Shown here piece by piece: positions 1-64,000 of a stretch of DNA of 64,000 bases. Under the pieces are notes generated by a model, which searched no databases, had not been told where the DNA came from, and worked only from the letters and a program-made list of their open reading frames with translations. A program made the translations under genes and the position numbers. Origin of the DNA: an uncultured Alphaproteobacteria bacterium (GTDB lineage: Bacteria; Pseudomonadota; Alphaproteobacteria; Rs-D84); NCBI GenBank assembly GCA_944392535.1, contig CALXWY010000001.1:124001-188000 (forward strand), written 5' to 3'. Each line of letters starts with the position of its first letter. Position 1 is the first letter of the stretch.

Positions 1-2
1 AA

Positions 3-257
3 ACAGTGTACCGCGCCGTTCAGACGGCATTTCAATCAATTGACACACCGGTTGATGTCCAGATGGTTGTTGATACATTAACAAATGGATTTGAAACAGC
101 CCAGTTGAATATCATAGAAGTTGCCGCAGAATCAAAACTGATTCCGACGCAATTTATGCATATATTTGACGATTTTGGTGGTGTGTATATGACGCGATGT
201 GCATGGGATGTGTCAACGCGTACATGGAACTATGAGGTGATAATCTATGCTAAATAA
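3..257 (+). CDS. C-terminal end of a pilus accessory protein, PilO-like (partial)
   Basis: This is the 3' end of a gene that begins left of the window. The frame is open to the first bases, and the GTG at base 6 has no visible ribosome site, so it is unlikely to be the true start. The 84 readable residues end in WNYEVIIYAK. No catalytic motif is visible. Its place directly before PilP-, PilQ- and PilR-type genes, with an 11-base overlap into the next gene, matches the pilO-pilP-pilQ-pilR order of type IVb (thin) pilus operons. Assignment as PilO therefore rests on synteny more than on sequence. It could also be another assembly protein of the same system. Confidence 0.45.
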   Translation, partial: TVYRAVQTAFQSIDTPVDVQMVVDTLTNGFETAQLNIIEVAAESKLIPTQFMHIFDDFGGVYMTRCAWDVSTRTWNYEVIIYAK

Positions 258-975
258 ACAAATGTTTTTATCTGTGTTTTTGATGGCAATTTTGTTGTCG
301 GCACCAATGGCTGGGTATGCAGCAGATTCAAGTACAGATAACGCGGTTATCGCAACTGTACCAATTACCGAAGATGTTGCGATGGAAATGGAAGATTTGT
401 CGGCAAACGCGGTTGCCGCATATGATATTGAAGGTTCGTTGTTCCAGCAAATAACCAATCTGGAACAAGAAAAGGTTTTGATGGAACTGGAAAAAGAACG
501 CGCGCAATTGGATTTGGAACTGGATAGATTAGCCGCAGAAAAAATTAAACTGCATATGGAAATTGACTCTTTGTCTGGACGTGCAGAACAGCAACAACAA
601 GAACTGGAAAATGCCCAGGCAAAACTGGAAGCCGAAGCACAGCGCTTGGAACGTGAAAAAGAGGCTTTGGCCGCACAAACAGAAGAACTTGAATCGCGCA
701 GTGCAACAACCACAACAACATCAGTGACAACAAACAATAACACTGAATCTGTGCCGGTGGTGCAATTTGATAAAAAATATCGGTTGATAAATGTTATCGG
801 TGCCGGAAATCAGTTACAGGCAACAATCCAAGATTTGAATACCGGGCAAAACAAAACAATCAGTGTTGGCAAGGTGCTTGATGGATATACGGTAAAATCA
901 ATATCTGTGGAAGATGGAATTGTGTTTGATAATGGGGATAATTCACAAACGCTGAATATCAGCAAGGCAGACTGA
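247..975 (+). CDS. Type IV pilus biogenesis protein PilP-like, periplasmic coiled coil
   Basis: The 242-residue protein opens with a typical signal peptide (hydrophobic 6-20, likely cleavage after AGYA at about 25). A Glu/Lys/Gln-rich coiled coil follows (about 65-150), then a Thr/Asn linker and a small C-terminal beta domain (about 172-242) ending in a VxxGKVLDGYTVKSI-type stretch, as in PilP-family proteins. Known PilP proteins of type IVb pili sit in the periplasm and help connect inner-membrane parts to the secretin. It overlaps the preceding gene by 11 bases and is followed after 5 bases by the ATPase gene, so it is co-translated with the pilus machinery. The fold is inferred from pattern and context, and no pilin is seen nearby. 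Confidence 0.6.
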   Translation: MLNKQMFLSVFLMAILLSAPMAGYAADSSTDNAVIATVPITEDVAMEMEDLSANAVAAYDIEGSLFQQITNLEQEKVLMELEKERAQLDLELDRLAAEKIKLHMEIDSLSGRAEQQQQELENAQAKLEAEAQRLEREKEALAAQTEELESRSATTTTTSVTTNNNTESVPVVQFDKKYRLINVIGAGNQLQATIQDLNTGQNKTISVGKVLDGYTVKSISVEDGIVFDNGDNSQTLNISKAD

Positions 976-980
976 TTAAC

Positions 981-2618
981 ATGAATGATAAAGAAAAAGA
1001 TGTTTTGAACAAGGATTATGGGGATTTAAAGCCGTCAATTCCGGCTGGGTTGGAAAATGCAGAAAACAAGGATATTGTGGATTACCTGTTTTCAAATGGC
1101 AATCGTTTGTTGACCGCAACCGGGGCAGAGCAAGAATTACCCAAAGATACCCAGGGGCTGGTTGCGTATTTTTCAGGTGGTGAAATTATTGTTTCACGGA
1201 CACATCGCTATGACGGGCGTGTGTTGGCGTTTTTAGATTTATTGACAAAACGCGGTCGCCCAATGCGAATACCGTTTTATTCTGATTTGGGTTTGGTTTC
1301 CAGTATTTACAAGGCATATGAAAGTCGTCTGGGCGGAATTTCGCGTTCACGCCAGGATTATGACAATCAAATGCAAAAAGATTTTGTTGATATAATTGCC
1401 AAGGCGGCCGCACAAAAGGTGTCGGATATTCATATAGAAGTTGCCGATCAAACAACAATATTCTTTCGTATTGATGGCAGTATGCAGCCGGTGTTGGAAT
1501 ATAATGCAGGTTGGGGGGAATCTTTTGTTCGTGCGGCGTTTGCATCGTCTGATATGTCAAATGCAAACTATGCGCAAAATGAATACCAGGCCGCCCAGAA
1601 AGATGGGCGCACACCGTTGCGCGGGACCAAGGATTTATACCTGCCGCGCGGAATTTTAAGTATTCGTATGCAATTTAATCCAATCGCGTTCGGCAGTCGC
1701 TATGTCGTAATGCGATTGTTGTATGACAACCCATCCGAAGGTATAAAAACAGAGCAAGAATTTGGTGAATACGAGCAAAAATTATTAATGCGATTACGTT
1801 CTTTCCCAACTGGATTAGTTATTGTGGCCGGACCAACCAGTTCTGGGAAATCAACAACATTGGTGCGCAATATGTCATTGATGTTAAAAGAGCATCATTA
1901 TGAAATTAATATGATTACAGTGGAAGATCCGGTTGAACAAAAAATATTTGGCGCGCACCAGATGCCGGTTGTTAATACCACAAATGAAGAACAGCGCGAA
2001 GAAAAATATACCGAAGCCTTGGCCGCCGCGTTACGCAGTGACCCAGATACACTGATGGTTGGTGAAATTCGTACGTTGGCCGCCGCGCAATTGACAGTGC
2101 GTGGGGCGTTATCAGGCCATAATGTGTGGACCACACTGCACGCGAATTCGGCAATGGCGGCGTTAACACGTTTGTTGGATTTGGGTATAGAAGCGTTTAA
2201 GTTAAAAGAAGAAACACTGATGCGTGGGTTGATTTCTATGCGCTTGTTCAAACAATTGTGTCCGTATTGTCGGGAAAGACTGATTGACCACCCGGAAAAT
2301 CCAGCCTATCGTCGTGTTATGGATGCGTTTGGGGAATTAGGACTGCGCCAGGTGTATATTCGCGGCGCAGGATGTGAAGAATGCAAGGGAACCGGGACAT
2401 TGGGGCGTATCAAGGCCGGTGAAATTATAATTACAAACAGTGAATTTTTACGCATGGCATTGGCGGGTAATACCGATGGCGCAGTTAAGTACTGGTTGGA
2501 AGAAATGGATGGGCGTACGTTAAAAGAAGCCGCAACGTCATTAATGTTACAGGGGATAATCGGTGTGGATGAATTAGAACGCTGGGTCGGATTGCTGGAT
2601 CGGCCGGGGGTATATTGA
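981..2618 (+). CDS. GspE/PilQ-type secretion (pilus assembly) ATPase
   Basis: A hexameric assembly ATPase of the GspE/PilB/PilQ family, 545 residues, acting on the cytoplasmic face of the inner membrane to power pilus or pseudopilus assembly. The Walker A box GPTSSGKST lies at 284-292. An Asp box (ITVEDPVE), the Walker B region (LMVGEIRT) and the His box (TTLHANSA) follow in order. A zinc-type tetracysteine, CPYC followed by CEEC about 45 residues later, lies near 430-475. The shortened N-terminal domain is closer to plasmid-type PilQ than to PilB. The gene starts 5 bases after pilP-like and ends 1 base before the membrane-protein gene. ATPase identity is secure; the choice of pilus rather than type II secretion comes from the neighbours. 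Confidence 0.9.
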   Translation: MNDKEKDVLNKDYGDLKPSIPAGLENAENKDIVDYLFSNGNRLLTATGAEQELPKDTQGLVAYFSGGEIIVSRTHRYDGRVLAFLDLLTKRGRPMRIPFYSDLGLVSSIYKAYESRLGGISRSRQDYDNQMQKDFVDIIAKAAAQKVSDIHIEVADQTTIFFRIDGSMQPVLEYNAGWGESFVRAAFASSDMSNANYAQNEYQAAQKDGRTPLRGTKDLYLPRGILSIRMQFNPIAFGSRYVVMRLLYDNPSEGIKTEQEFGEYEQKLLMRLRSFPTGLVIVAGPTSSGKSTTLVRNMSLMLKEHHYEINMITVEDPVEQKIFGAHQMPVVNTTNEEQREEKYTEALAAALRSDPDTLMVGEIRTLAAAQLTVRGALSGHNVWTTLHANSAMAALTRLLDLGIEAFKLKEETLMRGLISMRLFKQLCPYCRERLIDHPENPAYRRVMDAFGELGLRQVYIRGAGCEECKGTGTLGRIKAGEIIITNSEFLRMALAGNTDGAVKYWLEEMDGRTLKEAATSLMLQGIIGVDELERWVGLLDRPGVY

Positions 2619-2619
2619 T

Positions 2620-3690
2620 ATGACAAAATTAGATTTACTGTATGCGAAACTGGTTTTCAGATTAAATACAGAAAAACGTATGGCCACCGCACGCAAGTTG
2701 GCGTCGCTGTTACGTAATGATTTTACATTGATGGATGCGTTAAATCGTCTGGAAATGATTGAATCGCATGGCGGAACAAAGCCAGATGAACCATTTGCAA
2801 TTGTTATGCGTGAATGGCAGAAAAACTTGGAACGTGGTATGAGTTTTTCGGATGCAACACGCGGATGGGTGCCACCAGATGAAACATTGTTGGTCACGTC
2901 TGGGAATTTGTCTGATTTGGTTGTCGCGCTGGAAAATGTCAGTCGCGTTGTTGATGGAACCCAACGAATAAAGCGGGCAATGACCAGTGCCATTGCGTAT
3001 CCATTGTTTTTGTTGATATTAACGTTTGGTATAATAATGCTGGTTGGGGTATATTTGGTGCCCCCGTTGGCCGAAATTGCGGGTGATAATATTATATGGC
3101 GCGGAATGGCGGCGTCATTAATATGGATATCTGAATTTTCAATAAAATATTGGCCGGTTGTTTTAGGGATATTTATTGCGCTGGTTGCGATTGTGTGGAT
3201 AAGTTTACCAAACTGGTCGGGTCGGCTGCGCGCGAAATTTGATAAATTGCCCCCGTGGAATGTGTATAAAATTCAAATGTCTGTGGGTTGGTTAATGAGT
3301 TTGTCGGCCATGGTCGCCGCCGGAATTACAATCCCAGATGCAATGCGTATGTTGGCGGACAGTTCAAATAAATATTTACGCAGTATTTTGGATGAAACAC
3401 TGCACTATATTGCAAATGGTGATAATTTGGGTGTGGCGCTGAATAATGCTGGGCGGGGTTTCCCGAATACAGAAATTATTGGGGATTTGGCGATATATGC
3501 CGATATGAATGGTTTTGATGAAAATCTGGGGCGGGTGGCAAACGATTATTTGGAAGAATCTGTGCGTAAAATGGAATCTGTGTCATCGGCGTTGAACAGT
3601 TTTGGAATATTGTTGGTATCGGCGATTATTGCGTGGGTTGTACTGGGGACGTTCCAGATGCAAGATCAGATTACCGCCACACTCAGCTAG
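2620..3690 (+). CDS. GspF/PilR-type inner-membrane platform protein
   Basis: A 356-residue polytopic protein of the T2SSF family, the platform on which the assembly ATPase acts. Three strong hydrophobic stretches (about 125-150, 165-190 and 325-345) separate two cytoplasmic helical domains, the usual GspF plan. The second domain (about 215-320) holds the better-conserved 'MSLSAMVAAGITIPDAMRML' region. It begins one base after the ATPase stop codon, so the two genes are certainly co-translated. It is the last gene of the pilus-like operon: the next 240 bases hold a separate promoter and a structured RNA. No prepilin or prepilin peptidase follows, which is unusual for a complete pilus locus. 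Confidence 0.85.
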   Translation: MTKLDLLYAKLVFRLNTEKRMATARKLASLLRNDFTLMDALNRLEMIESHGGTKPDEPFAIVMREWQKNLERGMSFSDATRGWVPPDETLLVTSGNLSDLVVALENVSRVVDGTQRIKRAMTSAIAYPLFLLILTFGIIMLVGVYLVPPLAEIAGDNIIWRGMAASLIWISEFSIKYWPVVLGIFIALVAIVWISLPNWSGRLRAKFDKLPPWNVYKIQMSVGWLMSLSAMVAAGITIPDAMRMLADSSNKYLRSILDETLHYIANGDNLGVALNNAGRGFPNTEIIGDLAIYADMNGFDENLGRVANDYLEESVRKMESVSSALNSFGILLVSAIIAWVVLGTFQMQDQITATLS

Positions 3691-3709
3691 GCCCCGTTTT
3701 ATATTTAGT

Positions 3710-3738
3710 TTGCTTTTTTATGAATATATAGGTATCAT
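3710..3738 (+). promoter_or_regulatory. Sigma70-type promoter of structured RNA copy A
   Basis: TTGCTT (3710-3715), a 17-base spacer and TATCAT (3733-3738) predict a start near 3745, exactly where the first hairpin of RNA copy A begins. Copy B has the same arrangement (TTGATT, 17 bases, TATCAT), and the recA promoter also uses TATCAT. Confidence 0.6.
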
Positions 3739-3744
3739 ATATAT

Positions 3745-3915
3745 GACATTGGTGTATTGCCGATGTTGGGCTTCATCACCCTTCGTATATGCGTCTTGCT
3801 GACGATAAAAGCTCCTGCAATAGGCAGGAGTGCAATGCCATATATTGAAACCATTGCGCTATTTACATATACGAATAGTGATGAAGCTCCTGCCGCCAAA
3901 TTATTGGCGGCTTTT
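3745..3915 (+). ncRNA. Structured RNA family member, copy A (leader or small RNA)
   Basis: A compact, multi-stem RNA shared with 12473-12648. P0 is ACATTGG/CCGATGT (3746-3752 with 3760-3766). P1 is a long closing stem: CTTCATCAC pairs with GTGATGAAG (3771-3779 with 3878-3886), and TTCGTATATG pairs with CATATACGAA (3782-3791 with 3866-3875), with a CC/TA internal loop. Inside lie P2 (CGTC/GACG), P3 (CTCCTGC/GCAGGAG, 3812-3830) and P4 (GCAATG/CATTGC). A terminator-like hairpin GCCGCC/GGCGGC with TTTT ends it (3892-3915). GGCAGGAG (3823-3830) can pair instead with CTCCTGCC (3887-3894), which would break the terminator, so an on/off switch is possible. The Shine-Dalgarno AGGAG of the next gene (3922-3926) can also pair with CTCCT. 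The function is unknown. Confidence 0.75.
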
Positions 3916-3932
3916 GATGATAGGAGTAATGT

Positions 3933-6149
3933 ATGTGTAAATGGCGTGGTATATTTTTTGTGTTGGTTGTTTTGTTGGTTAATATTTCGCAGTATGCGTA
4001 TTGCGCCACCCAGCGCCCCAGTCGTTCGGTGGTAAAGTCTGGGACGACAACGGCCAGAAATGCGGCCAGTACAATAAATGATACTTCGTCACGTGTTGTC
4101 GCGCGCAGTGCCACCACTGCCACGGTGCAAAAGAATGCAAACAGTGGTACGCATGTGGCGACAAGAACAGTTCAAAATCGTGCAAAAACACGCGCGGTGG
4201 TGGCACGTAATACAACAAATACAAACACGGTGGAAAAGACGACTGTATCATCGGTGATTGATGTAATGACCGAACAAAAAAATATGACCGATTTTTGCAA
4301 GGCGCAATATACGGCATGTATGGATAATTTCTGTAATGTTTTGGATGACAACCAGGGGCGTTGCAGTTGCAGTGCGAATTTAAGCAATTATGCCGAGACT
4401 GAGGCAGCGTTAAAAGAAGCCACGGAACGTCTGCAAGACGTTGCGCAACAAATTCAATACATTGGACTGACGGCGGACCAGGTTGAATCACTGTTTACCG
4501 AAACAGCGGCCGAAACAGAATTATCTGGGTCAACGGATAACAGTCAATTCATGAACAGTCTGGAATCCATACGTGACATGATAATAGATGTTGAATCTGG
4601 TCGTGCGCGTTCAAATGCATCCAGTGGATTAAGTTTTGATTTAAGTGGTCTGTTGGACTTTTCTTTGGACAGTTCTGGATTTGATTTAGCGAGTTTGTTT
4701 GGTAATTCTGGTGCTGACACCAGCAGTATCAGCAACCAGCGTGGTGAAGATTTGTATGAAACGGCGGCTGCGCGTTGCAAGGCGTCTGTATTGAACAGTT
4801 GTCAATCCCAGGGTGTTGATATATCAGTGATAACGAATTCGTATGATTTGGAAATAGACAAGGCGTGTATTGCATACGAACGGTCACTGACGGATGCGAA
4901 CGACCAGATGTCTGCGACGGTTCGCAATGCGACATCGTTACTGCAGCGTGCGCGATTAATGGTTGCGGAACAAAAGAATGCGTATGATTTACGAGAATGT
5001 GTGACCGAACTGGATTCATGTATGCAAGACGAATTTGTATGTGGTCGTGATTATGAATACTGTCTGGACCCAACCGGTAAGTATATCGTAAATGGCGATG
5101 TTGTCGTGGTTGTTAACCAAGATACAATGATGACAAAGTTTTGGGGTGCGTCTGAACCCAGTGGTGACCGTAATTTTATTACTGCGCATATGAAAGAAGG
5201 GGTCATAGAATTATTGTTGAACAAAATAGGTGACCCGACCGAAAATACTGGTTTATGTAATGCGGTTCTGAACAGGTGTCAACAACAATGGGAAAACGAA
5301 CAATCTGGTAAATATGATACGCTGAACCAGGTATCTTTGGCATATCTGGAAATGATTGTCCCAAGAATGGCAAAAAAACAGAAAGAAATGATTGCTGATT
5401 TTATGGCAAATTGTAAAGACAGCGTTTATTCGTGTATGAGCAAAACCAGGGTGTTGGGCAATGTTGTTCCGCGTCCGACGCAGTCTGTAATCAGTTTCCT
5501 GGGGCCCAGAATAAACGCATGTCGCACGGTCATAGATTCGTGTACAACAATATTAAACATAAGTACAAAAGAACTGTTGGCAGATTGGATACCGCAGAAT
5601 GTTTGCCGTGAATATGATTTTGATAATGATGTGTGTTCGTTAAGTGCATTGATGGAACAAAATTGCCTTAATGCGGGTAATTTGTGGATTGATGGTGCGT
5701 GTCAAGACAGTACCGCGTATTATACAAAACTGGCAAGCACGTATGAAGAATTGCCCAGTTATTGTTGGCCTGGTGTTCCTGTTGCTGATTGGCCCGGGGA
5801 AGAGGGGCAGTGGTATGATTGTATTGATAGATGTAATGAACTTAGAGACTTGTTGAAAGATGAGCCGAAACCAATTCCGCCATACGAATACGGTTACACC
5901 TGGGGCCCATCCCCTGGGAATCACCCTCAATGCACAGGAATCGGATGGTTGCCAGTAAGTGTAACAGATAATGCAGAGTTCTTTTGTTTTGCAAAAGGAT
6001 GCTTTTTCAATGGTACAACCAGATGTATCAGTGGGTATACCCGGATTTTTGACCCGTGTGGTTTAGGTTTACAAACTGCCGATAATTTTATATGCTGTCC
6101 ACCAGATAAAACAGACGAATGTGTACAGCAATACTGTGCAGATGAATAA
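3933..6149 (+). CDS. Large secreted cysteine-rich protein of unknown function
   Basis: I do not recognise the family. The 738 residues open with a signal peptide (hydrophobic 7-22, cleavage near 24-25), then a basic Ala/Thr/Val linker (about 28-105). A conserved-looking Cys cluster follows (C122, C129, C134, C144, C146), then a long helical region with more paired cysteines, and a Cys/Pro/Gly-rich tail ending CCPPDKTDECVQQYC. The many cysteines suggest a disulfide-bonded envelope or surface protein. The start at 3933 has AGGAG seven bases upstream; structured RNA copy A lies just before it and may control it. It follows the pilus-like operon on the same strand, so it may be exported by or belong to that system. 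The short protein at 30180-30902 has a similar CC-P tail. Confidence 0.7.
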   Translation: MCKWRGIFFVLVVLLVNISQYAYCATQRPSRSVVKSGTTTARNAASTINDTSSRVVARSATTATVQKNANSGTHVATRTVQNRAKTRAVVARNTTNTNTVEKTTVSSVIDVMTEQKNMTDFCKAQYTACMDNFCNVLDDNQGRCSCSANLSNYAETEAALKEATERLQDVAQQIQYIGLTADQVESLFTETAAETELSGSTDNSQFMNSLESIRDMIIDVESGRARSNASSGLSFDLSGLLDFSLDSSGFDLASLFGNSGADTSSISNQRGEDLYETAAARCKASVLNSCQSQGVDISVITNSYDLEIDKACIAYERSLTDANDQMSATVRNATSLLQRARLMVAEQKNAYDLRECVTELDSCMQDEFVCGRDYEYCLDPTGKYIVNGDVVVVVNQDTMMTKFWGASEPSGDRNFITAHMKEGVIELLLNKIGDPTENTGLCNAVLNRCQQQWENEQSGKYDTLNQVSLAYLEMIVPRMAKKQKEMIADFMANCKDSVYSCMSKTRVLGNVVPRPTQSVISFLGPRINACRTVIDSCTTILNISTKELLADWIPQNVCREYDFDNDVCSLSALMEQNCLNAGNLWIDGACQDSTAYYTKLASTYEELPSYCWPGVPVADWPGEEGQWYDCIDRCNELRDLLKDEPKPIPPYEYGYTWGPSPGNHPQCTGIGWLPVSVTDNAEFFCFAKGCFFNGTTRCISGYTRIFDPCGLGLQTADNFICCPPDKTDECVQQYCADE

Positions 6150-6153
6150 AACA

Positions 6154-6723
6154 CTATACCATAAATGGCAGGTTTTCCAGCGTGCCTTCGGCAACACGAA
6201 CATTTACATCCAGCATCATAAATATGGTATCTGGGGTGTGTGATATTTCTGGATTAAATATGTGGGTGGATAACAAGTGGCTGGTATTAACAGATAACTT
6301 GGTTATCAAATGGTCGTCGTCCAGCAATGTATAAATCGGTCCAATATCGCGCGGGGTGTTTTCACCGATTTCGTGTTCGTTTTGTGGGCAACGCAATCCA
6401 TCCAGTATCGTTTTTACCCGATTATCAATATCACTGTGTGGAACACCAACAATTTCGGGGTGCATCATTTGGATATCCAGTTCGGCCAATAATTTCAAAT
6501 TTGGCGTTATAATTGGATTCCAATCAATACCACCAATGTGGCGCGTGGTTATCGGACTTTTGGTCGCAGTTGGTATCATATATTTTGTCAAGTTATCCCA
6601 CGGTTGATGTTCCAGCAGTTTTTTTAATTGTGGATGAAACTGCATCCGTATGTCGGATATATGTTGTGACCGTTTTTTGGGATTAATAAATATTTCACCA
6701 AAATACAGTAATTTGAATTTCAT
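6154..6723 (-). CDS. RusA-like Holliday-junction-nuclease-fold protein (putative)
   Basis: A 189-residue protein with the pattern that marks RusA-family crossover-junction endonucleases: a 'DIDNRVKTILDGL' segment (about 98-110) followed about 25 residues later by a second acidic cluster, LLDDDHLI. In RusA the D-x-D-N segment and later Asp supply the metal-binding acidic residues. It is longer than phage RusA (about 120 residues), with extra N-terminal sequence and a C-terminal beta stretch. It converges on the preceding gene, with only four bases between the two stop codons. No phage genes surround it, and ruvA and ruvC also lie in the window, so it would be an additional junction-cleaving enzyme. 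The assignment rests on one motif region. Confidence 0.5.
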   Translation of the reverse strand: MKFKLLYFGEIFINPKKRSQHISDIRMQFHPQLKKLLEHQPWDNLTKYMIPTATKSPITTRHIGGIDWNPIITPNLKLLAELDIQMMHPEIVGVPHSDIDNRVKTILDGLRCPQNEHEIGENTPRDIGPIYTLLDDDHLITKLSVNTSHLLSTHIFNPEISHTPDTIFMMLDVNVRVAEGTLENLPFMV

Positions 6724-6786
6724 GACCAGAATCCTTTGACTTTATTGGGTTTTATCGTTTTTATTTTAATATCTTTTTATCCCTTT

Positions 6787-9246
<2,460 letters not shown>

Positions 9247-9257
9247 GGCGGAATAAA

Positions 9258-9551
9258 ATGGCGTCTGTAAATGAATTTGGGGAAATTGTGCGCGATGCAG
9301 AACCACAGCGCGTTGATAATGATGCGCTGTGGCGGGAATATCATAAATTGGAATATGAGATTTTTTCCCACAATGATAAAAGTCCAGAAAAATTGACCCG
9401 ATTTCATGAACTGGAACGGCAATTGGGAATCAGCGAACAAAAAAAGAACGCATTTATCAATGCAAAAAATAAACTGCGTGCATCGGCCCAGCAAACGGCG
9501 TCTTTGTCGCAAATATTGTCAATGGGCATCGGACAACAGCAAAATGACTAG
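9258..9551 (+). CDS. Small conserved-looking helical protein, unknown
   Basis: A 97-residue, highly charged and probably all-helical protein with no membrane segment or signal peptide. I do not recognise the family. It begins 11 bases after gyrB and ends 5 bases before the DNA-glycosylase gene, so it sits in a tight gyrB / unknown / glycosylase / ung run. AAGGCGGAATAAA before the ATG can serve as a ribosome site. Position suggests a link to DNA maintenance, but this is only guilt by association. Coding is supported by the tight spacing on both sides and by codon use like its neighbours. Confidence 0.65.
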   Translation: MASVNEFGEIVRDAEPQRVDNDALWREYHKLEYEIFSHNDKSPEKLTRFHELERQLGISEQKKNAFINAKNKLRASAQQTASLSQILSMGIGQQQND

Positions 9552-9556
9552 TATAT

Positions 9557-10225
9557 ATGTTCACGGCGGATTGGTTTTTTAGTCTGGATGAACGTTTGCG
9601 CGAAATGGGAATGGATTCAGATGCGCAATCGTTTGATGAAATACGTCAGAATTTGTCGTGTCGGCGTGTCCTGGGGTCGGATGCGTTCGCAGAAAATTGT
9701 GTGTATGTAATTTTAGCCGGCGGGTTTTCGCAAAAAACAGCGAAAAAAATTCATGCACAGATTATGGATTTCTTGCGCGCCAATGGTTCAGATTTTGATG
9801 GACTGTTTGCAATATTTCATAATAAAAATAAAATTAACGCAGTGTGCAAAATCTGGGGTAATCGCGTACAAATTCGGGATGAATATTATTCGTTGGATAA
9901 CACTGGTGCGCGTGTGAATTATCTGGCACATTTGCCACATATTGGAAAAATTACGGCAAATCATTTGGCGCGTAACTTGGGCGAAGATGTTGTAAAATAT
10001 GATATATGGATTCAACGTCTGGGCGTGTTGTATGCACAAAATCCAATGCTGGGCACGAAAATAGATAATAAAAAGTTATGTCCAGAAATAAAAAGTGCAT
10101 GTGATGCGATGTTTGATGATTTGTGTGCCCAGACAGGATTGCCACGCGGATATATTGATGTGGTGTTGTGGAAAAGTTCACAAACTGGCTTGATAAAGGA
10201 ATTAAAGCATGAATGTAAAAATTGA
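9557..10225 (+). CDS. HhH-GPD-type DNA glycosylase-like protein
   Basis: The 222-residue protein has a helix-hairpin-helix segment at about 128-160, [18 protein letters not shown], followed by [11 protein letters not shown]. In HhH-GPD DNA glycosylases the hairpin binds the DNA backbone, and the Asp a few residues later (here in KYDIW) is catalytic. No catalytic Lys of the K-x-D type is obvious, so a monofunctional base-removing enzyme is more likely than a lyase. The substrate cannot be read from the sequence; alkylated or oxidised bases are both possible. It overlaps the ung gene by 17 bases, giving a base-excision-repair pair. Superfamily is fairly sure, subfamily unknown. Confidence 0.65.
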
Positions 10226-10871
10226 ACAGTCGTGGAAAAATGCACTGGCACCAGAATTTGATAAAGATTATTTCATTAAATTGACAGACTTTGTGCGTGG
10301 GGAATATATGGCGGGGCACGCGGTTTATCCGGCACCGGCAAATATTTTTAATGCGTTTAATTTATGTCCGCTGGATAATGTCAAGGTTGTTATCATCGGC
10401 CAAGATCCATATCATGAACCAGGCCAAGCGCACGGATTGTGCTTTTCTGTTTTGCCGCCAACACCAATTCCGCCGTCGCTGGTTAATATTTATAAAGAAA
10501 TTCAAAATGACCTGGGGCGGCCATCGGTGACGCATGGCGATTTAACGCGGTGGGCCGAACAGGGGGTATTGCTGTTAAATTCAACGTTAACCGTGGCCGC
10601 GCATCAGGCGGCGTCACATGTTGGACGCGGTTGGGAACAATTTACAGATGCAGTTATTCGTGTGGTCGCAGGGCGTGAAAATATTGTCTATATGCTGTGG
10701 GGCAGTTATGCCCAACGCAAGGCAGAATTTGTTGACCAAGATAAAAATCTGGTATTGAAAAGTGTGCACCCGTCACCATTGTCGGCCAGTCGTGGATTCT
10801 TTGGTAATCACCACTTTTCACGTGCGAACCAGTATCTGGTCGCGCATGGCAAAACACCAATTGAATGGTAG
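10209..10871 (+). CDS. ung: Uracil-DNA glycosylase (family 1)
   Basis: Removes uracil from DNA as the first step of base-excision repair. The 220 residues carry the family-1 signatures: the water-activating loop GQDPYH at 64-69 with catalytic Asp66, and the minor-groove loop [10 protein letters not shown] near 187-196. The next segment, [11 protein letters not shown], is also family-typical. Length is normal for Ung. The start at 10209 lies inside the end of the preceding glycosylase gene (17-base overlap), so the two are translationally coupled. The stop is followed by a short gap and a convergent outer-membrane gene. Confidence 0.97.
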
Positions 10872-10896
10872 GCCCGAATTATAAACAAATCTGGAA

Positions 10897-11454
10897 TTAA
10901 AAGTTATATGTGAATCCAGCACCGTAAAACGCGTATGAATTATTTTCGTCGGCCGTGTTCGCGTTTGAAAAATGTTGAATGAATAATTCCAGTGCCCATC
11001 GGTCATTTATTTTATATCCACCCATTAATTTGAACTGGAACAATAATTTTGCACCCAGACGTTCGTTTTGTTGTGCCTGTAACCCGACGCCAATGCCCGT
11101 GGCAAAGTACCATTTTTCATTATGGAACAGCGCGATATCTTCGGATAAAAATATCATCGGAATTGTGAATTTTTTCCAATCCCATCCATACTTTTCACCC
11201 CATCCAATCGTTTGGCCAATATTAATGGATTGACGTGCCGGTAATTTGAAAAATGTTGTCGGTTGCGAATATTGAAAGTGCACAAATGTAAACGGAACCC
11301 ATTGTGTTGGTGGGGGGATAATAAAACCACTGTTTACCCCAGCGCCAAGATGCAACGCAAACTGATTATCATAATTGCCCGTAAATGGGTTGTCTGATGC
11401 GTGCGCGCACATGGCAAAAAACAGCGAAAAAATTGCAAATGCGACCTTTTTCAT
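10897..11454 (-). CDS. PagL-like lipid A 3-O-deacylase (acyloxyacyl hydrolase family)
   Basis: An outer-membrane beta-barrel of 185 residues with a signal peptide (1-19, cleavage after AHA). The strands alternate aromatic and polar residues, and the last residues are YNF, a typical barrel-terminal aromatic. Near the end stands F-I-Q-H-F-S-N-A, matching the H-x-S catalytic pair of PagL enzymes, which remove the 3-O acyl chain of lipid A and soften its immune recognition. This points to a lipopolysaccharide-bearing, probably host-associated cell. The third catalytic residue (Glu) cannot be placed with certainty. It stands alone between ung (convergent) and a GT8 gene on the same strand 80 AT-rich bases away. 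Confidence 0.7.
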   Translation of the reverse strand: MKKVAFAIFSLFFAMCAHASDNPFTGNYDNQFALHLGAGVNSGFIIPPPTQWVPFTFVHFQYSQPTTFFKLPARQSINIGQTIGWGEKYGWDWKKFTIPMIFLSEDIALFHNEKWYFATGIGVGLQAQQNERLGAKLLFQFKLMGGYKINDRWALELFIQHFSNANTADENNSYAFYGAGFTYNF

Positions 11455-11534
11455 ACGCAGAATATATAATATATATATAATATTTGCAATATTAATTTAT
11501 TAAAAAATATAATGAATTTTTTGTCGTGACGCAA

Positions 11535-12452
11535 TCAATCGTTATACAGTCCTGTTTCACGGGCAACGCGCCACCAGTGGTCCGAAAATATCGGGCGACG
11601 GTCCGGCGTATGCCATGGTTTAAGCCAGTTAGAATAATGCATAACAACCAGATTATATTTCAAATCGTCAATTTCATATTCACTGTGCGCGCGGAATATC
11701 CATTTACCCAGCATTGTTTGAAAATTATATTTTAATGGTAAAAATACTATGCGGCCACGCAATGAATAGTTTAATAAATCCTGGTCAGGATTTTTATAGC
11801 GCTTTATTTGTGATATGCGCAGCCATTTGTCATAGATTTTTTCAGTACGAATTCGTTTCAAATTCATAACCAGAAATCCAGAATTTACATAACCGTTCGG
11901 ATAATCGCGTACCGCACCTAATATGTTTTTCCCCATGTCCATGCGATCCAATTCAATCAGGTCATCAAAAAATAGTGTATCTATGTCGGCATAGATTACT
12001 TTATCAACATCTGGTAACAGTTTTGGCAGCCCCAGTCGCCACCAAACTGCTGCGGGCCAATTGCAACGATATGAATTGTCAAAATCATTCAGTGCGGTTA
12101 AAAATATCACGCGTGATTTTGTGCCACGCGTCATTTTTGATACTGTGCGACGATGGGCGGTCGGCACCCCGTCATCAACAACGCAATATATGTCGTAATC
12201 ACACCGATTTTCTGATGCCATAACCAGCGATTTTATGGAAACACATGCCTGTTTATATCCGTTATCATTAAAGCAAAACGCAACCGAAATCCGATTTTCA
12301 TATTTTTTCATCGGTAACCTGGGGCGGGGTGTGGTGGATAATATATTATGAAATCTGATTTTGTCGCGAATTTGCCGACGATTTGTTTTGGTCCACCCGA
12401 ATACAGATGCAACAGTTGCAATTCGTTCACGCTGTTTCCAATTTATACGCAT
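11535..12452 (-). CDS. Glycosyltransferase family 8 (LPS-type galactosyl/glucosyltransferase)
   Basis: A 305-residue nucleotide-sugar glycosyltransferase with the GT8 plan: an N-terminal 'ISVAFCFNDNGYKQACVSI' strand-helix near 54-72, the metal-binding D-x-D in VIYADIDTLFF, and VNSGFLVMNL followed later by the acceptor-site region. GT8 enzymes such as RfaI/RfaJ extend the LPS core, but donor and acceptor cannot be read here. The start at 12452 has AGGGGG about seven bases upstream; an internal Met at residue 48 is a weaker alternative. Structured RNA copy B ends only 20 bases upstream on the same strand, so the gene may be read through from it or controlled by it. Confidence 0.8.
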   Translation of the reverse strand: MRINWKQRERIATVASVFGWTKTNRRQIRDKIRFHNILSTTPRPRLPMKKYENRISVAFCFNDNGYKQACVSIKSLVMASENRCDYDIYCVVDDGVPTAHRRTVSKMTRGTKSRVIFLTALNDFDNSYRCNWPAAVWWRLGLPKLLPDVDKVIYADIDTLFFDDLIELDRMDMGKNILGAVRDYPNGYVNSGFLVMNLKRIRTEKIYDKWLRISQIKRYKNPDQDLLNYSLRGRIVFLPLKYNFQTMLGKWIFRAHSEYEIDDLKYNLVVMHYSNWLKPWHTPDRRPIFSDHWWRVARETGLYND

Positions 12453-12472
12453 ACAGGCCCCCTGAGGTTGAA

Positions 12473-12648
12473 TAAAAAGGCCGTCGTTTTTATAAAGACG
12501 GCAGGAGTTTCAACACTATTGTATGCGTAATAGCGCACAGCTTTCGGTATATAACACTGCACTCCTGCCGTTATAGGGCAGGTGTTTTACGTCCGTGCAG
12601 ACGCGCATACAATGGGTGTTGAATCCCAGTATCAGAACCCCTGATACA
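12473..12648 (-). ncRNA. Structured RNA family member, copy B (leader or small RNA)
   Basis: The minus-strand sibling of the RNA at 3745-3915. P0 is GTATCAG/CTGATAC. P1 pairs TTCAACAC with GTGTTGAA and ATTGTATGCG with CGCATACAAT (plus coordinates 12604-12623 with 12509-12527). P2 is CGTC/GACG, and P3 is CCTGCC/GGCAGG. Loop bases are shared with copy A: TAAAA, GAGTGCA, ATATA, GAAA, TGCGCTATT. A strong terminator GCCGTC/GACGGC plus TTTTT ends it (12474-12502). CGGCAGGAG can pair perfectly over nine bases with CTCCTGCCG, which overlaps the terminator arm, so the fold can switch. Stem bases differ from copy A mostly in compensating pairs. It lies just upstream of the GT8 gene. Confidence 0.75.
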
Positions 12649-12654
12649 ATTCCT

Positions 12655-12683
12655 ATGATAAAATTGTGTGCGAAAAAAATCAA
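12655..12683 (-). promoter_or_regulatory. Sigma70-type promoter of structured RNA copy B
   Basis: On the minus strand TTGATT (12683-12678), 17 bases and TATCAT (12660-12655) predict transcription from about 12648, where hairpin P0 of RNA copy B begins. Spacing and -10 sequence match the promoter of copy A. Confidence 0.6.
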
Positions 12684-12705
12684 ATTAAAAGCGCGTATTT
12701 GTTCC

Positions 12706-12733
12706 TTGCATTTAATAAAATCTTTGATATAAT
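12706..12733 (+). promoter_or_regulatory. tRNA-Met promoter
   Basis: TTGCAT (12706-12711), 16 bases and TATAAT (12728-12733) lie 10 bases before the mature tRNA-Met. Confidence 0.65.
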
Positions 12734-12743
12734 GCGGGGCATT

Positions 12744-12820
12744 GGCGGGATAGCTCAGCTGGTTAGAGCAGTGGAATCATAATCCACGTGTCGGGGGTTC
12801 AAGTCCCTCTCCCGCTACCA
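12744..12820 (+). tRNA. tRNA-Met (CAU), elongator type
   Basis: A 77-base tRNA with encoded CCA. The acceptor GGCGGGA/TCCCGCT closes with a G-U pair at 1-72. The D stem is GCTC/GAGC, the anticodon stem GTGGA/TCCAC with loop ATCATAA (anticodon CAU), and the T arm GGGGG-TTCAAGT-CCCTC. The sequence resembles alphaproteobacterial elongator tRNA-Met rather than initiator (which has an unpaired 1-72 and GGG/CCC anticodon stem) or tRNA-Ile2. It is followed at once by a terminator hairpin and the 174-bp tandem repeat. Confidence 0.9.
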
Positions 12821-13200
12821 AAATCAGCCGGCGAATGCCGGCGTTTTATTTTGGTGTATATGGGACGCCGAACCCCCGATAAAGGGGGTTCAATCAAGCA
12901 AATAGGCGTGTGGAACACGCCGGTTGTGCAAACAAATTTGCGCAGATACGTTGTGGCATGATATGCCACAACGAATTCACCGAAGCGCTGGCCAAAATCA
13001 GCCGGCGAATGCCGGCGTTTTATTTTGGTGTATATGGGACGCCGAACCCCCGATAAAGGGGGTTCAATCAAGCAAATAGGCGTGTGGAACACGCCGGTTG
13101 TGCAAACAAATTTGCGCAGATACGTTGTGGCATGATATGCCACAACGAATTCACCGAAGCGCTGGCCAAAATCAGCCGGCGAATGCCGGCGTTTTATTTT
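12820..13200. repeat. Exact 174-bp tandem duplication carrying a five-hairpin array
   Basis: The unit 12820-12993 is repeated without any difference at 12994-13167, and its first 33 bases occur a third time (13168-13200). Each unit holds five hairpins in a row: GCCGGC-GAAT-GCCGGC with GTTTTATTTT (a terminator), AACCCCC/GGGGGTT, GGCGTGT/ACACGCC, TGTGCAAA/TTTGCGCA and CGTTGTGGCAT/ATGCCACAACG (11 perfect pairs). It fills the space between tRNA-Met and the ArsR-like gene. No coding function is credible. It may be an RNA sponge, a nucleoid or replication site, or a recent duplication of a terminator region. The terminators close tRNA-Met transcripts and, as palindromes, also face the end of the ArsR gene. 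Confidence 0.9.
12827..12852 (+). terminator. Terminator of tRNA-Met (first of three copies)
   Basis: GCCGGC-GAAT-GCCGGC is followed by GTTTTATTTT. The same hairpin recurs at 13001-13026 and 13175-13200 through the tandem duplication. Confidence 0.8.
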
Positions 13201-13202
13201 TA

Positions 13203-13871
13203 TCAGAAATTATTGCCGTTTTTATCATATCGTTTATGAATGCATCCGATGGTTGTTTTATGTACCCCGGGCGTTATTTTATAATATATGTGGCGTCCAT
13301 CACGGCGTGATTGTACAAAACCATCGTCGTACAGTTTTTTCAAATACTGTGATGATTTAACTTGGGGGATGCCGGTCCCAGATACAATTTCTGATACACA
13401 TGATTCGCCGTTATATGTTAAGAATTCCAGTATTCGCATCTTGTCATAATTTGCAAATAATTTTATCCTGTTCGCAACCATTGTTGTATAGTCGGTTGGC
13501 AATATTTCTTTATGTCCTGGGCGTAAAAATTTTAACTGGTCGGTCATATGACCAAACAGTTTACGCATGCATACAAATATACTGGCGGGGTATTCACGGC
13601 ATATCTCGTAATACACAAATATTCCGCGACGGTGTGTGCGAACCAGTTCGGCATCACGCATTTTACGCAGGGATTGGGATACAACCATTTGTTCGGCACC
13701 AACGCCGCGGGCAATGGATGATACAGATGACATACCATAAACGTCCAGAAATTCCAAAATGCGCAGCCGCAGTGGATGGGCGATATACGTCAATCCGCGT
13801 ACCGCACGTGCCATAACTTGGGTTGGCAGTAATGTTTTTATCTTTACGTCGGGTAAAACGTTTTCTGGCAT
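13203..13871 (-). CDS. Tandem winged-helix ArsR-family transcription regulator
   Basis: A 222-residue regulator built from two successive winged-helix domains. The first (about 25-90) reads LRLRILEFLDVYGMSSVSSIA then QMVVSQSLRKMRDAELVRTHRRGIFVYYEI; the second (about 142-205) repeats the plan with KMRILEFLTYNGESCVSEI then VKSSQYLKKLYDDGFVQSRRDGRHIYYKI. Both have the recognition helix and beta wing of ArsR proteins. The metal-binding ELCVCDL motif is missing, so the signal is probably not arsenic-type; scattered cysteines could still act. A two-domain chain could bind DNA as a pseudo-dimer. It is divergent from the small membrane-protein operon, whose promoter holds a perfect palindrome. Confidence 0.8.
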   Translation of the reverse strand: MPENVLPDVKIKTLLPTQVMARAVRGLTYIAHPLRLRILEFLDVYGMSSVSSIARGVGAEQMVVSQSLRKMRDAELVRTHRRGIFVYYEICREYPASIFVCMRKLFGHMTDQLKFLRPGHKEILPTDYTTMVANRIKLFANYDKMRILEFLTYNGESCVSEIVSGTGIPQVKSSQYLKKLYDDGFVQSRRDGRHIYYKITPGVHKTTIGCIHKRYDKNGNNF

Positions 13872-13934
13872 TCAGTATGTCCTTGTTACTTAAAGTTAAT
13901 ATAACATTATTTTTATCGGTCGTAAATAAATAAT

Positions 13935-13965
13935 TTGACTTTTTGATATATATCAGAAATAATAT
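13935..13965 (+). promoter_or_regulatory. Promoter with palindromic operator candidate (TGATATATATCA)
   Basis: TTGACT (13935-13940) and TAATAT (13960-13965) frame a perfect 12-base palindrome, TGATATATATCA (13944-13955), lying in the promoter spacer. Dimeric winged-helix regulators of the ArsR family typically bind such AT-rich palindromes. The divergent ArsR-like gene starts 64 bases away. I infer that it represses this promoter and perhaps its own. Confidence 0.45.
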
Positions 13966-14016
13966 ATATTGAAATTTATATCTATTGTTTTTTATCTGAA
14001 AGAAAGGGGTGATACT

Positions 14017-14526
14017 ATGAAATCTTGGTCGCGTAAATTTGGGGTTGCGATGCTGGGCCTGGTGCCGACAATGGCGTCTGCGAATCCGGCATGTCCGATA
14101 TGTACAATCGCCATCGGTGCGGGGGTTGGTGTCGCAGAATCGTTGGGGGTGCCAACGGCGATTGTTGGAATATGGGCCGGCGCGTTGTTAACACTGTTGG
14201 GTTATTGGTTGATAAAATTTTTTGATAAGCGTGGTTGGAATTTCCCGGGACGTAATGCGTTGCTGATTGGGTTATCGGTCGCAATGATTGGATTTGCGTA
14301 TCTTGGTGATATTCATTACAGTCCTGTTTGGATTTGGCATGTTTTATATCTTGACCCGATATTGTTTGGCGCATTGGTTGGCATGATTGTGTTTATATTG
14401 ACGGGAAAGTTGTATGATTGGATGAAACGTAAAAATGGCGGACGTGCGCATTTTCCATTTGAACGTGTCGTTTTGCCTGTGGTGGCGTTGGCGTTGTGCA
14501 GTTGGCTGATTTGTTATTGCTATTAA
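14017..14526 (+). CDS. Small polytopic membrane protein with a CPIC motif, unknown
   Basis: The start at 14017 follows AAAGGGGTG; an in-frame ATG at 13969 would add 16 residues but has no ribosome site and lies too close to the promoter. The 169 residues open with a signal-like helix ending ASA, then PACPICTIAIG: a C-x-x-C pair that would face the periplasm. Three to four further membrane helices follow. I do not recognise the family. A periplasmic CxxC in a small membrane protein suggests a redox or metal role. It heads a two-gene operon divergent from the tandem ArsR-type regulator, which probably controls it. Confidence 0.7.
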   Translation: MKSWSRKFGVAMLGLVPTMASANPACPICTIAIGAGVGVAESLGVPTAIVGIWAGALLTLLGYWLIKFFDKRGWNFPGRNALLIGLSVAMIGFAYLGDIHYSPVWIWHVLYLDPILFGALVGMIVFILTGKLYDWMKRKNGGRAHFPFERVVLPVVALALCSWLICYCY

Positions 14527-14542
14527 TCAAAAGGGGGCAGGT

Positions 14543-15121
14543 ATGGAAAAAATTAAAAATGTAAAGGAATTTGTTGAAAAACTGGATGCGGCGAAAAAGG
14601 TTAATCCAAAAGATTTGTCGTCGGACCAAGATTTAACAATCGGGATTATGAATCTGATTTCAATTGAAGAACATTTGATGTTTTCGGGGGCAAAAACCGG
14701 CAAGCATGAATTTTATGACCTGATTGACGAAGTGCGCGAACAGCGCAAGCAGATGATGCAAAAAATTATCCCGTCATATGAAGGTGAAGTGTGGTGTATA
14801 TCAAAGCACTTGTTGGCGGCGTCTATGCGTTTGTTTGAAGTTGGTACCAAGGCACTGGCGGCCGGTGATAAGGCGGGTGCATACGATTTGTTTGACCGTT
14901 CATATGGGCTGTATTGTATATTCTGGGGATTAAATATGGGCGGACTGGTTGGTGGCGCGGATGTTAAATGGGTTAAAACCAGTGCCACAAAAACACAGGT
15001 AAAAAAAAACGATGATGTCGCGCCAGTGACCGATGATGAAACAGCCCAAAATGCGGGTGACAGCAAAATGGCGCGATTAAAACGATGGGTAAAAAATGCA
15101 GTAAATTGTTGTATTGAATGA
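14543..15121 (+). CDS. Unknown soluble helical protein, partner of the CPIC membrane protein
   Basis: A 192-residue protein, mostly helical and without membrane segments. Residues about 20-130 look like a globular helical domain (DLTIGIMNLISIEEHLMF..., ISKHLLAASMRLFEVGTKAL). A charged, Asp/Thr-rich linker follows, then an amphipathic basic tail, KMARLKRWVKNAVNCCIE, that might touch the membrane. I do not recognise it. It starts 16 bases after the membrane-protein gene with AAAGGGGGCAGGT upstream, and a clear terminator follows. It is therefore the second and last gene of the putative ArsR-controlled operon. Confidence 0.7.
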   Translation: MEKIKNVKEFVEKLDAAKKVNPKDLSSDQDLTIGIMNLISIEEHLMFSGAKTGKHEFYDLIDEVREQRKQMMQKIIPSYEGEVWCISKHLLAASMRLFEVGTKALAAGDKAGAYDLFDRSYGLYCIFWGLNMGGLVGGADVKWVKTSATKTQVKKNDDVAPVTDDETAQNAGDSKMARLKRWVKNAVNCCIE

Positions 15122-15140
15122 TTAAACGTCTGGTGAACGA

Positions 15141-15170
15141 TGCCCCGTTGAAATGCGGGGCGTTTTTATT
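15141..15170 (+). terminator. Terminator of the CPIC-protein operon
   Basis: GCCCCG-TTGAAATG-CGGGGC followed by GTTTTTATT, 20 bases after the stop codon. Confidence 0.85.
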
Positions 15171-15171
15171 C

Positions 15172-15199
15172 TTGATTTTTAATATATGAATTTTATAAT
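15172..15199 (+). promoter_or_regulatory. tRNA-Thr promoter
   Basis: TTGATT (15172-15177), 16 bases and TATAAT (15194-15199), 12 bases before the mature tRNA. It may also drive the T-box leader and aspS, because no other good promoter is visible between the tRNA and aspS. Confidence 0.65.
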
Positions 15200-15211
15200 G
15201 ACTGGTACAGT

Positions 15212-15285
15212 GCCCTAATAGTCTAGTGGTAAAACACGTCCTTGGTAAGGACGAGTCGCAAGTCCGATTCTTGCTTAGGGCACCA
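15212..15285 (+). tRNA. tRNA-Thr (GGU)
   Basis: A 74-base tRNA with encoded CCA. The acceptor is GCCCTAA/TTAGGGC, the anticodon stem CGTCC/GGACG with loop TTGGTAA (anticodon GGU), and the T arm GCAAG-TCCGATT-CTTGC. The T-box-like leader of aspS begins directly after its CCA end, so the two may share a transcript that is cut at the tRNA 3' end. Confidence 0.93.
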
Positions 15286-15294
15286 GATGATTTT

Positions 15295-15434
15295 TTGGGG
15301 GCGGGGCGATGATGTGACTGACAACCACGGAGTTTCCAAATCCCAGTTAAAGTGATAAATCAGGGTGGCACCGCGCAATAAAAATTGCGCCCCTGAAATA
15401 TTAAAAACGTGGGTGCCGTTTCCAAATCTTTTTG
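15295..15434 (+). promoter_or_regulatory. T-box-type leader of aspS (reduced stem I)
   Basis: The 14-base T-box consensus AGGGTGGNACCGCG is matched fully at 15362-15375. The canonical antiterminator fold is present: helix A1 CAGGG/CCCTG (15361-15365 with 15391-15395), the seven-base bulge TGGCACC (15366-15372), and helix A2 GCGCAAT/ATTGCGC. In T-boxes the bulge TGGN pairs with the tRNA NCCA end; here N is C, calling for a G73 tRNA, as tRNA-Asp has. GGCACCGCG can pair instead with CGTGGGTGCC (15408-15417), the competing fold. Two GAC codons (Asp) lie at 15316 and 15320 in the upstream part as specifier candidates. Only about 75 bases separate the tRNA end from the T-box, so stem I is much reduced. 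Confidence 0.75.
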
Positions 15435-15467
15435 AATGTGGTGCCCAAAATAAAAAAAGGGACCAAA

Positions 15468-17237
15468 ATGTTATCGTTGAAATCAAAATACAGAACGCAT
15501 ACTTGTGGTGAATTGAATAAATCACATGTCGGTGAAACAGTGACTTTGTCTGGGTGGGTTCATCGCAAACGTAATCATGGGTCACTGTTGTTTATTGACC
15601 TGCGCGATAATTATGGAATCACCCAGTGTGTGTTTGATGGCGGGGATGCAGATTTAGAACGTGTGCATCCAGAATCTGTGATTCAAATTACAGGGAATGT
15701 TGTTGCGCGCAGTGATGATGCAGTTAATGACAAAATTCCAACCGGGGAAATAGAGGTCCAGGCGACAGATTGGCATGTGCTGACAAGTGCAGATGTTTTG
15801 CCGTTCCCAGTGTTCGGCGATGATGACAGTGTTGCCGAAGATCTGCGATTAAAATATCGCTATATTGATTTGCGGCGTGAATCTTTGCATCGCAATATTT
15901 TAATGCGTAATCGTATGGTAAAGTTCATTCGTGACCAAATGTGGAATATGGGTTTTTCAGAATTTCAAACACCAATTTTAACGGTGTCCAGTCCCGAAGG
16001 GGCACGTGACTTTATCGTGCCGTCGCGCAATCATCATGGTATGTTTTATGCGCTGCCCCAGGCACCACAACAGTTTAAGCAACTGATACAGATATCTGGG
16101 TTTGACCGTTATTTTCAAATTGCGCCGTGTTTTCGTGACGAAGATTTGCGTGCCGACAGATTATTAGAATTCTATCAATTGGATTTGGAAATGTCCTTTG
16201 TTGATTTGCCAGATATCCAGGCCGTTGGTAACGAATTAATGCCGGCATTAATTCGTGAATTCGTTCCAGATGCCAAGATTTGTCCGGAAATACCACATAT
16301 CGCATTTGATGACGCGATGATGAAATATGGTACGGATAAGCCTGATTTGCGAAATCCAATAATTATTCACGATGTGACGGATATATTCCGGGGATCTGAT
16401 TTTGGTATCTTTGCCAATGCCATTGACAATGGCGCCGTTGTTCGTGCCGTGCCGGCACCAAACAGTGCGGATCGGCCACGTTCGTGGTATGATAAACTGG
16501 GTGATTATGCGGTCAAAGAACTGGGACTGGGGGGACTGGGGTACATAATATTTGCCGATGAAGCCAAGGGCCCGGTTGCCAAAAAACTGGATGCGGCACG
16601 CAAGGAAAAATTGCGCCAGATTTCTGGTGATAATTCATCATTGTTTTTTATCTGTGATGTTGCAGAAAATGCCGCCAAAGCCGCAGGTAAATTACGTACT
16701 AAATTGGGCGAAGATTTAGGATTGATTGATGAAAAAGAATTCCGGCTGTGTTGGATAGAAGAATTTCCGTTCTTTGAAGCCGATCCAGAATCACCCACAG
16801 GAATTGCATTTACGCATAATCCGTTTTCATACCCAATGGCGACATTGGATGAATTACAGACGCGTGACCCACTGTCTATCAAGGCGGCACAATTTGATAT
16901 GGTATTAAATGGTGCAGAAATTTGCAGTGGCGGATTGCGGAATTTTAATCCTGATGTTATGTTGCGCTGTTTTGAAATTACTGGGTATGATGAAGAAACG
17001 GTTAAGCAAAAGTTTGGTGGAATGTATCATGCGTTTCAATATGGTGCACCACCGCACGGCGGGTGTGCGTTCGGTTTGGACAGATTGGTGCAAATCATGC
17101 TGGGTGAACCGAATTTGCGTTCTGTTGTGCTGTTCCCAACCAACCAACGTGGTCAAGATTTGATGATGGGGGCGCCGGGTCCAGTTACAGAAACACAACT
17201 GCGCGAAGATCATATCCAAGTGCGTAAAAAAGGATAA
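15468..17237 (+). CDS. aspS: Aspartyl-tRNA synthetase
   Basis: Charges tRNA-Asp (in many alphaproteobacteria also tRNA-Asn) with aspartate. The start at 15468 follows AAAGGGACC; an upstream ATG at 15432 would run the frame through the leader and is rejected. The 589 residues hold the N-terminal OB-fold anticodon domain (GWVHRKRNHGSLLFIDLRD), class II motif 2 (FRDEDLRADR), the bacterial GAD insertion (about 295-425) and motif 3 (GGCAFGLDRL). The sequence is of the long bacterial type. It sits behind a T-box-like leader and is followed by its own terminator. Asp/Asn discrimination cannot be judged from the sequence alone. Confidence 0.97.
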   Translation: MLSLKSKYRTHTCGELNKSHVGETVTLSGWVHRKRNHGSLLFIDLRDNYGITQCVFDGGDADLERVHPESVIQITGNVVARSDDAVNDKIPTGEIEVQATDWHVLTSADVLPFPVFGDDDSVAEDLRLKYRYIDLRRESLHRNILMRNRMVKFIRDQMWNMGFSEFQTPILTVSSPEGARDFIVPSRNHHGMFYALPQAPQQFKQLIQISGFDRYFQIAPCFRDEDLRADRLLEFYQLDLEMSFVDLPDIQAVGNELMPALIREFVPDAKICPEIPHIAFDDAMMKYGTDKPDLRNPIIIHDVTDIFRGSDFGIFANAIDNGAVVRAVPAPNSADRPRSWYDKLGDYAVKELGLGGLGYIIFADEAKGPVAKKLDAARKEKLRQISGDNSSLFFICDVAENAAKAAGKLRTKLGEDLGLIDEKEFRLCWIEEFPFFEADPESPTGIAFTHNPFSYPMATLDELQTRDPLSIKAAQFDMVLNGAEICSGGLRNFNPDVMLRCFEITGYDEETVKQKFGGMYHAFQYGAPPHGGCAFGLDRLVQIMLGEPNLRSVVLFPTNQRGQDLMMGAPGPVTETQLREDHIQVRKKG

Positions 17238-17259
17238 TTTATTATCGCAATATGTAAAA

Positions 17260-17291
17260 AAATCAGTCCTGTCATTGGACTGATTTTTTTA
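17260..17291 (+). terminator. Terminator of aspS
   Basis: AATCAGTCC-TGTCATT-GGACTGATT followed by a run of T; the flanking A run makes it usable from both strands. Confidence 0.85.
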
Positions 17292-17358
17292 TGGGAAATC
17301 AAACCTGTTAATATTTGTCGGTGGATGGGAATATAATGCGTGTACAGGATAATATACA

Positions 17359-17700
17359 ATGAATACGCGCATAGATGAAATTGTTGTAAAAATGGGATTA
17401 AGCCAATATCAAGCGAATGTTTTACGGTCACATCCAGATATATATGTACTGTCCAGATTGGTAAAACGTGGTTGTGTTTTGTATGCACCACGTGCAACAC
17501 ATGGATTTTATAATTTTATTCAACGATTAATTATGGGACGGCGGGGGGATTTAATTGGGTATGATAAAATGCTGGTTCATAATCAATATGGAATCAAATT
17601 GTTTCTGGGTGGTTTTTACAGTGCGCCAATTGGGCGCTTTAAATATTATGCCGATGATAAAGGCAACATTGTTGCGCGCAATTGTGTGCGGGGTAATTAA
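17359..17700 (+). CDS. Unknown 113-residue protein
   Basis: A short basic protein without signal peptide or clear membrane helix. I do not recognise it. Residues 1-45 look helical (MGLSQYQANVLRSHPDIYVLSRLVK); the second half is rich in Gly, Tyr and Lys and probably beta. An ATG at 17359 with CAGGAT about 11 bases upstream is the best start. The stop codon overlaps the stop of the convergent AsmA-like gene by three bases, which supports a real coding end. It stands between the aspS terminator and that gene, so it has its own promoter. Confidence 0.55.
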   Translation: MNTRIDEIVVKMGLSQYQANVLRSHPDIYVLSRLVKRGCVLYAPRATHGFYNFIQRLIMGRRGDLIGYDKMLVHNQYGIKLFLGGFYSAPIGRFKYYADDKGNIVARNCVRGN

Positions 17701-20171
17701 AATTTATCATGACTGCGTACAAAATCGCGCATATATGTTGGGTCAAAATTTATCATTATTTCTGACAGTGAATATGAACGTGTGCCATCAGGGTTAATTC
17801 TTAATTCTACTGGTACTGGTACCGGCGATGTGCCGCGTAAAGTCATATTCAAATCTGCATACATGCGACCATCTGATATTTCCATTTCACCAGTGGCGTC
17901 AGTGTGACGCAATTGTAACTGGATTGGTGTGGTTGTTATAAAGTTTCCGTTCTTGTATTCGCCGATAATGCGCATCTTTTTTATCGCAGATTCGCCACCA
18001 TCAAATGCGTATGACAGTGCATATTCGGCATTAAATGTATTGATTTGATCGGCTGATGCAAAAAAGTCATCAATACCAATCCCAACCAGATATCCGCCAT
18101 CAAATGACAAATCCATGTTGCCGGTCATATTGTATTCCATATCGTGCGCAATATTACCAAATGTGTTCATGTTTATTTCCGCCGTAATCATTGTGTCGCG
18201 TACATTTAATGGCATGTTGCGCGATAATAATAACCCATTTGTAACAAATCTGTTTAATTGGGCGAATATTTCATATTTATTACCGTTTCGTGTAATTGTG
18301 GCCAGCATGTTTCCGCGATTACTGTCTGTTATTGAAAATGTCTGGGCGTCGCGTTTTAGTGCATATACAAAGTTTTTAAATATATTACCGTTGTATATCA
18401 ATGCGTCCGCAGATAATGATACATTTGTGTTAAAATTAAATGGTATTGTAATTGGTGACGCACTTAAAAATGTTAATTCTTCGTAATTATCCAAATATTC
18501 TTGGCTGATAAAAGAATCAAGATTTAATACATCTGTATGCAATGTTATGCGGTTACCGCTGAGTGTGCCATTAAATTCGTGGCCAGCAATGTTTATTTTT
18601 AATCCAGATACTGTATCGTTGTGGTACGTCCCAGATATACTGTATCCGACATTTGCGAATGCACGCATATCAATGTTTGGAAACCAATCTTTGATATTTT
18701 GGCCGGATATGTTGAAATAGTTATCTGATAAACTTAATATCCATCGTTTGGAATGCGGAACAAATTGCATCATGTTATCGTGCCAACGAAAATTACCAAT
18801 AACGTTCTGCATGAATTTGGGAATTTTTAATGTGTCTGGGATTACCCATTCCAGTGTTTTATTATTTGCAAATTTATATGTGGGTGTGATTTTGTCGTTG
18901 TTTATACTGTACGTGCCAGCGATATTTGAAAATTCAAAGTCAATTCTTCCGCGTGGCGCCAGTTTTGAAATTTTTGATATTATGTTGTCAATATTTGGCA
19001 TTGATGAATCAGATTTTACATTGATGTAAAAATTGTCTGGGGTAACAGAAATGGTGCCGTTTAATGTACCGTATGAAAAACGACTGCATTTCCAATCAGA
19101 TGGTGTTCCAGAAAATACGCATGTTACAGGCATTTCATTGTATTTTGTTGTTATTATTACGTCGTGCGCACCGTTGGCGTCAATTGTTCCGCCATTTATT
19201 AACAAGTTGTCGGCCGTAACATTCTGTATCTGTAATTTGTCGCGCGTACCGTTTGCACGAATCTGTAAATGATGAAATTCATGGTTGGCAAATTTCAAGT
19301 TGCCTGTGAAGTCCAAATCAAAAGACGTCATATAGTAAATACGAGACGGTTGGGTCAAGAATGATAAATCATACGTTATATCGTGACCACGCAATTGCAC
19401 AATTTTTGCACCGTTCGGATGTATTTCTATGTTCCCAGTTATACGTGGCATTTTTATATCAGTAAATGTCCATCCACGGTTGCCATCCCACGCAAAATTC
19501 ATTTTTATATTTACAGTTTGTTCTATGCGTGGATATGAAAACCCAAACCATCTGTTAATGTCGTTTGTTTCCATGGCGATTTTGCCACGGGCCGAACCAT
19601 CAGAAAATAACTGGCCCGATACCTGTAATTTATCATTTTGGTTGTGTATAAAGAATTCATCACCATGAAAGTCAACGTCATATTTATGCTGGGGCGTGCG
19701 TATTGTGCCGATTAAATGATTCCCAGACAATGTTGCATCCAGTATATCAAATGTTTTGTCTTTGAATGAAATTGTTGAATTGTGAATATCTATGACATGC
19801 GGTATGTTTTGTGGAATCAGATTACTGATTGTGATTTGTGCATCGTATATACTGATGTCGCCATTTAATTGTGCGCTGTCCAGGTTAAATATACTGGTTA
19901 ACGGGACAGAGAACATCAGTGCGCCAATTTGGCCATTTGGTATATATACATCGTGGGCAACAATTGTTGCGCGCCCTAATAAACTGAAATGTATATCACC
20001 ACGAATTTGTGCCGTAACACCCGTTTGTGTTGCGATTGCCTGTTCCAGGCGCGGGCGCATATTGTTTAATGTTATCATTGGGGGCACCAACACAACGGCA
20101 ATTGCGATTACGCCGATTGCGATAATGCATGACCATAATATTCTGCGCTTGTATCGTGGTTTTAATGACAT
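17697..20171 (-). CDS. AsmA-like inner-membrane-anchored envelope protein
   Basis: An 824-residue protein with one N-terminal membrane helix (about 10-32, RRILWSCIIAIGVIAIAVVL) followed by a long periplasmic beta-rich chain. The segment after the helix, MRPRLEQAIATQTGVTAQIRGDIHFSLLGRATIVAHDVYI, is the AsmA-domain signature. AsmA-family proteins are elongated, groove-like proteins implicated in moving phospholipids between membranes or in outer-membrane protein assembly. The C-terminal part (about 650-800) resembles the AsmA C-terminal domain. It is divergent from uvrB with only 41 bases between the start codons, and convergent with a small unknown gene. Confidence 0.8.
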   Translation of the reverse strand: MSLKPRYKRRILWSCIIAIGVIAIAVVLVPPMITLNNMRPRLEQAIATQTGVTAQIRGDIHFSLLGRATIVAHDVYIPNGQIGALMFSVPLTSIFNLDSAQLNGDISIYDAQITISNLIPQNIPHVIDIHNSTISFKDKTFDILDATLSGNHLIGTIRTPQHKYDVDFHGDEFFIHNQNDKLQVSGQLFSDGSARGKIAMETNDINRWFGFSYPRIEQTVNIKMNFAWDGNRGWTFTDIKMPRITGNIEIHPNGAKIVQLRGHDITYDLSFLTQPSRIYYMTSFDLDFTGNLKFANHEFHHLQIRANGTRDKLQIQNVTADNLLINGGTIDANGAHDVIITTKYNEMPVTCVFSGTPSDWKCSRFSYGTLNGTISVTPDNFYINVKSDSSMPNIDNIISKISKLAPRGRIDFEFSNIAGTYSINNDKITPTYKFANNKTLEWVIPDTLKIPKFMQNVIGNFRWHDNMMQFVPHSKRWILSLSDNYFNISGQNIKDWFPNIDMRAFANVGYSISGTYHNDTVSGLKINIAGHEFNGTLSGNRITLHTDVLNLDSFISQEYLDNYEELTFLSASPITIPFNFNTNVSLSADALIYNGNIFKNFVYALKRDAQTFSITDSNRGNMLATITRNGNKYEIFAQLNRFVTNGLLLSRNMPLNVRDTMITAEINMNTFGNIAHDMEYNMTGNMDLSFDGGYLVGIGIDDFFASADQINTFNAEYALSYAFDGGESAIKKMRIIGEYKNGNFITTTPIQLQLRHTDATGEMEISDGRMYADLNMTLRGTSPVPVPVELRINPDGTRSYSLSEIMINFDPTYMRDFVRSHDKF

Positions 20172-20212
20172 TCCCTTATTCCCTTGTATTTTGATTATAA
20201 TGAATTATATTA

Positions 20213-22207
20213 ATGCTTGTGAATAAAAAAATATTCAATCTTCAAAGTGATTATGCCCCTATGGGGGACCAGCCCCAGGCAATTTCTGAATTGGTGGCGG
20301 GTGTTCGTGATGGACGCCGCAACCAAGTGTTGTTGGGGGTGACGGGTTCGGGCAAGACATTTACAATGGCCAATGTTATCGCAGAACTGGGGCGGCCAGC
20401 GTTGATTATGGCGCCGAATAAAATTCTGGCGGCGCAATTGTATACGGAAATGAAGTCGTTCTTTCCGACAAATCATGTTGAATATTTTGTGTCTTATTAT
20501 GATTATTACCAGCCAGAGGCATATTTACCAACAACAGATACGTATATTGATAAAGATGCATCAATAAATGAACAATTGGATCGCATGCGGCACAGCGCGA
20601 CGCGCGCAATGCTGGAAGAACGTGATGTCGTTGTCGTATCATCTGTGTCATCAATTTATGGTATGGGTTCCCCAGAACAATATTCTGGGATGAAATTAGT
20701 CTTGCGCGTTGGGGATAAAATCAGTATGGCTGATGTAATGCATGCGTTGGTTGATATTCAATACAAGCGCAACGATGTGTCATTTGAACGTGGAAATTTT
20801 CGTGTACGTGGTGATACGCTGGATGTGTTCCCATCGCATTCACAGGACAGGGCATGGAAATTGTCTTTCTGGGGGGATGATGTTGAAGAAATATGGGAAT
20901 TTGATACGCTGACCGGGGCAAAGTTACAAAAAATGGACAGGGTTGCTGTGTATCCAAATACGCACTATGCAACGCCTATGCCGTCTATATTACAGGCAAT
21001 TGGGCAAATTCGTAATGATTTAGATGAACGATTGAAGTATTTTCACGATAACATGAAATATCTGGAAGAACAGCGGTTACGCGAACGTGTGAATTTTGAT
21101 ATTGAAATGATGGAATCAACCGGTACGTGTCGTGGAATTGAAAATTATTCGCGGTATCTGTCTGGACGTGCGCCGGGGCAACCCCCACCAACACTGTTTG
21201 AATATTTACCAAAAGATGCGGTGTTGTTTATTGATGAAAGTCATGTTACCGTGCCCCAGATTTCGGCCATGTCGCGGGGTGATCGGGCACGTAAAGAAAC
21301 ACTGGCACAATATGGTTTTCGGTTGCCGGCCTGTATTGATAACCGGCCGTTAACGTTTGATGAATGGAACGAAATGCGCCCGCAAACAATATTTGTTTCG
21401 GCAACACCGGCCGAATGGGAATTAACACAATCAGGTGGGATTGTTTCTGAACAGGTTATTCGCCCAACAGGTCTGTTGGACCCAGAATGTACAGTTCGGC
21501 CCACAGCGCACCAGGTTGATGATTTGCTGGACGAAGTTAAAAAAATAAATGGTCGCGTTTTGGTTACGACGTTAACAAAAAAAATGGCAGAACAACTGAC
21601 CGATTATTTTGTTGAAAATGGGGTGCGGGCAAAATATCTGCACAGTGATATTGAAACGCTGGAACGTATTGAATTGTTACGTGATTTGCGATTGGGCAAG
21701 TTTGATGTCTTGGTTGGAATTAACCTGTTACGCGAAGGTTTGGATGTACCAGAATGCGAACTGGTCGCGATTATGGATGCCGATAAAGAAGGGTTCTTGC
21801 GTTCCACACGCAGTTTGATTCAGACAATTGGGCGGGCCGCACGTAATGCAAATGGACGGGTTATACTGTATGCCGACACAATCACGGATTCTATGCGGAA
21901 TGCGTTGGATGAAACAGCACGGCGGCGGCAAAAGCAAATGGCATATAATACATCGCATGGCATTGTACCCAAAACTGTTACCAAGGCTGTGTTTGCCGAA
22001 GTTGGTGATAAACAAGAAAAAACAGATAAAAAACATCGTTTCGTTTATACGTCTGATGGCGTGATGGATGCAGATACATTGCGTAAAGAAATAAAAAAGT
22101 TAACCAAGCAGATGCGCGATGCCGCAGAAAACTTGGAATTTGAACGTGCCGCGGATTTGCGTGATGCCATTCATAAAATGGAAGATGATTTATTGTTGTT
22201 GGAGTAA
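20213..22207 (+). CDS. uvrB: UvrABC excision nuclease subunit B
   Basis: The damage-verifying helicase-like subunit of nucleotide-excision repair. Over 664 residues all landmarks are present: Walker A GVTGSGKT (42-49), the beta-hairpin region [13 protein letters not shown], the DEAD-like box DESHV, the QTIGRAARN motif VI, and a C-terminal UVR domain (about 620-660) that binds UvrC. Length is normal. The start ATG at 20213 gives the conserved beginning [15 protein letters not shown]. The tsaE gene begins right after the stop. No LexA-type operator of the GTTC-N7-GTTC kind was seen upstream. Confidence 0.97.
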
Positions 22208-22213
22208 GTGGTC

Positions 22214-22615
22214 ATGAAATCAAATTATGAATTAAAAAATATTGATGAAACACGTCAATTCGCGCGGGATTTTGCGCATACACTGCGTGCGCCGGTATGT
22301 GTCGCATTACATGGCGATTTAGGTATGGGGAAATCTGAAATCGCACGTACAATAATACAAACGTTGCGTGGCCCGGATACTGTTGTCCCCAGTCCAACGT
22401 TTACAATTGTGCAAAACTATGATGGAATATCGCATTTTGATTTGTATCGTATAAATGATAAATCTGAATTGACAGAAATTGGGTTACCATATGCGTTGCA
22501 AAATGATATTACGTTAATTGAATGGCCGGAAATTGCCACAGATATTTTGCCAGAAAACACAATACATATTTATTTAACTGGTGATGGCGATACGCGTACG
22601 TTGCGCATAGAATAA
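22214..22615 (+). CDS. tsaE: tRNA N6-threonylcarbamoyladenosine biosynthesis ATPase TsaE
   Basis: The ATPase that works with TsaB and TsaD to place t6A at position 37 of ANN-reading tRNAs. The 133 residues show Walker A GDLGMGKS, SPTFTIVQNY and HFDLYRI, all TsaE marks, plus LIEWPE near the end. The ATG at 22214 is preferred; a GTG six bases earlier is possible. It follows uvrB by six bases and is surely co-transcribed with it, an unusual partner. The normal partners tsaB and tsaD are not in the window. Confidence 0.9.
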   Translation: MKSNYELKNIDETRQFARDFAHTLRAPVCVALHGDLGMGKSEIARTIIQTLRGPDTVVPSPTFTIVQNYDGISHFDLYRINDKSELTEIGLPYALQNDITLIEWPEIATDILPENTIHIYLTGDGDTRTLRIE

Positions 22616-22764
22616 ATTTTTTAGGAAACTGTACCTGTTGCATGTGTGTACATTCTGGGATAATAATACATGTGTCGTGAAAGCGATGCAAGCATTGCTG
22701 TAATGGTGTTTCTAAGCCCACGAACTCACATCCCTATGGATTTATCCATAAAAGTAATGTTTGC
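22616..22764. other. Structured intergenic stretch, possible small RNA
   Basis: Between tsaE and the terminator of ftsA-rpe lie about 150 non-coding bases with more pairing than expected: TTAG-AAAC pairs with GTTTCTAA, ACC with GGT, TTGCAT with ATGCAA, CATGTGT with ATACATG, giving a rod with bulges, followed by ATGGAT-TT-ATCCAT. A promoter-like TTGCAT, about 16 bases, ATAATA lies inside (22638-22665), which could start a shorter RNA ending at the hairpin 22773-22792. I could not match it to 6S RNA, SRP RNA or tmRNA. The strand is uncertain. Confidence 0.3.
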
Positions 22765-22800
22765 AATAAACAGCCTGTGCCACGGCACAGGCGTTTATTA
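22765..22800. terminator. Bidirectional terminator between tsaE and ftsA-rpe
   Basis: GCCTGTGCC and GGCACAGGC pair over nine bases and are flanked by AATAAAC and GTTTATT, which extend the stem. Minus-strand transcripts from ftsA-rpe run into it directly after the stop codon. Confidence 0.7.
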
Positions 22801-24573
22801 TTGATTTTTTTGCAACAGGCTTTGTACCGCCAATGGAAAATCTGGACTGTGCGATAAATAAGAACCACTGACCAATAAATCTGCACCAGCCGCCCAGCAT
22901 TGTTGTGCCGTTTTTGGATTTATGCCACCGTCAACAGATATTATATATTTCAAATTATGTTTTTTGCGTGTTGCGGCCAATATTTTTATTTTGTTTAAGC
23001 AAGTGGAATCAAATTCTTGACCGGCCGCACCAGGGGTTACCGCCATTATCATTACTTCATCTATATCCCGTAACACAGGTCGTAATATTGCCGGTGACGA
23101 TTCAGGGTTTAATGCAATGCCGACGCGTCGCGATGCGGCGTGCACTGTTTTTATCGCATCACGCAGGCCGGATGTGTTTGTTGATAATATTACGGTGTCG
23201 GCACCCGCGGCAACCGCATCTGATGCCCATACGTTTGGGCTTTCTGTCATAAGGTGTACGTGCAAGTGCGCGTTTGTGCGACTGCGTATCTGTTTTAATT
23301 CGGCGATGCTGCCCGCGATTCTGTCAACATAAAATCCGTCCATTATGTCAACGTGTATCATTGATATACCGCCGGCGTTAAATAATGAATATGTTTCGGG
23401 ACGTGTCATATCAAAACACAGTGTACTGGGCATTATCGGAATAAAACGTGTACGCTTTTTACGACGTGGGCGAAACACCGATACAGTGCGCGAAATAATG
23501 CCGTGTATACGATTGCGGCGCGCAATATATGCATCGCGATGCTTTTGCTCTTTATCCCATATGTATGTTGACAGTGCACGAATGTTCGCATCAGAACGAA
23601 TGTTTTGTACCGGGATATTAAATATATTTTCAATGAATTCATCAATACTGGTTATTTCAGAACCACCCCCAGATATAAAAATTTGCTTTATGGCATATTT
23701 CTGTAAAACGTCAGTTGCGATGTCTTTTATTCGCTGGCATATTTCCAGCATGTACGGCATAATCACATCGTTTACGTCGGCGCGCGAAAATTCGTATTCT
23801 GTGTCCGCCGGGGTGAAACGATCCATTTCTTTGGGTATCAAGTCAGCAACATTACGCTTTATCCGTTCTGCATCATCAAAACTGATATTCAATTTTTCTG
23901 AAATTTCATTTGTTATTGTTGTGCCACCAATGTTTATCTTGGTATACAGTACCGGACCACGGTCAATCCATATTGATACAGACGTATACTGGGCGCCAAA
24001 ATCAATAAACATACACGCCATTTTTTGTTGGCGAAAAACAATGTTTTGCAAATACATTGAATCATAAAATCCAATCGGTTGAATGTGTGCATGACGCAGG
24101 TCTGATAAAATATGATTCATCGTTTCGTGCGGATAAAAAATGGCACCGAATACAGATATCAGTTGTCTGTCTGTATGACCAATCGGGGTAAACATGTCAC
24201 GCGCTGTTGGGGTGTCGTATCGCATTGGAATTACATGCATGGGATAGTAATCTTCTGGGGCCGAAATTTGCGAAATTTGATTGCGAATGTCAGTCGTACT
24301 GATTTTGTGTTCGCCACGCCATACAGTGTTTTTTGCGGTTACAGATAATTTTATATTGCCAAAATTTCCGGTAATATATGCATCGTCAAAATGTGTGCCA
24401 ATTTGACGTTCCAATTCATCCGTCACAGAATTTAATGCAAACACCGTATCGTAATTATCAACAGAATATACCGCCGATTTTGCAATGCGTCCATTGCGTA
24501 CACGGTGGGCAATACCGCGTATACCGCTGGTACCAATATCCAAGCATAAAAAAGACGAATCCAATAAATTCAT
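22798..24573 (-). CDS. FtsA - ribulose-phosphate 3-epimerase fusion protein
   Basis: A 591-residue protein with two unrelated parts. Residues 1 to about 350 are the actin-like division protein FtsA (LCLDIGTSGIRGIAH near 10-24, FIDFGAQYTSVSI, FISGGGSEITSIDEFI), which ties FtsZ to the membrane. Residues 378-591 are a full-length ribulose-5-phosphate 3-epimerase: IMPSTLCFDM, HVDIMDG, VHLM, VTPGAAGQ and SVDGGI. The four metal ligands of the family (H407, D409, H440, D548) are all present, so the epimerase should be active. The basic amphipathic stretch normally at the very end of FtsA (IHGIISRTVSVFRPRRKK, about 353-371) is now internal. ftsQ lies nine bases upstream; ftsZ does not follow. Confidence 0.9.
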   Translation of the reverse strand: MNLLDSSFLCLDIGTSGIRGIAHRVRNGRIAKSAVYSVDNYDTVFALNSVTDELERQIGTHFDDAYITGNFGNIKLSVTAKNTVWRGEHKISTTDIRNQISQISAPEDYYPMHVIPMRYDTPTARDMFTPIGHTDRQLISVFGAIFYPHETMNHILSDLRHAHIQPIGFYDSMYLQNIVFRQQKMACMFIDFGAQYTSVSIWIDRGPVLYTKINIGGTTITNEISEKLNISFDDAERIKRNVADLIPKEMDRFTPADTEYEFSRADVNDVIMPYMLEICQRIKDIATDVLQKYAIKQIFISGGGSEITSIDEFIENIFNIPVQNIRSDANIRALSTYIWDKEQKHRDAYIARRNRIHGIISRTVSVFRPRRKKRTRFIPIMPSTLCFDMTRPETYSLFNAGGISMIHVDIMDGFYVDRIAGSIAELKQIRSRTNAHLHVHLMTESPNVWASDAVAAGADTVILSTNTSGLRDAIKTVHAASRRVGIALNPESSPAILRPVLRDIDEVMIMAVTPGAAGQEFDSTCLNKIKILAATRKKHNLKYIISVDGGINPKTAQQCWAAGADLLVSGSYLSHSPDFPLAVQSLLQKNQ

Positions 24574-24582
24574 TATCGTTGT

Positions 24583-25263
24583 TTATTTTATTAAAATTCG
24601 TGCATCGTCACGCATATCAATAAAATTCAGTTTCTTGGATAAAATGCCGTGGTTTTTATTTATTACCCCCAAAGATGCAATTGCGGATGCGGCGTCGTGT
24701 TCCGGCAACATTATTGTTATTCCATCATTCGTAACCATATTCCAGCGACGATTTTCAATCCATTCCATATAGTTTATGTTATTTGCCATATTTTGTGCGG
24801 ATTCTGTTATCCCAGATATATCATTTGGCAATGTGCCACGAAATGTAACCAGTTCGTTTGTGCGGGTTTCAGATGGCTTGTTTATAATTGTACCATCGGA
24901 TGACAAGGGGTAATAGTATGTGCCGTCCGTCCATTGGGCAATTGCGCGATAAAAATCAACCTTTACCGACAAATTGCCATCAGGTCGGCGATGCACCGCG
25001 GATTGACGAACCCCAGGTACAGATGCAACGCGTGAATTTATATTTGCCAAATTTGCGCTGTATGCGCGTGTCCCAGGGGCAACCGCAACCGCCGCCGCAA
25101 TCGCATCCAGGTTTTTGTTTGCCGAATCTGTTGTTATTGATATTGTTCGTATGTATGACAGTGCACTGCGCCCCGTACATATCCAGATTACGCGGGTTGC
25201 AAAATATATGGCTAAAACAATAGCGATAATAAAATACAGCCAAAACCATATATTTCTTTTCAT
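24583..25263 (-). CDS. ftsQ: Cell division protein FtsQ
   Basis: A 226-residue bitopic membrane protein: short cytoplasmic start, one membrane helix (about 5-25), then a periplasmic POTRA-like domain (about 35-105, RTISITTDSANKNLDAI...VASVPGVRQSAVHRRPDGNLSVKV) and the FtsQ domain. The pattern VPGVxxAxVxRxxPxxLxVxV is the usual FtsQ mark. FtsQ links the FtsBL complex to the division ring. It lies nine bases before ftsA-rpe on the same strand, the normal ftsQ-ftsA order, which confirms both calls. At 226 residues it is slightly short. A -10-like TATAAT lies just upstream of its start. Confidence 0.85.
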   Translation of the reverse strand: MKRNIWFWLYFIIAIVLAIYFATRVIWICTGRSALSYIRTISITTDSANKNLDAIAAAVAVAPGTRAYSANLANINSRVASVPGVRQSAVHRRPDGNLSVKVDFYRAIAQWTDGTYYYPLSSDGTIINKPSETRTNELVTFRGTLPNDISGITESAQNMANNINYMEWIENRRWNMVTNDGITIMLPEHDAASAIASLGVINKNHGILSKKLNFIDMRDDARILIK

Positions 25264-25317
25264 GCGTACAATTATATCATAAAAACATTTGTTTTGAAAG
25301 ATTGTCAGAATGTTTTT

Positions 25318-25698
25318 TTAACTGGCACGTAATAAATATCCGCGACCAAACATGCAACGGCGGTACGCCCCAACAGACTTTGACGTTGTATTACGTGGCA
25401 CAGACAATAATGCACGTTGGCCCACGTCGCGATATTCGTTTGATTGGAATGTTACCCATAACCCGTCCCAGTCGGGCATAATACTGCTCTGGTTCGGGGA
25501 AAGCAGTTTTGAAATTCGTGAACGTGGCATATATGATGGCCGGTCAATGCCCAGGCACGCCTTGTGATCACGGACAAACTGTTCCATGGTTACAGATTCA
25601 TTTTCCCAATTCAGTATTGTTGCATCGTCCAAACTGCCCCGATTTACGGATGCGCATGCAGTCAGTGCCAGCAGTAATACGATGAATTTTATTCTCAT
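25318..25698 (-). CDS. Small lipoprotein, unknown
   Basis: A 126-residue protein with a lipoprotein signal: hydrophobic 5-13 and lipobox LTAC with Cys15. It is therefore lipid-modified and, with no Asp at +2 (Ala follows), probably sorted to the outer membrane by the Lol system whose inner-membrane parts are encoded nearby. The mature part has two further cysteines (near 48 and 116) that may form a disulfide. I do not recognise the family. It lies 54 bases upstream of ftsQ on the same strand and is divergent from the next operon. Confidence 0.65.
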   Translation of the reverse strand: MRIKFIVLLLALTACASVNRGSLDDATILNWENESVTMEQFVRDHKACLGIDRPSYMPRSRISKLLSPNQSSIMPDWDGLWVTFQSNEYRDVGQRALLSVPRNTTSKSVGAYRRCMFGRGYLLRAS

Positions 25699-25775
25699 GT
25701 TTTGTATTATAATTTAATTGCCTTGTGGGGGCAATAGTTTTTATAATATGATATAATGGAATATAGGATGGGGAT

Positions 25776-26102
25776 ATGGCAATAACCGTTCAGAATTTTA
25801 TAAAACTGGCAAATCTGTATAACCAGATGACAATGGTTATGTCGGCAATCTGTGTGCAAAAGGGCGGAATTGCAATTGAAAACTATGTCGGACGCTTTTT
25901 TATGGCTGATGTTTTAGAATATATTTCTGAATACGGTCGCAGATTGTTGGACGATAAAAAAATGACTGTGCCCGCAGATGTTGCAAATGTTATACAAAAA
26001 TTTCAATCGCAATATGAAATGGTGAAAGATTTAACAACCCCAACCCAAAAACCGTTGTATGAAATGACACTGGAAGAATTTGAACGGGTTATGAATATTT
26101 GA
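25776..26102 (+). CDS. Unknown small helical protein
   Basis: A 108-residue soluble helical protein with no signal peptide. GGATGGGG stands just before the ATG as a ribosome site. I do not recognise it. It begins a run of genes in the same direction and close spacing: unknown, secretin-like lipoprotein, lolC, lolD and three envelope proteins. A TATAAT-rich region upstream (about 25740-25760) probably holds the operon promoter. No membrane segment or metal motif is visible. Confidence 0.6.
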   Translation: MAITVQNFIKLANLYNQMTMVMSAICVQKGGIAIENYVGRFFMADVLEYISEYGRRLLDDKKMTVPADVANVIQKFQSQYEMVKDLTTPTQKPLYEMTLEEFERVMNI

Positions 26103-26122
26103 ATTAATGGCAAGGTGACAAT

Positions 26123-27463
26123 ATGAATGCAGTAAAACGTACGCTTTGTGGAATATTTGCAGCAGGGATGTTGGTGCTGGGGGGCGCCTGTACGCGACAA
26201 TCACAGAACCAGGTGCCGCAATATGATACCATCAATGTTGTTGAGAATTTTGTGATTGATGAAAATTCTGTGCCGATTTTTCCAAAAAAGGCCGCATTGA
26301 CAACCGATACGGCCCAGCGATTTTCGTTGGATTTGCCCAAAAGATGTACTGTGAATTGGGATAACCAGACAATTGTTTCGGTCGTTCCCGAAGAACCCAT
26401 AGAAATGGTGCGTTTGGGGTTGGGGGATCCGTTGCCTGATTTGTTGGTGTCTGATTATGAATTTCGTGAATTAACGGTCAAAGAAGCCTTGGATAAATTA
26501 CTGGTCGGGACAGACATTTCTGTCATAGAAGATGAAGATTTAACAGAAACAATTTCGGGTTCTGTGTCGTCTGGGAATTTGACTGATACGGTTGAACTGA
26601 TGGCCAAAATGGGGCGGGTGTATTATTCGTATGATGCAGTTAACGCAGAAATTCACTTAAATCATCGGGCGAAATGGATGATAAAAATGCCGCGTGATGA
26701 AAATATAATTATGGCACTGTTGGATGCAATGCACGGGGCGGATATGCGGAATTTGTTGGTTGATTGGCAAGACAAGACAATGGTATTTGAAGGTAATTAT
26801 CAAACAGAACGCGAAGTGGCCAAGATCATTTCAGATATTGCGTCAAAGAAATATATGTTGGCGTGGGATATTGATGTATATCGTGTCTATCCACGTACAG
26901 ATAATCCGATTATATGGATGAATTTATTGCCGGCGTTCGGGGATAATAACATAAAAATGTCTATACCAGGCGTGGTTGGACGTGCACTGGTGGTCAGTCC
27001 GGAAATAAATACAAAAACACTGCAAGAATTTTTATCGCAACAGGCAAATGTTGTTCTGATATCCCAGGGACAGTTTGTTATTCCAAATGGGTGGCAGTCG
27101 CGATTTGATATTGGGCAATGCAGCAAAGAAGAACGTTTGGAAACAGATTTGATAATTGGGGCCACGGGTGTGTATGGCGATTTTGGGGGCAAGGACAAGA
27201 TTGATGCAAAAATTGTTTTGCGTACCAGTAACGGTGAATTAACATCATTTAATATTCCGTCTGATGTTGGCGATAACTATGTGATTATTGGTATTCCAAC
27301 ACATTCGTTTGTTACAACGCCGGAAACGTTAATCAGCCCATTCGCAGAACTGGTGGTGTTTATGTCGCCACGCATCATTTCTATTGTTGATGCAGATACG
27401 GCGCCAGATGGTGGGGCGCAGCCATTGGTTGGTGATGCGTTACGGGATTTTTTAAGTAAATAA
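26123..27463 (+). CDS. PilN/secretin-like outer-membrane lipoprotein
   Basis: A 446-residue lipoprotein (signal 1-22, lipobox GGAC with Cys23). The middle looks like the N-domains of secretins: LTVKEALDKLLVGTDISV near 115-132 resembles a secretin/TonB short N-terminal domain, and MLAWDIDVYRVYP near 252-264 resembles the start of the secretin core. The end (LVVFMSPRIISI) recalls the VxVxxRPRLV closing strand of secretins. This suggests a PilN-type pilus secretin, the outer-membrane partner for the PilP/PilQ/PilR-like genes at the left edge. The core is short and divergent, so a non-channel relative is possible. Confidence 0.5.
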   Translation: MNAVKRTLCGIFAAGMLVLGGACTRQSQNQVPQYDTINVVENFVIDENSVPIFPKKAALTTDTAQRFSLDLPKRCTVNWDNQTIVSVVPEEPIEMVRLGLGDPLPDLLVSDYEFRELTVKEALDKLLVGTDISVIEDEDLTETISGSVSSGNLTDTVELMAKMGRVYYSYDAVNAEIHLNHRAKWMIKMPRDENIIMALLDAMHGADMRNLLVDWQDKTMVFEGNYQTEREVAKIISDIASKKYMLAWDIDVYRVYPRTDNPIIWMNLLPAFGDNNIKMSIPGVVGRALVVSPEINTKTLQEFLSQQANVVLISQGQFVIPNGWQSRFDIGQCSKEERLETDLIIGATGVYGDFGGKDKIDAKIVLRTSNGELTSFNIPSDVGDNYVIIGIPTHSFVTTPETLISPFAELVVFMSPRIISIVDADTAPDGGAQPLVGDALRDFLSK

Positions 27464-27478
27464 CAGGAATTTGGTAAT

Positions 27479-28732
27479 ATGTTTTCAAAACTGGAAAGAA
27501 AAGTTGCATTCCGATATCTGGGCGCAAAAAAGCGCGGTTTTGGTTCCGTGATTTCGTGGGTGTCGTTAATCGGTATTATGTTGGGGGTGGGGACCCTGAT
27601 TGTTGTTATGTCGGTTATGGGCGGGTTTCATGACACGTTGCTGTCGCGTATCGTCGGAATGAATGGGCATGTCGTCGTTTATCACCAAGATGGCGCAATT
27701 GCTGATTATGATTTCTTGATTGATAAAATGAAACAAAACAAGGTTGTTGCCGCCAATGCCACTGGGATTGTCCCAATCGTAGAGGGCCAGGTGATGGCCA
27801 CGGCCGGTGGATATAATACGGGTGCAATAATTCGCGGAATTCGTATGTCTGATTTAGCGGCCAAGACAACCACGGGCACAAAAATTTATGGCAAACCACT
27901 GGATAAAATTCGTGATGGCGAATTGGTTGGTGGTGCGTCTTTGACCCGGGCGTTGCGTGTTGGTATGGGGGATATGATTTCGCTGGTTTCTGCAAATGGG
28001 GCAACGCCAACACCGTTTGGTTCAATGCCACGGATTATGGCGTATCCGGTTATGTCATCGTTCTTTATGGGAATGTATGAATATGATTCTGGGTACATAT
28101 TTATGCCATTGGAAACGGCGCAAAAGTATCTGAATATTCAAGATTCTGTGACGCATATTGATTTATTCTTGCGCGACCCCGAAGACACAACAGATGTACG
28201 TGATGCGTTGGCAAATATGTTGCCAACCGGGTTTGTTGTGCGCGATTGGCGTGAATTGAATCGCGGATTTGTCGGTGCGTTACAGGTGGAATCAAATGTA
28301 ATGTTTTTGATATTGTTGCTGATTGTGATTGTGGCGGCATTCAATATTGTTTCCAGTCTGGTTATGTTGGTCAAAGATAAATCCAAAGATATTGCGGTGT
28401 TGCGGACATTCGGTGTATCGCGTCGTTCTATGATGAAAATTTTTGTTTTGTCTGGGACCAGTATCGGGATTTTGGGCGCGTTGTTTGGAACTGTGCTGGG
28501 GGTTGTGATTGCGATTTATATTGAACCAATACGTCAATTCGTTCAATGGGCCACAGGACGTGATTTGTTCCCGGCAGAATTATATTATTTATCAGAATTA
28601 CCGTCAAAATTGGTGCCAGGGGAAGTAATTGGAATTGCGCTGATTGCGGTGCTGTTGGCATTTTTGGCAACGCTGTATCCGGCATGGAAAGCGGCCAGCA
28701 CAGATCCGGTTGACGTATTAAGAAATGAATAA
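27479..28732 (+). CDS. lolC: Lipoprotein-releasing system permease LolC/LolE
   Basis: The membrane subunit of the ABC transporter that frees outer-membrane lipoproteins from the inner membrane and hands them to LolA. The 417 residues follow the family plan: conserved start (ERKVAFRYLGAKKRGFGSVISWVSLIGIMLGV), a first membrane helix at about 22-45, a large periplasmic domain (about 48-265), and three C-terminal helices (about 270-300, 320-345, 375-400). As in most non-enteric bacteria a single LolC/E-type protein is encoded, probably working as a homodimer. It begins 15 bases after the secretin-like gene and is followed by lolD after 12 bases. Confidence 0.93.
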   Translation: MFSKLERKVAFRYLGAKKRGFGSVISWVSLIGIMLGVGTLIVVMSVMGGFHDTLLSRIVGMNGHVVVYHQDGAIADYDFLIDKMKQNKVVAANATGIVPIVEGQVMATAGGYNTGAIIRGIRMSDLAAKTTTGTKIYGKPLDKIRDGELVGGASLTRALRVGMGDMISLVSANGATPTPFGSMPRIMAYPVMSSFFMGMYEYDSGYIFMPLETAQKYLNIQDSVTHIDLFLRDPEDTTDVRDALANMLPTGFVVRDWRELNRGFVGALQVESNVMFLILLLIVIVAAFNIVSSLVMLVKDKSKDIAVLRTFGVSRRSMMKIFVLSGTSIGILGALFGTVLGVVIAIYIEPIRQFVQWATGRDLFPAELYYLSELPSKLVPGEVIGIALIAVLLAFLATLYPAWKAASTDPVDVLRNE

Positions 28733-28744
28733 AGGAATCGCGTA

Positions 28745-29455
28745 ATGGCAAATATACTGAATTCTTTGTCTAAAATTTCAAAGGGTGATATTGTGCTGTC
28801 GGTGCGCGATATCAAAAAGACATTTATGGAAGGGGGGCAACCATTACATATTTTACGTGGTGGTGGATTTGATTTGCATCGTGGCGAAATAATTGCGCTG
28901 GTTGGACCGTCGGGCAGTGGTAAGTCTACGTTATTACAATGTGTTGGATTGCTGGATCGGCCAACATCGGGCAGTATTTTGCTGGACGGTGTGCCTGTTC
29001 AAAAAATGGACGATGAAATGCGCACGATGATGCGCCGGCGTAAAATTGGTTTTGTGTATCAGCGTCATAATTTATTGTCTGATTTTACTGCGTTGGAAAA
29101 TGTTGTGTTGCCAATGTTGGCAAATGGGGTGGATGAACACAGTGCAAATGCGCGCGCAATGAAATTATTACGCGCGGCCAGTGTTGCGCATCGGGCATCA
29201 CATCTGCCGGGCGAAATGTCGGGTGGCGAACAACAGCGTACGGCCGTGGCACGTGCATTGGCAAACAGCCCAGAAATATTGTTGGCAGATGAACCAACCG
29301 GCAGTTTGGATCCCACACATGCACAATCTGTGTTTGATTTGTTGTTGGATTTAGTGCGTAAAAATAAAATGGCAATGTTGTTTGTTACACATGATATGAA
29401 TCTGGCATCACGGGCGGACAGAAAAATTACTATTCACGACGGCGTCGTTGAATGA
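28745..29455 (+). CDS. lolD: Lipoprotein-releasing system ATP-binding protein LolD
   Basis: The ATPase of the lipoprotein-releasing transporter, 236 residues. Walker A GPSGSGKST (about 59-67), the Q-loop (VYQRHNLL), the signature MSGGEQQR, Walker B ILLADEPTG and the switch His (TH) are all there. LLSDFTALENVVLP is typical for LolD/MacB-type subunits. It works with the product of the preceding gene; the 12-base gap shows one transcript. An N-terminal extension of about 20 residues is slightly longer than in most LolD. Function is secure from sequence and pairing. Confidence 0.95.
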   Translation: MANILNSLSKISKGDIVLSVRDIKKTFMEGGQPLHILRGGGFDLHRGEIIALVGPSGSGKSTLLQCVGLLDRPTSGSILLDGVPVQKMDDEMRTMMRRRKIGFVYQRHNLLSDFTALENVVLPMLANGVDEHSANARAMKLLRAASVAHRASHLPGEMSGGEQQRTAVARALANSPEILLADEPTGSLDPTHAQSVFDLLLDLVRKNKMAMLFVTHDMNLASRADRKITIHDGVVE

Positions 29456-29486
29456 TATAATATAAATAAAACAGGGGAAGCGAGAG

Positions 29487-30176
29487 ATGAAAAAAGCAGC
29501 ACCGAAATCAAAACAAAAAACAGCACAGGTTTGTGACTGTTACAGCACTGGTCATAAAATTTGGGGCGCGGTCGCATTGGCCGGATTGTTTTCTTGTGGA
29601 TTAATATTGGGGTTAACATATCGTCCAGAACCCGTCCAAGAGGTACGTCTGGATGCGCAACAGTGTGATGCAATTGCAAATGAAATTATCAAGATTACAA
29701 CTGATGGGGCAACCACAGAAAATGTTGATGTGTTAAATGAATTGAATGCGGCGTACTCTGATGGTTGCGCCGGGCGCTTGGTTATAATTGACCGCGTGGC
29801 AAGTCAAAATCTGATGCCGGAAATAATTTCAACTTGTTCACGTATTGAACAATTGTTGACATCACGTCTGCATCCTGAATCTGATACAGATTATTTGGCA
29901 CATTTAAGTAATGCGGATACATACAGTACGTTGGCGGAACGTGGATGTGCGGAAAACGCGGATATGTATAAAACAATGGCACTGCGTGAATTGGAAATCG
30001 CAACGGCGTTAAAGCCAGAAGAAAATATGAATGAATCTGATACAGAAATTGTGATTGATACGTTCAAAAAGTTGGATATGCAACGCGAAGCACAACAATT
30101 TTTAGATAAAATTCAACAATTAACCAATCCAGCAATTGATTTTATCTTGCAGATGGAACAGGTAATAAATGGATAA
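29487..30176 (+). CDS. Membrane-anchored helical-repeat protein, unknown (paralogue 1)
   Basis: A 229-residue protein with a basic start, one membrane helix (about 25-45) and a soluble part that would face the periplasm. I do not recognise the family. Its second half (about 110-228) carries a module shared with the protein at 30928-31728: a Cys near C-S-R-I-E, then NADTYSTLAERGCAENADMYKTMA, and a final FILQMEQVING. The spacing of helices and paired Cys suggests an alpha-helical solenoid somewhat like Sel1 repeats but not a clear match. It is the first of three envelope genes behind lolCD and overlaps the next unit by close spacing (3 bases). Confidence 0.65.
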   Translation: MKKAAPKSKQKTAQVCDCYSTGHKIWGAVALAGLFSCGLILGLTYRPEPVQEVRLDAQQCDAIANEIIKITTDGATTENVDVLNELNAAYSDGCAGRLVIIDRVASQNLMPEIISTCSRIEQLLTSRLHPESDTDYLAHLSNADTYSTLAERGCAENADMYKTMALRELEIATALKPEENMNESDTEIVIDTFKKLDMQREAQQFLDKIQQLTNPAIDFILQMEQVING

Positions 30177-30179
30177 ATT

Positions 30180-30902
30180 ATGAAAAAATTTACCGCAATA
30201 TTTACAGCGTGTTTGATTGGAATGCCGGCGTTTGGGGCTGATTCTGGGGTCGCGGCGCGTATGGATTGTACAGATATCCAGGCGCGCATTAGTGAATTAT
30301 CGGCAATTGAAAATCCAGATGATGCAACAACAAATGAATTAACCCAGTTACAGGCATCGTATCGCAGTAATTGTGCGCCATCGGCGGCGGGGCGCCGTAC
30401 ATCGGGGCGGGCGGCGGCGCTGTCTTATACCGGTCGGTCTGCATCTAATACAACGGGTGGAACGTCGGGGACGGACAGCACAACCCAGTCGGCGTTGACA
30501 GTGGATTATGCGCTGAATCAGTTTTTAATGGAATTACAGGGTGTATGTCGGAATTTTTCTGCAAATATCGCAACGTTAACGCGTGGTGGGGCAACAACCG
30601 AAGATTTGCAGCCTTTGATTGATCAATATCATATAAATTGTTTGGGCGAACAGGTCGCAAGTACAACTGATGGTGCGGGCGATACGTCTGGGGACGCGGA
30701 TGATACGAATGTGGTGGCGGTTGACCCGGCGGTGGCCGCAGAAAATGTTGCCGCCGGTCTGTGTCCTGATGGCAGCAAGCCAAATAAGTTTGGCTGTTGC
30801 GCCGGTGAAACGTTCAAGGATATTGGTAACCTGGAATTTGCATGCTGTCCCGAAGATGGGAATGAATGCTATCCGCCGATAACCATAGAATATGATATTT
30901 AG
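30180..30902 (+). CDS. Secreted Cys-tailed protein, unknown
   Basis: A 240-residue exported protein: signal peptide 1-20 (cleavage after AFGA), a helical start with C-T-D-I, a low-complexity Ser/Thr/Gly/Ala linker (about 70-105), a helical centre with two cysteines, an Asp/Thr linker, and a compact Cys-rich tail (about 195-235: LCPDG, FGCCAGE, ACCPEDGNEC). The tail resembles the end of the large protein at 3933-6149, so both may belong to one surface system. I do not recognise the family. It starts three bases after the preceding stop codon and is followed by another repeat protein. Confidence 0.65.
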   Translation: MKKFTAIFTACLIGMPAFGADSGVAARMDCTDIQARISELSAIENPDDATTNELTQLQASYRSNCAPSAAGRRTSGRAAALSYTGRSASNTTGGTSGTDSTTQSALTVDYALNQFLMELQGVCRNFSANIATLTRGGATTEDLQPLIDQYHINCLGEQVASTTDGAGDTSGDADDTNVVAVDPAVAAENVAAGLCPDGSKPNKFGCCAGETFKDIGNLEFACCPEDGNECYPPITIEYDI

Positions 30903-30927
30903 TTTTTATAAAAAAAGGAGGGTGTGA

Positions 30928-31728
30928 ATGAGCACAAGAAAGTCTGGTAAAAATGATATCAGAAATACACGTCGGGGTACGTGGATATGGTGGGTCGTCG
31001 CCATTATAATATTTGGTGGTTTGGCCGTATGGGGTATTTATGCCGCAGATAAATCGGGTAAAACAGATATGACAGGTGGTTTCCAAGAACCCCAGCCCCA
31101 GGTTGTTGCCACAGAAAATAGTAATGAAATGCGTCCAGCCTGTGCAGTCATAGAAGATATGCTGGTGGTTGGTATCGTCGGTGATGATGATACGGATTGG
31201 CAGAAACAGGCCGACAGTGCACAAATATATTCCGTGTTGGCAGAACGCGGATGTCCAGAAAATGCCCAGTTCTTTAAGGATATGGCACAACGTAAACAGA
31301 CAATTGCCGATGGATTGCGCGCAATTATGGACCCAAATAACAGTATTATGACATCTGTGGAATATCTGTATTCTGATGACAGAATTTGCCAAACAATTGA
31401 AAAACGCGTAATTCAAAATATTAATACCAAGGCGTATACATATGACGAATTCTTGGATAATGCGAATACTTATTCGGTTCTGTACCAATTTGGATGCCAT
31501 CCAAATAAACGTGCGTATTCGCGTGCGGCAATTCGCGAACTGGGGGTTGCAATGGCATTGATGCCACCAGAACATATGACCAAAGAACAAATTGTTACAA
31601 TTATGGAAGTGTATAAACGCATGAAAAATGCAGATGGTGCGCATATGGTTCTGCAACGCTTAAAGGCGCGCGGATATGATATGGACTTCTTGTTAAGTAT
31701 GGAAGAAATCATACACGGCATGGCGTAA
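30928..31728 (+). CDS. Membrane-anchored helical-repeat protein, unknown (paralogue 2)
   Basis: A 266-residue protein with one membrane helix (about 15-38) and a periplasmic part made of two copies of the module seen in the protein at 29487-30176. The first reads CAVIEDML...AQIYSVLAERGCPENAQFFKDMAQ (about 70-125); the second CQTIEKRV...ANTYSVLYQFGCHPNKRAYSRAAIREL (about 153-205) followed by FLLSMEEIIHG. The ribosome site AAAAGGAGG is strong. The shared module, the shared operon and the same topology indicate a duplicated family. I do not recognise the function. It is the last gene before tRNA-Gly. Confidence 0.65.
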   Translation: MSTRKSGKNDIRNTRRGTWIWWVVAIIIFGGLAVWGIYAADKSGKTDMTGGFQEPQPQVVATENSNEMRPACAVIEDMLVVGIVGDDDTDWQKQADSAQIYSVLAERGCPENAQFFKDMAQRKQTIADGLRAIMDPNNSIMTSVEYLYSDDRICQTIEKRVIQNINTKAYTYDEFLDNANTYSVLYQFGCHPNKRAYSRAAIRELGVAMALMPPEHMTKEQIVTIMEVYKRMKNADGAHMVLQRLKARGYDMDFLLSMEEIIHGMA

Positions 31729-31765
31729 CGTCGGTAGATATATAACAGCCCATTGAATTAAACGC

Positions 31766-31793
31766 TTGCGTTTATATAAATTTATTATATAAT
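31766..31793 (+). promoter_or_regulatory. tRNA-Gly promoter
   Basis: TTGCGT, 16 AT-only bases and TATAAT end about 20 bases before the mature tRNA-Gly. The inverted repeat AACGC/GCGTT overlaps the -35 and may end transcription from upstream. Confidence 0.55.
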
Positions 31794-31813
31794 CAGTGGG
31801 CTTTGAATTTGCG

Positions 31814-31888
31814 GCGGGCATAGTACAAAGGCTAGTATGCAAGCCTTCCAAGCTTGAAATGCGGGTTCGATTCCCGCTGCCCGCACCA
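31814..31888 (+). tRNA. tRNA-Gly (UCC)
   Basis: A 75-base tRNA with encoded CCA. The acceptor is GCGGGCA/TGCCCGC, the anticodon stem CAAGC/GCTTG with loop CTTCCAA (anticodon UCC), and the T arm GCGGG-TTCGATT-CCCGC. All stems are complete. A 103-base imperfect hairpin follows three bases after the CCA. Confidence 0.93.
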
Positions 31889-31890
31889 AA

Positions 31891-31993
31891 AAATTGTGAA
31901 AAATGGAATCTGCTTGATTTTGATTCCGGTCATGTACGCTTTGTACATTCGCCTGCATCAAAATCATCGCATCTTCCAATTTTTGACAATTTT
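31891..31993. repeat. Long imperfect inverted repeat between tRNA-Gly and tRNA-Tyr
   Basis: About fifty bases on each side pair back to back: AAAATTGTGAAAAA-TGGAA with TTCCAATTTTTGACAATTTT, then TGATTTTGAT with ATCAAAATCA, then ATGTAC with GTACAT around a GCTTT loop. It ends in T5 and sits 10 bases before tRNA-Tyr. It could be a processing or termination stem for tRNA-Gly, or a small non-coding hairpin element inserted in the tRNA operon. The flanks show no target-site duplication that I can see. Confidence 0.75.
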
Positions 31994-32003
31994 TAACGAG
32001 ATT

Positions 32004-32090
32004 GGGCGTGCGCCGGAGTTGGAGAGCCGGGGCAGACTGTAAATCTGTTGGCTTAAGCCTGAGGTGGTTCGAATCCACCCACTCCCACCA
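32004..32090 (+). tRNA. tRNA-Tyr (GUA) with irregular acceptor and position 8
   Basis: An 87-base class II tRNA with encoded CCA. The anticodon stem is GCAGA/TCTGT with loop CTGTAAA (anticodon GUA), the long variable arm is GGC-TTAA-GCC, and the T arm GGTGG-TTCGAAT-CCACC. Two irregularities stand out: the acceptor GGGCGTG/CACTCCC has a C4-U69 mismatch, and position 8 is C instead of the nearly invariant U, so the usual U8-A14 contact is lost. Either the tRNA works with a weakened core or another tRNA-Tyr exists elsewhere. Confidence 0.85.
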
Positions 32091-32099
32091 AAATAAAAA

Positions 32100-32125
32100 T
32101 ACCCGCCGAATGGCGGGTGTTTATA
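32100..32125 (+). terminator. Terminator of tRNA-Tyr
   Basis: ACCCGCC-GAAT-GGCGGGT followed by GTTTATATTTT, ten bases after the tRNA CCA end. Confidence 0.75.
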
Positions 32126-32300
32126 TTTTGTGATGGAGTGGTGAGATGATAAATAATATGTTTGTTAAGCAATGATAAAAATTAACCCCCGTCGGATGAC
32201 GGGGTGTTTATATTTTGTGATGGAGTGGTGAGATAATAAATAATATGTTTGTTAAGCAATGATAAAAATTAACCCCCGTCGGATGACGGGGTGTTTTATT
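32118..32300. repeat. 87-bp tandem repeat with terminator hairpins
   Basis: The unit 32118-32204 recurs at 32205-32291 with one G to A change, and a third start follows. Each unit ends in CCCCGTC-GGAT-GACGGGG plus GTGTTT. It also contains a purine-rich GTGATGGAGTGGTGAGA stretch. It fills the gap between tRNA-Tyr and the next, convergent gene, so it gives stacked terminators on both strands. It parallels the duplicated hairpin array behind tRNA-Met but has a different sequence. Confidence 0.85.
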
Positions 32301-32883
32301 CATTTTGTTTCTTGTTGGCAATGTAATCAGCCAGCCGGTCAGATGGAATTCCCATTGACTTTAATTTTGATATAGCACGGTCGTATTTATCTTTTGATTC
32401 TGATGTTATTGGGCCGTGGGTTGCAATATCACGCAGTTCTTTGTCGGATAAATATTTTGATAAAGTATCTGCAATCTGTGATTCTGTGTGGTCGCCGAAC
32501 AATCGGTCTGCCTTGTTCAGCGCCGTGCCCCACACCGTTCCAAAATCATTATCATTTTCGCCAAATGTTGCGTCCCCATGTGGGGTACGAACAACATAAT
32601 GCCACCCAGTGCTGACATTATATTGTTTGCCATCACGGGTTGTTTGTTGTATCGGGTCATGACGTATGCGTTTTATTGTTATGTCTGGGCCAATGGACAG
32701 ACTTTCTGCGTCCATGCGATTTTTTGACATACCGTTTCCCAAAACGACATCATTTCGTTCGGGTATACGTGGGGTTTTGGAATTTGGCTGTTCTGGCATC
32801 AGTGTGTCTATGCGTACTGTTTGACCTTTATCCAATAACGCCATTACGACATCTTTCAAAATAGATTGTTCTTTGGGTGACAT
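32296..32883 (-). CDS. Unknown 195-residue protein
   Basis: A soluble, charged protein without signal peptide. I do not recognise it. The first 25 residues look helical (SILKDVVMALLDKGQTVRI), the centre (about 75-120) is beta-rich with GWHYVVRTPHGDATFGENDNDFGTV, and the last 60 residues are helical (ADTLSKYLSDKELRDIA, YDRAISKLKSMGIPSDRLADYIANKK). The ATG at 32883 has AAAAAGGAGC upstream. It lies 14 bases behind the LpoA-like lipoprotein gene on the same strand and is probably its operon partner. The stop lies in the repeat region's last terminator. Confidence 0.6.
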   Translation of the reverse strand: MSPKEQSILKDVVMALLDKGQTVRIDTLMPEQPNSKTPRIPERNDVVLGNGMSKNRMDAESLSIGPDITIKRIRHDPIQQTTRDGKQYNVSTGWHYVVRTPHGDATFGENDNDFGTVWGTALNKADRLFGDHTESQIADTLSKYLSDKELRDIATHGPITSESKDKYDRAISKLKSMGIPSDRLADYIANKKQNE

Positions 32884-32897
32884 ATTAATGCTCCTTT

Positions 32898-34523
32898 TTA
32901 GTATTCGGTGATTTCTATGCTGTCAATATATGTGCGATTTATTGTTTCCAGGTTGACCGGTTGGAAATCTGGTGTGGTGATGACCAGGTCCCGATCATCT
33001 TCGGGCAGTATTAATATTGGTTCAGATTGTTGCATGGGCGTTGGGGCGATTGTTATATGTGCGCCATATGTGTCCGATTTATATTTGTCATGCAAACGTG
33101 GTGGAATATTGATGTATTCGTTCGGATTTATCCCCGGTGTTTCCAGTTCCATTTCATCCGCAGGTGATATCTTGCGTTGTTCAATATTATACACAGGGAT
33201 TATAAAATCAGTTGGTGCATTGCGCAGTGTTTTTACACTGCCATCGCCGGTCAATTGTACTATGCGTAATGCACGTTCATTTTCACCGGTTGGCTTTAAC
33301 CGGAACAGGCCATCAACCCCGATATAACCACTGGGGTCCAACAGGTATGCCGCATCAGATTTCTGGGAGTATATCATGCCGATTGCCATGTTGGCGGCAT
33401 CATACCCAAATCCAGCCAAGCGGTTCGGAAATTCGCCCGACATGTTATTATATAAATTCGCAAATTCTGGGGATGTTTCGGGTAATGCGGCATATTTTGC
33501 GCCAATCATCGTAATATCACGGGTGATGTCGGAACCGTCCCATAATGCCGTACCGTAAAATCGTGCATCGCGGGCACTGACACCATAGTAGCGTAAAAAT
33601 GATGCCAGTGTTTCTGTATCATCGCCATCGCCAAGAAACAGTACTGCATCATATGGCAATTTACCCAATGTGTCCGTCTTGGACAGTTTTTCCAGTTGTA
33701 ATGTCAGTGATGATTTTTCAATCGCGGTTAAACGTTCTTGGGTTAATATATCTGATAAAATTTCGCGGGCACGCGTATTTGCCGCCACGCGGGCAGTATT
33801 CATAGATGCCGCCGCGGTGGCTGTCTTGATTGATTCAGAATCTTTTTCGGCATAGAAAAATATCCCAGTTACAGGTATATCATATATCTTGGCCGCGTAT
33901 TGTGCCGTCCCGGCCATCAGGTGACCCGATGTTGTATCGGGTGCCAGCATAATCATGCCGGTTATTCCATCTGATGCCATTTGTTTTACAATTGCTTCGG
34001 TACTGTTGGTTGGCATTAATGCCATTGTCATCACGCCGTCGCCAAGCGCAGTTGCATCAGATGTAAATGATAACACAGGCATTGATTCTGGTTTGCTGTC
34101 GCGCATTGTTCGCGCATCGGCCGCAAATATTGGTCCAATTACGATTTCGGGGTTGTCACTGATAACCGCATCAATTGAATCATTGATGTTATTCGCCGTA
34201 TCGTAAAACGCAACAGATAAATTCTGGGGCGCGTTTTCCAGTACCGCCATTTCAATTGATGTTTGAATCGCGCGACCGGTTTGTGCATTGTCACCAGTTA
34301 ATGGTAACATAACCGCCATTCTGTGTGTTGGGGCGCCGATAAAGTTATCAGATGGGGCGCCAACCGTGCTATCCAGTGTGCCATACAGCATGTTTGTTGG
34401 GGTCCCAGTGTCCATTGTGCCATATTCTGCATACCAATCTGTTTTGGTGGACTGGGCGCATCCAGCAATAAATAATACAGCCAAAAATCCGAATATTTTT
34501 CTTATATGCATTGAAAAATCCAT
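32898..34523 (-). CDS. LpoA/LppC-like lipoprotein, penicillin-binding-protein activator family
   Basis: A 541-residue lipoprotein: signal with lipobox IAGC (Cys near 21), a Thr/Ser linker, then a type-I periplasmic-binding-protein fold (about 60-430: HRMAVMLPLTGDNAQTGRAIQTSIEMAVL, VIGPIFAADARTM, YDAVLFLGDGDDTETLASFLRYYGV). In Enterobacteria LpoA activates the peptidoglycan synthase PBP1A from the outer membrane. Its place divergent from rsmI matches the widely kept rsmI-lpoA neighbourhood, which supports the call. The long upstream frame (to 34697) runs into rsmI and is rejected. A Met at 34511 is an alternative start. The TPR-like N-domain of E. coli LpoA is missing. Confidence 0.75.
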   Translation of the reverse strand: MDFSMHIRKIFGFLAVLFIAGCAQSTKTDWYAEYGTMDTGTPTNMLYGTLDSTVGAPSDNFIGAPTHRMAVMLPLTGDNAQTGRAIQTSIEMAVLENAPQNLSVAFYDTANNINDSIDAVISDNPEIVIGPIFAADARTMRDSKPESMPVLSFTSDATALGDGVMTMALMPTNSTEAIVKQMASDGITGMIMLAPDTTSGHLMAGTAQYAAKIYDIPVTGIFFYAEKDSESIKTATAAASMNTARVAANTRAREILSDILTQERLTAIEKSSLTLQLEKLSKTDTLGKLPYDAVLFLGDGDDTETLASFLRYYGVSARDARFYGTALWDGSDITRDITMIGAKYAALPETSPEFANLYNNMSGEFPNRLAGFGYDAANMAIGMIYSQKSDAAYLLDPSGYIGVDGLFRLKPTGENERALRIVQLTGDGSVKTLRNAPTDFIIPVYNIEQRKISPADEMELETPGINPNEYINIPPRLHDKYKSDTYGAHITIAPTPMQQSEPILILPEDDRDLVITTPDFQPVNLETINRTYIDSIEITEY

Positions 34524-34559
34524 TTTATCTTGTATTATTCTACTATAAAAGGAAAACGA

Positions 34560-35360
34560 ATGCAATCTGGGCTTTATATAGTTGGTACGCCAATTGGAAA
34601 TCTGTCTGATATGTCGCCACGCGCAATTGATGTGTTGCGCAATGTTGATCTGATTGCGGCCGAAGATACGCGCGTTTTTGCACGCTTGGCATCGCATTTT
34701 GATATAAAAGCACCGCGCGTTTCATGTCATGAACACAATGAACGTGATGTTGTGCCTGAATTAATTGAAAAGTTGCATGCCGGCGCAAAAATCGCGGCTG
34801 TGTCAGATGCCGGTATGCCGGGTATCAGTGATCCAGGATTTCGCTTGGTGCGTGCCGCACGGGCAGAACATATTCCAGTGTATGTTATTCCGGGCCCAGT
34901 GGCGGCGATTTCGGGATTGGTGCTGTCTGGATTTCCAACAGACAGGTTTACGTTCTGTGGCTTTTTTGATGAAAAAAAGTTACATGATGATAATAAAATC
35001 CGTCATACAATTATTTATTACGAGAGTCCAAATCGCATCATGGCGACAATCGCGGCGTTGGCACGTGTTATGCCAGAACGACAAATTGCAATCGTTCGCG
35101 AAATTACTAAAATTCATGAAGAAACAATTATTGGATACCCCGCAGATTTAATGCATATACAGCCGCCACGTGGTGAAATTGTAATTGTTGTGGCACCAGC
35201 GCCAGAACGTAAAATATCAGATGCAGAAATATCAGAAATTGTAAATGATGTTGTGGCGTCTTCAACAAAATCAGCCGCGGAAACATTGGCGCGTCGTGCC
35301 GGAATTTCAAAAAAGGAAGCGTATCGGCGCATGCTGGACAAAGGGGGGGCAAATGATTAA
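34560..35360 (+). CDS. rsmI: 16S rRNA (cytidine-1402-2'-O)-methyltransferase RsmI
   Basis: Methylates the ribose of C1402 in the 16S rRNA decoding centre with S-adenosylmethionine. The 266 residues carry the tetrapyrrole-methylase fold with YIVGTPIGNLSDMSPRA at the start, AAEDTRV, the glycine-rich VSDAGMPGISDPG and IPVYVIPGP. The ATG at 34560 with AAAGGA upstream is the proper start. It overlaps the next gene (engB) by eight bases, the first of three overlapping genes rsmI-engB-addB. It is divergent from the LpoA-like gene. Confidence 0.95.
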   Translation: MQSGLYIVGTPIGNLSDMSPRAIDVLRNVDLIAAEDTRVFARLASHFDIKAPRVSCHEHNERDVVPELIEKLHAGAKIAAVSDAGMPGISDPGFRLVRAARAEHIPVYVIPGPVAAISGLVLSGFPTDRFTFCGFFDEKKLHDDNKIRHTIIYYESPNRIMATIAALARVMPERQIAIVREITKIHEETIIGYPADLMHIQPPRGEIVIVVAPAPERKISDAEISEIVNDVVASSTKSAAETLARRAGISKKEAYRRMLDKGGAND

Positions 35361-35907
35361 ATTTGTCGGTGGTTTTGACAGGGTTGCCGGTTTGCCGAAT
35401 ACGCAATTTCCTGAATATGCCTTTGTTGGACGCAGTAATGTCGGCAAATCGTCATTAATAAATGCGGTATTGGGACAGAATGTTGCCCGGACGTCAAATA
35501 CGCCGGGGCGCACCCAGACATTAAATTTATTTAATGTTGATGATCGGGTAATGATTGTTGATTTGCCGGGTTATGGATATGCGCGTGTTTCGCGGGAAAC
35601 GGCAATACAGTGGCTGGGGCGTCTGGAAGAATATTTGTTAACCCGGCGGCAATTGCGCCGTTTGTTCGTGTTGATTGATGCCCGTATTGGTCCGCGCGAT
35701 TCAGATGTTGAATTAATGGAATTCTGTGATGCGCATGGAATATCGTACCAGGTGGTGTATACTAAAAAAGACAAGCGGGTGCGCGAACAGGCGCAACGCG
35801 AAATTAATCATGCGGCACATCCAGCAATGGTGGAACAAATATTGGAAACGTCTGCGGAAAAAAAGACTGGATTGGAACCAATAAGGGCGATAATTGGCAT
35901 CAAATAA
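35353..35907 (+). CDS. engB: Ribosome biogenesis GTP-binding protein EngB (YsxC/YihA)
   Basis: A small GTPase needed for assembly of the large ribosomal subunit. The 184 residues show G1 GRSNVGKSS, the switch region TSNTPGRTQTLN, G3 DLPGYG, G4 TKKD and G5 ETSAEKKTG, all as in the EngB family. The start at 35353 lies inside the last codons of rsmI and follows AAAGGGGGGG; a longer frame from 35245 is only the rsmI overlap. The stop lies 14 bases inside the next gene. Translational coupling through the whole rsmI-engB-addB run is likely. Confidence 0.95.
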   Translation: MIKFVGGFDRVAGLPNTQFPEYAFVGRSNVGKSSLINAVLGQNVARTSNTPGRTQTLNLFNVDDRVMIVDLPGYGYARVSRETAIQWLGRLEEYLLTRRQLRRLFVLIDARIGPRDSDVELMEFCDAHGISYQVVYTKKDKRVREQAQREINHAAHPAMVEQILETSAEKKTGLEPIRAIIGIK

Positions 35908-38407
35908 CAATATATTTTATGCGACAAATCCGGCACGTATATCAGATGCGTTGTGGCGTGTGATGTCTGATTCTGGGGTTGCGTTGGCGGATATGCTGAT
36001 TTTTTTACCCAGTCGGCGCGCAGTGCGGGGATTTGAAAAATTTCTGGTGCAACAGCATGGTCACAGTATAATTTTGCCACGGCTGGTTGCGCTGGGCGAA
36101 GGTACCGGCGATGAAGATGGGCAAGATGCAGAAAATCCAGATGCCGTGTCTGATACAATGCGTATTGTGACCGCGGCGCATTTGCTGGCGGCGGACGGAT
36201 CAATCGGAAATATTGTGACGGCGTTGCCAATTGCGCGGGATTTAATCCGTGTCCAGGATTATCTGGAAAATGAAGGCATTGATGCCACAAAAATAGATTG
36301 GGCCGGATTAGTTGATGAAAAATATGCGGCACATTTTCAGCGCAAGGCAAAATTATTCGCAATACTGTCAGATGTGCAAAATGCCATAAATGACAATCGT
36401 ATGACCCAGGTCCAGGTGCGTAATCGTGATATACGTGCATGGATTGATAAATTACACGAATATAAATTGGTGATTGTTTGTGCGTCCACTGCCAGTGTGC
36501 CGGCCACTGCGGATTTAATGGCACATGTTGCAGATATTCCACATGGGCGAATTATACTGTCGGGGCATATTCGGGGCGTGCCAGATGATTTCTTGTTAAA
36601 CACAAATCCGTACTGTTCAGAATATAAATTTTTAACCCGTATTGGTGTGCGTCCAGATGAAGTTTTGCCCATTGATGTTGGGCCCAGTGCCATTGAATTT
36701 ATGAACTATGCGTTCAGTAATCAATTTGATGTATATGGCGATTGGGCCGATATACAGCATTGTCACAGGATTGATTGTGCCCGTGAAAGCGAAGAAGCCA
36801 TCGTTGTTGCAGAAATCACAGCGCGCGCAGTGGCAAAAAATAAAACGGTGCTGGTTATAACGCCTGATGCGGCGGGAAATCAGCGTATTGGTGCGGCATT
36901 GGCGTCGCGTGGTGTGGTGGCGGATTTTTCTGGGGGCATATCTGGGGCCATGACGCGGCCGGGGCGGGCAATATTAAATGCATTTGATGATTGGATTGAT
37001 TGTGGCAATACATCTGGGTTTGATAAACTCTATACAGAATCTGGGCATGATTTATCAGAAATGATTATTCGTATGGTTGATGATAAATTGGTTGATTTTT
37101 CGCCCAGTTTTGATGTTTCTGATGCAGAAAGTCTGGCGGTGTTTGGCGCAATCAAAAAAATGTCAGATTGTTTGAATTCGCGTAAAATATGTTTGAATTT
37201 ATCTGATGCGCGTGCGTTTGTGGCCGATGCGATTTCAGGGGTGACAATTCGTGGCGAAATGTCTGATGATGTAAGTGTTGCCGTATTGGGAACCATAGAG
37301 TCACGTATGCAGACCGCAGATGTTGTTATATTGACTGGATTAAACGAAGGTATGTTCCCGGCGCGTGGATATGAAAATGCATGGTTGCCACGTGATTTGT
37401 CCGAACAAATTGGTTTGCCGTCACCAGACAGGAAAGTATCTTTACAGGCGCTGGATTTTATGAATTTGTCGTGCGGCAGTGACGTTTATTGGACGCGCAG
37501 TCGTGTGTCAGGTGGCACCCAGACAACAGAATCCAGATTTTTATCGCGTGTCACGGTTCGTGGGGGACAATATGACACAAATTATGAATCAGAAATTTTA
37601 TCTGTGGTGCGTGATGCCGATGATGTTCCCATGCAGCCGTTGGATTATTCGGCGCCTTGTCCGCCCCCAGATTGGTCCGATGTTTATGTGACAGAACTGG
37701 AAAAATTAATACATAATCCATATGTGTTCTATGTACAGCATATATTGCGTTTGCGCGTTTTGGATGATTATTGGATTGGGCCAGATGCGCGTGTGTTTGG
37801 AAATTTAGTTCATGATGCAATAAAAGATATGCGTGATTATAATCCGGAAAATTTAGTTGCCCAGTTGGATGCACGTGCCACGCAAATTCTGGGGCCCGAC
37901 AGCGTATTGTTTCATTTTTGGCACAAGCGTTTTGTTGAAATGGCACCGGTGGTTGTAAGCACGTTTTCAAAACTGGAAAACAGCGCATCAGAAATCGGTG
38001 GCATGGTCAATATTGATGGACGTACAATTCGGGCGCGTGCGGATTGCGTGTGGGATGGTGGGGTTTTAGACATAAAAACAGGTACCCCCCCAACAAAAAA
38101 ACAATTACATGACGGCACAATGCCACAGTTGCCATTGGAAGCATATATGTTACAGTATGGCGGGTTCCCAATACGTACAACAGAAAAATCCCGCGCCCCA
38201 GAAATGGTGTTTTTACAACTGAAAAATAACGATGTATGTACCGTGATATATGATGCGGCCCAGACACAAGAAATGATTAATGCGGCGGTTGAAAAGACAA
38301 AACATTTGATTGATATGTATTCTGTTGGTGGGGCCGCGTACGAATACTTGGAAACAGGCGACAGAAAATATAAATTATGTGATGATTTGGCGCGCTGTGA
38401 CGATTAA
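35894..38407 (+). CDS. addB: Double-strand break repair helicase-nuclease subunit AddB (alphaproteobacterial type)
   Basis: The AddB subunit of the AddAB helicase-nuclease that processes double-strand ends for RecA. The 837 residues begin with a UvrD-like inactive helicase part (MLIFLPSRRAVRGFEKFL) and end in a PD-(D/E)XK nuclease: RADCVWDGGVLDIKTGTPPT followed by MPQLPLEAYML, the alphaproteobacterial AddB pattern. It probably starts at a TTG (35894) 14 bases inside engB, since no ATG is near. The partner addA is not inside the window; usually it follows, but here an unrelated minus-strand gene does. Confidence 0.85.
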   Translation: MASNNNIFYATNPARISDALWRVMSDSGVALADMLIFLPSRRAVRGFEKFLVQQHGHSIILPRLVALGEGTGDEDGQDAENPDAVSDTMRIVTAAHLLAADGSIGNIVTALPIARDLIRVQDYLENEGIDATKIDWAGLVDEKYAAHFQRKAKLFAILSDVQNAINDNRMTQVQVRNRDIRAWIDKLHEYKLVIVCASTASVPATADLMAHVADIPHGRIILSGHIRGVPDDFLLNTNPYCSEYKFLTRIGVRPDEVLPIDVGPSAIEFMNYAFSNQFDVYGDWADIQHCHRIDCARESEEAIVVAEITARAVAKNKTVLVITPDAAGNQRIGAALASRGVVADFSGGISGAMTRPGRAILNAFDDWIDCGNTSGFDKLYTESGHDLSEMIIRMVDDKLVDFSPSFDVSDAESLAVFGAIKKMSDCLNSRKICLNLSDARAFVADAISGVTIRGEMSDDVSVAVLGTIESRMQTADVVILTGLNEGMFPARGYENAWLPRDLSEQIGLPSPDRKVSLQALDFMNLSCGSDVYWTRSRVSGGTQTTESRFLSRVTVRGGQYDTNYESEILSVVRDADDVPMQPLDYSAPCPPPDWSDVYVTELEKLIHNPYVFYVQHILRLRVLDDYWIGPDARVFGNLVHDAIKDMRDYNPENLVAQLDARATQILGPDSVLFHFWHKRFVEMAPVVVSTFSKLENSASEIGGMVNIDGRTIRARADCVWDGGVLDIKTGTPPTKKQLHDGTMPQLPLEAYMLQYGGFPIRTTEKSRAPEMVFLQLKNNDVCTVIYDAAQTQEMINAAVEKTKHLIDMYSVGGAAYEYLETGDRKYKLCDDLARCDD

Positions 38408-38414
38408 ATAAAAT

Positions 38415-39185
38415 TTAATCAATTTTTACCATCAATCCACAGTGATCGGTTGGTTTGGGGGCCAATCGTGGGGCGGTATCTATTTCGCATGTGCGGATGT
38501 GTTTCATTGCAGTGGCATTCGCAAGAAAATAATCTAAACGCAGGCCCTGGTTTTTGCCAACTGTGTCGCCACCACGGTATCCATACCATGTGTATCCAAT
38601 GTCATCGGGGTGCATTTTGCGCCATACGTCGGTCCATCCGGAATTCAACCAAGATTGCATTATTTCACGCGCCGCCGGCGCCGCAATTGCAATTCCAACA
38701 TAATTTGCCGGTTTCCATACGTCAATATCGGCCAGTGCAACATTAAAATCACCACCAATTATAACCTGTTCAGGGGAATTGGCATATTGTGCAATATATT
38801 CTGTGAATGCGCGCATCCATTCCAATTTATACGGGAACTTTGGTGATTCAATCGTATCACCGTTGGGCATGTATACGTTTATTACGCGTATACGGCCATC
38901 AATAACGCATTCAATGAATCGTGCATTTGCGTCGGGATAATTCGGCATGCCGGTTACGACATCTTCCAGTGAATATTTTGAAAATATTGCAACACCGTTC
39001 CAAGATTTTTGACCAAAAACCTTGATATTATATCCGTATTCGTCAAACAAGTTGTACGGAAATCCGGCGTTTTCAACCTTTAATTCTTGGACCAATATGG
39101 TGTCATATTCGCCACCGCGCAGCAAATCAATAAAACTTTCGGCGTGGGCACGTATAGAGTTTATGTTCAGTGTAAGTATTTTCAT
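38415..39185 (-). CDS. xthA: Exonuclease III family AP endonuclease
   Basis: A 256-residue member of the exonuclease III / AP endonuclease family, which cuts DNA at abasic sites and trims 3' ends. It shows LTLNINSIRAH, ILVQELKVE (metal Glu), GVAIFSK, IGGDFNVALADIDVW, LRLDYFLA and PTDHCGLMV (catalytic His; the usual preceding Ser is Thr). It starts at 39185 with AAGGAAAAG about ten bases upstream; an upstream in-frame extension of 19 residues lacks support. Together with the glycosylases at 9.6-10.9 kb it completes base-excision repair. It converges on addB with seven bases between stop codons. Confidence 0.92.
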   Translation of the reverse strand: MKILTLNINSIRAHAESFIDLLRGGEYDTILVQELKVENAGFPYNLFDEYGYNIKVFGQKSWNGVAIFSKYSLEDVVTGMPNYPDANARFIECVIDGRIRVINVYMPNGDTIESPKFPYKLEWMRAFTEYIAQYANSPEQVIIGGDFNVALADIDVWKPANYVGIAIAAPAAREIMQSWLNSGWTDVWRKMHPDDIGYTWYGYRGGDTVGKNQGLRLDYFLANATAMKHIRTCEIDTAPRLAPKPTDHCGLMVKID

Positions 39186-39254
39186 GTTTGCAATCTTTTC
39201 CTTGGTGGATATAATAAAGGTTGTCCAATATAAAAACAACAAGGATTTTTTATT

Positions 39255-40835
39255 ATGAATATGTATCAGTTACTGGAACGTACTGTGTCAAAATGGCCGG
39301 ATAATTTATTTCTGGTTCGTGAACGCGTTACGTTTGCCGATTTTATTGATTTAGTGCGGGCGCGTGCAACATCGTTGCGTGATGCCGGCGTTAAAAAAGG
39401 TGATGTCGTTGGTGTTTTATCACATAATATCCCAGAATTTCCAATTACGCTGTTTGCGATATGGTATCTGGGGGGGACGGCGTTATTGTTGGATACTAAT
39501 TTGACACCGTTTGAATATGATAATATGACGGAAACAACAAAATGTCATTTAGTATGCGCAGAAAAGTCTTTCTTTTATAAAACCAAGAATTTTGAATTCT
39601 ATGATATAACCAAGAAAGATGGCAAGGCGGACGCATCATTAAAACCGGCGACGTTGGAATCATCAGATGTGGCGACATTGTCATTTACGTCTGGGTCAAC
39701 CGGTGTGCCAAAGGTTGTGCCATTAACGCACTTTAATTTGGTTGAATGTTCAAATTCATTGGAAGATATGAGTGAATGGATTAAGCCTGGGTTCATTATG
39801 TATGGATTCTTGCCAATGTATCATATCTTTGGCTTTGCCGTAGAAATATTGGCAACATTACATTATGGGGCCGGCGTTTTGTTGCAGCCAACAGTCAATC
39901 CAAAAGAAATTCTGGATGATTTCAAAACGTATCGGCCACATGTTATCCCGGCGGTTCCAAGACTGTGGGAAGTTTTCCGTAATAAAATTATTGATAATAT
40001 CAAGTCACAGCATAAATGGTGGTTGGCGTCGTTTGTTTTGAAATATGGAAAACTGTTACAGAAAATTGGACTGGGGGCGTTGGTGCGCAAGGTTCAAGAA
40101 CCTGTGTTGGCGGTGTTTGGTGGACGGGCAAAGTTATTAATTGCCGGTGGTGCCGCAACCAAGCCAGAAGTGGAAACATTCTATGAACGTTTGGGATTAA
40201 CGTTTATCCAAGGATATGGGTTAACGGAAACTGTGGGGCCAATCTGTATTTCAAAGCCGACCAAAAAACGCTTTCCGTTCGCGTTTGGTGGACCAACAAC
40301 GAATAATGAATGCGAAATTCGTGATAAAAACGAAGATGGCGTCGGTGTTCTGTGGGTGCGTGGTCACCAGGTTTTCGGTGGATACATGAATAACCCGGCT
40401 GTAAACAGCGAAGTGTTTGATGAACGTGGGTTCTTTAACACTGGGGATATGGTAACAATGGATAAAAACGGCGAATTGCATTTTGCAGGCCGTAAAAAAC
40501 AGGTCATTGTTCTGGATTCTGGGAAAAATGTGTATCCAGATGAATTAGAGGCGTTGTTCATAGAAATACCCGGGGTTAAAAATGTCGCGGTTTTTGAACA
40601 CAAAGTGAAAAATAAAACGGTGACGTATGGGGTGTTCAGTGTGGAACCAGATATGACAATAGAAAAATTAGCGGCGGCGGTTGCAGCCGCAAATAAAAAA
40701 GTTGCGTCGTATAAATGGGTAACGCACTTTGCCATGACAACGGATGATTTGCCAACAACCAGTACACAAAAGGTAAAGCACCATGTTGTGCGCCAGAACT
40801 TGATTGATGGCAAATATCCGATTCGTAAAGAATAA
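39255..40835 (+). CDS. AMP-forming acyl-CoA/acyl-ACP synthetase (fatty-acid ligase type)
   Basis: An ANL-superfamily adenylating enzyme of 526 residues that activates a carboxylic acid, most likely a fatty acid. Motifs: P-loop SFTSGSTGVPK (about 153-163), GYGLTETVGP (A5 region), FNTGDMVTMD (A7), GRKKQVIVLDSGKNVYPDELE (A8), and the C-terminal catalytic Lys in STQKVKHH. The presence of a long-chain ligase without other lipid genes nearby fits either fatty-acid uptake or acyl recycling into lipids. Substrate cannot be read. The start ATG at 39255 is six bases before a second possible one. Confidence 0.85.
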   Translation: MNMYQLLERTVSKWPDNLFLVRERVTFADFIDLVRARATSLRDAGVKKGDVVGVLSHNIPEFPITLFAIWYLGGTALLLDTNLTPFEYDNMTETTKCHLVCAEKSFFYKTKNFEFYDITKKDGKADASLKPATLESSDVATLSFTSGSTGVPKVVPLTHFNLVECSNSLEDMSEWIKPGFIMYGFLPMYHIFGFAVEILATLHYGAGVLLQPTVNPKEILDDFKTYRPHVIPAVPRLWEVFRNKIIDNIKSQHKWWLASFVLKYGKLLQKIGLGALVRKVQEPVLAVFGGRAKLLIAGGAATKPEVETFYERLGLTFIQGYGLTETVGPICISKPTKKRFPFAFGGPTTNNECEIRDKNEDGVGVLWVRGHQVFGGYMNNPAVNSEVFDERGFFNTGDMVTMDKNGELHFAGRKKQVIVLDSGKNVYPDELEALFIEIPGVKNVAVFEHKVKNKTVTYGVFSVEPDMTIEKLAAAVAAANKKVASYKWVTHFAMTTDDLPTTSTQKVKHHVVRQNLIDGKYPIRKE

Positions 40836-41129
40836 CGCTAAATACATTGACCCGCGTGTGGCGTGTTAATGGATGTGTGATAAACATGTCTGTTGACCCG
40901 CGCACATCTGGGGGTGTGTGTTTGATATGTTGTCAGTTACGGACCGCTGTTAATTACGGCGGTCCGTTTTTGTATATTGTGGTGTGACGTATATGTCAAA
41001 AATTAAAGGACAGTAAAATAGGGGCGGGAACCGATTTTCTGTCGGGTATGGGTTAAAATTACAAGAATAATATATAGTTAAAGCAATTTTTCAACATTGA
41101 TAAAATTTTTGTAAAAACAAAATGTTATT
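40836..41129. other. Non-coding gap between two convergent genes
   Basis: These 294 bases hold no credible gene. They contain two copies of TTGACCCGCG (40853 and 40896 approximately), a GTG-rich stretch between them, a clear plus-strand terminator (40939-40972), and then an AT-rich half that may serve as a weak minus-strand terminator for mnmE (ATTTTGT/ACAAAAAT). Confidence 0.5.
40939..40972 (+). terminator. Terminator downstream of the acyl ligase
   Basis: ACGGACCGC and GCGGTCCGT pair over nine bases, followed by TTTTTG. Confidence 0.85.
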
Positions 41130-42440
41130 TTATTTTCCTAAACATAATTGTGAAAATGTTGCGTCCAATACTTCGGTCGCGGTGATTGTCCCCAGAATCT
41201 TGCCGATGGCATCTGCGGCGCGGCGTGTGTGTTCAGAAAATATATCATAGTTTTCCCCAGGTGTGGCCAAGGCAGATTTTAATTCATTGGCCGCATCGGA
41301 CAGCAATTCACGGGTGCGGGCATTTACCATGACACTGTTTTCAGTTTGGGCGGCAATGTGGGATATCTTTTTTCCGATTGTTGATATCAGATGCTTTAAC
41401 CCGTCACCTGTTTTTGCCGATACATATATTGCGCCACGTTCGTGCGTGTCATGTCCCAGGTCAGATTTATTTACGACGTAAATTTCATTTTTTGCATGAT
41501 GTGGTGGAATTTTGATTTTGTTTTTCGCACTTTGTACATGAATTATGATATCGGCGTTTTCAATTTCAGATTTCGTGCGCGCAATACCGATTTTCTCTAT
41601 TGCATCTGTGGCGCGACGAATGCCCGCTGTATCCGATAAATTTACCATATATCCGCCAATGTCAATCGTTGCAGATACAACGTCGCGCGTTGTACCAGGA
41701 ATGTCAGATACAATTGCGCGGTTTGCCCCGACAATTGCATTAAACAATGATGATTTACCGACGTTTGTGCGCCCAACCAATGTTATATTAAAACCGCTGT
41801 GGATGGCGCGTACCGCCGCATAGCGTGAAACAGCATTATGAATTTCGTCGTATAATTTTTGTGTCTTGTTTCGTATTGTTTTGCCAATATTTGCCGGCAA
41901 TTCGTCGTCTGCGTAATCCAATATTGCCGCCGCATATGCGGAAATTTCAATCATTTGGTTTCGCCAATTATTATAAATTTCACTGTCGCCGCCCATCATG
42001 GATTTCAGTGCGTGTCGTCGCTGGACATCAGTTTGGGCATCCAGCAATGCGGCCAGGCCGTCAATGTCGGTTAAATCCATTTTATTATTGTAAAACGCGC
42101 GGCGTGAAAATTCGCCGGGCGTGGCCATGCGGGCGCCCGTATCGCGCAGGTATTCAAATACTTTATCCACCACTGCCGGGGCACCATGGCTGTGTATTTC
42201 AATAATATCGGTACCGGTAAAAGATTGGGGGGCGGCAAAATATATTGCAATAACTTGGTCAATCAAATCGCCAGATTGGTCGCGAAAATTTGCAAAATAT
42301 GCGTGGCGCGCATCCGCAGATTTGCGATTTGTGATTTGTAAAAACAAATTATATAAATCGTCGCCCGATACACGTATGACCGCCACACCTGATTTTCCAT
42401 GTCCTGACGACAGCGCAAAAATAGTTTCGTTATTGTTCAT
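41130..42440 (-). CDS. mnmE: tRNA uridine-5-carboxymethylaminomethyl(34) synthesis GTPase MnmE
   Basis: With MnmG it modifies U34 of tRNAs that read two-fold-degenerate codons. The 436 residues contain the folate-binding N-domain (IFALSSGHGKSGVAVIRVSG), the helical domain, and an inserted G domain: G1 GRTNVGKSSL, switch IPGTTRD, G3 DTAGI, G4 NKSD. The end is CLGK, the C-x-G-K motif with the catalytic-region Cys. Its start overlaps the ruvA stop by four bases (ATGA type), so ruvA-mnmE is one operon, an uncommon pair. Confidence 0.97.
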   Translation of the reverse strand: MNNNETIFALSSGHGKSGVAVIRVSGDDLYNLFLQITNRKSADARHAYFANFRDQSGDLIDQVIAIYFAAPQSFTGTDIIEIHSHGAPAVVDKVFEYLRDTGARMATPGEFSRRAFYNNKMDLTDIDGLAALLDAQTDVQRRHALKSMMGGDSEIYNNWRNQMIEISAYAAAILDYADDELPANIGKTIRNKTQKLYDEIHNAVSRYAAVRAIHSGFNITLVGRTNVGKSSLFNAIVGANRAIVSDIPGTTRDVVSATIDIGGYMVNLSDTAGIRRATDAIEKIGIARTKSEIENADIIIHVQSAKNKIKIPPHHAKNEIYVVNKSDLGHDTHERGAIYVSAKTGDGLKHLISTIGKKISHIAAQTENSVMVNARTRELLSDAANELKSALATPGENYDIFSEHTRRAADAIGKILGTITATEVLDATFSQLCLGK

Positions 42441-43021
42441 TTTTGTTTATTCCCACTGATTTCTTTTAATGCCATTGGAACCAGTTTTGATACATCGGCA
42501 TCTGGATTGGCGGCAACCAATTTTTGTGCCATATCTATAATGTCTAAACGTCTGTATCCCAGTGATTCCAGCGCAGCCAGCAAGTCAGGCAGGGCGGCGG
42601 ACGTGGTGGATGTGTCACCAAAATCAAATGTGGTGCCGCCAATTTTGGATTTTAGTTCAACAATGATTTTTTCGGCAACTTTTTTCCCAACGCCCGGGGC
42701 GGTCGCAATTGTTTTTGCGTCGCCCGTTGCAATTGCCGACATCAATGTGTCTGTTTTTATCGCGCCCATAACCGCCAGTGCCAATTTGGGCCCCACGCCC
42801 GATACAGCAGTTAATTGGTTAAACAAATTCTGTGATTGCAGATTGGAAAAACCAAACAGGCGAATTGAATCTTCGCGCACAACCGTTTCAATCCACATGG
42901 CAACCGTTGATTTTGGGGTCAGGTATTCGGGGGTAAAAACTTTATACCCGACGCCAGAAACCATCAAGATGATGTAACCGTCGCCGACGTAATCAACATT
43001 TCCTTGCAATTTCCCAATCAT
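42437..43021 (-). CDS. ruvA: Holliday junction branch-migration protein RuvA
   Basis: RuvA binds four-way junctions and loads the RuvB motor. The 194 residues show the OB-fold start MIGKLQGNVDYVGDGYIIL, two helix-hairpin-helix segments (LTAVSGVGPKLALAVM and IATAPGVGKKVAEKIIVEL) and a C-terminal UBA-like domain that contacts RuvB (LLAALESLGY). Length is normal. It is divergent from yebC-ruvC, separated by 52 bases, and joined with mnmE; the usual ruvC-ruvA-ruvB cluster has been split by inversion. ruvB is not in the window. Confidence 0.96.
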   Translation of the reverse strand: MIGKLQGNVDYVGDGYIILMVSGVGYKVFTPEYLTPKSTVAMWIETVVREDSIRLFGFSNLQSQNLFNQLTAVSGVGPKLALAVMGAIKTDTLMSAIATGDAKTIATAPGVGKKVAEKIIVELKSKIGGTTFDFGDTSTTSAALPDLLAALESLGYRRLDIIDMAQKLVAANPDADVSKLVPMALKEISGNKQK

Positions 43022-43073
43022 TTGGTATCCTTTTGCCAGTAATTTTAATCTAATATATATAAAAGGTCAAATT

Positions 43074-43790
43074 ATGAGTGGACACAGCAAATGGCACAAC
43101 ATTCAGCATAAAAAGGGCGCCGTGGATGCCGCACGCAGTGGGTTGTTTACAAAACTGGCGCGCGAAATAACAATGGCGGCAAAATTGGGTGATAAAAACC
43201 CGGATAATAATCCGCGTCTGCGTTTGGCAATTCTGAATGCACGCAAGAATTCTATGCCAAATGATAATATCAAACGTGCAATTGACAAGGCGTCGGGCGC
43301 AAATACTGAAAATTATGTTGCTGTCCGGTATGAGGGATATGGACCCGGGGCTGTGCCAGTTATTGTAGAGGCTTTGACCGATAACCCGCGTCGTACGGTT
43401 CCAGAAATTCGTAATATATTTGCTAAAAATGGCGGCAATATGGGTGAAGAAGGCAGTGTTGTGTTTATGTTCACACGTGCCGGACAGATTTTTTATCCTG
43501 GGTCCATTGGTAAAAGCGAAGATGAAATGATGGAAATTATTATGGATGCCAATGCGGATAATCTGGAATCAGATGAAGAGGGATTTATCATCACAACCAA
43601 ACCAGATGATTTTATGACTGTACAGAAAGTTTTGGCCGATAAACTGGGTGAACCAGAAAAGGCCGAATTAACATGGATTCCAAATATGCCAATGGATTTA
43701 GATGATGAAGCATATGGCAAACTGGAAAAATTGGTTGATGCACTGGATGATAATGATGATGTGCAAAAGGTATTTACCGCCGCCGCATAA
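43074..43790 (+). CDS. yebC: YebC/PmpR family protein (TACO1-like)
   Basis: A 238-residue member of the widespread YebC family, seen in different bacteria as a transcription regulator or as a factor easing ribosome stalling at proline stretches. The start MSGHSKWHNIQHKKGAVDAARSGLFTK and the GGNMGEEGSVVFMF segment are diagnostic. It is usually found next to ruvC, as here. AAAAGG lies eight bases before the ATG. A clear terminator separates it from ruvC, so ruvC has its own promoter. Confidence 0.95.
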   Translation: MSGHSKWHNIQHKKGAVDAARSGLFTKLAREITMAAKLGDKNPDNNPRLRLAILNARKNSMPNDNIKRAIDKASGANTENYVAVRYEGYGPGAVPVIVEALTDNPRRTVPEIRNIFAKNGGNMGEEGSVVFMFTRAGQIFYPGSIGKSEDEMMEIIMDANADNLESDEEGFIITTKPDDFMTVQKVLADKLGEPEKAELTWIPNMPMDLDDEAYGKLEKLVDALDDNDDVQKVFTAAA

Positions 43791-43815
43791 TTATTATTCG
43801 TGGTTCTTGGTTTGG

Positions 43816-43842
43816 GCGCGCCGAATGGCGCGCTGTTTTTTG
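43816..43842 (+). terminator. Terminator of yebC
   Basis: GCGCGCC-GAAT-GGCGCGC followed by TGTTTTTTG. The GAAT loop recurs in several terminators of this window. Confidence 0.85.
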
Positions 43843-43893
43843 AAATTAATATCATATTGTGTTATCATGTATATATATTATTAAAGGTACAAA

Positions 43894-44370
43894 ATGCGAA
43901 TTTTAGGAATTGACCCGGGATTATTGCATACAGGGTGGGCGATAATTGATTCTGTGGGTTCTGGGCGCAGATATGTGGCCAGCGGGGTTATTTTACCAAA
44001 AACATCGGGGACGTTACCAGAACGGCTGAATGCGATATTTCGTGGGGTTGATGATTTATGTGAAAAATTTTCACCAGATGTATGCAGCATAGAAATTACA
44101 TTCGTAAATCAAAATCCAAAAACAACATTAATTCTGGGGCATGCACGTGCGGCGGCAATTGTGGCGGTGGCAAATCGTGATATTCCAATTTATGAATATG
44201 AACCAAATAAAATAAAAAAAGCACTGACATCGGCCGGACATGCAGACAAGGACCAGGTTTATAAAATGGTGCGGATTTTATTGCCGGCTGCAAATCCAAA
44301 AACATCAGACGAAAGTGACGCAATTGCAATCGCGTTGGCGCATGCAAATATGAGCAAATTCAAGTTTTAG
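43894..44370 (+). CDS. ruvC: Crossover junction endodeoxyribonuclease RuvC
   Basis: Cuts Holliday junctions symmetrically with RuvAB. The 158 residues have the RNase-H-like fold with Asp7 in MRILGIDPG, a Glu in CSIEITFVNQNPKTT, and the last acidic pair in DESDAIAIALAH. The basic residues GHADKDQV are also typical. Length is normal. It is preceded by a terminator and its own AT-rich promoter region (TTGTGT and TATAT elements near 43858-43880), with AAAGG before the ATG. Confidence 0.96.
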   Translation: MRILGIDPGLLHTGWAIIDSVGSGRRYVASGVILPKTSGTLPERLNAIFRGVDDLCEKFSPDVCSIEITFVNQNPKTTLILGHARAAAIVAVANRDIPIYEYEPNKIKKALTSAGHADKDQVYKMVRILLPAANPKTSDESDAIAIALAHANMSKFKF

Positions 44371-44416
44371 AATTTTGATTTTTCTGGTATAATATACGTG
44401 TATCAAGGGGGATAAA

Positions 44417-44689
44417 ATGCCAAAAGAAAAGTCATCTGGGGATAATTTATTGTCGGCACAACGAATTTTGTTTCGTGCGTTTTTTGTAAATACTGTACTG
44501 GTGTTTTTGGTGTGGTTGATGACGTTTATCCAAGGGTTTATATTCCTGGGGGTCGTTATAACCGGGGTATCGGCGCCGATGTTTTATATTTCTGCGATTG
44601 GGGCGTTGGCTGTGTGGGGAATTGCCGGGGTTGCGCTGTTCCTGGTGCCTGGAATCGCAATTTGGTGGGAAAGAAAAGTTATGAAATAA
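44417..44689 (+). CDS. Small two-helix membrane protein, unknown
   Basis: A 90-residue protein with a charged start, two long hydrophobic stretches (about 22-50 and 56-82) and a short basic end (WWERKVMK). I do not recognise it. The TM arrangement places both ends in the cytoplasm. AAGGGGG is eight bases before the ATG. It ends in a strong bidirectional terminator shared with secB. It lies 46 bases downstream of ruvC and may be read with it. Confidence 0.6.
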   Translation: MPKEKSSGDNLLSAQRILFRAFFVNTVLVFLVWLMTFIQGFIFLGVVITGVSAPMFYISAIGALAVWGIAGVALFLVPGIAIWWERKVMK

Positions 44690-44721
44690 AAAAAAAACGC
44701 CCAGATGGGCGTTTTTTTATT
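44690..44721. terminator. Bidirectional terminator between the small membrane gene and secB
   Basis: AAAAAACGCCC-AGAT-GGGCGTTTTTT works on both strands; the stop codon of secB lies inside its right arm. Confidence 0.85.
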
Positions 44722-45181
44722 TGTTGTTTGCCAGTGCACTGGCGGCGTTGTTTTGTGCTTGATTTTGTCTGTCTGTATACATTTTTTCAAAATCAACAGG
44801 TTGCATAACAAACGCCGGCAATCCTGATTCAGATGTTAATCTGGTAACCAGTGCGCGAACAGATGGGAATAATAAATTTGGCACATCAATCAATAATGTA
44901 CGTTTTTTGGCTTCTTCATCTTTTTCTTCGTCCATTTGAACCAATCCAGAATATGTTGATTCAATCAAGAATATTGTCTTGTCGCCGTCATTTAATTTAG
45001 AATGAACCTTGGTGTTCAGGTCAACCATAAACAAATTGTTTTCAGCGCCCTTGATTTGAATATCAATATTAATTTCAACCTTGGCCTGGGTATTTTCGCG
45101 CTTAAAGAACAGTTCTGGGACGTTCGGGCTTTCAAACGAGAAATCTTTTATGAATTGCGATATGATGTTAAATTTTGCCAT
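44717..45181 (-). CDS. secB: Protein-export chaperone SecB
   Basis: The tetrameric chaperone that keeps precursors unfolded and delivers them to SecA. The 154 residues show IISQFIKDFSFESPNVPELF at the start, EINIDIQIKGAENNLFMVDL, and the SecB end DFEKMYTDRQ. Length is normal. The ATG at 45181 has AAAGGAGT upstream. SecB is typical of proteobacteria, which supports the taxonomic reading. It is monocistronic and divergent from mltA. Confidence 0.96.
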   Translation of the reverse strand: MAKFNIISQFIKDFSFESPNVPELFFKRENTQAKVEINIDIQIKGAENNLFMVDLNTKVHSKLNDGDKTIFLIESTYSGLVQMDEEKDEEAKKRTLLIDVPNLLFPSVRALVTRLTSESGLPAFVMQPVDFEKMYTDRQNQAQNNAASALANNK

Positions 45182-45263
45182 TGCGTTTACTCCTTTTTTT
45201 ACGCATTATTTTATGGTAATATAACACTTATGATATTGTTTTACAAGTGGGCGGGATAATAAA

Positions 45264-46367
45264 ATGGCAAAATTGACAATAAAAGTTATGATGCGCGCAA
45301 TGATGGCAATGCTGGGGATGGTGATGTTGGCGTCGTGCGATATGTCAACCCCACGGCACCAGGGCGATAATTCTGTGATTCCATCAAATTTGCGCATGGT
45401 GTCGTATAATCAATTGCCCGGATGGCGGGATGATGATGTGCGATATGCGTTACAGGCATTTCGGAATTCTTGTCGGGCGCGAATTCAATATACTGGGCGT
45501 GTTATCCCAGACAGGGCCTTGTTTGAAGAAAAATGCCGCACTTTGCCGTCGGCATCCGCAGATGTGGCAACCGTACGTGCGTGGTTTGAATCTAATTTCC
45601 AGCCGTACCAGGTTATTGATGAAAATGGCGGGGTGCGCGGGTTATATACGGGTTATTATTCCCCAATAATTCCTGCATGTCGCACAAAAACAGCCCAGTG
45701 TAATGAACCGTTGATGGCGGTGCCAACAGATGGGCGTAATTACAAGGGTGTGCCAAAGAAAACAATTATTGAACAGCAAATCGGACGGCCGCTGTATTGG
45801 GCAAATATTGTTGATGTGCAAAATATTCAAATCCAGGGCAGTGGTATGCTGGAACTGGATGATGGTACAATGGTGAAATTGAATTTTGCCGCTGTGAATG
45901 ATATGCCGTTTAAGTCAATTGGGGAACAACTGCGTGCACGTGGAATTCGGCCGCCAAATGGTTATTCGGCGGATGCAGTGTGGCAATATCTGAAACAGAA
46001 TCCGGCATTGGCCAAAGATGTGATTTATAATAATCCTCGGTATGTGTATTTTTATGAATCTGTGCCCCCAGATGTAATCGGAAAATTGGGAACCCCGTTG
46101 TCCAAGATTCGTTCAATTGCCATGGATGATGATATTTATACGTTGGGATTGCCCGTGTATATTGATACCAGTTTATCTGATGGACGTGCGTTTCGGCGTT
46201 TGATGATCGCACAAGATACAGGCAGTGCAATACGTGGATGGATTCGCGCAGATATTTTCTTTGGCAAAGGTGATGAAGCGTACCAGTTTGCGCATGGTCA
46301 ACATTCCCAGGGACGCATGTATATCTTGATGCCCAAAGAATACACATATGTCAAACCAACAATGTAA
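45264..46367 (+). CDS. mltA: Membrane-bound lytic murein transglycosylase A
   Basis: Cleaves peptidoglycan glycan strands with formation of 1,6-anhydro-muramyl ends. The 367 residues begin with a lipoprotein signal (lipobox LASC, Cys near 21), then the MltA barrel (GLYTGYYSPIIPA, PLYWANIVDVQNIQIQGSG) and the 3D domain holding the catalytic Asp (MIAQDTGSAIRGWIRADIFFG). It belongs to the outer-membrane-anchored class. The next gene starts 20 bases before its stop codon, so the two are coupled. Confidence 0.94.
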   Translation: MAKLTIKVMMRAMMAMLGMVMLASCDMSTPRHQGDNSVIPSNLRMVSYNQLPGWRDDDVRYALQAFRNSCRARIQYTGRVIPDRALFEEKCRTLPSASADVATVRAWFESNFQPYQVIDENGGVRGLYTGYYSPIIPACRTKTAQCNEPLMAVPTDGRNYKGVPKKTIIEQQIGRPLYWANIVDVQNIQIQGSGMLELDDGTMVKLNFAAVNDMPFKSIGEQLRARGIRPPNGYSADAVWQYLKQNPALAKDVIYNNPRYVYFYESVPPDVIGKLGTPLSKIRSIAMDDDIYTLGLPVYIDTSLSDGRAFRRLMIAQDTGSAIRGWIRADIFFGKGDEAYQFAHGQHSQGRMYILMPKEYTYVKPTM

Positions 46368-46677
46368 GTTTAATAAACGCACGTCCAGACCGCAAACCAT
46401 TGCAGGCGCGGTTGGGGGGCTGTTGCGATTGTTTGGGGTGCGTGCGTCTGATGCAGATTTGGTCGCACGTTGGGATGAAATAATGGGGCCTGAAATTGCA
46501 GGGTTGGCAACAATTGCATCAATCAAAAAAAATCGGGATAATCAATTTATTGTAATGTTGCGACCAAAAAATCCGGCGTTCACACTGCAACTGTCGTATA
46601 TGGCAGATGAAATCAAAGCGCGGATAAATAAATATTTTGGGCGTGATGCGGTCGCAAAAGTTTCGTTCCGAAAGTAA
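46348..46677 (+). CDS. DUF721/DciA-like protein
   Basis: A 109-residue protein with a DUF721 pattern: GGLLRLFGVRASDADLVARWDEIMGPEIAGLATIASI. DciA-family members of this fold load the replicative helicase DnaB in bacteria that lack DnaC. Alphaproteobacterial copies are often short and their role is less sure. It overlaps mltA by 20 bases and precedes an MFS gene. Basic residues at both ends would allow nucleic-acid contact. Confidence 0.7.
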   Translation: MSNQQCKFNKRTSRPQTIAGAVGGLLRLFGVRASDADLVARWDEIMGPEIAGLATIASIKKNRDNQFIVMLRPKNPAFTLQLSYMADEIKARINKYFGRDAVAKVSFRK

Positions 46678-46731
46678 TGCTGTGTGCCGACGTTTGGTGT
46701 TTTGGTTCTTTTATGATATAATGTGTCCGCA

Positions 46732-47916
46732 ATGGCACGGGATAAATATATTTCTGTTAAACAGGGCATCAGCGGATTTTCATTTGCAAATCTGGGGTTG
46801 TTTACCGGATTCGCAGATGGTATTTATAATGCTGTTTATTCGTTGGTGTTAATGGAAATTTTTGCTAATTCGGCCGTCGTTGGCATATATGTCGCGATAT
46901 ACGCCGCGTTTTGTATGTTTGTGGGATTGTTTGCAAATGAATTGTTTCGGCGATTTTCCAAAGCGCGTGTGTTTTATTTTTCAATGCTGATGTTGGCAAT
47001 ATGTTATGCAATGATGGGATTTTCTGTTCGCCCAAGCACGTTTGTTGTATTGGATTATACAACGGGAATCGCAATAACATTGGTCGGAATACTGATTCCG
47101 CTGTTTATGTCTGATTTTTCAGAAAAAGTCGGAATGGCGCGACTGAATTCCCGGTATCATTTGTGGTTGAATGTCGGTGCACTGTTGGCACCGATGATTG
47201 CGCTGGCCATTGCGGAACAGTATAATAACAGGGCGGCGTTTTTTGCATCGGCGTTAATATATCTGTGCGGATGGGCGGTGTTTAAGTATTTTCGCATTGT
47301 TCAGCCTGATAAAAAAGTTCATCCAATTCGGGCGCGCAGAACATTACGCGCGTTATGGAAAAATGCAATTGCGTTCTTTAAGTATCCGGGAATGGCGCGT
47401 GCGTATGCCGTGAATTTTGGGTATTATTCTTTGCGCGCTATGCGATATTTATATGTGCCGATTGTTGTTATTGAAAACGGATTTTCCAAAGATACGCTGG
47501 GGTGGGTTTTAACGTTGGGTATAATACCGTATCTGGTGTTATCTGAACTGATGGGACGTTTTGTACGCCAGTCTGGAAAAAAACGCTGGCTGAAAGTTGG
47601 ATTTTTGTCTTTTGCGGCGTTTTCGGCAATGGCGACATTTGTTACTGGGTTCCCGCTGTTGGTCATATTCGTTGTATGGCAAGTGTCGGGGGCGTTAATG
47701 GAACCTGTTCATGATTTGTTATTCTTTGATTCTGCAAAAAAAGCACAACAGTCAAAGTTCTATGGCGTGTTCAGAACCAGTGTGAATTTGCCGAATATTG
47801 TCGCGCCGGTGTTGGGGGCGGCGTGTATTACGGCCTTTGGCGTAACGTCGGCGGTCTGGATTGTTACAGCCGTTATCGGGGCATTGGCGGCAATGGTTGT
47901 TATGACCAAGAAATAG
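46732..47916 (+). CDS. Major facilitator superfamily transporter
   Basis: A polytopic protein of about 394 residues with twelve hydrophobic segments and a long central loop near 190-205 (VQPDKKVHPIRARR), the MFS plan. The substrate cannot be read. A drug or metabolite exporter is as likely as an uptake carrier. The ATG at 46732 is preferred to a GTG nine bases earlier; neither has a strong ribosome site. It lies 54 bases behind the DciA-like gene. recA follows with its own promoter. Confidence 0.8.
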   Translation: MARDKYISVKQGISGFSFANLGLFTGFADGIYNAVYSLVLMEIFANSAVVGIYVAIYAAFCMFVGLFANELFRRFSKARVFYFSMLMLAICYAMMGFSVRPSTFVVLDYTTGIAITLVGILIPLFMSDFSEKVGMARLNSRYHLWLNVGALLAPMIALAIAEQYNNRAAFFASALIYLCGWAVFKYFRIVQPDKKVHPIRARRTLRALWKNAIAFFKYPGMARAYAVNFGYYSLRAMRYLYVPIVVIENGFSKDTLGWVLTLGIIPYLVLSELMGRFVRQSGKKRWLKVGFLSFAAFSAMATFVTGFPLLVIFVVWQVSGALMEPVHDLLFFDSAKKAQQSKFYGVFRTSVNLPNIVAPVLGAACITAFGVTSAVWIVTAVIGALAAMVVMTKK

Positions 47917-47940
47917 GTGGCAGAAGGCGTATGATTTTCA

Positions 47941-47969
47941 TTGCGTGTGTGTAAAATAATTTGTATCAT
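47941..47969 (+). promoter_or_regulatory. recA promoter
   Basis: TTGCGT (47941-47946), 17 bases, TATCAT (47964-47969), then AAAAGGGG as ribosome site. No GTTC-N7-GTTC or GAAC-N7-GAAC LexA-type operator was found around it, so SOS control of the usual alphaproteobacterial kind is not visible. Confidence 0.6.
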
Positions 47970-47996
47970 TTTCCTGATAAGAAAAGGGGAATTTTT

Positions 47997-49088
47997 ATGG
48001 CAAAAAAAGAAGCAGTAAAAGAAAATAATGCACCAGTAAAAAATCCAGCACTGGAATCAGCATTGGCACAAATTCAAAAACAGTTTGGTAAAGAAGCCAT
48101 TATGAAAATGGGCGATGGATCCCAGCAGAATATAGAAGCAATTTCATCTGGATCACTGGGGCTGGATATCGCATTGGGTATTGGTGGGTATCCGCGTGGA
48201 CGTATCGTTGAAATATATGGCCCGGAAAGCAGTGGCAAAACAACACTGGCATTGCATGCCGTTGCCGAAGCACAAAAAAAAGGTGGGACGTGCGCGTATA
48301 TTGATGCAGAAAATGCGCTGGATCCAACGTATGCAAAAAAACTGGGGGTGGATGTTGCAAATCTGATTATATCCCAGCCGGATTCCGGGGAACAGGCACT
48401 GGAAATTGCAGACACGTTGATTAAATCTGGGGCGGTTGATGTTGTCGTTATTGATTCGGTTGCTGCATTGGTGCCAAAGGCGGAACTGGAAGGTAATATT
48501 GGTGATTCTTTTGTTGGTACAACAGCGCGTCTGATGTCGCAGAGTTTGAAAAAATTGGCGGGTTCTGTGTCACGCAGTAATACACTGTTGATATTTATCA
48601 ATCAAATTCGTATGAAAATTGGCGTGATGTTTGGTAATCCAGAAACAACATCGGGTGGAAATGCGTTAAAGTTCTATGCGTCGGTGCGTTTGGATATCCG
48701 CCGGACTGGGCAAATCAAAGATAAAGAAAATGTCGTTGGTAATGAAACACGTGTAAAGATTGTAAAGAACAAAGTTGCGCCACCGTTCCGTACAGTGGAC
48801 TTTAAGATTATGTATGGCGAAGGTATTTCACGCATCAGTGAAATACTGGATATGGGGGTAAAGTATGATTTGATTGAAAAAGCCGGCAGTTTTTATTCTT
48901 ATAATAATGAACGTATGGGCCAGGGCGAAGCAAATGCGCGTCAGTGGTTGCGCGAACACCCAGATGTTCAGCAAGAATTACAAGATAAAATCATGGCGCG
49001 TGCAAACGGCATTGCCGAAGAAATGACCACAGGACCATCAGATGATGATGCGAATGATGCCGGGGCGCCAAATGATGATTTTGAATAA
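47997..49088 (+). CDS. recA: Recombinase A
   Basis: The strand-exchange protein of homologous recombination. The start at 47997 (AAAAGGGG upstream) gives 363 residues; an in-frame ATG at 47961 lies in the promoter. Walker A GPESSGKT is at 75-82, and the sequence holds the long RecA core ([54 protein letters not shown]) and a short acidic tail ([15 protein letters not shown]). All functional regions are intact. It works with AddB, RuvA and RuvC also encoded here. Confidence 0.98.
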
Positions 49089-49108
49089 CGTATAAAGGGG
49101 TGTGTGGG

Positions 49109-50014
49109 ATGATGAGTCTTGCGAGATTGATTGCCATGACCAAGGTTGGAATGTATGGTCATGTGTTGAATTGGTTTTGGCGTGACAGGGTGCGGCGTCG
49201 TAAAATTCGTGGCGATGTTATATCCGCGGTTATCCCACAATATTTCAAACGGTATTTACCAGCGGCGGCGGCAACGCCGGAAAGAAAAGTTGTTAAAAAC
49301 GACAAAAATGAAAAAATATTTTCTATTTGGTTGCAAGGTGAAGAAAATGCCCCGGGATTGGTAAAGGCATGTTTCCGCAGTATCAGAAAAAATTGCCGGC
49401 AAGAATTGGTTGTGTTGGATGAAAAAACATTGCCAGAATACATAACTTTGCCCGATTTTATATGGCAGAAAAGGCGCGCTGGGAAAATTCATAACGCGCA
49501 TTTTGCGGATATTTGCCGGGTGGAATTGCTGTATGAATATGGTGGTATTTGGATGGATTCAACGTGTCTGGTGACGGCACCAATTCCAGATTGGATTATA
49601 AAAGAAGATTTCTTTGTGTTTATGGCCGGTCATGCCGGCAGTCCGTACAGTTTTATGCAAAACTGTTTTATTCGTGCGCGGCGTGGCGCGTACTTGTTGG
49701 ACGCGTGGCGGGCGATGATGTTTGAATTCTGGAAAAATGAAAACCGCAGTTTTGATTACTTTATGCATCAATTGTTGTTCAAAACGTTGGTAACAGGTGA
49801 CGAACGCGCAAAGCAATATTTTGCAAAAATGCCCCATATTGACCAAGATCCAACGCACATGCTGTGGTGGGCGTATAAAGACAAGCCGTTTGATAAAAAA
49901 ATATTTGATAAAATTACATCAGGGGCGGTGTTTCAAAAACTGACATATCGGGGGGCGGATAACTCAATCCCAGGCAGTTTTGCAGATTATATCATAAATA
50001 AATTATATAAATAA
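49109..50014 (+). CDS. Capsular-polysaccharide-type glycosyltransferase (GT32-like)
   Basis: A glycosyltransferase-like protein of about 301 residues. KIFSIWLQGEENAPGLVKACFRSI near 70-95 and ADICRVELLYEYGGIWMDSTCLV near 135-158 match the sugar-binding 'DXD' region (here WMDST) of GT32 and capsule-synthesis transferases. A basic N-terminal stretch may touch the membrane. ATG codons at 49109 and 49112 are both possible, behind AAAGGGG. It opens a block of polysaccharide genes right behind recA. The sugar and acceptor are unknown. Confidence 0.75.
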   Translation: MMSLARLIAMTKVGMYGHVLNWFWRDRVRRRKIRGDVISAVIPQYFKRYLPAAAATPERKVVKNDKNEKIFSIWLQGEENAPGLVKACFRSIRKNCRQELVVLDEKTLPEYITLPDFIWQKRRAGKIHNAHFADICRVELLYEYGGIWMDSTCLVTAPIPDWIIKEDFFVFMAGHAGSPYSFMQNCFIRARRGAYLLDAWRAMMFEFWKNENRSFDYFMHQLLFKTLVTGDERAKQYFAKMPHIDQDPTHMLWWAYKDKPFDKKIFDKITSGAVFQKLTYRGADNSIPGSFADYIINKLYK

Positions 50015-50025
50015 TGGGGGTATAG

Positions 50026-51054
50026 ATGCCGAAAATATCTGTGATTATTCCGGGGTATAATGTTGAAAAATATCTGCGCAGGTGTTTGGACAGTGTTATA
50101 AACCAAACTTTTTCTGATTGGGAAGCAATATGTATAAACGATGGTTCAACGGATAATACTGGGGTCATTATGGCGGAATATGCGGCGCGTGATAAGCGAT
50201 TTTCTGTGATAAACGAGGCGCACGGTGGACCGTCTGATGCGCGAAATGCCGGTATCGCCCGGGCCACAGGTGATTATATTTTATGCGTTGATGGGGATGA
50301 TTTGATTCATCCACAATTGATGGAAATTACATACTTTTTGGCCCAGCGCGATAATTCAGATATGGTGTCGTTTACGTATGATCGTTCATATCGTCCGTAT
50401 TTAATGATGTGGTATAAATTAGGGAAAAATATTGATGATATTCCACCACTGGGGTTGCGACGTAAATATAATCCAGCGGCAATCAAGACGCTGGTGACGG
50501 ATGATGTATTGGCGTACGCAACAGAACGTACACATAATGCATTTAATCCAAAACGGAAATGGCTGATAAAGCATTGCCAGGTTTGGAAAAATTTGTATCG
50601 TCGCGAATTGATTTCGGATATATCATTCATCAGTGGCATTTTGTATGAAGATTTTCCGTGGTGGTCGGCGGTGCTGTTGAAAAATCCGCGCGTGACAATT
50701 GCGCCATTGCCACTGTATTTTTATGTGCCGAATTTTAATGGGATTGTCTTGTCCGCCGGCCAAATGAACGCGTTCCGTGGATTATGCATTGGGTTGAAAG
50801 ATACATTCTTGTTATACAAAAAGCACGCGACAGATTACCAGATGCAGATGTGGTCAAAAAACTTTAAGTGGTACTTTGTTAAATGGGCGTTTCGCAAAGT
50901 GAAGTATTTTACCAGTGCCACAGATTTGGAATTTGCACGCAAGTCGTTCTGTGAAATGGAAAAAATCGGTCTGTTGGATAATCCGTTCAGTAAAAAAGAT
51001 AAAAAATTGCGTAATGATATAGATGATTTTATTAAGGGTCACTGTAAAAAATGA
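50026..51054 (+). CDS. Glycosyltransferase family 2 (first of a tandem pair)
   Basis: A GT2 transferase of 342 residues. The GT-A fold starts SVIIPGYNVEKYLRRCLDSV, continues with CINDGSTDNT (nucleotide binding) and DARNAGIARATGDYILCVDGDD (D-x-D). The C-terminal half (about 190-340) has family-typical WSAVLLKNPRVTIAPLPLYFYV. Such enzymes add single sugars to surface glycans. It overlaps the next gene by four bases and is clearly its paralogue: the first 110 residues and much of the DNA are shared. Confidence 0.85.
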   Translation: MPKISVIIPGYNVEKYLRRCLDSVINQTFSDWEAICINDGSTDNTGVIMAEYAARDKRFSVINEAHGGPSDARNAGIARATGDYILCVDGDDLIHPQLMEITYFLAQRDNSDMVSFTYDRSYRPYLMMWYKLGKNIDDIPPLGLRRKYNPAAIKTLVTDDVLAYATERTHNAFNPKRKWLIKHCQVWKNLYRRELISDISFISGILYEDFPWWSAVLLKNPRVTIAPLPLYFYVPNFNGIVLSAGQMNAFRGLCIGLKDTFLLYKKHATDYQMQMWSKNFKWYFVKWAFRKVKYFTSATDLEFARKSFCEMEKIGLLDNPFSKKDKKLRNDIDDFIKGHCKK

Positions 51055-52073
51055 AAAAGCGGGCGCCAAAAATATCTGTGGTTATACCTGTGTATAATGT
51101 TGAAAAATATTTGCACACGTGTTTGGACAGTGTTTTGAACCAGACTTTTTCTGATTGGGAAGCAATATGTGTAAATGACGGTTCAACGGATTTATGCCCC
51201 CAGATTTTAGAAAAATATGCCCGACGTGATAAGCGCATTCGCATAATATCCCAGAAGAACAAAGGACTGTCCATGGCACGCAATGCCGGGATTGCGCGTG
51301 CGCGCGGGGATTATATATTGTTCTTGGACAGTGATGATTTTATTCATCCGCAAACAATGGAAATTGCCATTTCGCAAATCATGGCAAATAATGCGGATTT
51401 ATTTTTGTTTTCCCAGCATAAAGAATTTCATATTCGGGCAAAACAAAAAATGCTGGCGGGGCAAGATGTGTCTGATGTTATATCAGATACAGATTTTCGT
51501 ATGTATGATATTAATAAAATTCATGGATTTTATACAGAACGGCTGTTGTTCCACTGTACGGAACGTAATCATACATGGCGGGTGTTGCATCCGGTTCATC
51601 GGCATTGTTTTGTGGTGGTCGGACTGTATCGGCGTGAATTAATCGCAGATTTGAAATTTATTCCCGGTATTATATTTGAAGATTTTGTATGGTGGTCGGA
51701 ATTATTGTTGCGGCGGCCAAAAGCAGTGATTACAAATTTACCGTTGTATTTTTATGTGCCTAATCCGGGGTCTATATTAAACAGTTCAAAAATGTTGCGT
51801 ATGGCGGATTCGCTGATGTTCGGATTGCAATATACGTATGATTTATATTCTGAACATGCAACAGTTTATGAATTATCGCATTTCCAACGTGAATTTTTAT
51901 GGCCATTTATAATTATTGCGATGCACAATATTCGGGCAATAAAATCTGGGAAAAGCGGGATGTTGATTGATGGCAAAATGCGGCAACTGTATAAAAATGG
52001 TGTTTTTGATAATCCGCCAAATCGGCGTGCGCGCCGTTATCGTGGGCGTATCCAAGATTTAATTGCGCCGTAA
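51051..52073 (+). CDS. Glycosyltransferase family 2 (second of a tandem pair)
   Basis: A 340-residue GT2 transferase paralogous to the preceding gene. SVVIPVYNVEKYLHTCLDSV, CVNDGSTDLC and ARNAGIARARGDYILFLDSDD mark the active site, and LLLRRPKAVITNLPLYFYVPNPGS repeats the other's C-terminal theme. The four-base overlap (ATGA) shows coupled translation. Sequence identity falls off in the second half, as expected if acceptor specificity has diverged after duplication. It converges with the minus-strand transferase with two bases between stop codons. Confidence 0.85.
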   Translation: MKKRAPKISVVIPVYNVEKYLHTCLDSVLNQTFSDWEAICVNDGSTDLCPQILEKYARRDKRIRIISQKNKGLSMARNAGIARARGDYILFLDSDDFIHPQTMEIAISQIMANNADLFLFSQHKEFHIRAKQKMLAGQDVSDVISDTDFRMYDINKIHGFYTERLLFHCTERNHTWRVLHPVHRHCFVVVGLYRRELIADLKFIPGIIFEDFVWWSELLLRRPKAVITNLPLYFYVPNPGSILNSSKMLRMADSLMFGLQYTYDLYSEHATVYELSHFQREFLWPFIIIAMHNIRAIKSGKSGMLIDGKMRQLYKNGVFDNPPNRRARRYRGRIQDLIAP

Positions 52074-52075
52074 TT

Positions 52076-52915
52076 TTATATACCAGATTTTTGAAAGCGT
52101 GTCGGAATTTTAACCACGCGTTTAAGTCCGAACATTCCCGGCTTGTCAGGTGCATATATTGGACGCGCAAATGTTTGAATATTGCGTGCAATCCGTAACC
52201 ATTTTTCATCATGCGCGGGCAGGGCGGTCGTTGCGTTAATTGTGCCATTGCCACGACGACGCAGGTGGTTCAGCCAATCTGGGCCACGGGCGGCAGCCTT
52301 TTGTTCCAGCATTTTCATATCAACTGCACCAAAATGCAGCAAGTATAAATTTTTATCAATATGAAAATTATGATTGCGAATGCTGTGAAAGCCGCTGCCC
52401 CAATTTACGGGCGAATTTATTACAACTGGTTTTGTGTATCGGGTTGATAACAGTGCATATTCACGCTGGGCCAACAATGGCGCGTTTGTATCCAGGGCCG
52501 ATTCGCAATTCATGTTTTGACCAACATCCAGCCCCAATCCGGATACGCTGTTTTTTATATTTATTGACGACAGATATTCAGACAGTGTTTGTTCTGTGTT
52601 CGGGTCAACAATTAAAAATTCATCGCAATCGCACCCAATTACAATATCGTATGTCTTTAATAATTCGTGCGCCAGTTTGGTTAACAGACCGATGCGATAT
52701 TTGTCACCTGTTGCGCGTGGCATGTCAATGTGTGGCAATTTATGTATATGCACATTTCCGGCATTCCCAGGGATTTTTTGTTCCATTCCATCCAGGTATA
52801 TGTATAAATTTTTATCCCCGATTTCGTTACCGTAATACTTTATCCATCGGCCCAGAAAAAAATCATCATTACGTGCCATTGTTATGGCGGCGATTTTTTT
52901 TGTGTTTTTTATCAT
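52076..52915 (-). CDS. Glycosyltransferase of the GT2/GT92-like type
   Basis: A 279-residue protein with IAAITMARNDDFFLGRWIKYYG at the start and YDIVIGCDCDEFLIVD in the middle, the pattern of 'Glyco_tranf_2_4' and GT92-like transferases, where the D-x-D (CDCDEF) binds the metal and nucleotide sugar. The start at 52915 with AGAGGGA upstream is better than an extension of 16 residues. Its ATGA overlaps the end of the RgpF-like gene. Substrate unknown. Confidence 0.75.
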   Translation of the reverse strand: MIKNTKKIAAITMARNDDFFLGRWIKYYGNEIGDKNLYIYLDGMEQKIPGNAGNVHIHKLPHIDMPRATGDKYRIGLLTKLAHELLKTYDIVIGCDCDEFLIVDPNTEQTLSEYLSSINIKNSVSGLGLDVGQNMNCESALDTNAPLLAQREYALLSTRYTKPVVINSPVNWGSGFHSIRNHNFHIDKNLYLLHFGAVDMKMLEQKAAARGPDWLNHLRRRGNGTINATTALPAHDEKWLRIARNIQTFARPIYAPDKPGMFGLKRVVKIPTRFQKSGI

Positions 52916-53760
52916 ATTCCCTCTATAAAAATTTTGCGCATCGTATACGTTAATCCACGCCAAAATATTTTAAGCGGATTTTTGGTCAGTAACCAATCCA
53001 TATATTCGTTGCCCAGTGTCTGGCGGGCGCCGGATATAATCGCATCACGTGCATTTTTGTCGCCACGATTTAATGCATATATCAATTGGCGCGCCAGGCA
53101 TCCGTTATGACGCGTAAATGAACATTTTTTTATAAATGGCATGTTTTGTTGGGCCAATTTGCGCACGTGATTGTAAATTTTTCGCCCGTTTGTTATGTAT
53201 ATCGCGCCATATTTCATACTGTGCGCATCCATCATTCTGGTAAATCCGTGCTCATACAGGGAAATTACGGCACCTTTACCGGCCTGTTTTGTTATTGAAC
53301 GCATGAATTTGTCATACCATGGTGATAAAAATACACTGGGGCGCATACCGATGAACCATGATTGTAAATGTGGTTTTTTCGGGTGGTTGTTATACGCCAA
53401 TCCGAACGCATCAAATCCGCGTGATTCAATTTCTGTCAGTACGGGTTCCAGTGGATACAATGGACCGTATACCGAATCGTTTACCATATATACAAATTCG
53501 TATTTTTTTGTCAGTTCATTATCGGCGGCATATATATATGCACGCTTGTATGAACCAAAGTCATATTCACCGTGCCGTGTGGCGGCGCAATATATTGTAT
53601 ATGGACGCAACTTGTCCAGTTCTGAATCAGGTAAATCGTTGTCCATTACCAGTATAACATCGCCACATTCGGACAGTTTTTGAGCCATATACACCAACGA
53701 ATCGTCGGCGATATTTTTTGGGCTGTATCCCGCGACTAAAAACAAACGTTTATGCATCAT
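52912..53760 (-). CDS. RgpF-like rhamnan/polysaccharide synthesis protein
   Basis: A 282-residue protein resembling RgpF, which takes part in rhamnose-glucose polysaccharide assembly. GEYDFGSYKRAYIYA (about 64-78) and FVYMVNDSVYGPLYPLEPVL (about 90-109) match RgpF's 'FDFG' and 'NDSVYGP' regions, and the basic C-terminal part is typical. It begins eight to eleven bases inside the end of typA, so it is translationally tied to a translation-stress GTPase gene, an odd partnership. The next transferase overlaps its stop codon. Confidence 0.75.
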   Translation of the reverse strand: MMHKRLFLVAGYSPKNIADDSLVYMAQKLSECGDVILVMDNDLPDSELDKLRPYTIYCAATRHGEYDFGSYKRAYIYAADNELTKKYEFVYMVNDSVYGPLYPLEPVLTEIESRGFDAFGLAYNNHPKKPHLQSWFIGMRPSVFLSPWYDKFMRSITKQAGKGAVISLYEHGFTRMMDAHSMKYGAIYITNGRKIYNHVRKLAQQNMPFIKKCSFTRHNGCLARQLIYALNRGDKNARDAIISGARQTLGNEYMDWLLTKNPLKIFWRGLTYTMRKIFIEGI

Positions 53761-55582
53761 TATTCTTGCGTGTCTTTTTTCTGATATTACTATCTAATTC
53801 TTTTTTGCGCAAACGAATTGTTGCCGGGGTCACTTCAACCAGTTCGTCATCTTGGATATATGATAACGCTTCTTCCAGTGACATTTTACGTGGTGGTGCC
53901 AAGAATAATTTTTCGTCTGCTGTGACCGAACGAACATTTGTTAATTCTTTGCCACGCACCGGATTTACTTCTAAATCATTTTCTTTGCTGTGTTCGCCGA
54001 TAATCATTCCAGAATAAACCTCTGTTTGCGGGCCGACGAATAAAACACCACGTGGTTCCAAATTATGTAATGCGTATGTTGTGGTTAATCCGCTTTCCAT
54101 TGATACTAATACACCCGGGCGATATTGTGATATGGGGCCACGATATGGTTCGTACCCAGAAAACACACGATTCATTATACCAGTGCCCCGTGTGTCTGTG
54201 CGGAATTCAGACAGGTATCCGATTAATCCACGTGATGGTGCAGAAAAAACTATACGTGTTTTTCCGCCCCCAGATGATTTCATTTCTGTAATTGTGGCCT
54301 TGCGTTTTGTCATCTTTTCAATGACAACGCCAGAAAATTCGTCGTCTACGTCAATAACGACTTCTTCTATGGGTTCTAATTTTTCGCCGTTTTCGCCATC
54401 GTGCATAACAACACGTGGGCGTGAAACGCTTAGTTCAAAACCTTCGCGGCGCATTGTTTCAATCAGTATCCCCAGTTGCAGTTCACCGCGTCCAGATACT
54501 TCAAACGATTCGTTATTTTCGCTTTGTGAAACACGCAGGGCAATGTTTGTTTCGGCTTCTTTGAACAGACGTTCGCCAATCATACGCGATGTTAATTTTT
54601 TGCCCGAACGACCGGCCAAGGGCGATGTGTTCACAAAAAATGTCATGGTCAGGGTTGGCGGGTCAATCGGCATTGCAGGAATTGGTTCGGTAACGTCGGG
54701 TGCGCAAAGTGTGTCTGCCACGGTTGCCTTGGAAAAACCGGCAACAACAACAATGTCCCCCGCAGATGCAGATTCCAGTGATACTTTTTCAATTCCACGA
54801 TGTTCAATGATTTTTGTTATCTTGGCGTTTTCAATGAATTCACCATTCATATTAATTGCCTTGACCGTTTGACCAACACGAACAGTCCCAGATTCAATCT
54901 TGCCGGTTAAAATACGACCAACGTATGGATCTGCTTCTAGTGTTGTGGCCAACATAGAAAACGGTGCGTCAATTTGACAGCGGGTGCCGTTGCAATCAGG
55001 TGCTGGAACATGATCAATTATTAACTGAAACAGTGGTGTTAAATCTTTGTGTTCGTCATCCAGGTTGCGTATGGCCCATCCGTCGCGACCGCATGCGTAC
55101 AGATATGGGAAATCCAGTTGCGAATCGGTTGCACCCAATTTGTCAAACAAATCAAATGTTTCGGTTAATACTTCGTCCGGGCGGGCATCACTGCGATCAA
55201 TTTTATTTATACATACAATTGGACGCAGCCCCAGTTTCAGGGCCTTGGATAAAACGAATTTTGTTTGGGGCAGTGGACCTTCGGCGGCATCAACCAGCAG
55301 TACGACCCCGTCCACCATTGATAAAATTCGTTCAACTTCGCCACCGAAATCAGCGTGTCCCGGTGTGTCAACAATGTTTATTTTATAATCTTGCCAATTA
55401 ATAGATGTTGGCTTTGCAGATATCGTAATCCCGCGTTCGCGTTCAATGTCACCACTGTCCATAACGCGTTCAGCGACCTTTTCATTTTCGCGAAATGTGC
55501 CGGCCTGTTTTAACATGTTATCCACCAGCGTTGTTTTGCCGTGGTCAACGTGCGCAATGATTGCAATATTGCGAATTTTCAT
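53750..55582 (-). CDS. typA: Ribosome-binding GTPase TypA/BipA
   Basis: An EF-G-like GTPase that helps assemble the large ribosomal subunit, especially under cold and stress. MKIRNIAIIAHVDHGKTTLVD opens the G domain; ERGITISAK, DTPGHADFGGEV and NKIDR follow. The C-terminal domain (GRGELQLGILIETMRREGFEL and the TypA end) is complete, about 610 residues. The ATG at 55582 is the best start by homology, with another ATG two codons earlier. The stop overlaps the RgpF-like gene. Confidence 0.96.
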   Translation of the reverse strand: MKIRNIAIIAHVDHGKTTLVDNMLKQAGTFRENEKVAERVMDSGDIERERGITISAKPTSINWQDYKINIVDTPGHADFGGEVERILSMVDGVVLLVDAAEGPLPQTKFVLSKALKLGLRPIVCINKIDRSDARPDEVLTETFDLFDKLGATDSQLDFPYLYACGRDGWAIRNLDDEHKDLTPLFQLIIDHVPAPDCNGTRCQIDAPFSMLATTLEADPYVGRILTGKIESGTVRVGQTVKAINMNGEFIENAKITKIIEHRGIEKVSLESASAGDIVVVAGFSKATVADTLCAPDVTEPIPAMPIDPPTLTMTFFVNTSPLAGRSGKKLTSRMIGERLFKEAETNIALRVSQSENNESFEVSGRGELQLGILIETMRREGFELSVSRPRVVMHDGENGEKLEPIEEVVIDVDDEFSGVVIEKMTKRKATITEMKSSGGGKTRIVFSAPSRGLIGYLSEFRTDTRGTGIMNRVFSGYEPYRGPISQYRPGVLVSMESGLTTTYALHNLEPRGVLFVGPQTEVYSGMIIGEHSKENDLEVNPVRGKELTNVRSVTADEKLFLAPPRKMSLEEALSYIQDDELVEVTPATIRLRKKELDSNIRKKTRKNNDA

Positions 55583-55675
55583 AATCATATTATTATAACC
55601 CCATATACTTGAATTTTTCGTAACCAATAGATTATACTATAAATCTGGGTTTTCAACAAATATCTGTAAAAAAAC

Positions 55676-55705
55676 TTGACATTTTGATATTTTTGTCTAT
55701 ATTAT
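55676..55705 (+). promoter_or_regulatory. Strong promoter before an unknown gene
   Basis: A full TTGACA (55676-55681) with TATTAT (55700-55705, spacing 18) or TATATT (spacing 16), followed by AGGAGA before the ATG at 55741. It is the closest consensus -35 in the window. Confidence 0.65.
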
Positions 55706-55740
55706 ACAGGGCTAAATGAGATTATCAGGAGATAAACCAG

Positions 55741-56346
55741 ATGCAAAATAATGATGTAAATTTTATATCTGTTCCAAGCGTCTATGACGCGATAAAGAAT
55801 GCTTTTCAGGCATTTAATGATATATTGGGGCGCGATATACGCAATAAGTGGAATAAAATGGATATGCGTGTACGTAACGATGCAATTGTTGCAATTTCTG
55901 TTATCGGCAGATTGGCACAAAATCCAGAAAAATATTTTTCACGCGCAACAACCGAAGGCGCATGGCACGATCGCGCAAATAAATATGCAGATATCAATGG
56001 GATGAAAAACAAATCAGATGCTTTTCGTATGGTGCCGGGACCAAAAGATGTGGTCTATGCAAAGGTCAAAGGCGCGTTTTTTGAAAATCCGGCCTTGGCA
56101 AGTGATTTTTATAAATTTTGTGACTATGTGCAAAAGTGGGAATATAATCGCACCAATCCATGGAATTATAAATACCAGACATCGTATGAAATGATGATAA
56201 AAAGATATCAAGATTTTATCATCACTAAATCAGCAGATTTGGTTTGTGTGGCTGATGTTATAAACACAAATCATAAAAAGAATCCGATGGTTCTGGCATC
56301 AAATAAATTGGCCCAATTAATCAGAAGTGGGCGCCAACATCAATAA
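55741..56346 (+). CDS. Unknown 201-residue protein
   Basis: A soluble protein, mostly helical, basic, without signal peptide or membrane segment. I do not recognise it. Notable stretches are YDAIKNAFQAFNDILGRDIRNKW at the start, a Trp/Tyr-rich centre (WEYNRTNPWNYKYQTSYEMM) and a basic end. Its strong promoter and ribosome site suggest good expression. It is isolated: divergent from typA and convergent with serS through a shared terminator. A nucleic-acid role is possible from charge but not shown. Confidence 0.65.
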   Translation: MQNNDVNFISVPSVYDAIKNAFQAFNDILGRDIRNKWNKMDMRVRNDAIVAISVIGRLAQNPEKYFSRATTEGAWHDRANKYADINGMKNKSDAFRMVPGPKDVVYAKVKGAFFENPALASDFYKFCDYVQKWEYNRTNPWNYKYQTSYEMMIKRYQDFIITKSADLVCVADVINTNHKKNPMVLASNKLAQLIRSGRQHQ

Positions 56347-56381
56347 AAATAACGCCGGCAAAATGCCGGCGTTATTTTTGT
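56346..56381. terminator. Bidirectional terminator between the unknown gene and serS
   Basis: AAAATAACGCCGGC-AAAAT-GCCGGCGTTATTTT is a long symmetric hairpin with T on each side. Confidence 0.85.
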
Positions 56382-57662
56382 TTAATGTGTTCCACCAATT
56401 TTTGTGCGTCCGCCCATTAATGGTTGTAATTTTTTTGGAATATTTACACTGCCGTCGGCATTTTGGTGGTTTTCCAGTAACGGCACCAGTACGCGTGGCA
56501 CCGCGATACCGGTGTTATTCAGTGTCGCGCAAAATTTTACTTCATTTGTACCGTTTTCACGGTAACGGGTATTTGTGCGACGGGCCTGGAATGTGCCAAT
56601 GGACGAACAACTGCCCAGTTCTTTGTATGCGTTTTCTGATGGAACCCATGCCTCTACATCATTCATTTTTACCTTGTTAAATCCCATGTCGCCCGTAGAA
56701 TTCGCAATTACCCGATATGGTAATTCCAAGTCTGCGATGACTTCACACAAATTGTTTAATATGTGTTCATGCATATCGTCCGATTGTTCTGGGGTACAGA
56801 ATACATATTGTTCAACCTTGTTAAATTGATGAAAACGCGCCAGACCACGGGTGTCACGCCCAGCGGCGCCCGCTTCTTTGCGGAAACACGGTGAAAAACC
56901 AGCGTATTTGATTGGCAGGGCGCTTTCCGGTAAAATTTCACCGCTGTGCAGGGAATTTAATATGATTTCAGCCGTACCCGCCAGGCATCTGTCGGTGCCA
57001 GCCAGCATAAATACGTCATTATTCATGACCGACAGGTCGGAACCCATAAAATGACCCGCATCAAAAATTGTCTGGGGCTTTGTAACAGATGGGCATTCAA
57101 TAAAGATAAATCCCTTGGCAATCAATTTTTGGATAACATATGTTTCAATCGCCAATTGTAATTCGGCCGCTTCGCCCACCAAACAATATGTACGCGTTCC
57201 GCAAATTTGTGCGATTTTTTCCGGCATCCACCATTCGTTCATGTCCAGTAAATCCCACTGGGCCCGCGGGGTGAAATCAAATTCACGTGGGGTGCCGACA
57301 CGCCGAATTTCTGTGTTTGCCGAATCGTCCGGACCAATCGGGGCCGATGCGTCGGGTATTTGTGGCACGCGGTGCATCAGGTCATTTAATTTTTCTTCTT
57401 TGTCGGACAATTCCGCCAAATCAGCCGCAATTTCGTCGCCGATTTGTTTTGACTTTGCAATTAATGGTGCCTTGTCCGTGGCGGTTGGAATTTCGCGTGT
57501 GATTTTGTTTTTTTCCGCCGTCATTGTTTGTGTGACTGTTTTCAGTTCGCGGACGCGTGCGTCCAATGTCAATATTTCATCAACATGGTCATCAAATCCC
57601 TTTACACGACATGCGTTTTTTACAATGTCTGGATTTTCACGTATGAATTTTATATCAAGCAT
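56382..57662 (-). CDS. serS: Seryl-tRNA synthetase
   Basis: Charges tRNA-Ser (and tRNA-Sec where present). The 426 residues begin with the long antiparallel coiled coil that grips the variable arm (about 27-100) and then the class II core: AGTDRCLAGTAE, motif 2 FRKEAGAAGRDTRGLARFHQFNKVE, and motif 3 near NTGIAVPRVLVPLLENHQ. Length is normal. No T-box core was found in its leader, in contrast to aspS. The gene is alone between the terminator and a 258-base gap. Confidence 0.96.
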   Translation of the reverse strand: MLDIKFIRENPDIVKNACRVKGFDDHVDEILTLDARVRELKTVTQTMTAEKNKITREIPTATDKAPLIAKSKQIGDEIAADLAELSDKEEKLNDLMHRVPQIPDASAPIGPDDSANTEIRRVGTPREFDFTPRAQWDLLDMNEWWMPEKIAQICGTRTYCLVGEAAELQLAIETYVIQKLIAKGFIFIECPSVTKPQTIFDAGHFMGSDLSVMNNDVFMLAGTDRCLAGTAEIILNSLHSGEILPESALPIKYAGFSPCFRKEAGAAGRDTRGLARFHQFNKVEQYVFCTPEQSDDMHEHILNNLCEVIADLELPYRVIANSTGDMGFNKVKMNDVEAWVPSENAYKELGSCSSIGTFQARRTNTRYRENGTNEVKFCATLNNTGIAVPRVLVPLLENHQNADGSVNIPKKLQPLMGGRTKIGGTH

Positions 57663-57920
57663 TTTTTATTCCTTGCATAAATTATTATGATTTTTGGCAC
57701 GAATTGTACGTGCATGATTATATTTCTTGTAACTATATCAAATACGCACCCCGAACGGGGATGACAATGTATCAAAAGATAAAAAAATCTTGGTCATAGT
57801 GTTGTTATGATACGTTATATATACGATCAAATCAACAAAAATCAAAATATTGTATTTTATTGCGCATGTATAATGATTATGTTATGCTGGGCTGCGAAAT
57901 AATTAACAGGGAGTTTTATT
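57663..57920. other. Intergenic region between divergent serS and trxB
   Basis: No gene is credible here. It holds CCCCGAACGGGG, a GTATCA/TGATAC stem around AAGAT/ATCTT, and a -10-like TATAAT (about 57879) before trxB with AGGGAG as ribosome site. The left part must hold the serS promoter. The nested hairpins could be leader structures but have no close parallel in the window. Confidence 0.4.
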
Positions 57921-58826
57921 ATGAACGATATCATTATGCACGATGTTATAATACTGGGGTCTGGGCCGGCCGGATTGACGGCGGCGCTGTATTGTGCGCG
58001 TGGCGGAAAAAAAACATTGGTATTGGGCGGGGATCGCTTGGGTGGTCAGACGGCTGGTATCGCGGTGTTGGAAAATTATCCTGGATGGGCCGGCAGTGGA
58101 TTGGAATTGTCGGAATTTATGAAAAAACAGGCCGAAACATTTGGCGCGGAAATTAAATTTGTGTCGGCCAAAGAAATTGCCGGTGATGCGGAAAGTGCAT
58201 TTAATATTCTGGGGGATGATGGTAATCATTATGTTGGCAAAACAGTCATAATCGCCACAGGTGCATCCCCGCGTAAATTGGAAATTGATGGCGCGCGTGA
58301 ATTGTTTGGCAAAGGCGTGTCGTACTGTGCAACGTGTGATGGATTTTTCTATAACGAAAAAGATGTTGTTGTCATGGGCGGCGGAAATTCTGCGCTGAAT
58401 GATGCGTTGTATCTGGCGGATATTGCACGCAATGTTAAAATTGTTTATCGCAAGGCTGCATTTACCCGGGCCGAAGTTGTTTTACGTAACCGGGTATCAG
58501 AACGCGAAAACATTGAATGTTTATTTAACACAGACTTGAAAAAAATTGTTAAATCAGATGACGATCGTTTGATTATTACAACCACGGATGATCAACAAAT
58601 TGTTTGTGATGGTCTGTTTGTTGCCATTGGGCATGAAGCAAATACAGATTATCTGTCCGAAGATATCAAGCGGGATAATATGGGGCGTCTGATACCATCA
58701 GAAATGCCCACGGGTATGTTTGTCGCTGGTGACGTTGAATCAGAAATAAAAATGCAAATTGCGACGGCGGTCGGAACAGGGTGCAGTGCGGCCATGGACG
58801 CCATTGCATACTTAAATCAATTATAA
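57921..58826 (+). CDS. trxB: Thioredoxin reductase
   Basis: A FAD-dependent pyridine-nucleotide-disulfide reductase of 301 residues that recycles thioredoxin. It shows the FAD-binding GSGPAGLTAALYCAR (about 14-28), the redox pair CATC at 136-139 followed by DGFF, the NADPH-binding GGGNSALNDALYLA and the second FAD motif GMFVAGDVE. The NADPH-site pattern is normal enough, though the arginines after the GGGNSA motif were not checked in depth. A second Met at residue 6 is a possible start. It may serve disulfide control for the many Cys-rich exported proteins. Confidence 0.93.
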   Translation: MNDIIMHDVIILGSGPAGLTAALYCARGGKKTLVLGGDRLGGQTAGIAVLENYPGWAGSGLELSEFMKKQAETFGAEIKFVSAKEIAGDAESAFNILGDDGNHYVGKTVIIATGASPRKLEIDGARELFGKGVSYCATCDGFFYNEKDVVVMGGGNSALNDALYLADIARNVKIVYRKAAFTRAEVVLRNRVSERENIECLFNTDLKKIVKSDDDRLIITTTDDQQIVCDGLFVAIGHEANTDYLSEDIKRDNMGRLIPSEMPTGMFVAGDVESEIKMQIATAVGTGCSAAMDAIAYLNQL

Positions 58827-58834
58827 TTACACAT

Positions 58835-58900
58835 CTGCGCGCGATTTAACTGCGGTCGTGTATCTGGTTGTACACTCCGCTGCGTTAAATCGTGCGTATC
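58835..58900. repeat. Imperfect 60-base hairpin between trxB and the J-domain gene
   Basis: GATTTAAC pairs with GTTAAATC, GCGG with CCGC, GTGTA with TACAC, and outer GCG with CGC, giving about 20 pairs in all. There is no T run, so it is not a normal terminator. It may stop RNA decay or act as a bidirectional end between two convergent genes. Confidence 0.5.
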
Positions 58901-58946
58901 TGTACAATTCTAATTGATTTATAATTTGGTTGGACTTGTATGTTTT

Positions 58947-59450
58947 TTATTTTTTTCCAAAATATTTTTTTAATACATCGTATGCCGCCGATACACGGGT
59001 AAATTCTGATGCCGCAGATTTTTTATCTGTGGCGATATCGGGGTGGTGTTGCTTTGCCAATGTGCGGTAACGTGCAGTAATTTCGCGCCATGAACTGCTG
59101 ATTGGCAGGTTAAATACTTTCAATGCAGATACAACATTACGTGGCATGGTGCTGCGTGTTGGAATGCGATCAAATTTACTGCGCCCAGATATAAAATCAT
59201 TCAGAAAATTTACATAGTCTTTTGCGTCTTGGTTGGCGGTGGCGTTGTCTTTCAGTGGTGCGCCAAATACCTGGCGTTCCCAATCGGCTTCTATTTCTTC
59301 GGGGGTCATGCCAGCATAGTAGTTCCAGTTTTTGTTATATTCGGCGGCATGTTCACGGCAAAACCACCAATATTCACGCAAATCGCGCGTTTTGGGTGCG
59401 CGACATGTACCTGCCTTGGTACAACCTGGATGGTCACACTTTTTTATCAT
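58947..59450 (-). CDS. J-domain protein with N-terminal zinc-finger-like part
   Basis: A 167-residue protein. The C-terminal 60 residues form a DnaJ-type J domain: LPISSSWREITARYRTLAKQHHPDIATDKKSAASEFTRVSAAYDVL with the essential HPD. The N-terminal 35 residues carry C-x4-C, C, and C-x2-H (KCDHPGCTKAG, FCREH), likely a small metal site. Such J proteins are common in alphaproteobacteria and deliver clients to DnaK. It ends the xerD-containing strand block; xerD lies two bases upstream. Confidence 0.85.
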   Translation of the reverse strand: MIKKCDHPGCTKAGTCRAPKTRDLREYWWFCREHAAEYNKNWNYYAGMTPEEIEADWERQVFGAPLKDNATANQDAKDYVNFLNDFISGRSKFDRIPTRSTMPRNVVSALKVFNLPISSSWREITARYRTLAKQHHPDIATDKKSAASEFTRVSAAYDVLKKYFGKK

Positions 59451-59452
59451 TA

Positions 59453-60313
59453 TTATATATCCTTGATTTTGCCCAGTGGGTGATGTTGTTCAACGGCGTC
59501 TTTTAATTTATCGGGTAAAACATGAGTATATATTTGTGTCGTTGATATATCTTCATGTCCCAACATTGTTTGTATTGCACGCAGGTTTGCGCCGCCCGCC
59601 AATAAATGTGATGCAAACGAATGACGCAGTACATGTGGACTGACACGATTGGGGTCCAGTCCAGATAAGACAGCACATTTTTTTAGTATCTTGAAAAATC
59701 CGTCGCGTGTTATGTGGCCGCTTTTACCGTTTGATGGGAATATGTATTTTGATTTTATATCACCGCGCACTTTTAACCATTTATGTAATGCGTTTTGGGC
59801 CCGTTCGTGCATTGGAACGATGCGTTCTTTGGCACCTTTGCCGTGTATTAGTAATTTATCCCCCAGGTTGGCAGTCATTGGCAGTTCGCATAATTCAGAC
59901 ACGCGTAATCCAGATGCGTAGACTAATTCCAGCATTGCGCGCAGGCGTGCCGAATTATGTGTATCACCCGCCGATGATATTAATAATTCTATTTCAGTCG
60001 GTGTTAACAGTTTGGGCAGGGTACGTGTGCGTTTGGGTAATTCAATATTTGCCGCCGGATTTTTTGTTATGATTTTTTCCAGCATTAAAAATTTATAGAA
60101 TCCGCGCAGTGCACTGGCCTTGCGGGCAATGGATGATGCGCATTCGTCTAAATTTGACAAATACGATTGTATATCTGATTCCGTGGCATTCATTAATCCG
60201 CCCGGCAACGCGTCGTTTGCCAGACGCAAATCGCTGGAATAACTTTCCAATGTTTTCTTGCTGCGCCCGCGTTCTGCGGATAATGCTTCTAAAAAAATCT
60301 CTATATAATTCAT
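59453..60313 (-). CDS. xerD: Site-specific tyrosine recombinase XerD
   Basis: Resolves chromosome dimers at dif with XerC. The 286 residues have the SAM-like N-domain (IEIFLEALSAERGRSKKTLESYSSDL) and the catalytic domain with Arg in YASGLRVSELCEL, Lys in GKGAKERIVP, H-x-x-R in SPHVLRHSFASHLL, His in LGHEDIS and Tyr in TTQIYTH. The last residues resemble XerD more than XerC. The start at 60313 overlaps the stop codon of a 43-residue ORF (ATGA), so a longer reading from 60397 is rejected. Confidence 0.92.
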   Translation of the reverse strand: MNYIEIFLEALSAERGRSKKTLESYSSDLRLANDALPGGLMNATESDIQSYLSNLDECASSIARKASALRGFYKFLMLEKIITKNPAANIELPKRTRTLPKLLTPTEIELLISSAGDTHNSARLRAMLELVYASGLRVSELCELPMTANLGDKLLIHGKGAKERIVPMHERAQNALHKWLKVRGDIKSKYIFPSNGKSGHITRDGFFKILKKCAVLSGLDPNRVSPHVLRHSFASHLLAGGANLRAIQTMLGHEDISTTQIYTHVLPDKLKDAVEQHHPLGKIKDI

Positions 60314-60441
60314 GGATATAAAACGATTTCGGTAACATGCTGGGTCGCGGGAAATGATACAATCATTAATATCACCAGAACTGCAACCAACGTCCATATT
60401 ATAATTTTATTTCGCTTTGTGTTCTTTTTACGTAATGGCAT
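60310..60441 (-). CDS. 43-residue single-helix membrane protein upstream of xerD
   Basis: A short frame that encodes a basic start (MPLRKKNTKRNK), one membrane helix (about 13-32, IIIWTLVAVLVILMIVSF) and a ten-residue outside tail ending LYP. AAAAGGAC stands ten bases before its ATG, and its TGA overlaps the xerD start as ATGA, the same coupling seen elsewhere in this genome. The clean membrane profile and the overlap argue for coding. I do not recognise the product; it may simply bridge lptG and xerD. Confidence 0.6.
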   Translation of the reverse strand: MPLRKKNTKRNKIIIWTLVAVLVILMIVSFPATQHVTEIVLYP

Positions 60442-60459
60442 TTTTGTTTGTCCTTTTTA

Positions 60460-61527
60460 TTAAATTGTATCAAAACTGGTTATAAATGTGCCCGCCGCTG
60501 CAATAATTATCAATGGTGGGGCAATAACCGCCAGTAATGGTGGTAAGACGCCCGTCGCACCCAGTGCATTAAATATATTGATGAAAAAATACACCGCAAA
60601 GCATGTCAGAATTCCAATGCCAAATTTTATCCCGAAATTATAATTGCGACGCTGGTGCGTTTGGGAAAATGCAATCCCCAGCGTGGTCATTGCAATCATG
60701 GTCAGTGGCAAGAACAGCAGTGTCCAAAACTGAACCAAATGCCCGCGTACAGGTGCGCCGATTGATCGCATCTTGTGTATAAATTCAGGCAAGTTCCAGA
60801 ATGATATTTGATCAGGTTGCAGGTATCGGTCCAATACAGTTTGTGGGTTCAGCAATGTTTTGATATGCCATGGCCCCGTGGTTGCAGTGCCATTTTGGTC
60901 CCAGATGGTTGCATTTGTTGCGTTTAACCCGGCATCAGACAGTGAAATTGTGTCAGATTGAATGCGTGTCGTTAATTTGAATGAAGCAGATTGTATATAT
61001 ATTGTCGCATCGTCAAACAGCAGAATGTTTCCAGACTTATGCATGTGTTTCGCATTCATCGTTATGTACCCGGAATCAGATGATTCGCGTAACCAGATTT
61101 CGTTATCTATTAATTTCAAGTGGTCGGATGTTATGTGTTCAGAACTGAGATGCACAGAATATGGGTTTATCACAGTGGTTGCCAAAATCCCAATTATTAA
61201 TGCCCCCAGCAAGAATGGGCGCGATATCTGGTACGGCGACAGCCCCGCCGCAGATATTATCACGCGTTCACTGGAACGGGTCAGATTATATGATGTCAAT
61301 AACGTACCCATAAATATCGCCAACGGCAGAAATAATGGAACGTATTCCAATAATCTTGTAAATGCATCTTGTATTGCGGCCCATGCCGTTGGGTTTGATG
61401 GCAGTCGTTCCACAAATGTTACCGCCATTATGATTCCGCATATGGTAAGTAATACCAATCCAATGCCATAGAAAAAACGGCGCATCAGGAATCTGTTCAA
61501 AATTTTTGGTTTTGATTTTATTTTCAT
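60460..61527 (-). CDS. lptG: LPS export ABC transporter permease LptG
   Basis: One of two permeases (with LptF) that pull lipopolysaccharide from the inner membrane into the Lpt bridge. The 355 residues have the family plan: helices near 15-40, 55-80 and 100-120, a beta-jellyroll periplasmic domain (about 130-265), and three C-terminal helices. The segment LLEYVPLFLPLAIFMGTLLTSYNLTRSSERVIISAAGLSPYQI is diagnostic. LptG is chosen over LptF by the short chain and end, with modest certainty. The start at 61527 lacks a strong ribosome site; a TTG 12 codons earlier is less likely. Confidence 0.85.
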   Translation of the reverse strand: MKIKSKPKILNRFLMRRFFYGIGLVLLTICGIIMAVTFVERLPSNPTAWAAIQDAFTRLLEYVPLFLPLAIFMGTLLTSYNLTRSSERVIISAAGLSPYQISRPFLLGALIIGILATTVINPYSVHLSSEHITSDHLKLIDNEIWLRESSDSGYITMNAKHMHKSGNILLFDDATIYIQSASFKLTTRIQSDTISLSDAGLNATNATIWDQNGTATTGPWHIKTLLNPQTVLDRYLQPDQISFWNLPEFIHKMRSIGAPVRGHLVQFWTLLFLPLTMIAMTTLGIAFSQTHQRRNYNFGIKFGIGILTCFAVYFFINIFNALGATGVLPPLLAVIAPPLIIIAAAGTFITSFDTI

Positions 61528-61570
61528 CTTTGATAACCAATCAAAAAAGTATACATTGTTCAATTCACAA

Positions 61571-61598
61571 TTGCAAAATTAAAATGATTGCGTATAAT
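61571..61598 (+). promoter_or_regulatory. greA promoter
   Basis: TTGCAA (61571-61576), 16 bases and TATAAT (61593-61598), then CAGGA before the greA ATG. Confidence 0.65.
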
Positions 61599-61624
61599 TT
61601 TTGAAAAACAAACAGGATTATATC

Positions 61625-62095
61625 ATGGATAAAAAGCCAATTTCACGGGCCGGCTTTGACGGTCTGGTAAAAGAATTAAAGGATTTAAGAGAGGTTCAAC
61701 GTCCAGAAATACTGAAAACTGTCCAGTGGGCGCGTTCGCTGGGTGATTTGTCGGAAAATGCGGATTACAGCGCCGCCAAAGAAAAACAACGGCAAATTGA
61801 CAAGCGTATTCAATTCATAGAAAATTTTATAAATAACGCGGAAATTATTGATATAGACAGTTTATCCGGTAATCGGGTCGTGTTTGGTGCGCGCGTCGTC
61901 GCCGAAGACGAAGATGGAAATCGTATGCAGTGCAGAATTCTGTCGGATATTGAATCTGATGGAAAACAGGTTATTTCATGCACGTCGCCCGTTGGACGTG
62001 CGCTGATTGGGCGATGCGTTGGCGATACGTGTATCGTGAAATTGCCGGGCGGTGAAAAAGAATATGAAATTTTAGAAGTAAAATTCAAGGACTAA
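61625..62095 (+). CDS. greA: Transcript cleavage factor GreA
   Basis: Rescues backtracked RNA polymerase by stimulating cleavage of the nascent RNA. The 156 residues have the coiled-coil N-domain with the acidic tip LGDLSENADYSAAKEKQ and the FKBP-like C-domain (VGRALIGRCVGDTCIVKLPGGEKEYEILEV). The start at 61625 with CAGGA upstream is preferred; an upstream start at 61601 would lie just after the -10. It precedes mutL by eight bases in the same transcript. Confidence 0.95.
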   Translation: MDKKPISRAGFDGLVKELKDLREVQRPEILKTVQWARSLGDLSENADYSAAKEKQRQIDKRIQFIENFINNAEIIDIDSLSGNRVVFGARVVAEDEDGNRMQCRILSDIESDGKQVISCTSPVGRALIGRCVGDTCIVKLPGGEKEYEILEVKFKD

Positions 62096-62103
62096 GTTCA
62101 AGT

Positions 62104-63864
62104 ATGGCGATTCGGATTTTGCCAGATTCTTTGATAAATCAAATTGCCGCCGGTGAAGTGGTTGAACGCCCCGCCAGTGTGGTTAAAGAATTGGTGGAAA
62201 ATGCGCTGGATGCGGGGGCAACGCAAATTGTTGTTGACGTTGCGGATGGGGGGCGGACGTTGATTTCGGTGATTGATGATGGGGGCGGAATGACGCGCCC
62301 AGATTTAGAAAACTGTATTATGCGCCATGCAACATCTAAATTACCAAGTGATGATTTATTAAATATTAATTTTATGGGATTTCGTGGTGAAGCGTTGCCG
62401 TCAATCGCATCTGTTGGGGATATGACAATTGATACATTCAACAGCGCGGAACCGCATGGTTGGCGTCTGGATTGCACAACTGGGGCGGTGCGGCCGTCTG
62501 ATTGGGATGGCGGAACGCGCGTTCGGGTGACGAATTTGTTTTCCAGAACGCCGGCACGGTTAAAGTTCTTGCGTGGCGATCGGGCCGAAATGATGGCGGT
62601 TGTTGATGTGGTAAAGCGATTGGCAATGTCACGGCCAGATACAGGATTTGTTTTGAATAACAAATGGTATTTTCCAAAAAATCAGGATTTTAACGAAAGA
62701 ATTGTTGCGGTTATGGGGGATGATGTACGTGGACGCATGGTGCATTTGGATGTTCAATCAGAATCTGACCCAGATATGAAATTATGGGGCGTAATTTCGG
62801 AACCAACATTGCGACGTGCGTCGTCTGTGGATCAATATTTGTTTGTAAATGGACGTGCGGTAAAAGATAAAGTTCTGGTTGGTGCGTTGCGCGCCGCGTA
62901 TATGGATGTTATGCATGCACGTGAATTTCCTTTGTGTGCGTTGTATTTAACACTGAATCCACGCAAGGTTGATGTTAATGTTTCGCCCGCCAAGACCGAA
63001 GTGCATTTTCTGGAACCGTCGCATGTGCGCGGATTTATTATAAAATCGTTGCGTGCGGCATTGGCGCGAACAATGATTGAATCTGGGGCGGATAGTGGCG
63101 CGGGGGTGTCAATTCAAAATATGTCCCGTGTGACAAATTTTGCACCATCAAAATCGGTGGTATGTACACATCACCGTGGTCCAGACAGTGCGTTCATGTT
63201 TGTCGCATCGCCACATAAATCCAGTATTAATAATGATACAGATGCGGTTGATGCCGGTGGTCCAGGTGATTGTGCGTCCAGTGGTTTTAATGCCACGGAT
63301 TTACCACTGGGGCGCGTTATTGGTCAAATTGGTAACAAGTATATATTGGCCCAGAGTGGCGAAAATTTGGTGATCGTTGACCAGCATGCTGCACATGAAC
63401 GAATTACGTATGAAAAACTGCGTCGTCATGCGATAAAAGGGCAACCATTATTGACCCCAATCGTTGTATCATTGCGTGGCGAAGATGTAAATGCGGTCTT
63501 GGCGGTCGCAGATGAAATGCGTGCGATGGGATTGCATGTTGATGCGTTTGGGGATTCGGCATTGGCCATATTTGAAAAGCCGGCTGATTGGGATTTTGAT
63601 TGGGGGCAACTGTTTCACAATATCGCAGATGAAGTACGCGCGTATGGACATTCATCGCAATTGGCAGAAAGAATGCATCTGAAATTGGCAAATTATGCAT
63701 GTCATCACAGTGTTCGTGCTGGACAAAAACTGGATATGGCCCAAATGGATGCGCTGTTGCGGGAAATAGAAAATACAACCCGGGGCGGGGAATGTAATCA
63801 TGGGCGGCCGGTATATAAATTTATCCCAATCAGTGAATTTGATTCTTGGTTTGAACGCATTTGA
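62104..63864 (+). CDS. mutL: DNA mismatch repair protein MutL with endonuclease motif
   Basis: The mismatch-repair matchmaker. The 586 residues carry the GHKL ATPase (IAAGEVVERPASVVKELVENALDAGA, DDGGGM, GFRGEALPSIASV) and a C-terminal dimer domain. The DQHA-x2-E-x4-E motif (DQHAAHERITYE, 426-437) and later ACHHSVRAG and CNHGRP are the marks of MutL that nicks DNA itself, as in bacteria without MutH. So strand discrimination here should not use Dam/MutH. Length is normal. It follows greA closely. Confidence 0.96.
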   Translation: MAIRILPDSLINQIAAGEVVERPASVVKELVENALDAGATQIVVDVADGGRTLISVIDDGGGMTRPDLENCIMRHATSKLPSDDLLNINFMGFRGEALPSIASVGDMTIDTFNSAEPHGWRLDCTTGAVRPSDWDGGTRVRVTNLFSRTPARLKFLRGDRAEMMAVVDVVKRLAMSRPDTGFVLNNKWYFPKNQDFNERIVAVMGDDVRGRMVHLDVQSESDPDMKLWGVISEPTLRRASSVDQYLFVNGRAVKDKVLVGALRAAYMDVMHAREFPLCALYLTLNPRKVDVNVSPAKTEVHFLEPSHVRGFIIKSLRAALARTMIESGADSGAGVSIQNMSRVTNFAPSKSVVCTHHRGPDSAFMFVASPHKSSINNDTDAVDAGGPGDCASSGFNATDLPLGRVIGQIGNKYILAQSGENLVIVDQHAAHERITYEKLRRHAIKGQPLLTPIVVSLRGEDVNAVLAVADEMRAMGLHVDAFGDSALAIFEKPADWDFDWGQLFHNIADEVRAYGHSSQLAERMHLKLANYACHHSVRAGQKLDMAQMDALLREIENTTRGGECNHGRPVYKFIPISEFDSWFERI

Positions 63865-63961
63865 TTTTCGCGCGTTTTTGTAACTATTTTTCTTTACAGG
63901 CGCGGCTTTTTTTACTATTCTGACACAATAAATTAATAAAAATGTACAAGGAGAAATTTCA

Positions 63962-64000
63962 ATGGAAGAATCAAGCGCAGTTATTGATACAGTTAATACC
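63962..64000 (+). CDS. Start of a gene cut by the window edge
   Basis: An ATG at 63962 behind ACAAGGAGAAATTTC begins an acidic peptide, MEESSAVIDTVNT, that runs off the window. A promoter-like TTTACA and TACTAT/TATTCT pair stands about 40-60 bases upstream. Too little is visible for a function. Confidence 0.55.
   Translation, partial: MEESSAVIDTVNT

Follow-up and report, generated by a model that had tools for sequence, protein, structure and literature searches.

The stretch of DNA analysed here (the window, 64,000 nucleotides) carries two copies of a structured RNA element on opposite strands. The questions it raises are whether this RNA is a free small RNA or the leader of the gene behind it, whether it belongs to a named family, and by what means it would act. 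A sequence-only reading had proposed an undescribed two-copy family with its own promoters and a switchable, riboswitch-like terminator, and had left leader and small RNA side by side. All of the elements that it listed were recovered in their places in both copies, promoters ending at P0 included, and the switchable-terminator layout was right. The two alternative folds are designated OFF and ON below, after the predicted state of the downstream gene, and elements are given in their 5' to 3' order. The evidence throughout is computational.

The promoter of copy A (plus strand, 3710-3738) was read from the sequence as a -35 box TTGCTT (3710-3715), a 17-nt spacer and a -10 box TATCAT (3733-3738). 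It is followed by the 5'-terminal hairpin P0 (3745-3767), assigned by folding and covariation, and by hairpin aP1 (TGGG..CCC, 3767-3781), a predicted ON-state element whose loop contains the P1a 5' strand TTCATCAC (3772-3779). The P1b 5' strand (3782-3791) and hairpin P2 (CGTC..GACG, 3792-3804) precede strand Z (GCTCCTGCA, 3811-3819), the 5' arm of P3 and OFF partner of X, and strand X itself (GGCAGGAGT, 3823-3831), which can pair with Z (OFF) or with Y (ON). Downstream of X lie hairpin P4 (3832-3857), with the internal motif ATATA..GAAA, and hairpin P5 (CTATT..AATAG, 3859-3878), a predicted ON-state element with the P1b 3' strand (3866-3875) in its loop. With the P1a 3' strand (3878-3885), these sequences form the OFF-state helix P1, in which 3772-3779 pairs with 3878-3885 and 3782-3791 with 3866-3875. 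Strand Y (GCTCCTGCC, 3886-3894) can pair with X (ON) or serve as the terminator base (OFF), and the intrinsic terminator (GCCGCCAAATTATTGGCGGC plus TTTT) spans 3892-3915, its hairpin 3892-3911. The Shine-Dalgarno sequence AGGAG (3922-3926) and the ATG at 3933 begin a gene (3922-6149) for a 738-aa Cys-rich secreted protein that matched no Pfam family. Directly upstream of copy A, at 981-3690, are genes that resemble GspE/PilB and GspF/PilC by sequence only.

Copy B runs on the minus strand from 12683 down to 12472, promoter to terminator. Its promoter (12655-12683) has TTGATT at 12683-12678, 17 nt, and TATCAT at 12660-12655. P0 (12629-12647), aP1 (TGGG..CCCA, 12613-12628, whose loop holds the P1a 5' strand at 12616-12623), the P1b 5' strand (12604-12613), P2 (12590-12603), Z (ACACCTGCC, 12577-12585) and X (12561-12569, GGCAGGAGT as in copy A) are followed by P4 (12535-12560), P5 (CTATT..AATAG, 12516-12533) and the P1 3' strands (12509-12527; P1b 12518-12527, P1a 12509-12516). 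Y (ACTCCTGCC) occupies 12500-12508 and the intrinsic terminator, GCCGTC..GACGGC and a U-run, 12472-12502. The gene behind (11535-12464, Shine-Dalgarno AGGGGG, ATG 12452) encodes a glycosyltransferase of family 8 (PF01501, E = 3.3e-30). Both promoters are sigma-70-like, and the terminators of both copies end a few nucleotides ahead of the next gene's Shine-Dalgarno sequence. A tRNA gene lies near copy B (12744-12817); a direct DNA repeat adjoins this tRNA upstream of copy B, and the minus-strand open reading frame at 12799-13143 consists of two near-identical halves.

BLAST alone found just five related loci beyond the window; weaker BLAST matches of the window copies were mostly chance and were discarded, and copy A gave no BLAST match in phages. 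A first covariance model was built from seven sequences, window copies A and B with the BLAST-found homologues, and matched 142 of the 156 genus genomes searched. The family is far from limited to two copies. The window's own genome, that of a gut bacterium of Ca. Enterousia (order Rs-D84), is 0.95 Mb in size and holds about 20, at least 16 of them at E ≤ 0.01 in a covariance-model search, where E-values from models built here are rough, and 3-4 more divergent. Covariance-model searches of four Enterousia genomes of about 1 Mb each gave 16, 23, 44 and 32 copies, 44 being the highest number in related genomes; many of the genomes surveyed are MAGs, and copy numbers take in some degenerate copies. 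A second model, R2, was built from 117 members, all of the Enterousia group. It matched 185 of 201 genomes of order Rs-D84 and 20 of 289 in a sample of the class; in a phylum-wide control of 200 genomes it matched a single other genome, by a weak match that is plausibly a true relative. Named hosts include Ca. Enterousia intestinigallinarum, and the range takes in gut, rumen and termite Alphaproteobacteria. Enterousia belongs to order Rs-D84 and has a reduced genome (PMC12306168); no work on the leader RNA was found in the literature on Rs-D84 or Enterousia. Three matches in viral contigs are probably host or element DNA. Of 256 leader cores, 27 had a tRNA gene within 400 nt upstream, where random places gave 2.1%, and insertion of the leader beside tRNAs is possible. 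Head-to-tail arrays were also seen, with six copies at L152:2127-3412 (G010:C3) and four at L110:99-885 (G171:C2), spaced by about 200-240 nt; the majority of these copies have their own -10 box, some copies are degenerate, and a gene lies only behind the last copy.

Both window copies fold far more stably than their shuffles (copy A -79.6 kcal/mol, z = -8.5; copy B -67.6 kcal/mol, z = -6.3; 0/200 shuffles each). The compensatory changes in P0 and P1 that had been noticed between the two copies were real and general across the 117 homologues. Over the OFF helices P0, P1a, P1b, P2, P3 and P4, 91.6% of cells were paired; the covariation score was 0.648, where shuffled alignments gave 0.174 (0/500) and slid controls 0.05-0.09. 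P0 pairs covary, with 96% of cells paired; P1a and P1b together reached 98.7%, with double changes at every pair, and P2 93%, with double changes at 4 of 4 pairs. The window copies carry the variant ATATA..GAAA of the P4 motif AAUA..GAAUA. Two or more AAUA occurred in P4 of 78% of genus members and of 94% of the far ones; shuffles reached 8-10%.

A second set of helices covaries as well. The exclusive pairing suggested for GGCAGGAG proved real: X·Y is paired at 9 of 9 positions in 100 of the 117 members and covaries (96% paired; exchanges UA/CG, UA/AU and GC/UA). It matches better than Z·X, and is still 9/9 in the majority of distant relatives despite quite different sequences. Z, X and Y change as a set, with CTCCTGCC, CTCCAACC, CTCCTGAC, CGCCCGAC and CTTCCAGTC among the variants. 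P5 is paired in 91% over members, with one exchange (UA 59, AU 50) paired in 110 of 114, and also covaries in further, distant sets. In aP1, GGG/CCC, GAG/CTC, GGAG/CTCC and GTGG/CCAC exchange among members. Since X·Y, P5 and aP1 were absent from the search model, their covariation was not fitted. P1 and P3 should be incompatible with X·Y and P5, either because they share strand sequence or, in the case of X·Y across P1, because topology prevents it. Covariation thus supports two mutually exclusive folds, and we hold with high confidence that the leader is a two-state RNA as modelled. A constitutive leader, whose structure would protect the mRNA and allow partial read-through with no regulated switching, would accord with P0 at the 5' end and with the very stable OFF structure; yet independent covariation of helices incompatible with P1 and P3 is unexpected unless the second fold is used, and we regard this explanation as very improbable.

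Folding with RNA parameters gave OFF as the minimum-energy fold of the full leader, with a mean cost of 10.8 kcal/mol for forcing X·Y, or 6.7 kcal/mol before the terminator arm is made; the thermodynamic model leaves out cotranscriptional kinetics. In the examples inspected, aP1, P4 and P5 formed unaided once X·Y was forced, and P5 of copy B arose unprompted under the same constraint. These energies give good confidence that OFF is the default state and X·Y the ON state of the model, so that an input would be needed to reach ON. A promoter in front, exclusive folds, a terminator and a same-strand gene behind were all found, and the RNA is very probably a two-state attenuator of transcription that acts in cis from the mRNA's 5' end, on a branch of the sRNA-Xcc1 superfamily described below. 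In some members the terminator overlaps Y by just 2-4 bp, which counts against this reading.

The proposed course of events is as follows. Transcription would begin at P0. By default the long P1 would close off P2, P3 (Z·X) and P4 and leave Y free to build the base of the intrinsic terminator, so that the gene is not transcribed. An input favouring the other fold would let X leave Z and pair with Y over 9 bp; X·Y would open P1, the freed strands would form aP1 and P5, and the terminator would be blocked, turning the gene ON. In some relatives X·Y would instead take one strand of a hairpin that hides the Shine-Dalgarno sequence, with the same outcome. The driver would come from outside the leader, be it a protein, an RNA or a small molecule, and may act on the AAUA/GAAUA loop in P4. 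We infer switching in vivo, its direction and the external driver alike. Competing helices before a terminator would also suit a T-box, or attenuation that depends on a ribosome translating a leader peptide. Leader-peptide attenuation was rejected, as a Shine-Dalgarno sequence and ATG opening a reading frame of at least 5 codons before X occurred in only 5 of 117 members, at different places; the Rfam T-box model did not match the window copies. We give this pair of mechanisms almost no credence.

The position of the RNA favours the attenuator being a leader. Among the 117 members, a -10 box with at least 5 of 6 matches stood at P0 in 82% (15% in shuffles), a U-run of at least 4 at the terminator place in 113, and an ATG 34-62 nt past the core in 99. 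Some relatives, among them members from another family of order Rs-D84, have no terminator, and their Y pairs with the Shine-Dalgarno sequence. This translational version was seen in L313, L320, L327, L333 and L336, with pairing over 7 of 7 positions in L313 and L327 (CCTCCAA/TTGGAGG), so one switching strand appears to serve transcriptional and translational platforms. A stand-alone trans-acting small RNA, with gene proximity incidental, would account for a promoter and terminator of its own and for tandem copies that have no gene directly behind them. Against it, the distance to the ATG leaves scant room for a second promoter, and the translational variants tie Y to the gene. Of the two options left side by side at the outset, the leader is therefore strongly favoured over the free small RNA, which we consider improbable. 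A terminated leader could nevertheless act in trans as a second role.

The suggestion that the downstream genes concern the envelope, drawn from the Cys-rich secreted protein and GT8 transferase of the window, held for most members but not exclusively. Most downstream products are Cys-rich secreted proteins, proteins of the outer membrane, glycosyltransferases or small HTH proteins. On a simple check of the N-terminus, a heuristic for signal peptides, 68 of 103 downstream proteins of the genus looked secreted, against 18 of 58 window open reading frames, and 50 of the 66 secreted downstream proteins were Cys-rich (≥ 4%). Pfam and NCBIfam matches comprised small HTH_3/HTH_31 proteins, Ephrin_rec_like and other Cys-rich repeats, outer-membrane barrels, OmpA, GT8, GT2, trypsin and GmrSD. 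In other alphaproteobacterial families, pilin-like proteins and lipoproteins, judged by the look of their sequences, stand behind the leader. In two genomes the leader precedes a GmrSD-type restriction gene (L096, L230).

One RNA class ahead of many envelope genes recalls c-di-GMP riboswitches. A metabolite riboswitch, binding a small molecule such as a cyclic dinucleotide directly and controlling surface proteins, is one possible form of the two-state attenuator; the conserved P4 motif and the tandem arrangements also suit it. No Rfam c-di-GMP model matched, and the genes behind these RNAs (antirepressors, toxins, surface proteins, GmrSD) are too varied to indicate one pathway, so that direct metabolite binding seems to us rather unlikely, if less so than the other alternatives. 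The four Enterousia genomes with 16-44 leader copies contain no GGDEF protein, which makes c-di-GMP an unlikely input there; with the known classes unmatched in Rfam and hosts lacking GGDEF, a c-di-GMP riboswitch was rejected for the genus.

In a search of the window against Rfam 15 at gathering scores, only tRNAs matched, neither leader copy among them, and relaxed E-values gave nothing convincing for copies A and B. Matches to SgrS, MIR172, Leu_leader and plastid families were sub-threshold, did not recur consistently among members, and were set aside. The window copies fall short of the 53-bit gathering cut-off of RF02221 (sRNA-Xcc1), and by Rfam's own threshold the window RNA is outside that family. 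The label "undescribed" is right only in part, however, since its ON fold is the RF02221 consensus, with a 9-bp outer helix (X·Y) around two hairpins, P4 with AAUA..GAAUA and P5, and then Y. Both features, the outer helix round two hairpins and the P4 motif, are found in the leader family. Bridging members in the same genome scored 35-46 bits against the cut-off of 53, and two far leader homologues gave sub-threshold matches. The RF02221 model matched 58 of 398 Pseudomonadota genomes and four further loci in the window's own genome, three of them also matched by R2; these three share the layout and have a secreted protein downstream. Loci matched by both models (L372-L374, L376 and L377) came from this genome and from G142. 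A sub-threshold RF02221 match in L341, from a 4.7-Mb alphaproteobacterium, is plausibly a full-length leader relative in a large genome.

Conversely, R2 found 9 of 30 true RF02221 loci, its matches ending at Y. All 30 loci have X·Y at 9/9. In 18 of the 30, the loop of an upstream aP1 hairpin contains a full complement of the 8 nt that precede Y (5.2% in a swapped-strand control), and a promoter TTGACA-17-TAnnnT precedes aP1 (mean score 8.1, against 6.1 in shuffles). A gene with a Shine-Dalgarno sequence lies within 75 nt behind 22 of the 30; downstream genes include Bro-N, KilA-N and P22_AR_N antirepressors and SymE. The RNA precedes an annotated 'ant' gene in phage Rac-SA53, a CDS begins 30 nt behind the annotated sRNA-Xcc1 of Vibrio phage VPBES, and integron cassettes of Xanthomonas are reported to carry sRNA-Xcc1 ahead of symE (PMC12444791). 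From the bridging members and the shared 5' half, promoter and gene, we infer that the window RNA is a divergent, greatly expanded alphaproteobacterial branch of the sRNA-Xcc1 superfamily, numbering about 20-45 copies in some genomes.

The expression platform of RF02221 differs, in that a terminator-like hairpin and U-run (CCGACAG, CCGAAAG or CCGTCAG, often with GCC next) lies about 20-80 nt upstream of X, between P1b and X (L342-L371), and not after Y. This hairpin, whose motif the loci share, seems to stand in for P2 and could be what actually attenuates there. Cloning of sRNA-Xcc1 as an 88-nt RNA with RACE-mapped ends (PMC2996969) and its detection in Xylella vesicles (PMC12189769), where copies are tandem and about 381 nt apart, speak for the stand-alone small RNA. 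Against this, the RF02221 promoter and matching 5' half lie some 95 nt ahead of where the annotation begins. sRNA-Xcc1 itself appears to be a two-state leader's 3' half, and the published 88-nt RNA is most likely its X-to-Y part.

At its widest, the reading is of a proteobacteria-wide class of two-state leaders, carried from host to host by phages and integrons and catalogued as a trans-acting sRNA, which senses a signal and has become the main secretome switch of Rs-D84; we put this at about even. If it is true, an RNA that has borne the label of virulence-linked sRNA for 15 years becomes a regulatory leader, and the occurrence of sRNA-Xcc1 ahead of antirepressors and symE in phages and integrons is accounted for. 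It would also give a first view of secreted-protein control in gut Alphaproteobacteria with reduced genomes and large secreted sets. The paired X, Y and Z strands allow simple, direct tests.

Among known systems, c-di-GMP-I riboswitches occur in many copies per genome, act by transcription attenuation and precede surface and envelope genes. The leader would work in the same manner, one class in many copies attenuating envelope genes, but matches them in neither sequence nor structure. Phage antirepressor leaders (IsrK/anrP, C4 RNA of P1) place a structured RNA just upstream of an antirepressor, as RF02221 does. C4 RNA acts by antisense pairing, and IsrK and C4, compared by description, differ from the leader in structure and mechanism. 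In Xylella De Donno an RF02221 match lies beside C4 and isrK (PMC12189769). Relative to RF02221, the window copies add P0, P2 and strand Z, have their terminator after Y, and precede secreted or surface genes in place of antirepressors or SymE. RF02221 has been described as a trans-acting sRNA, whereas the window RNA reads as a leader with two folds.
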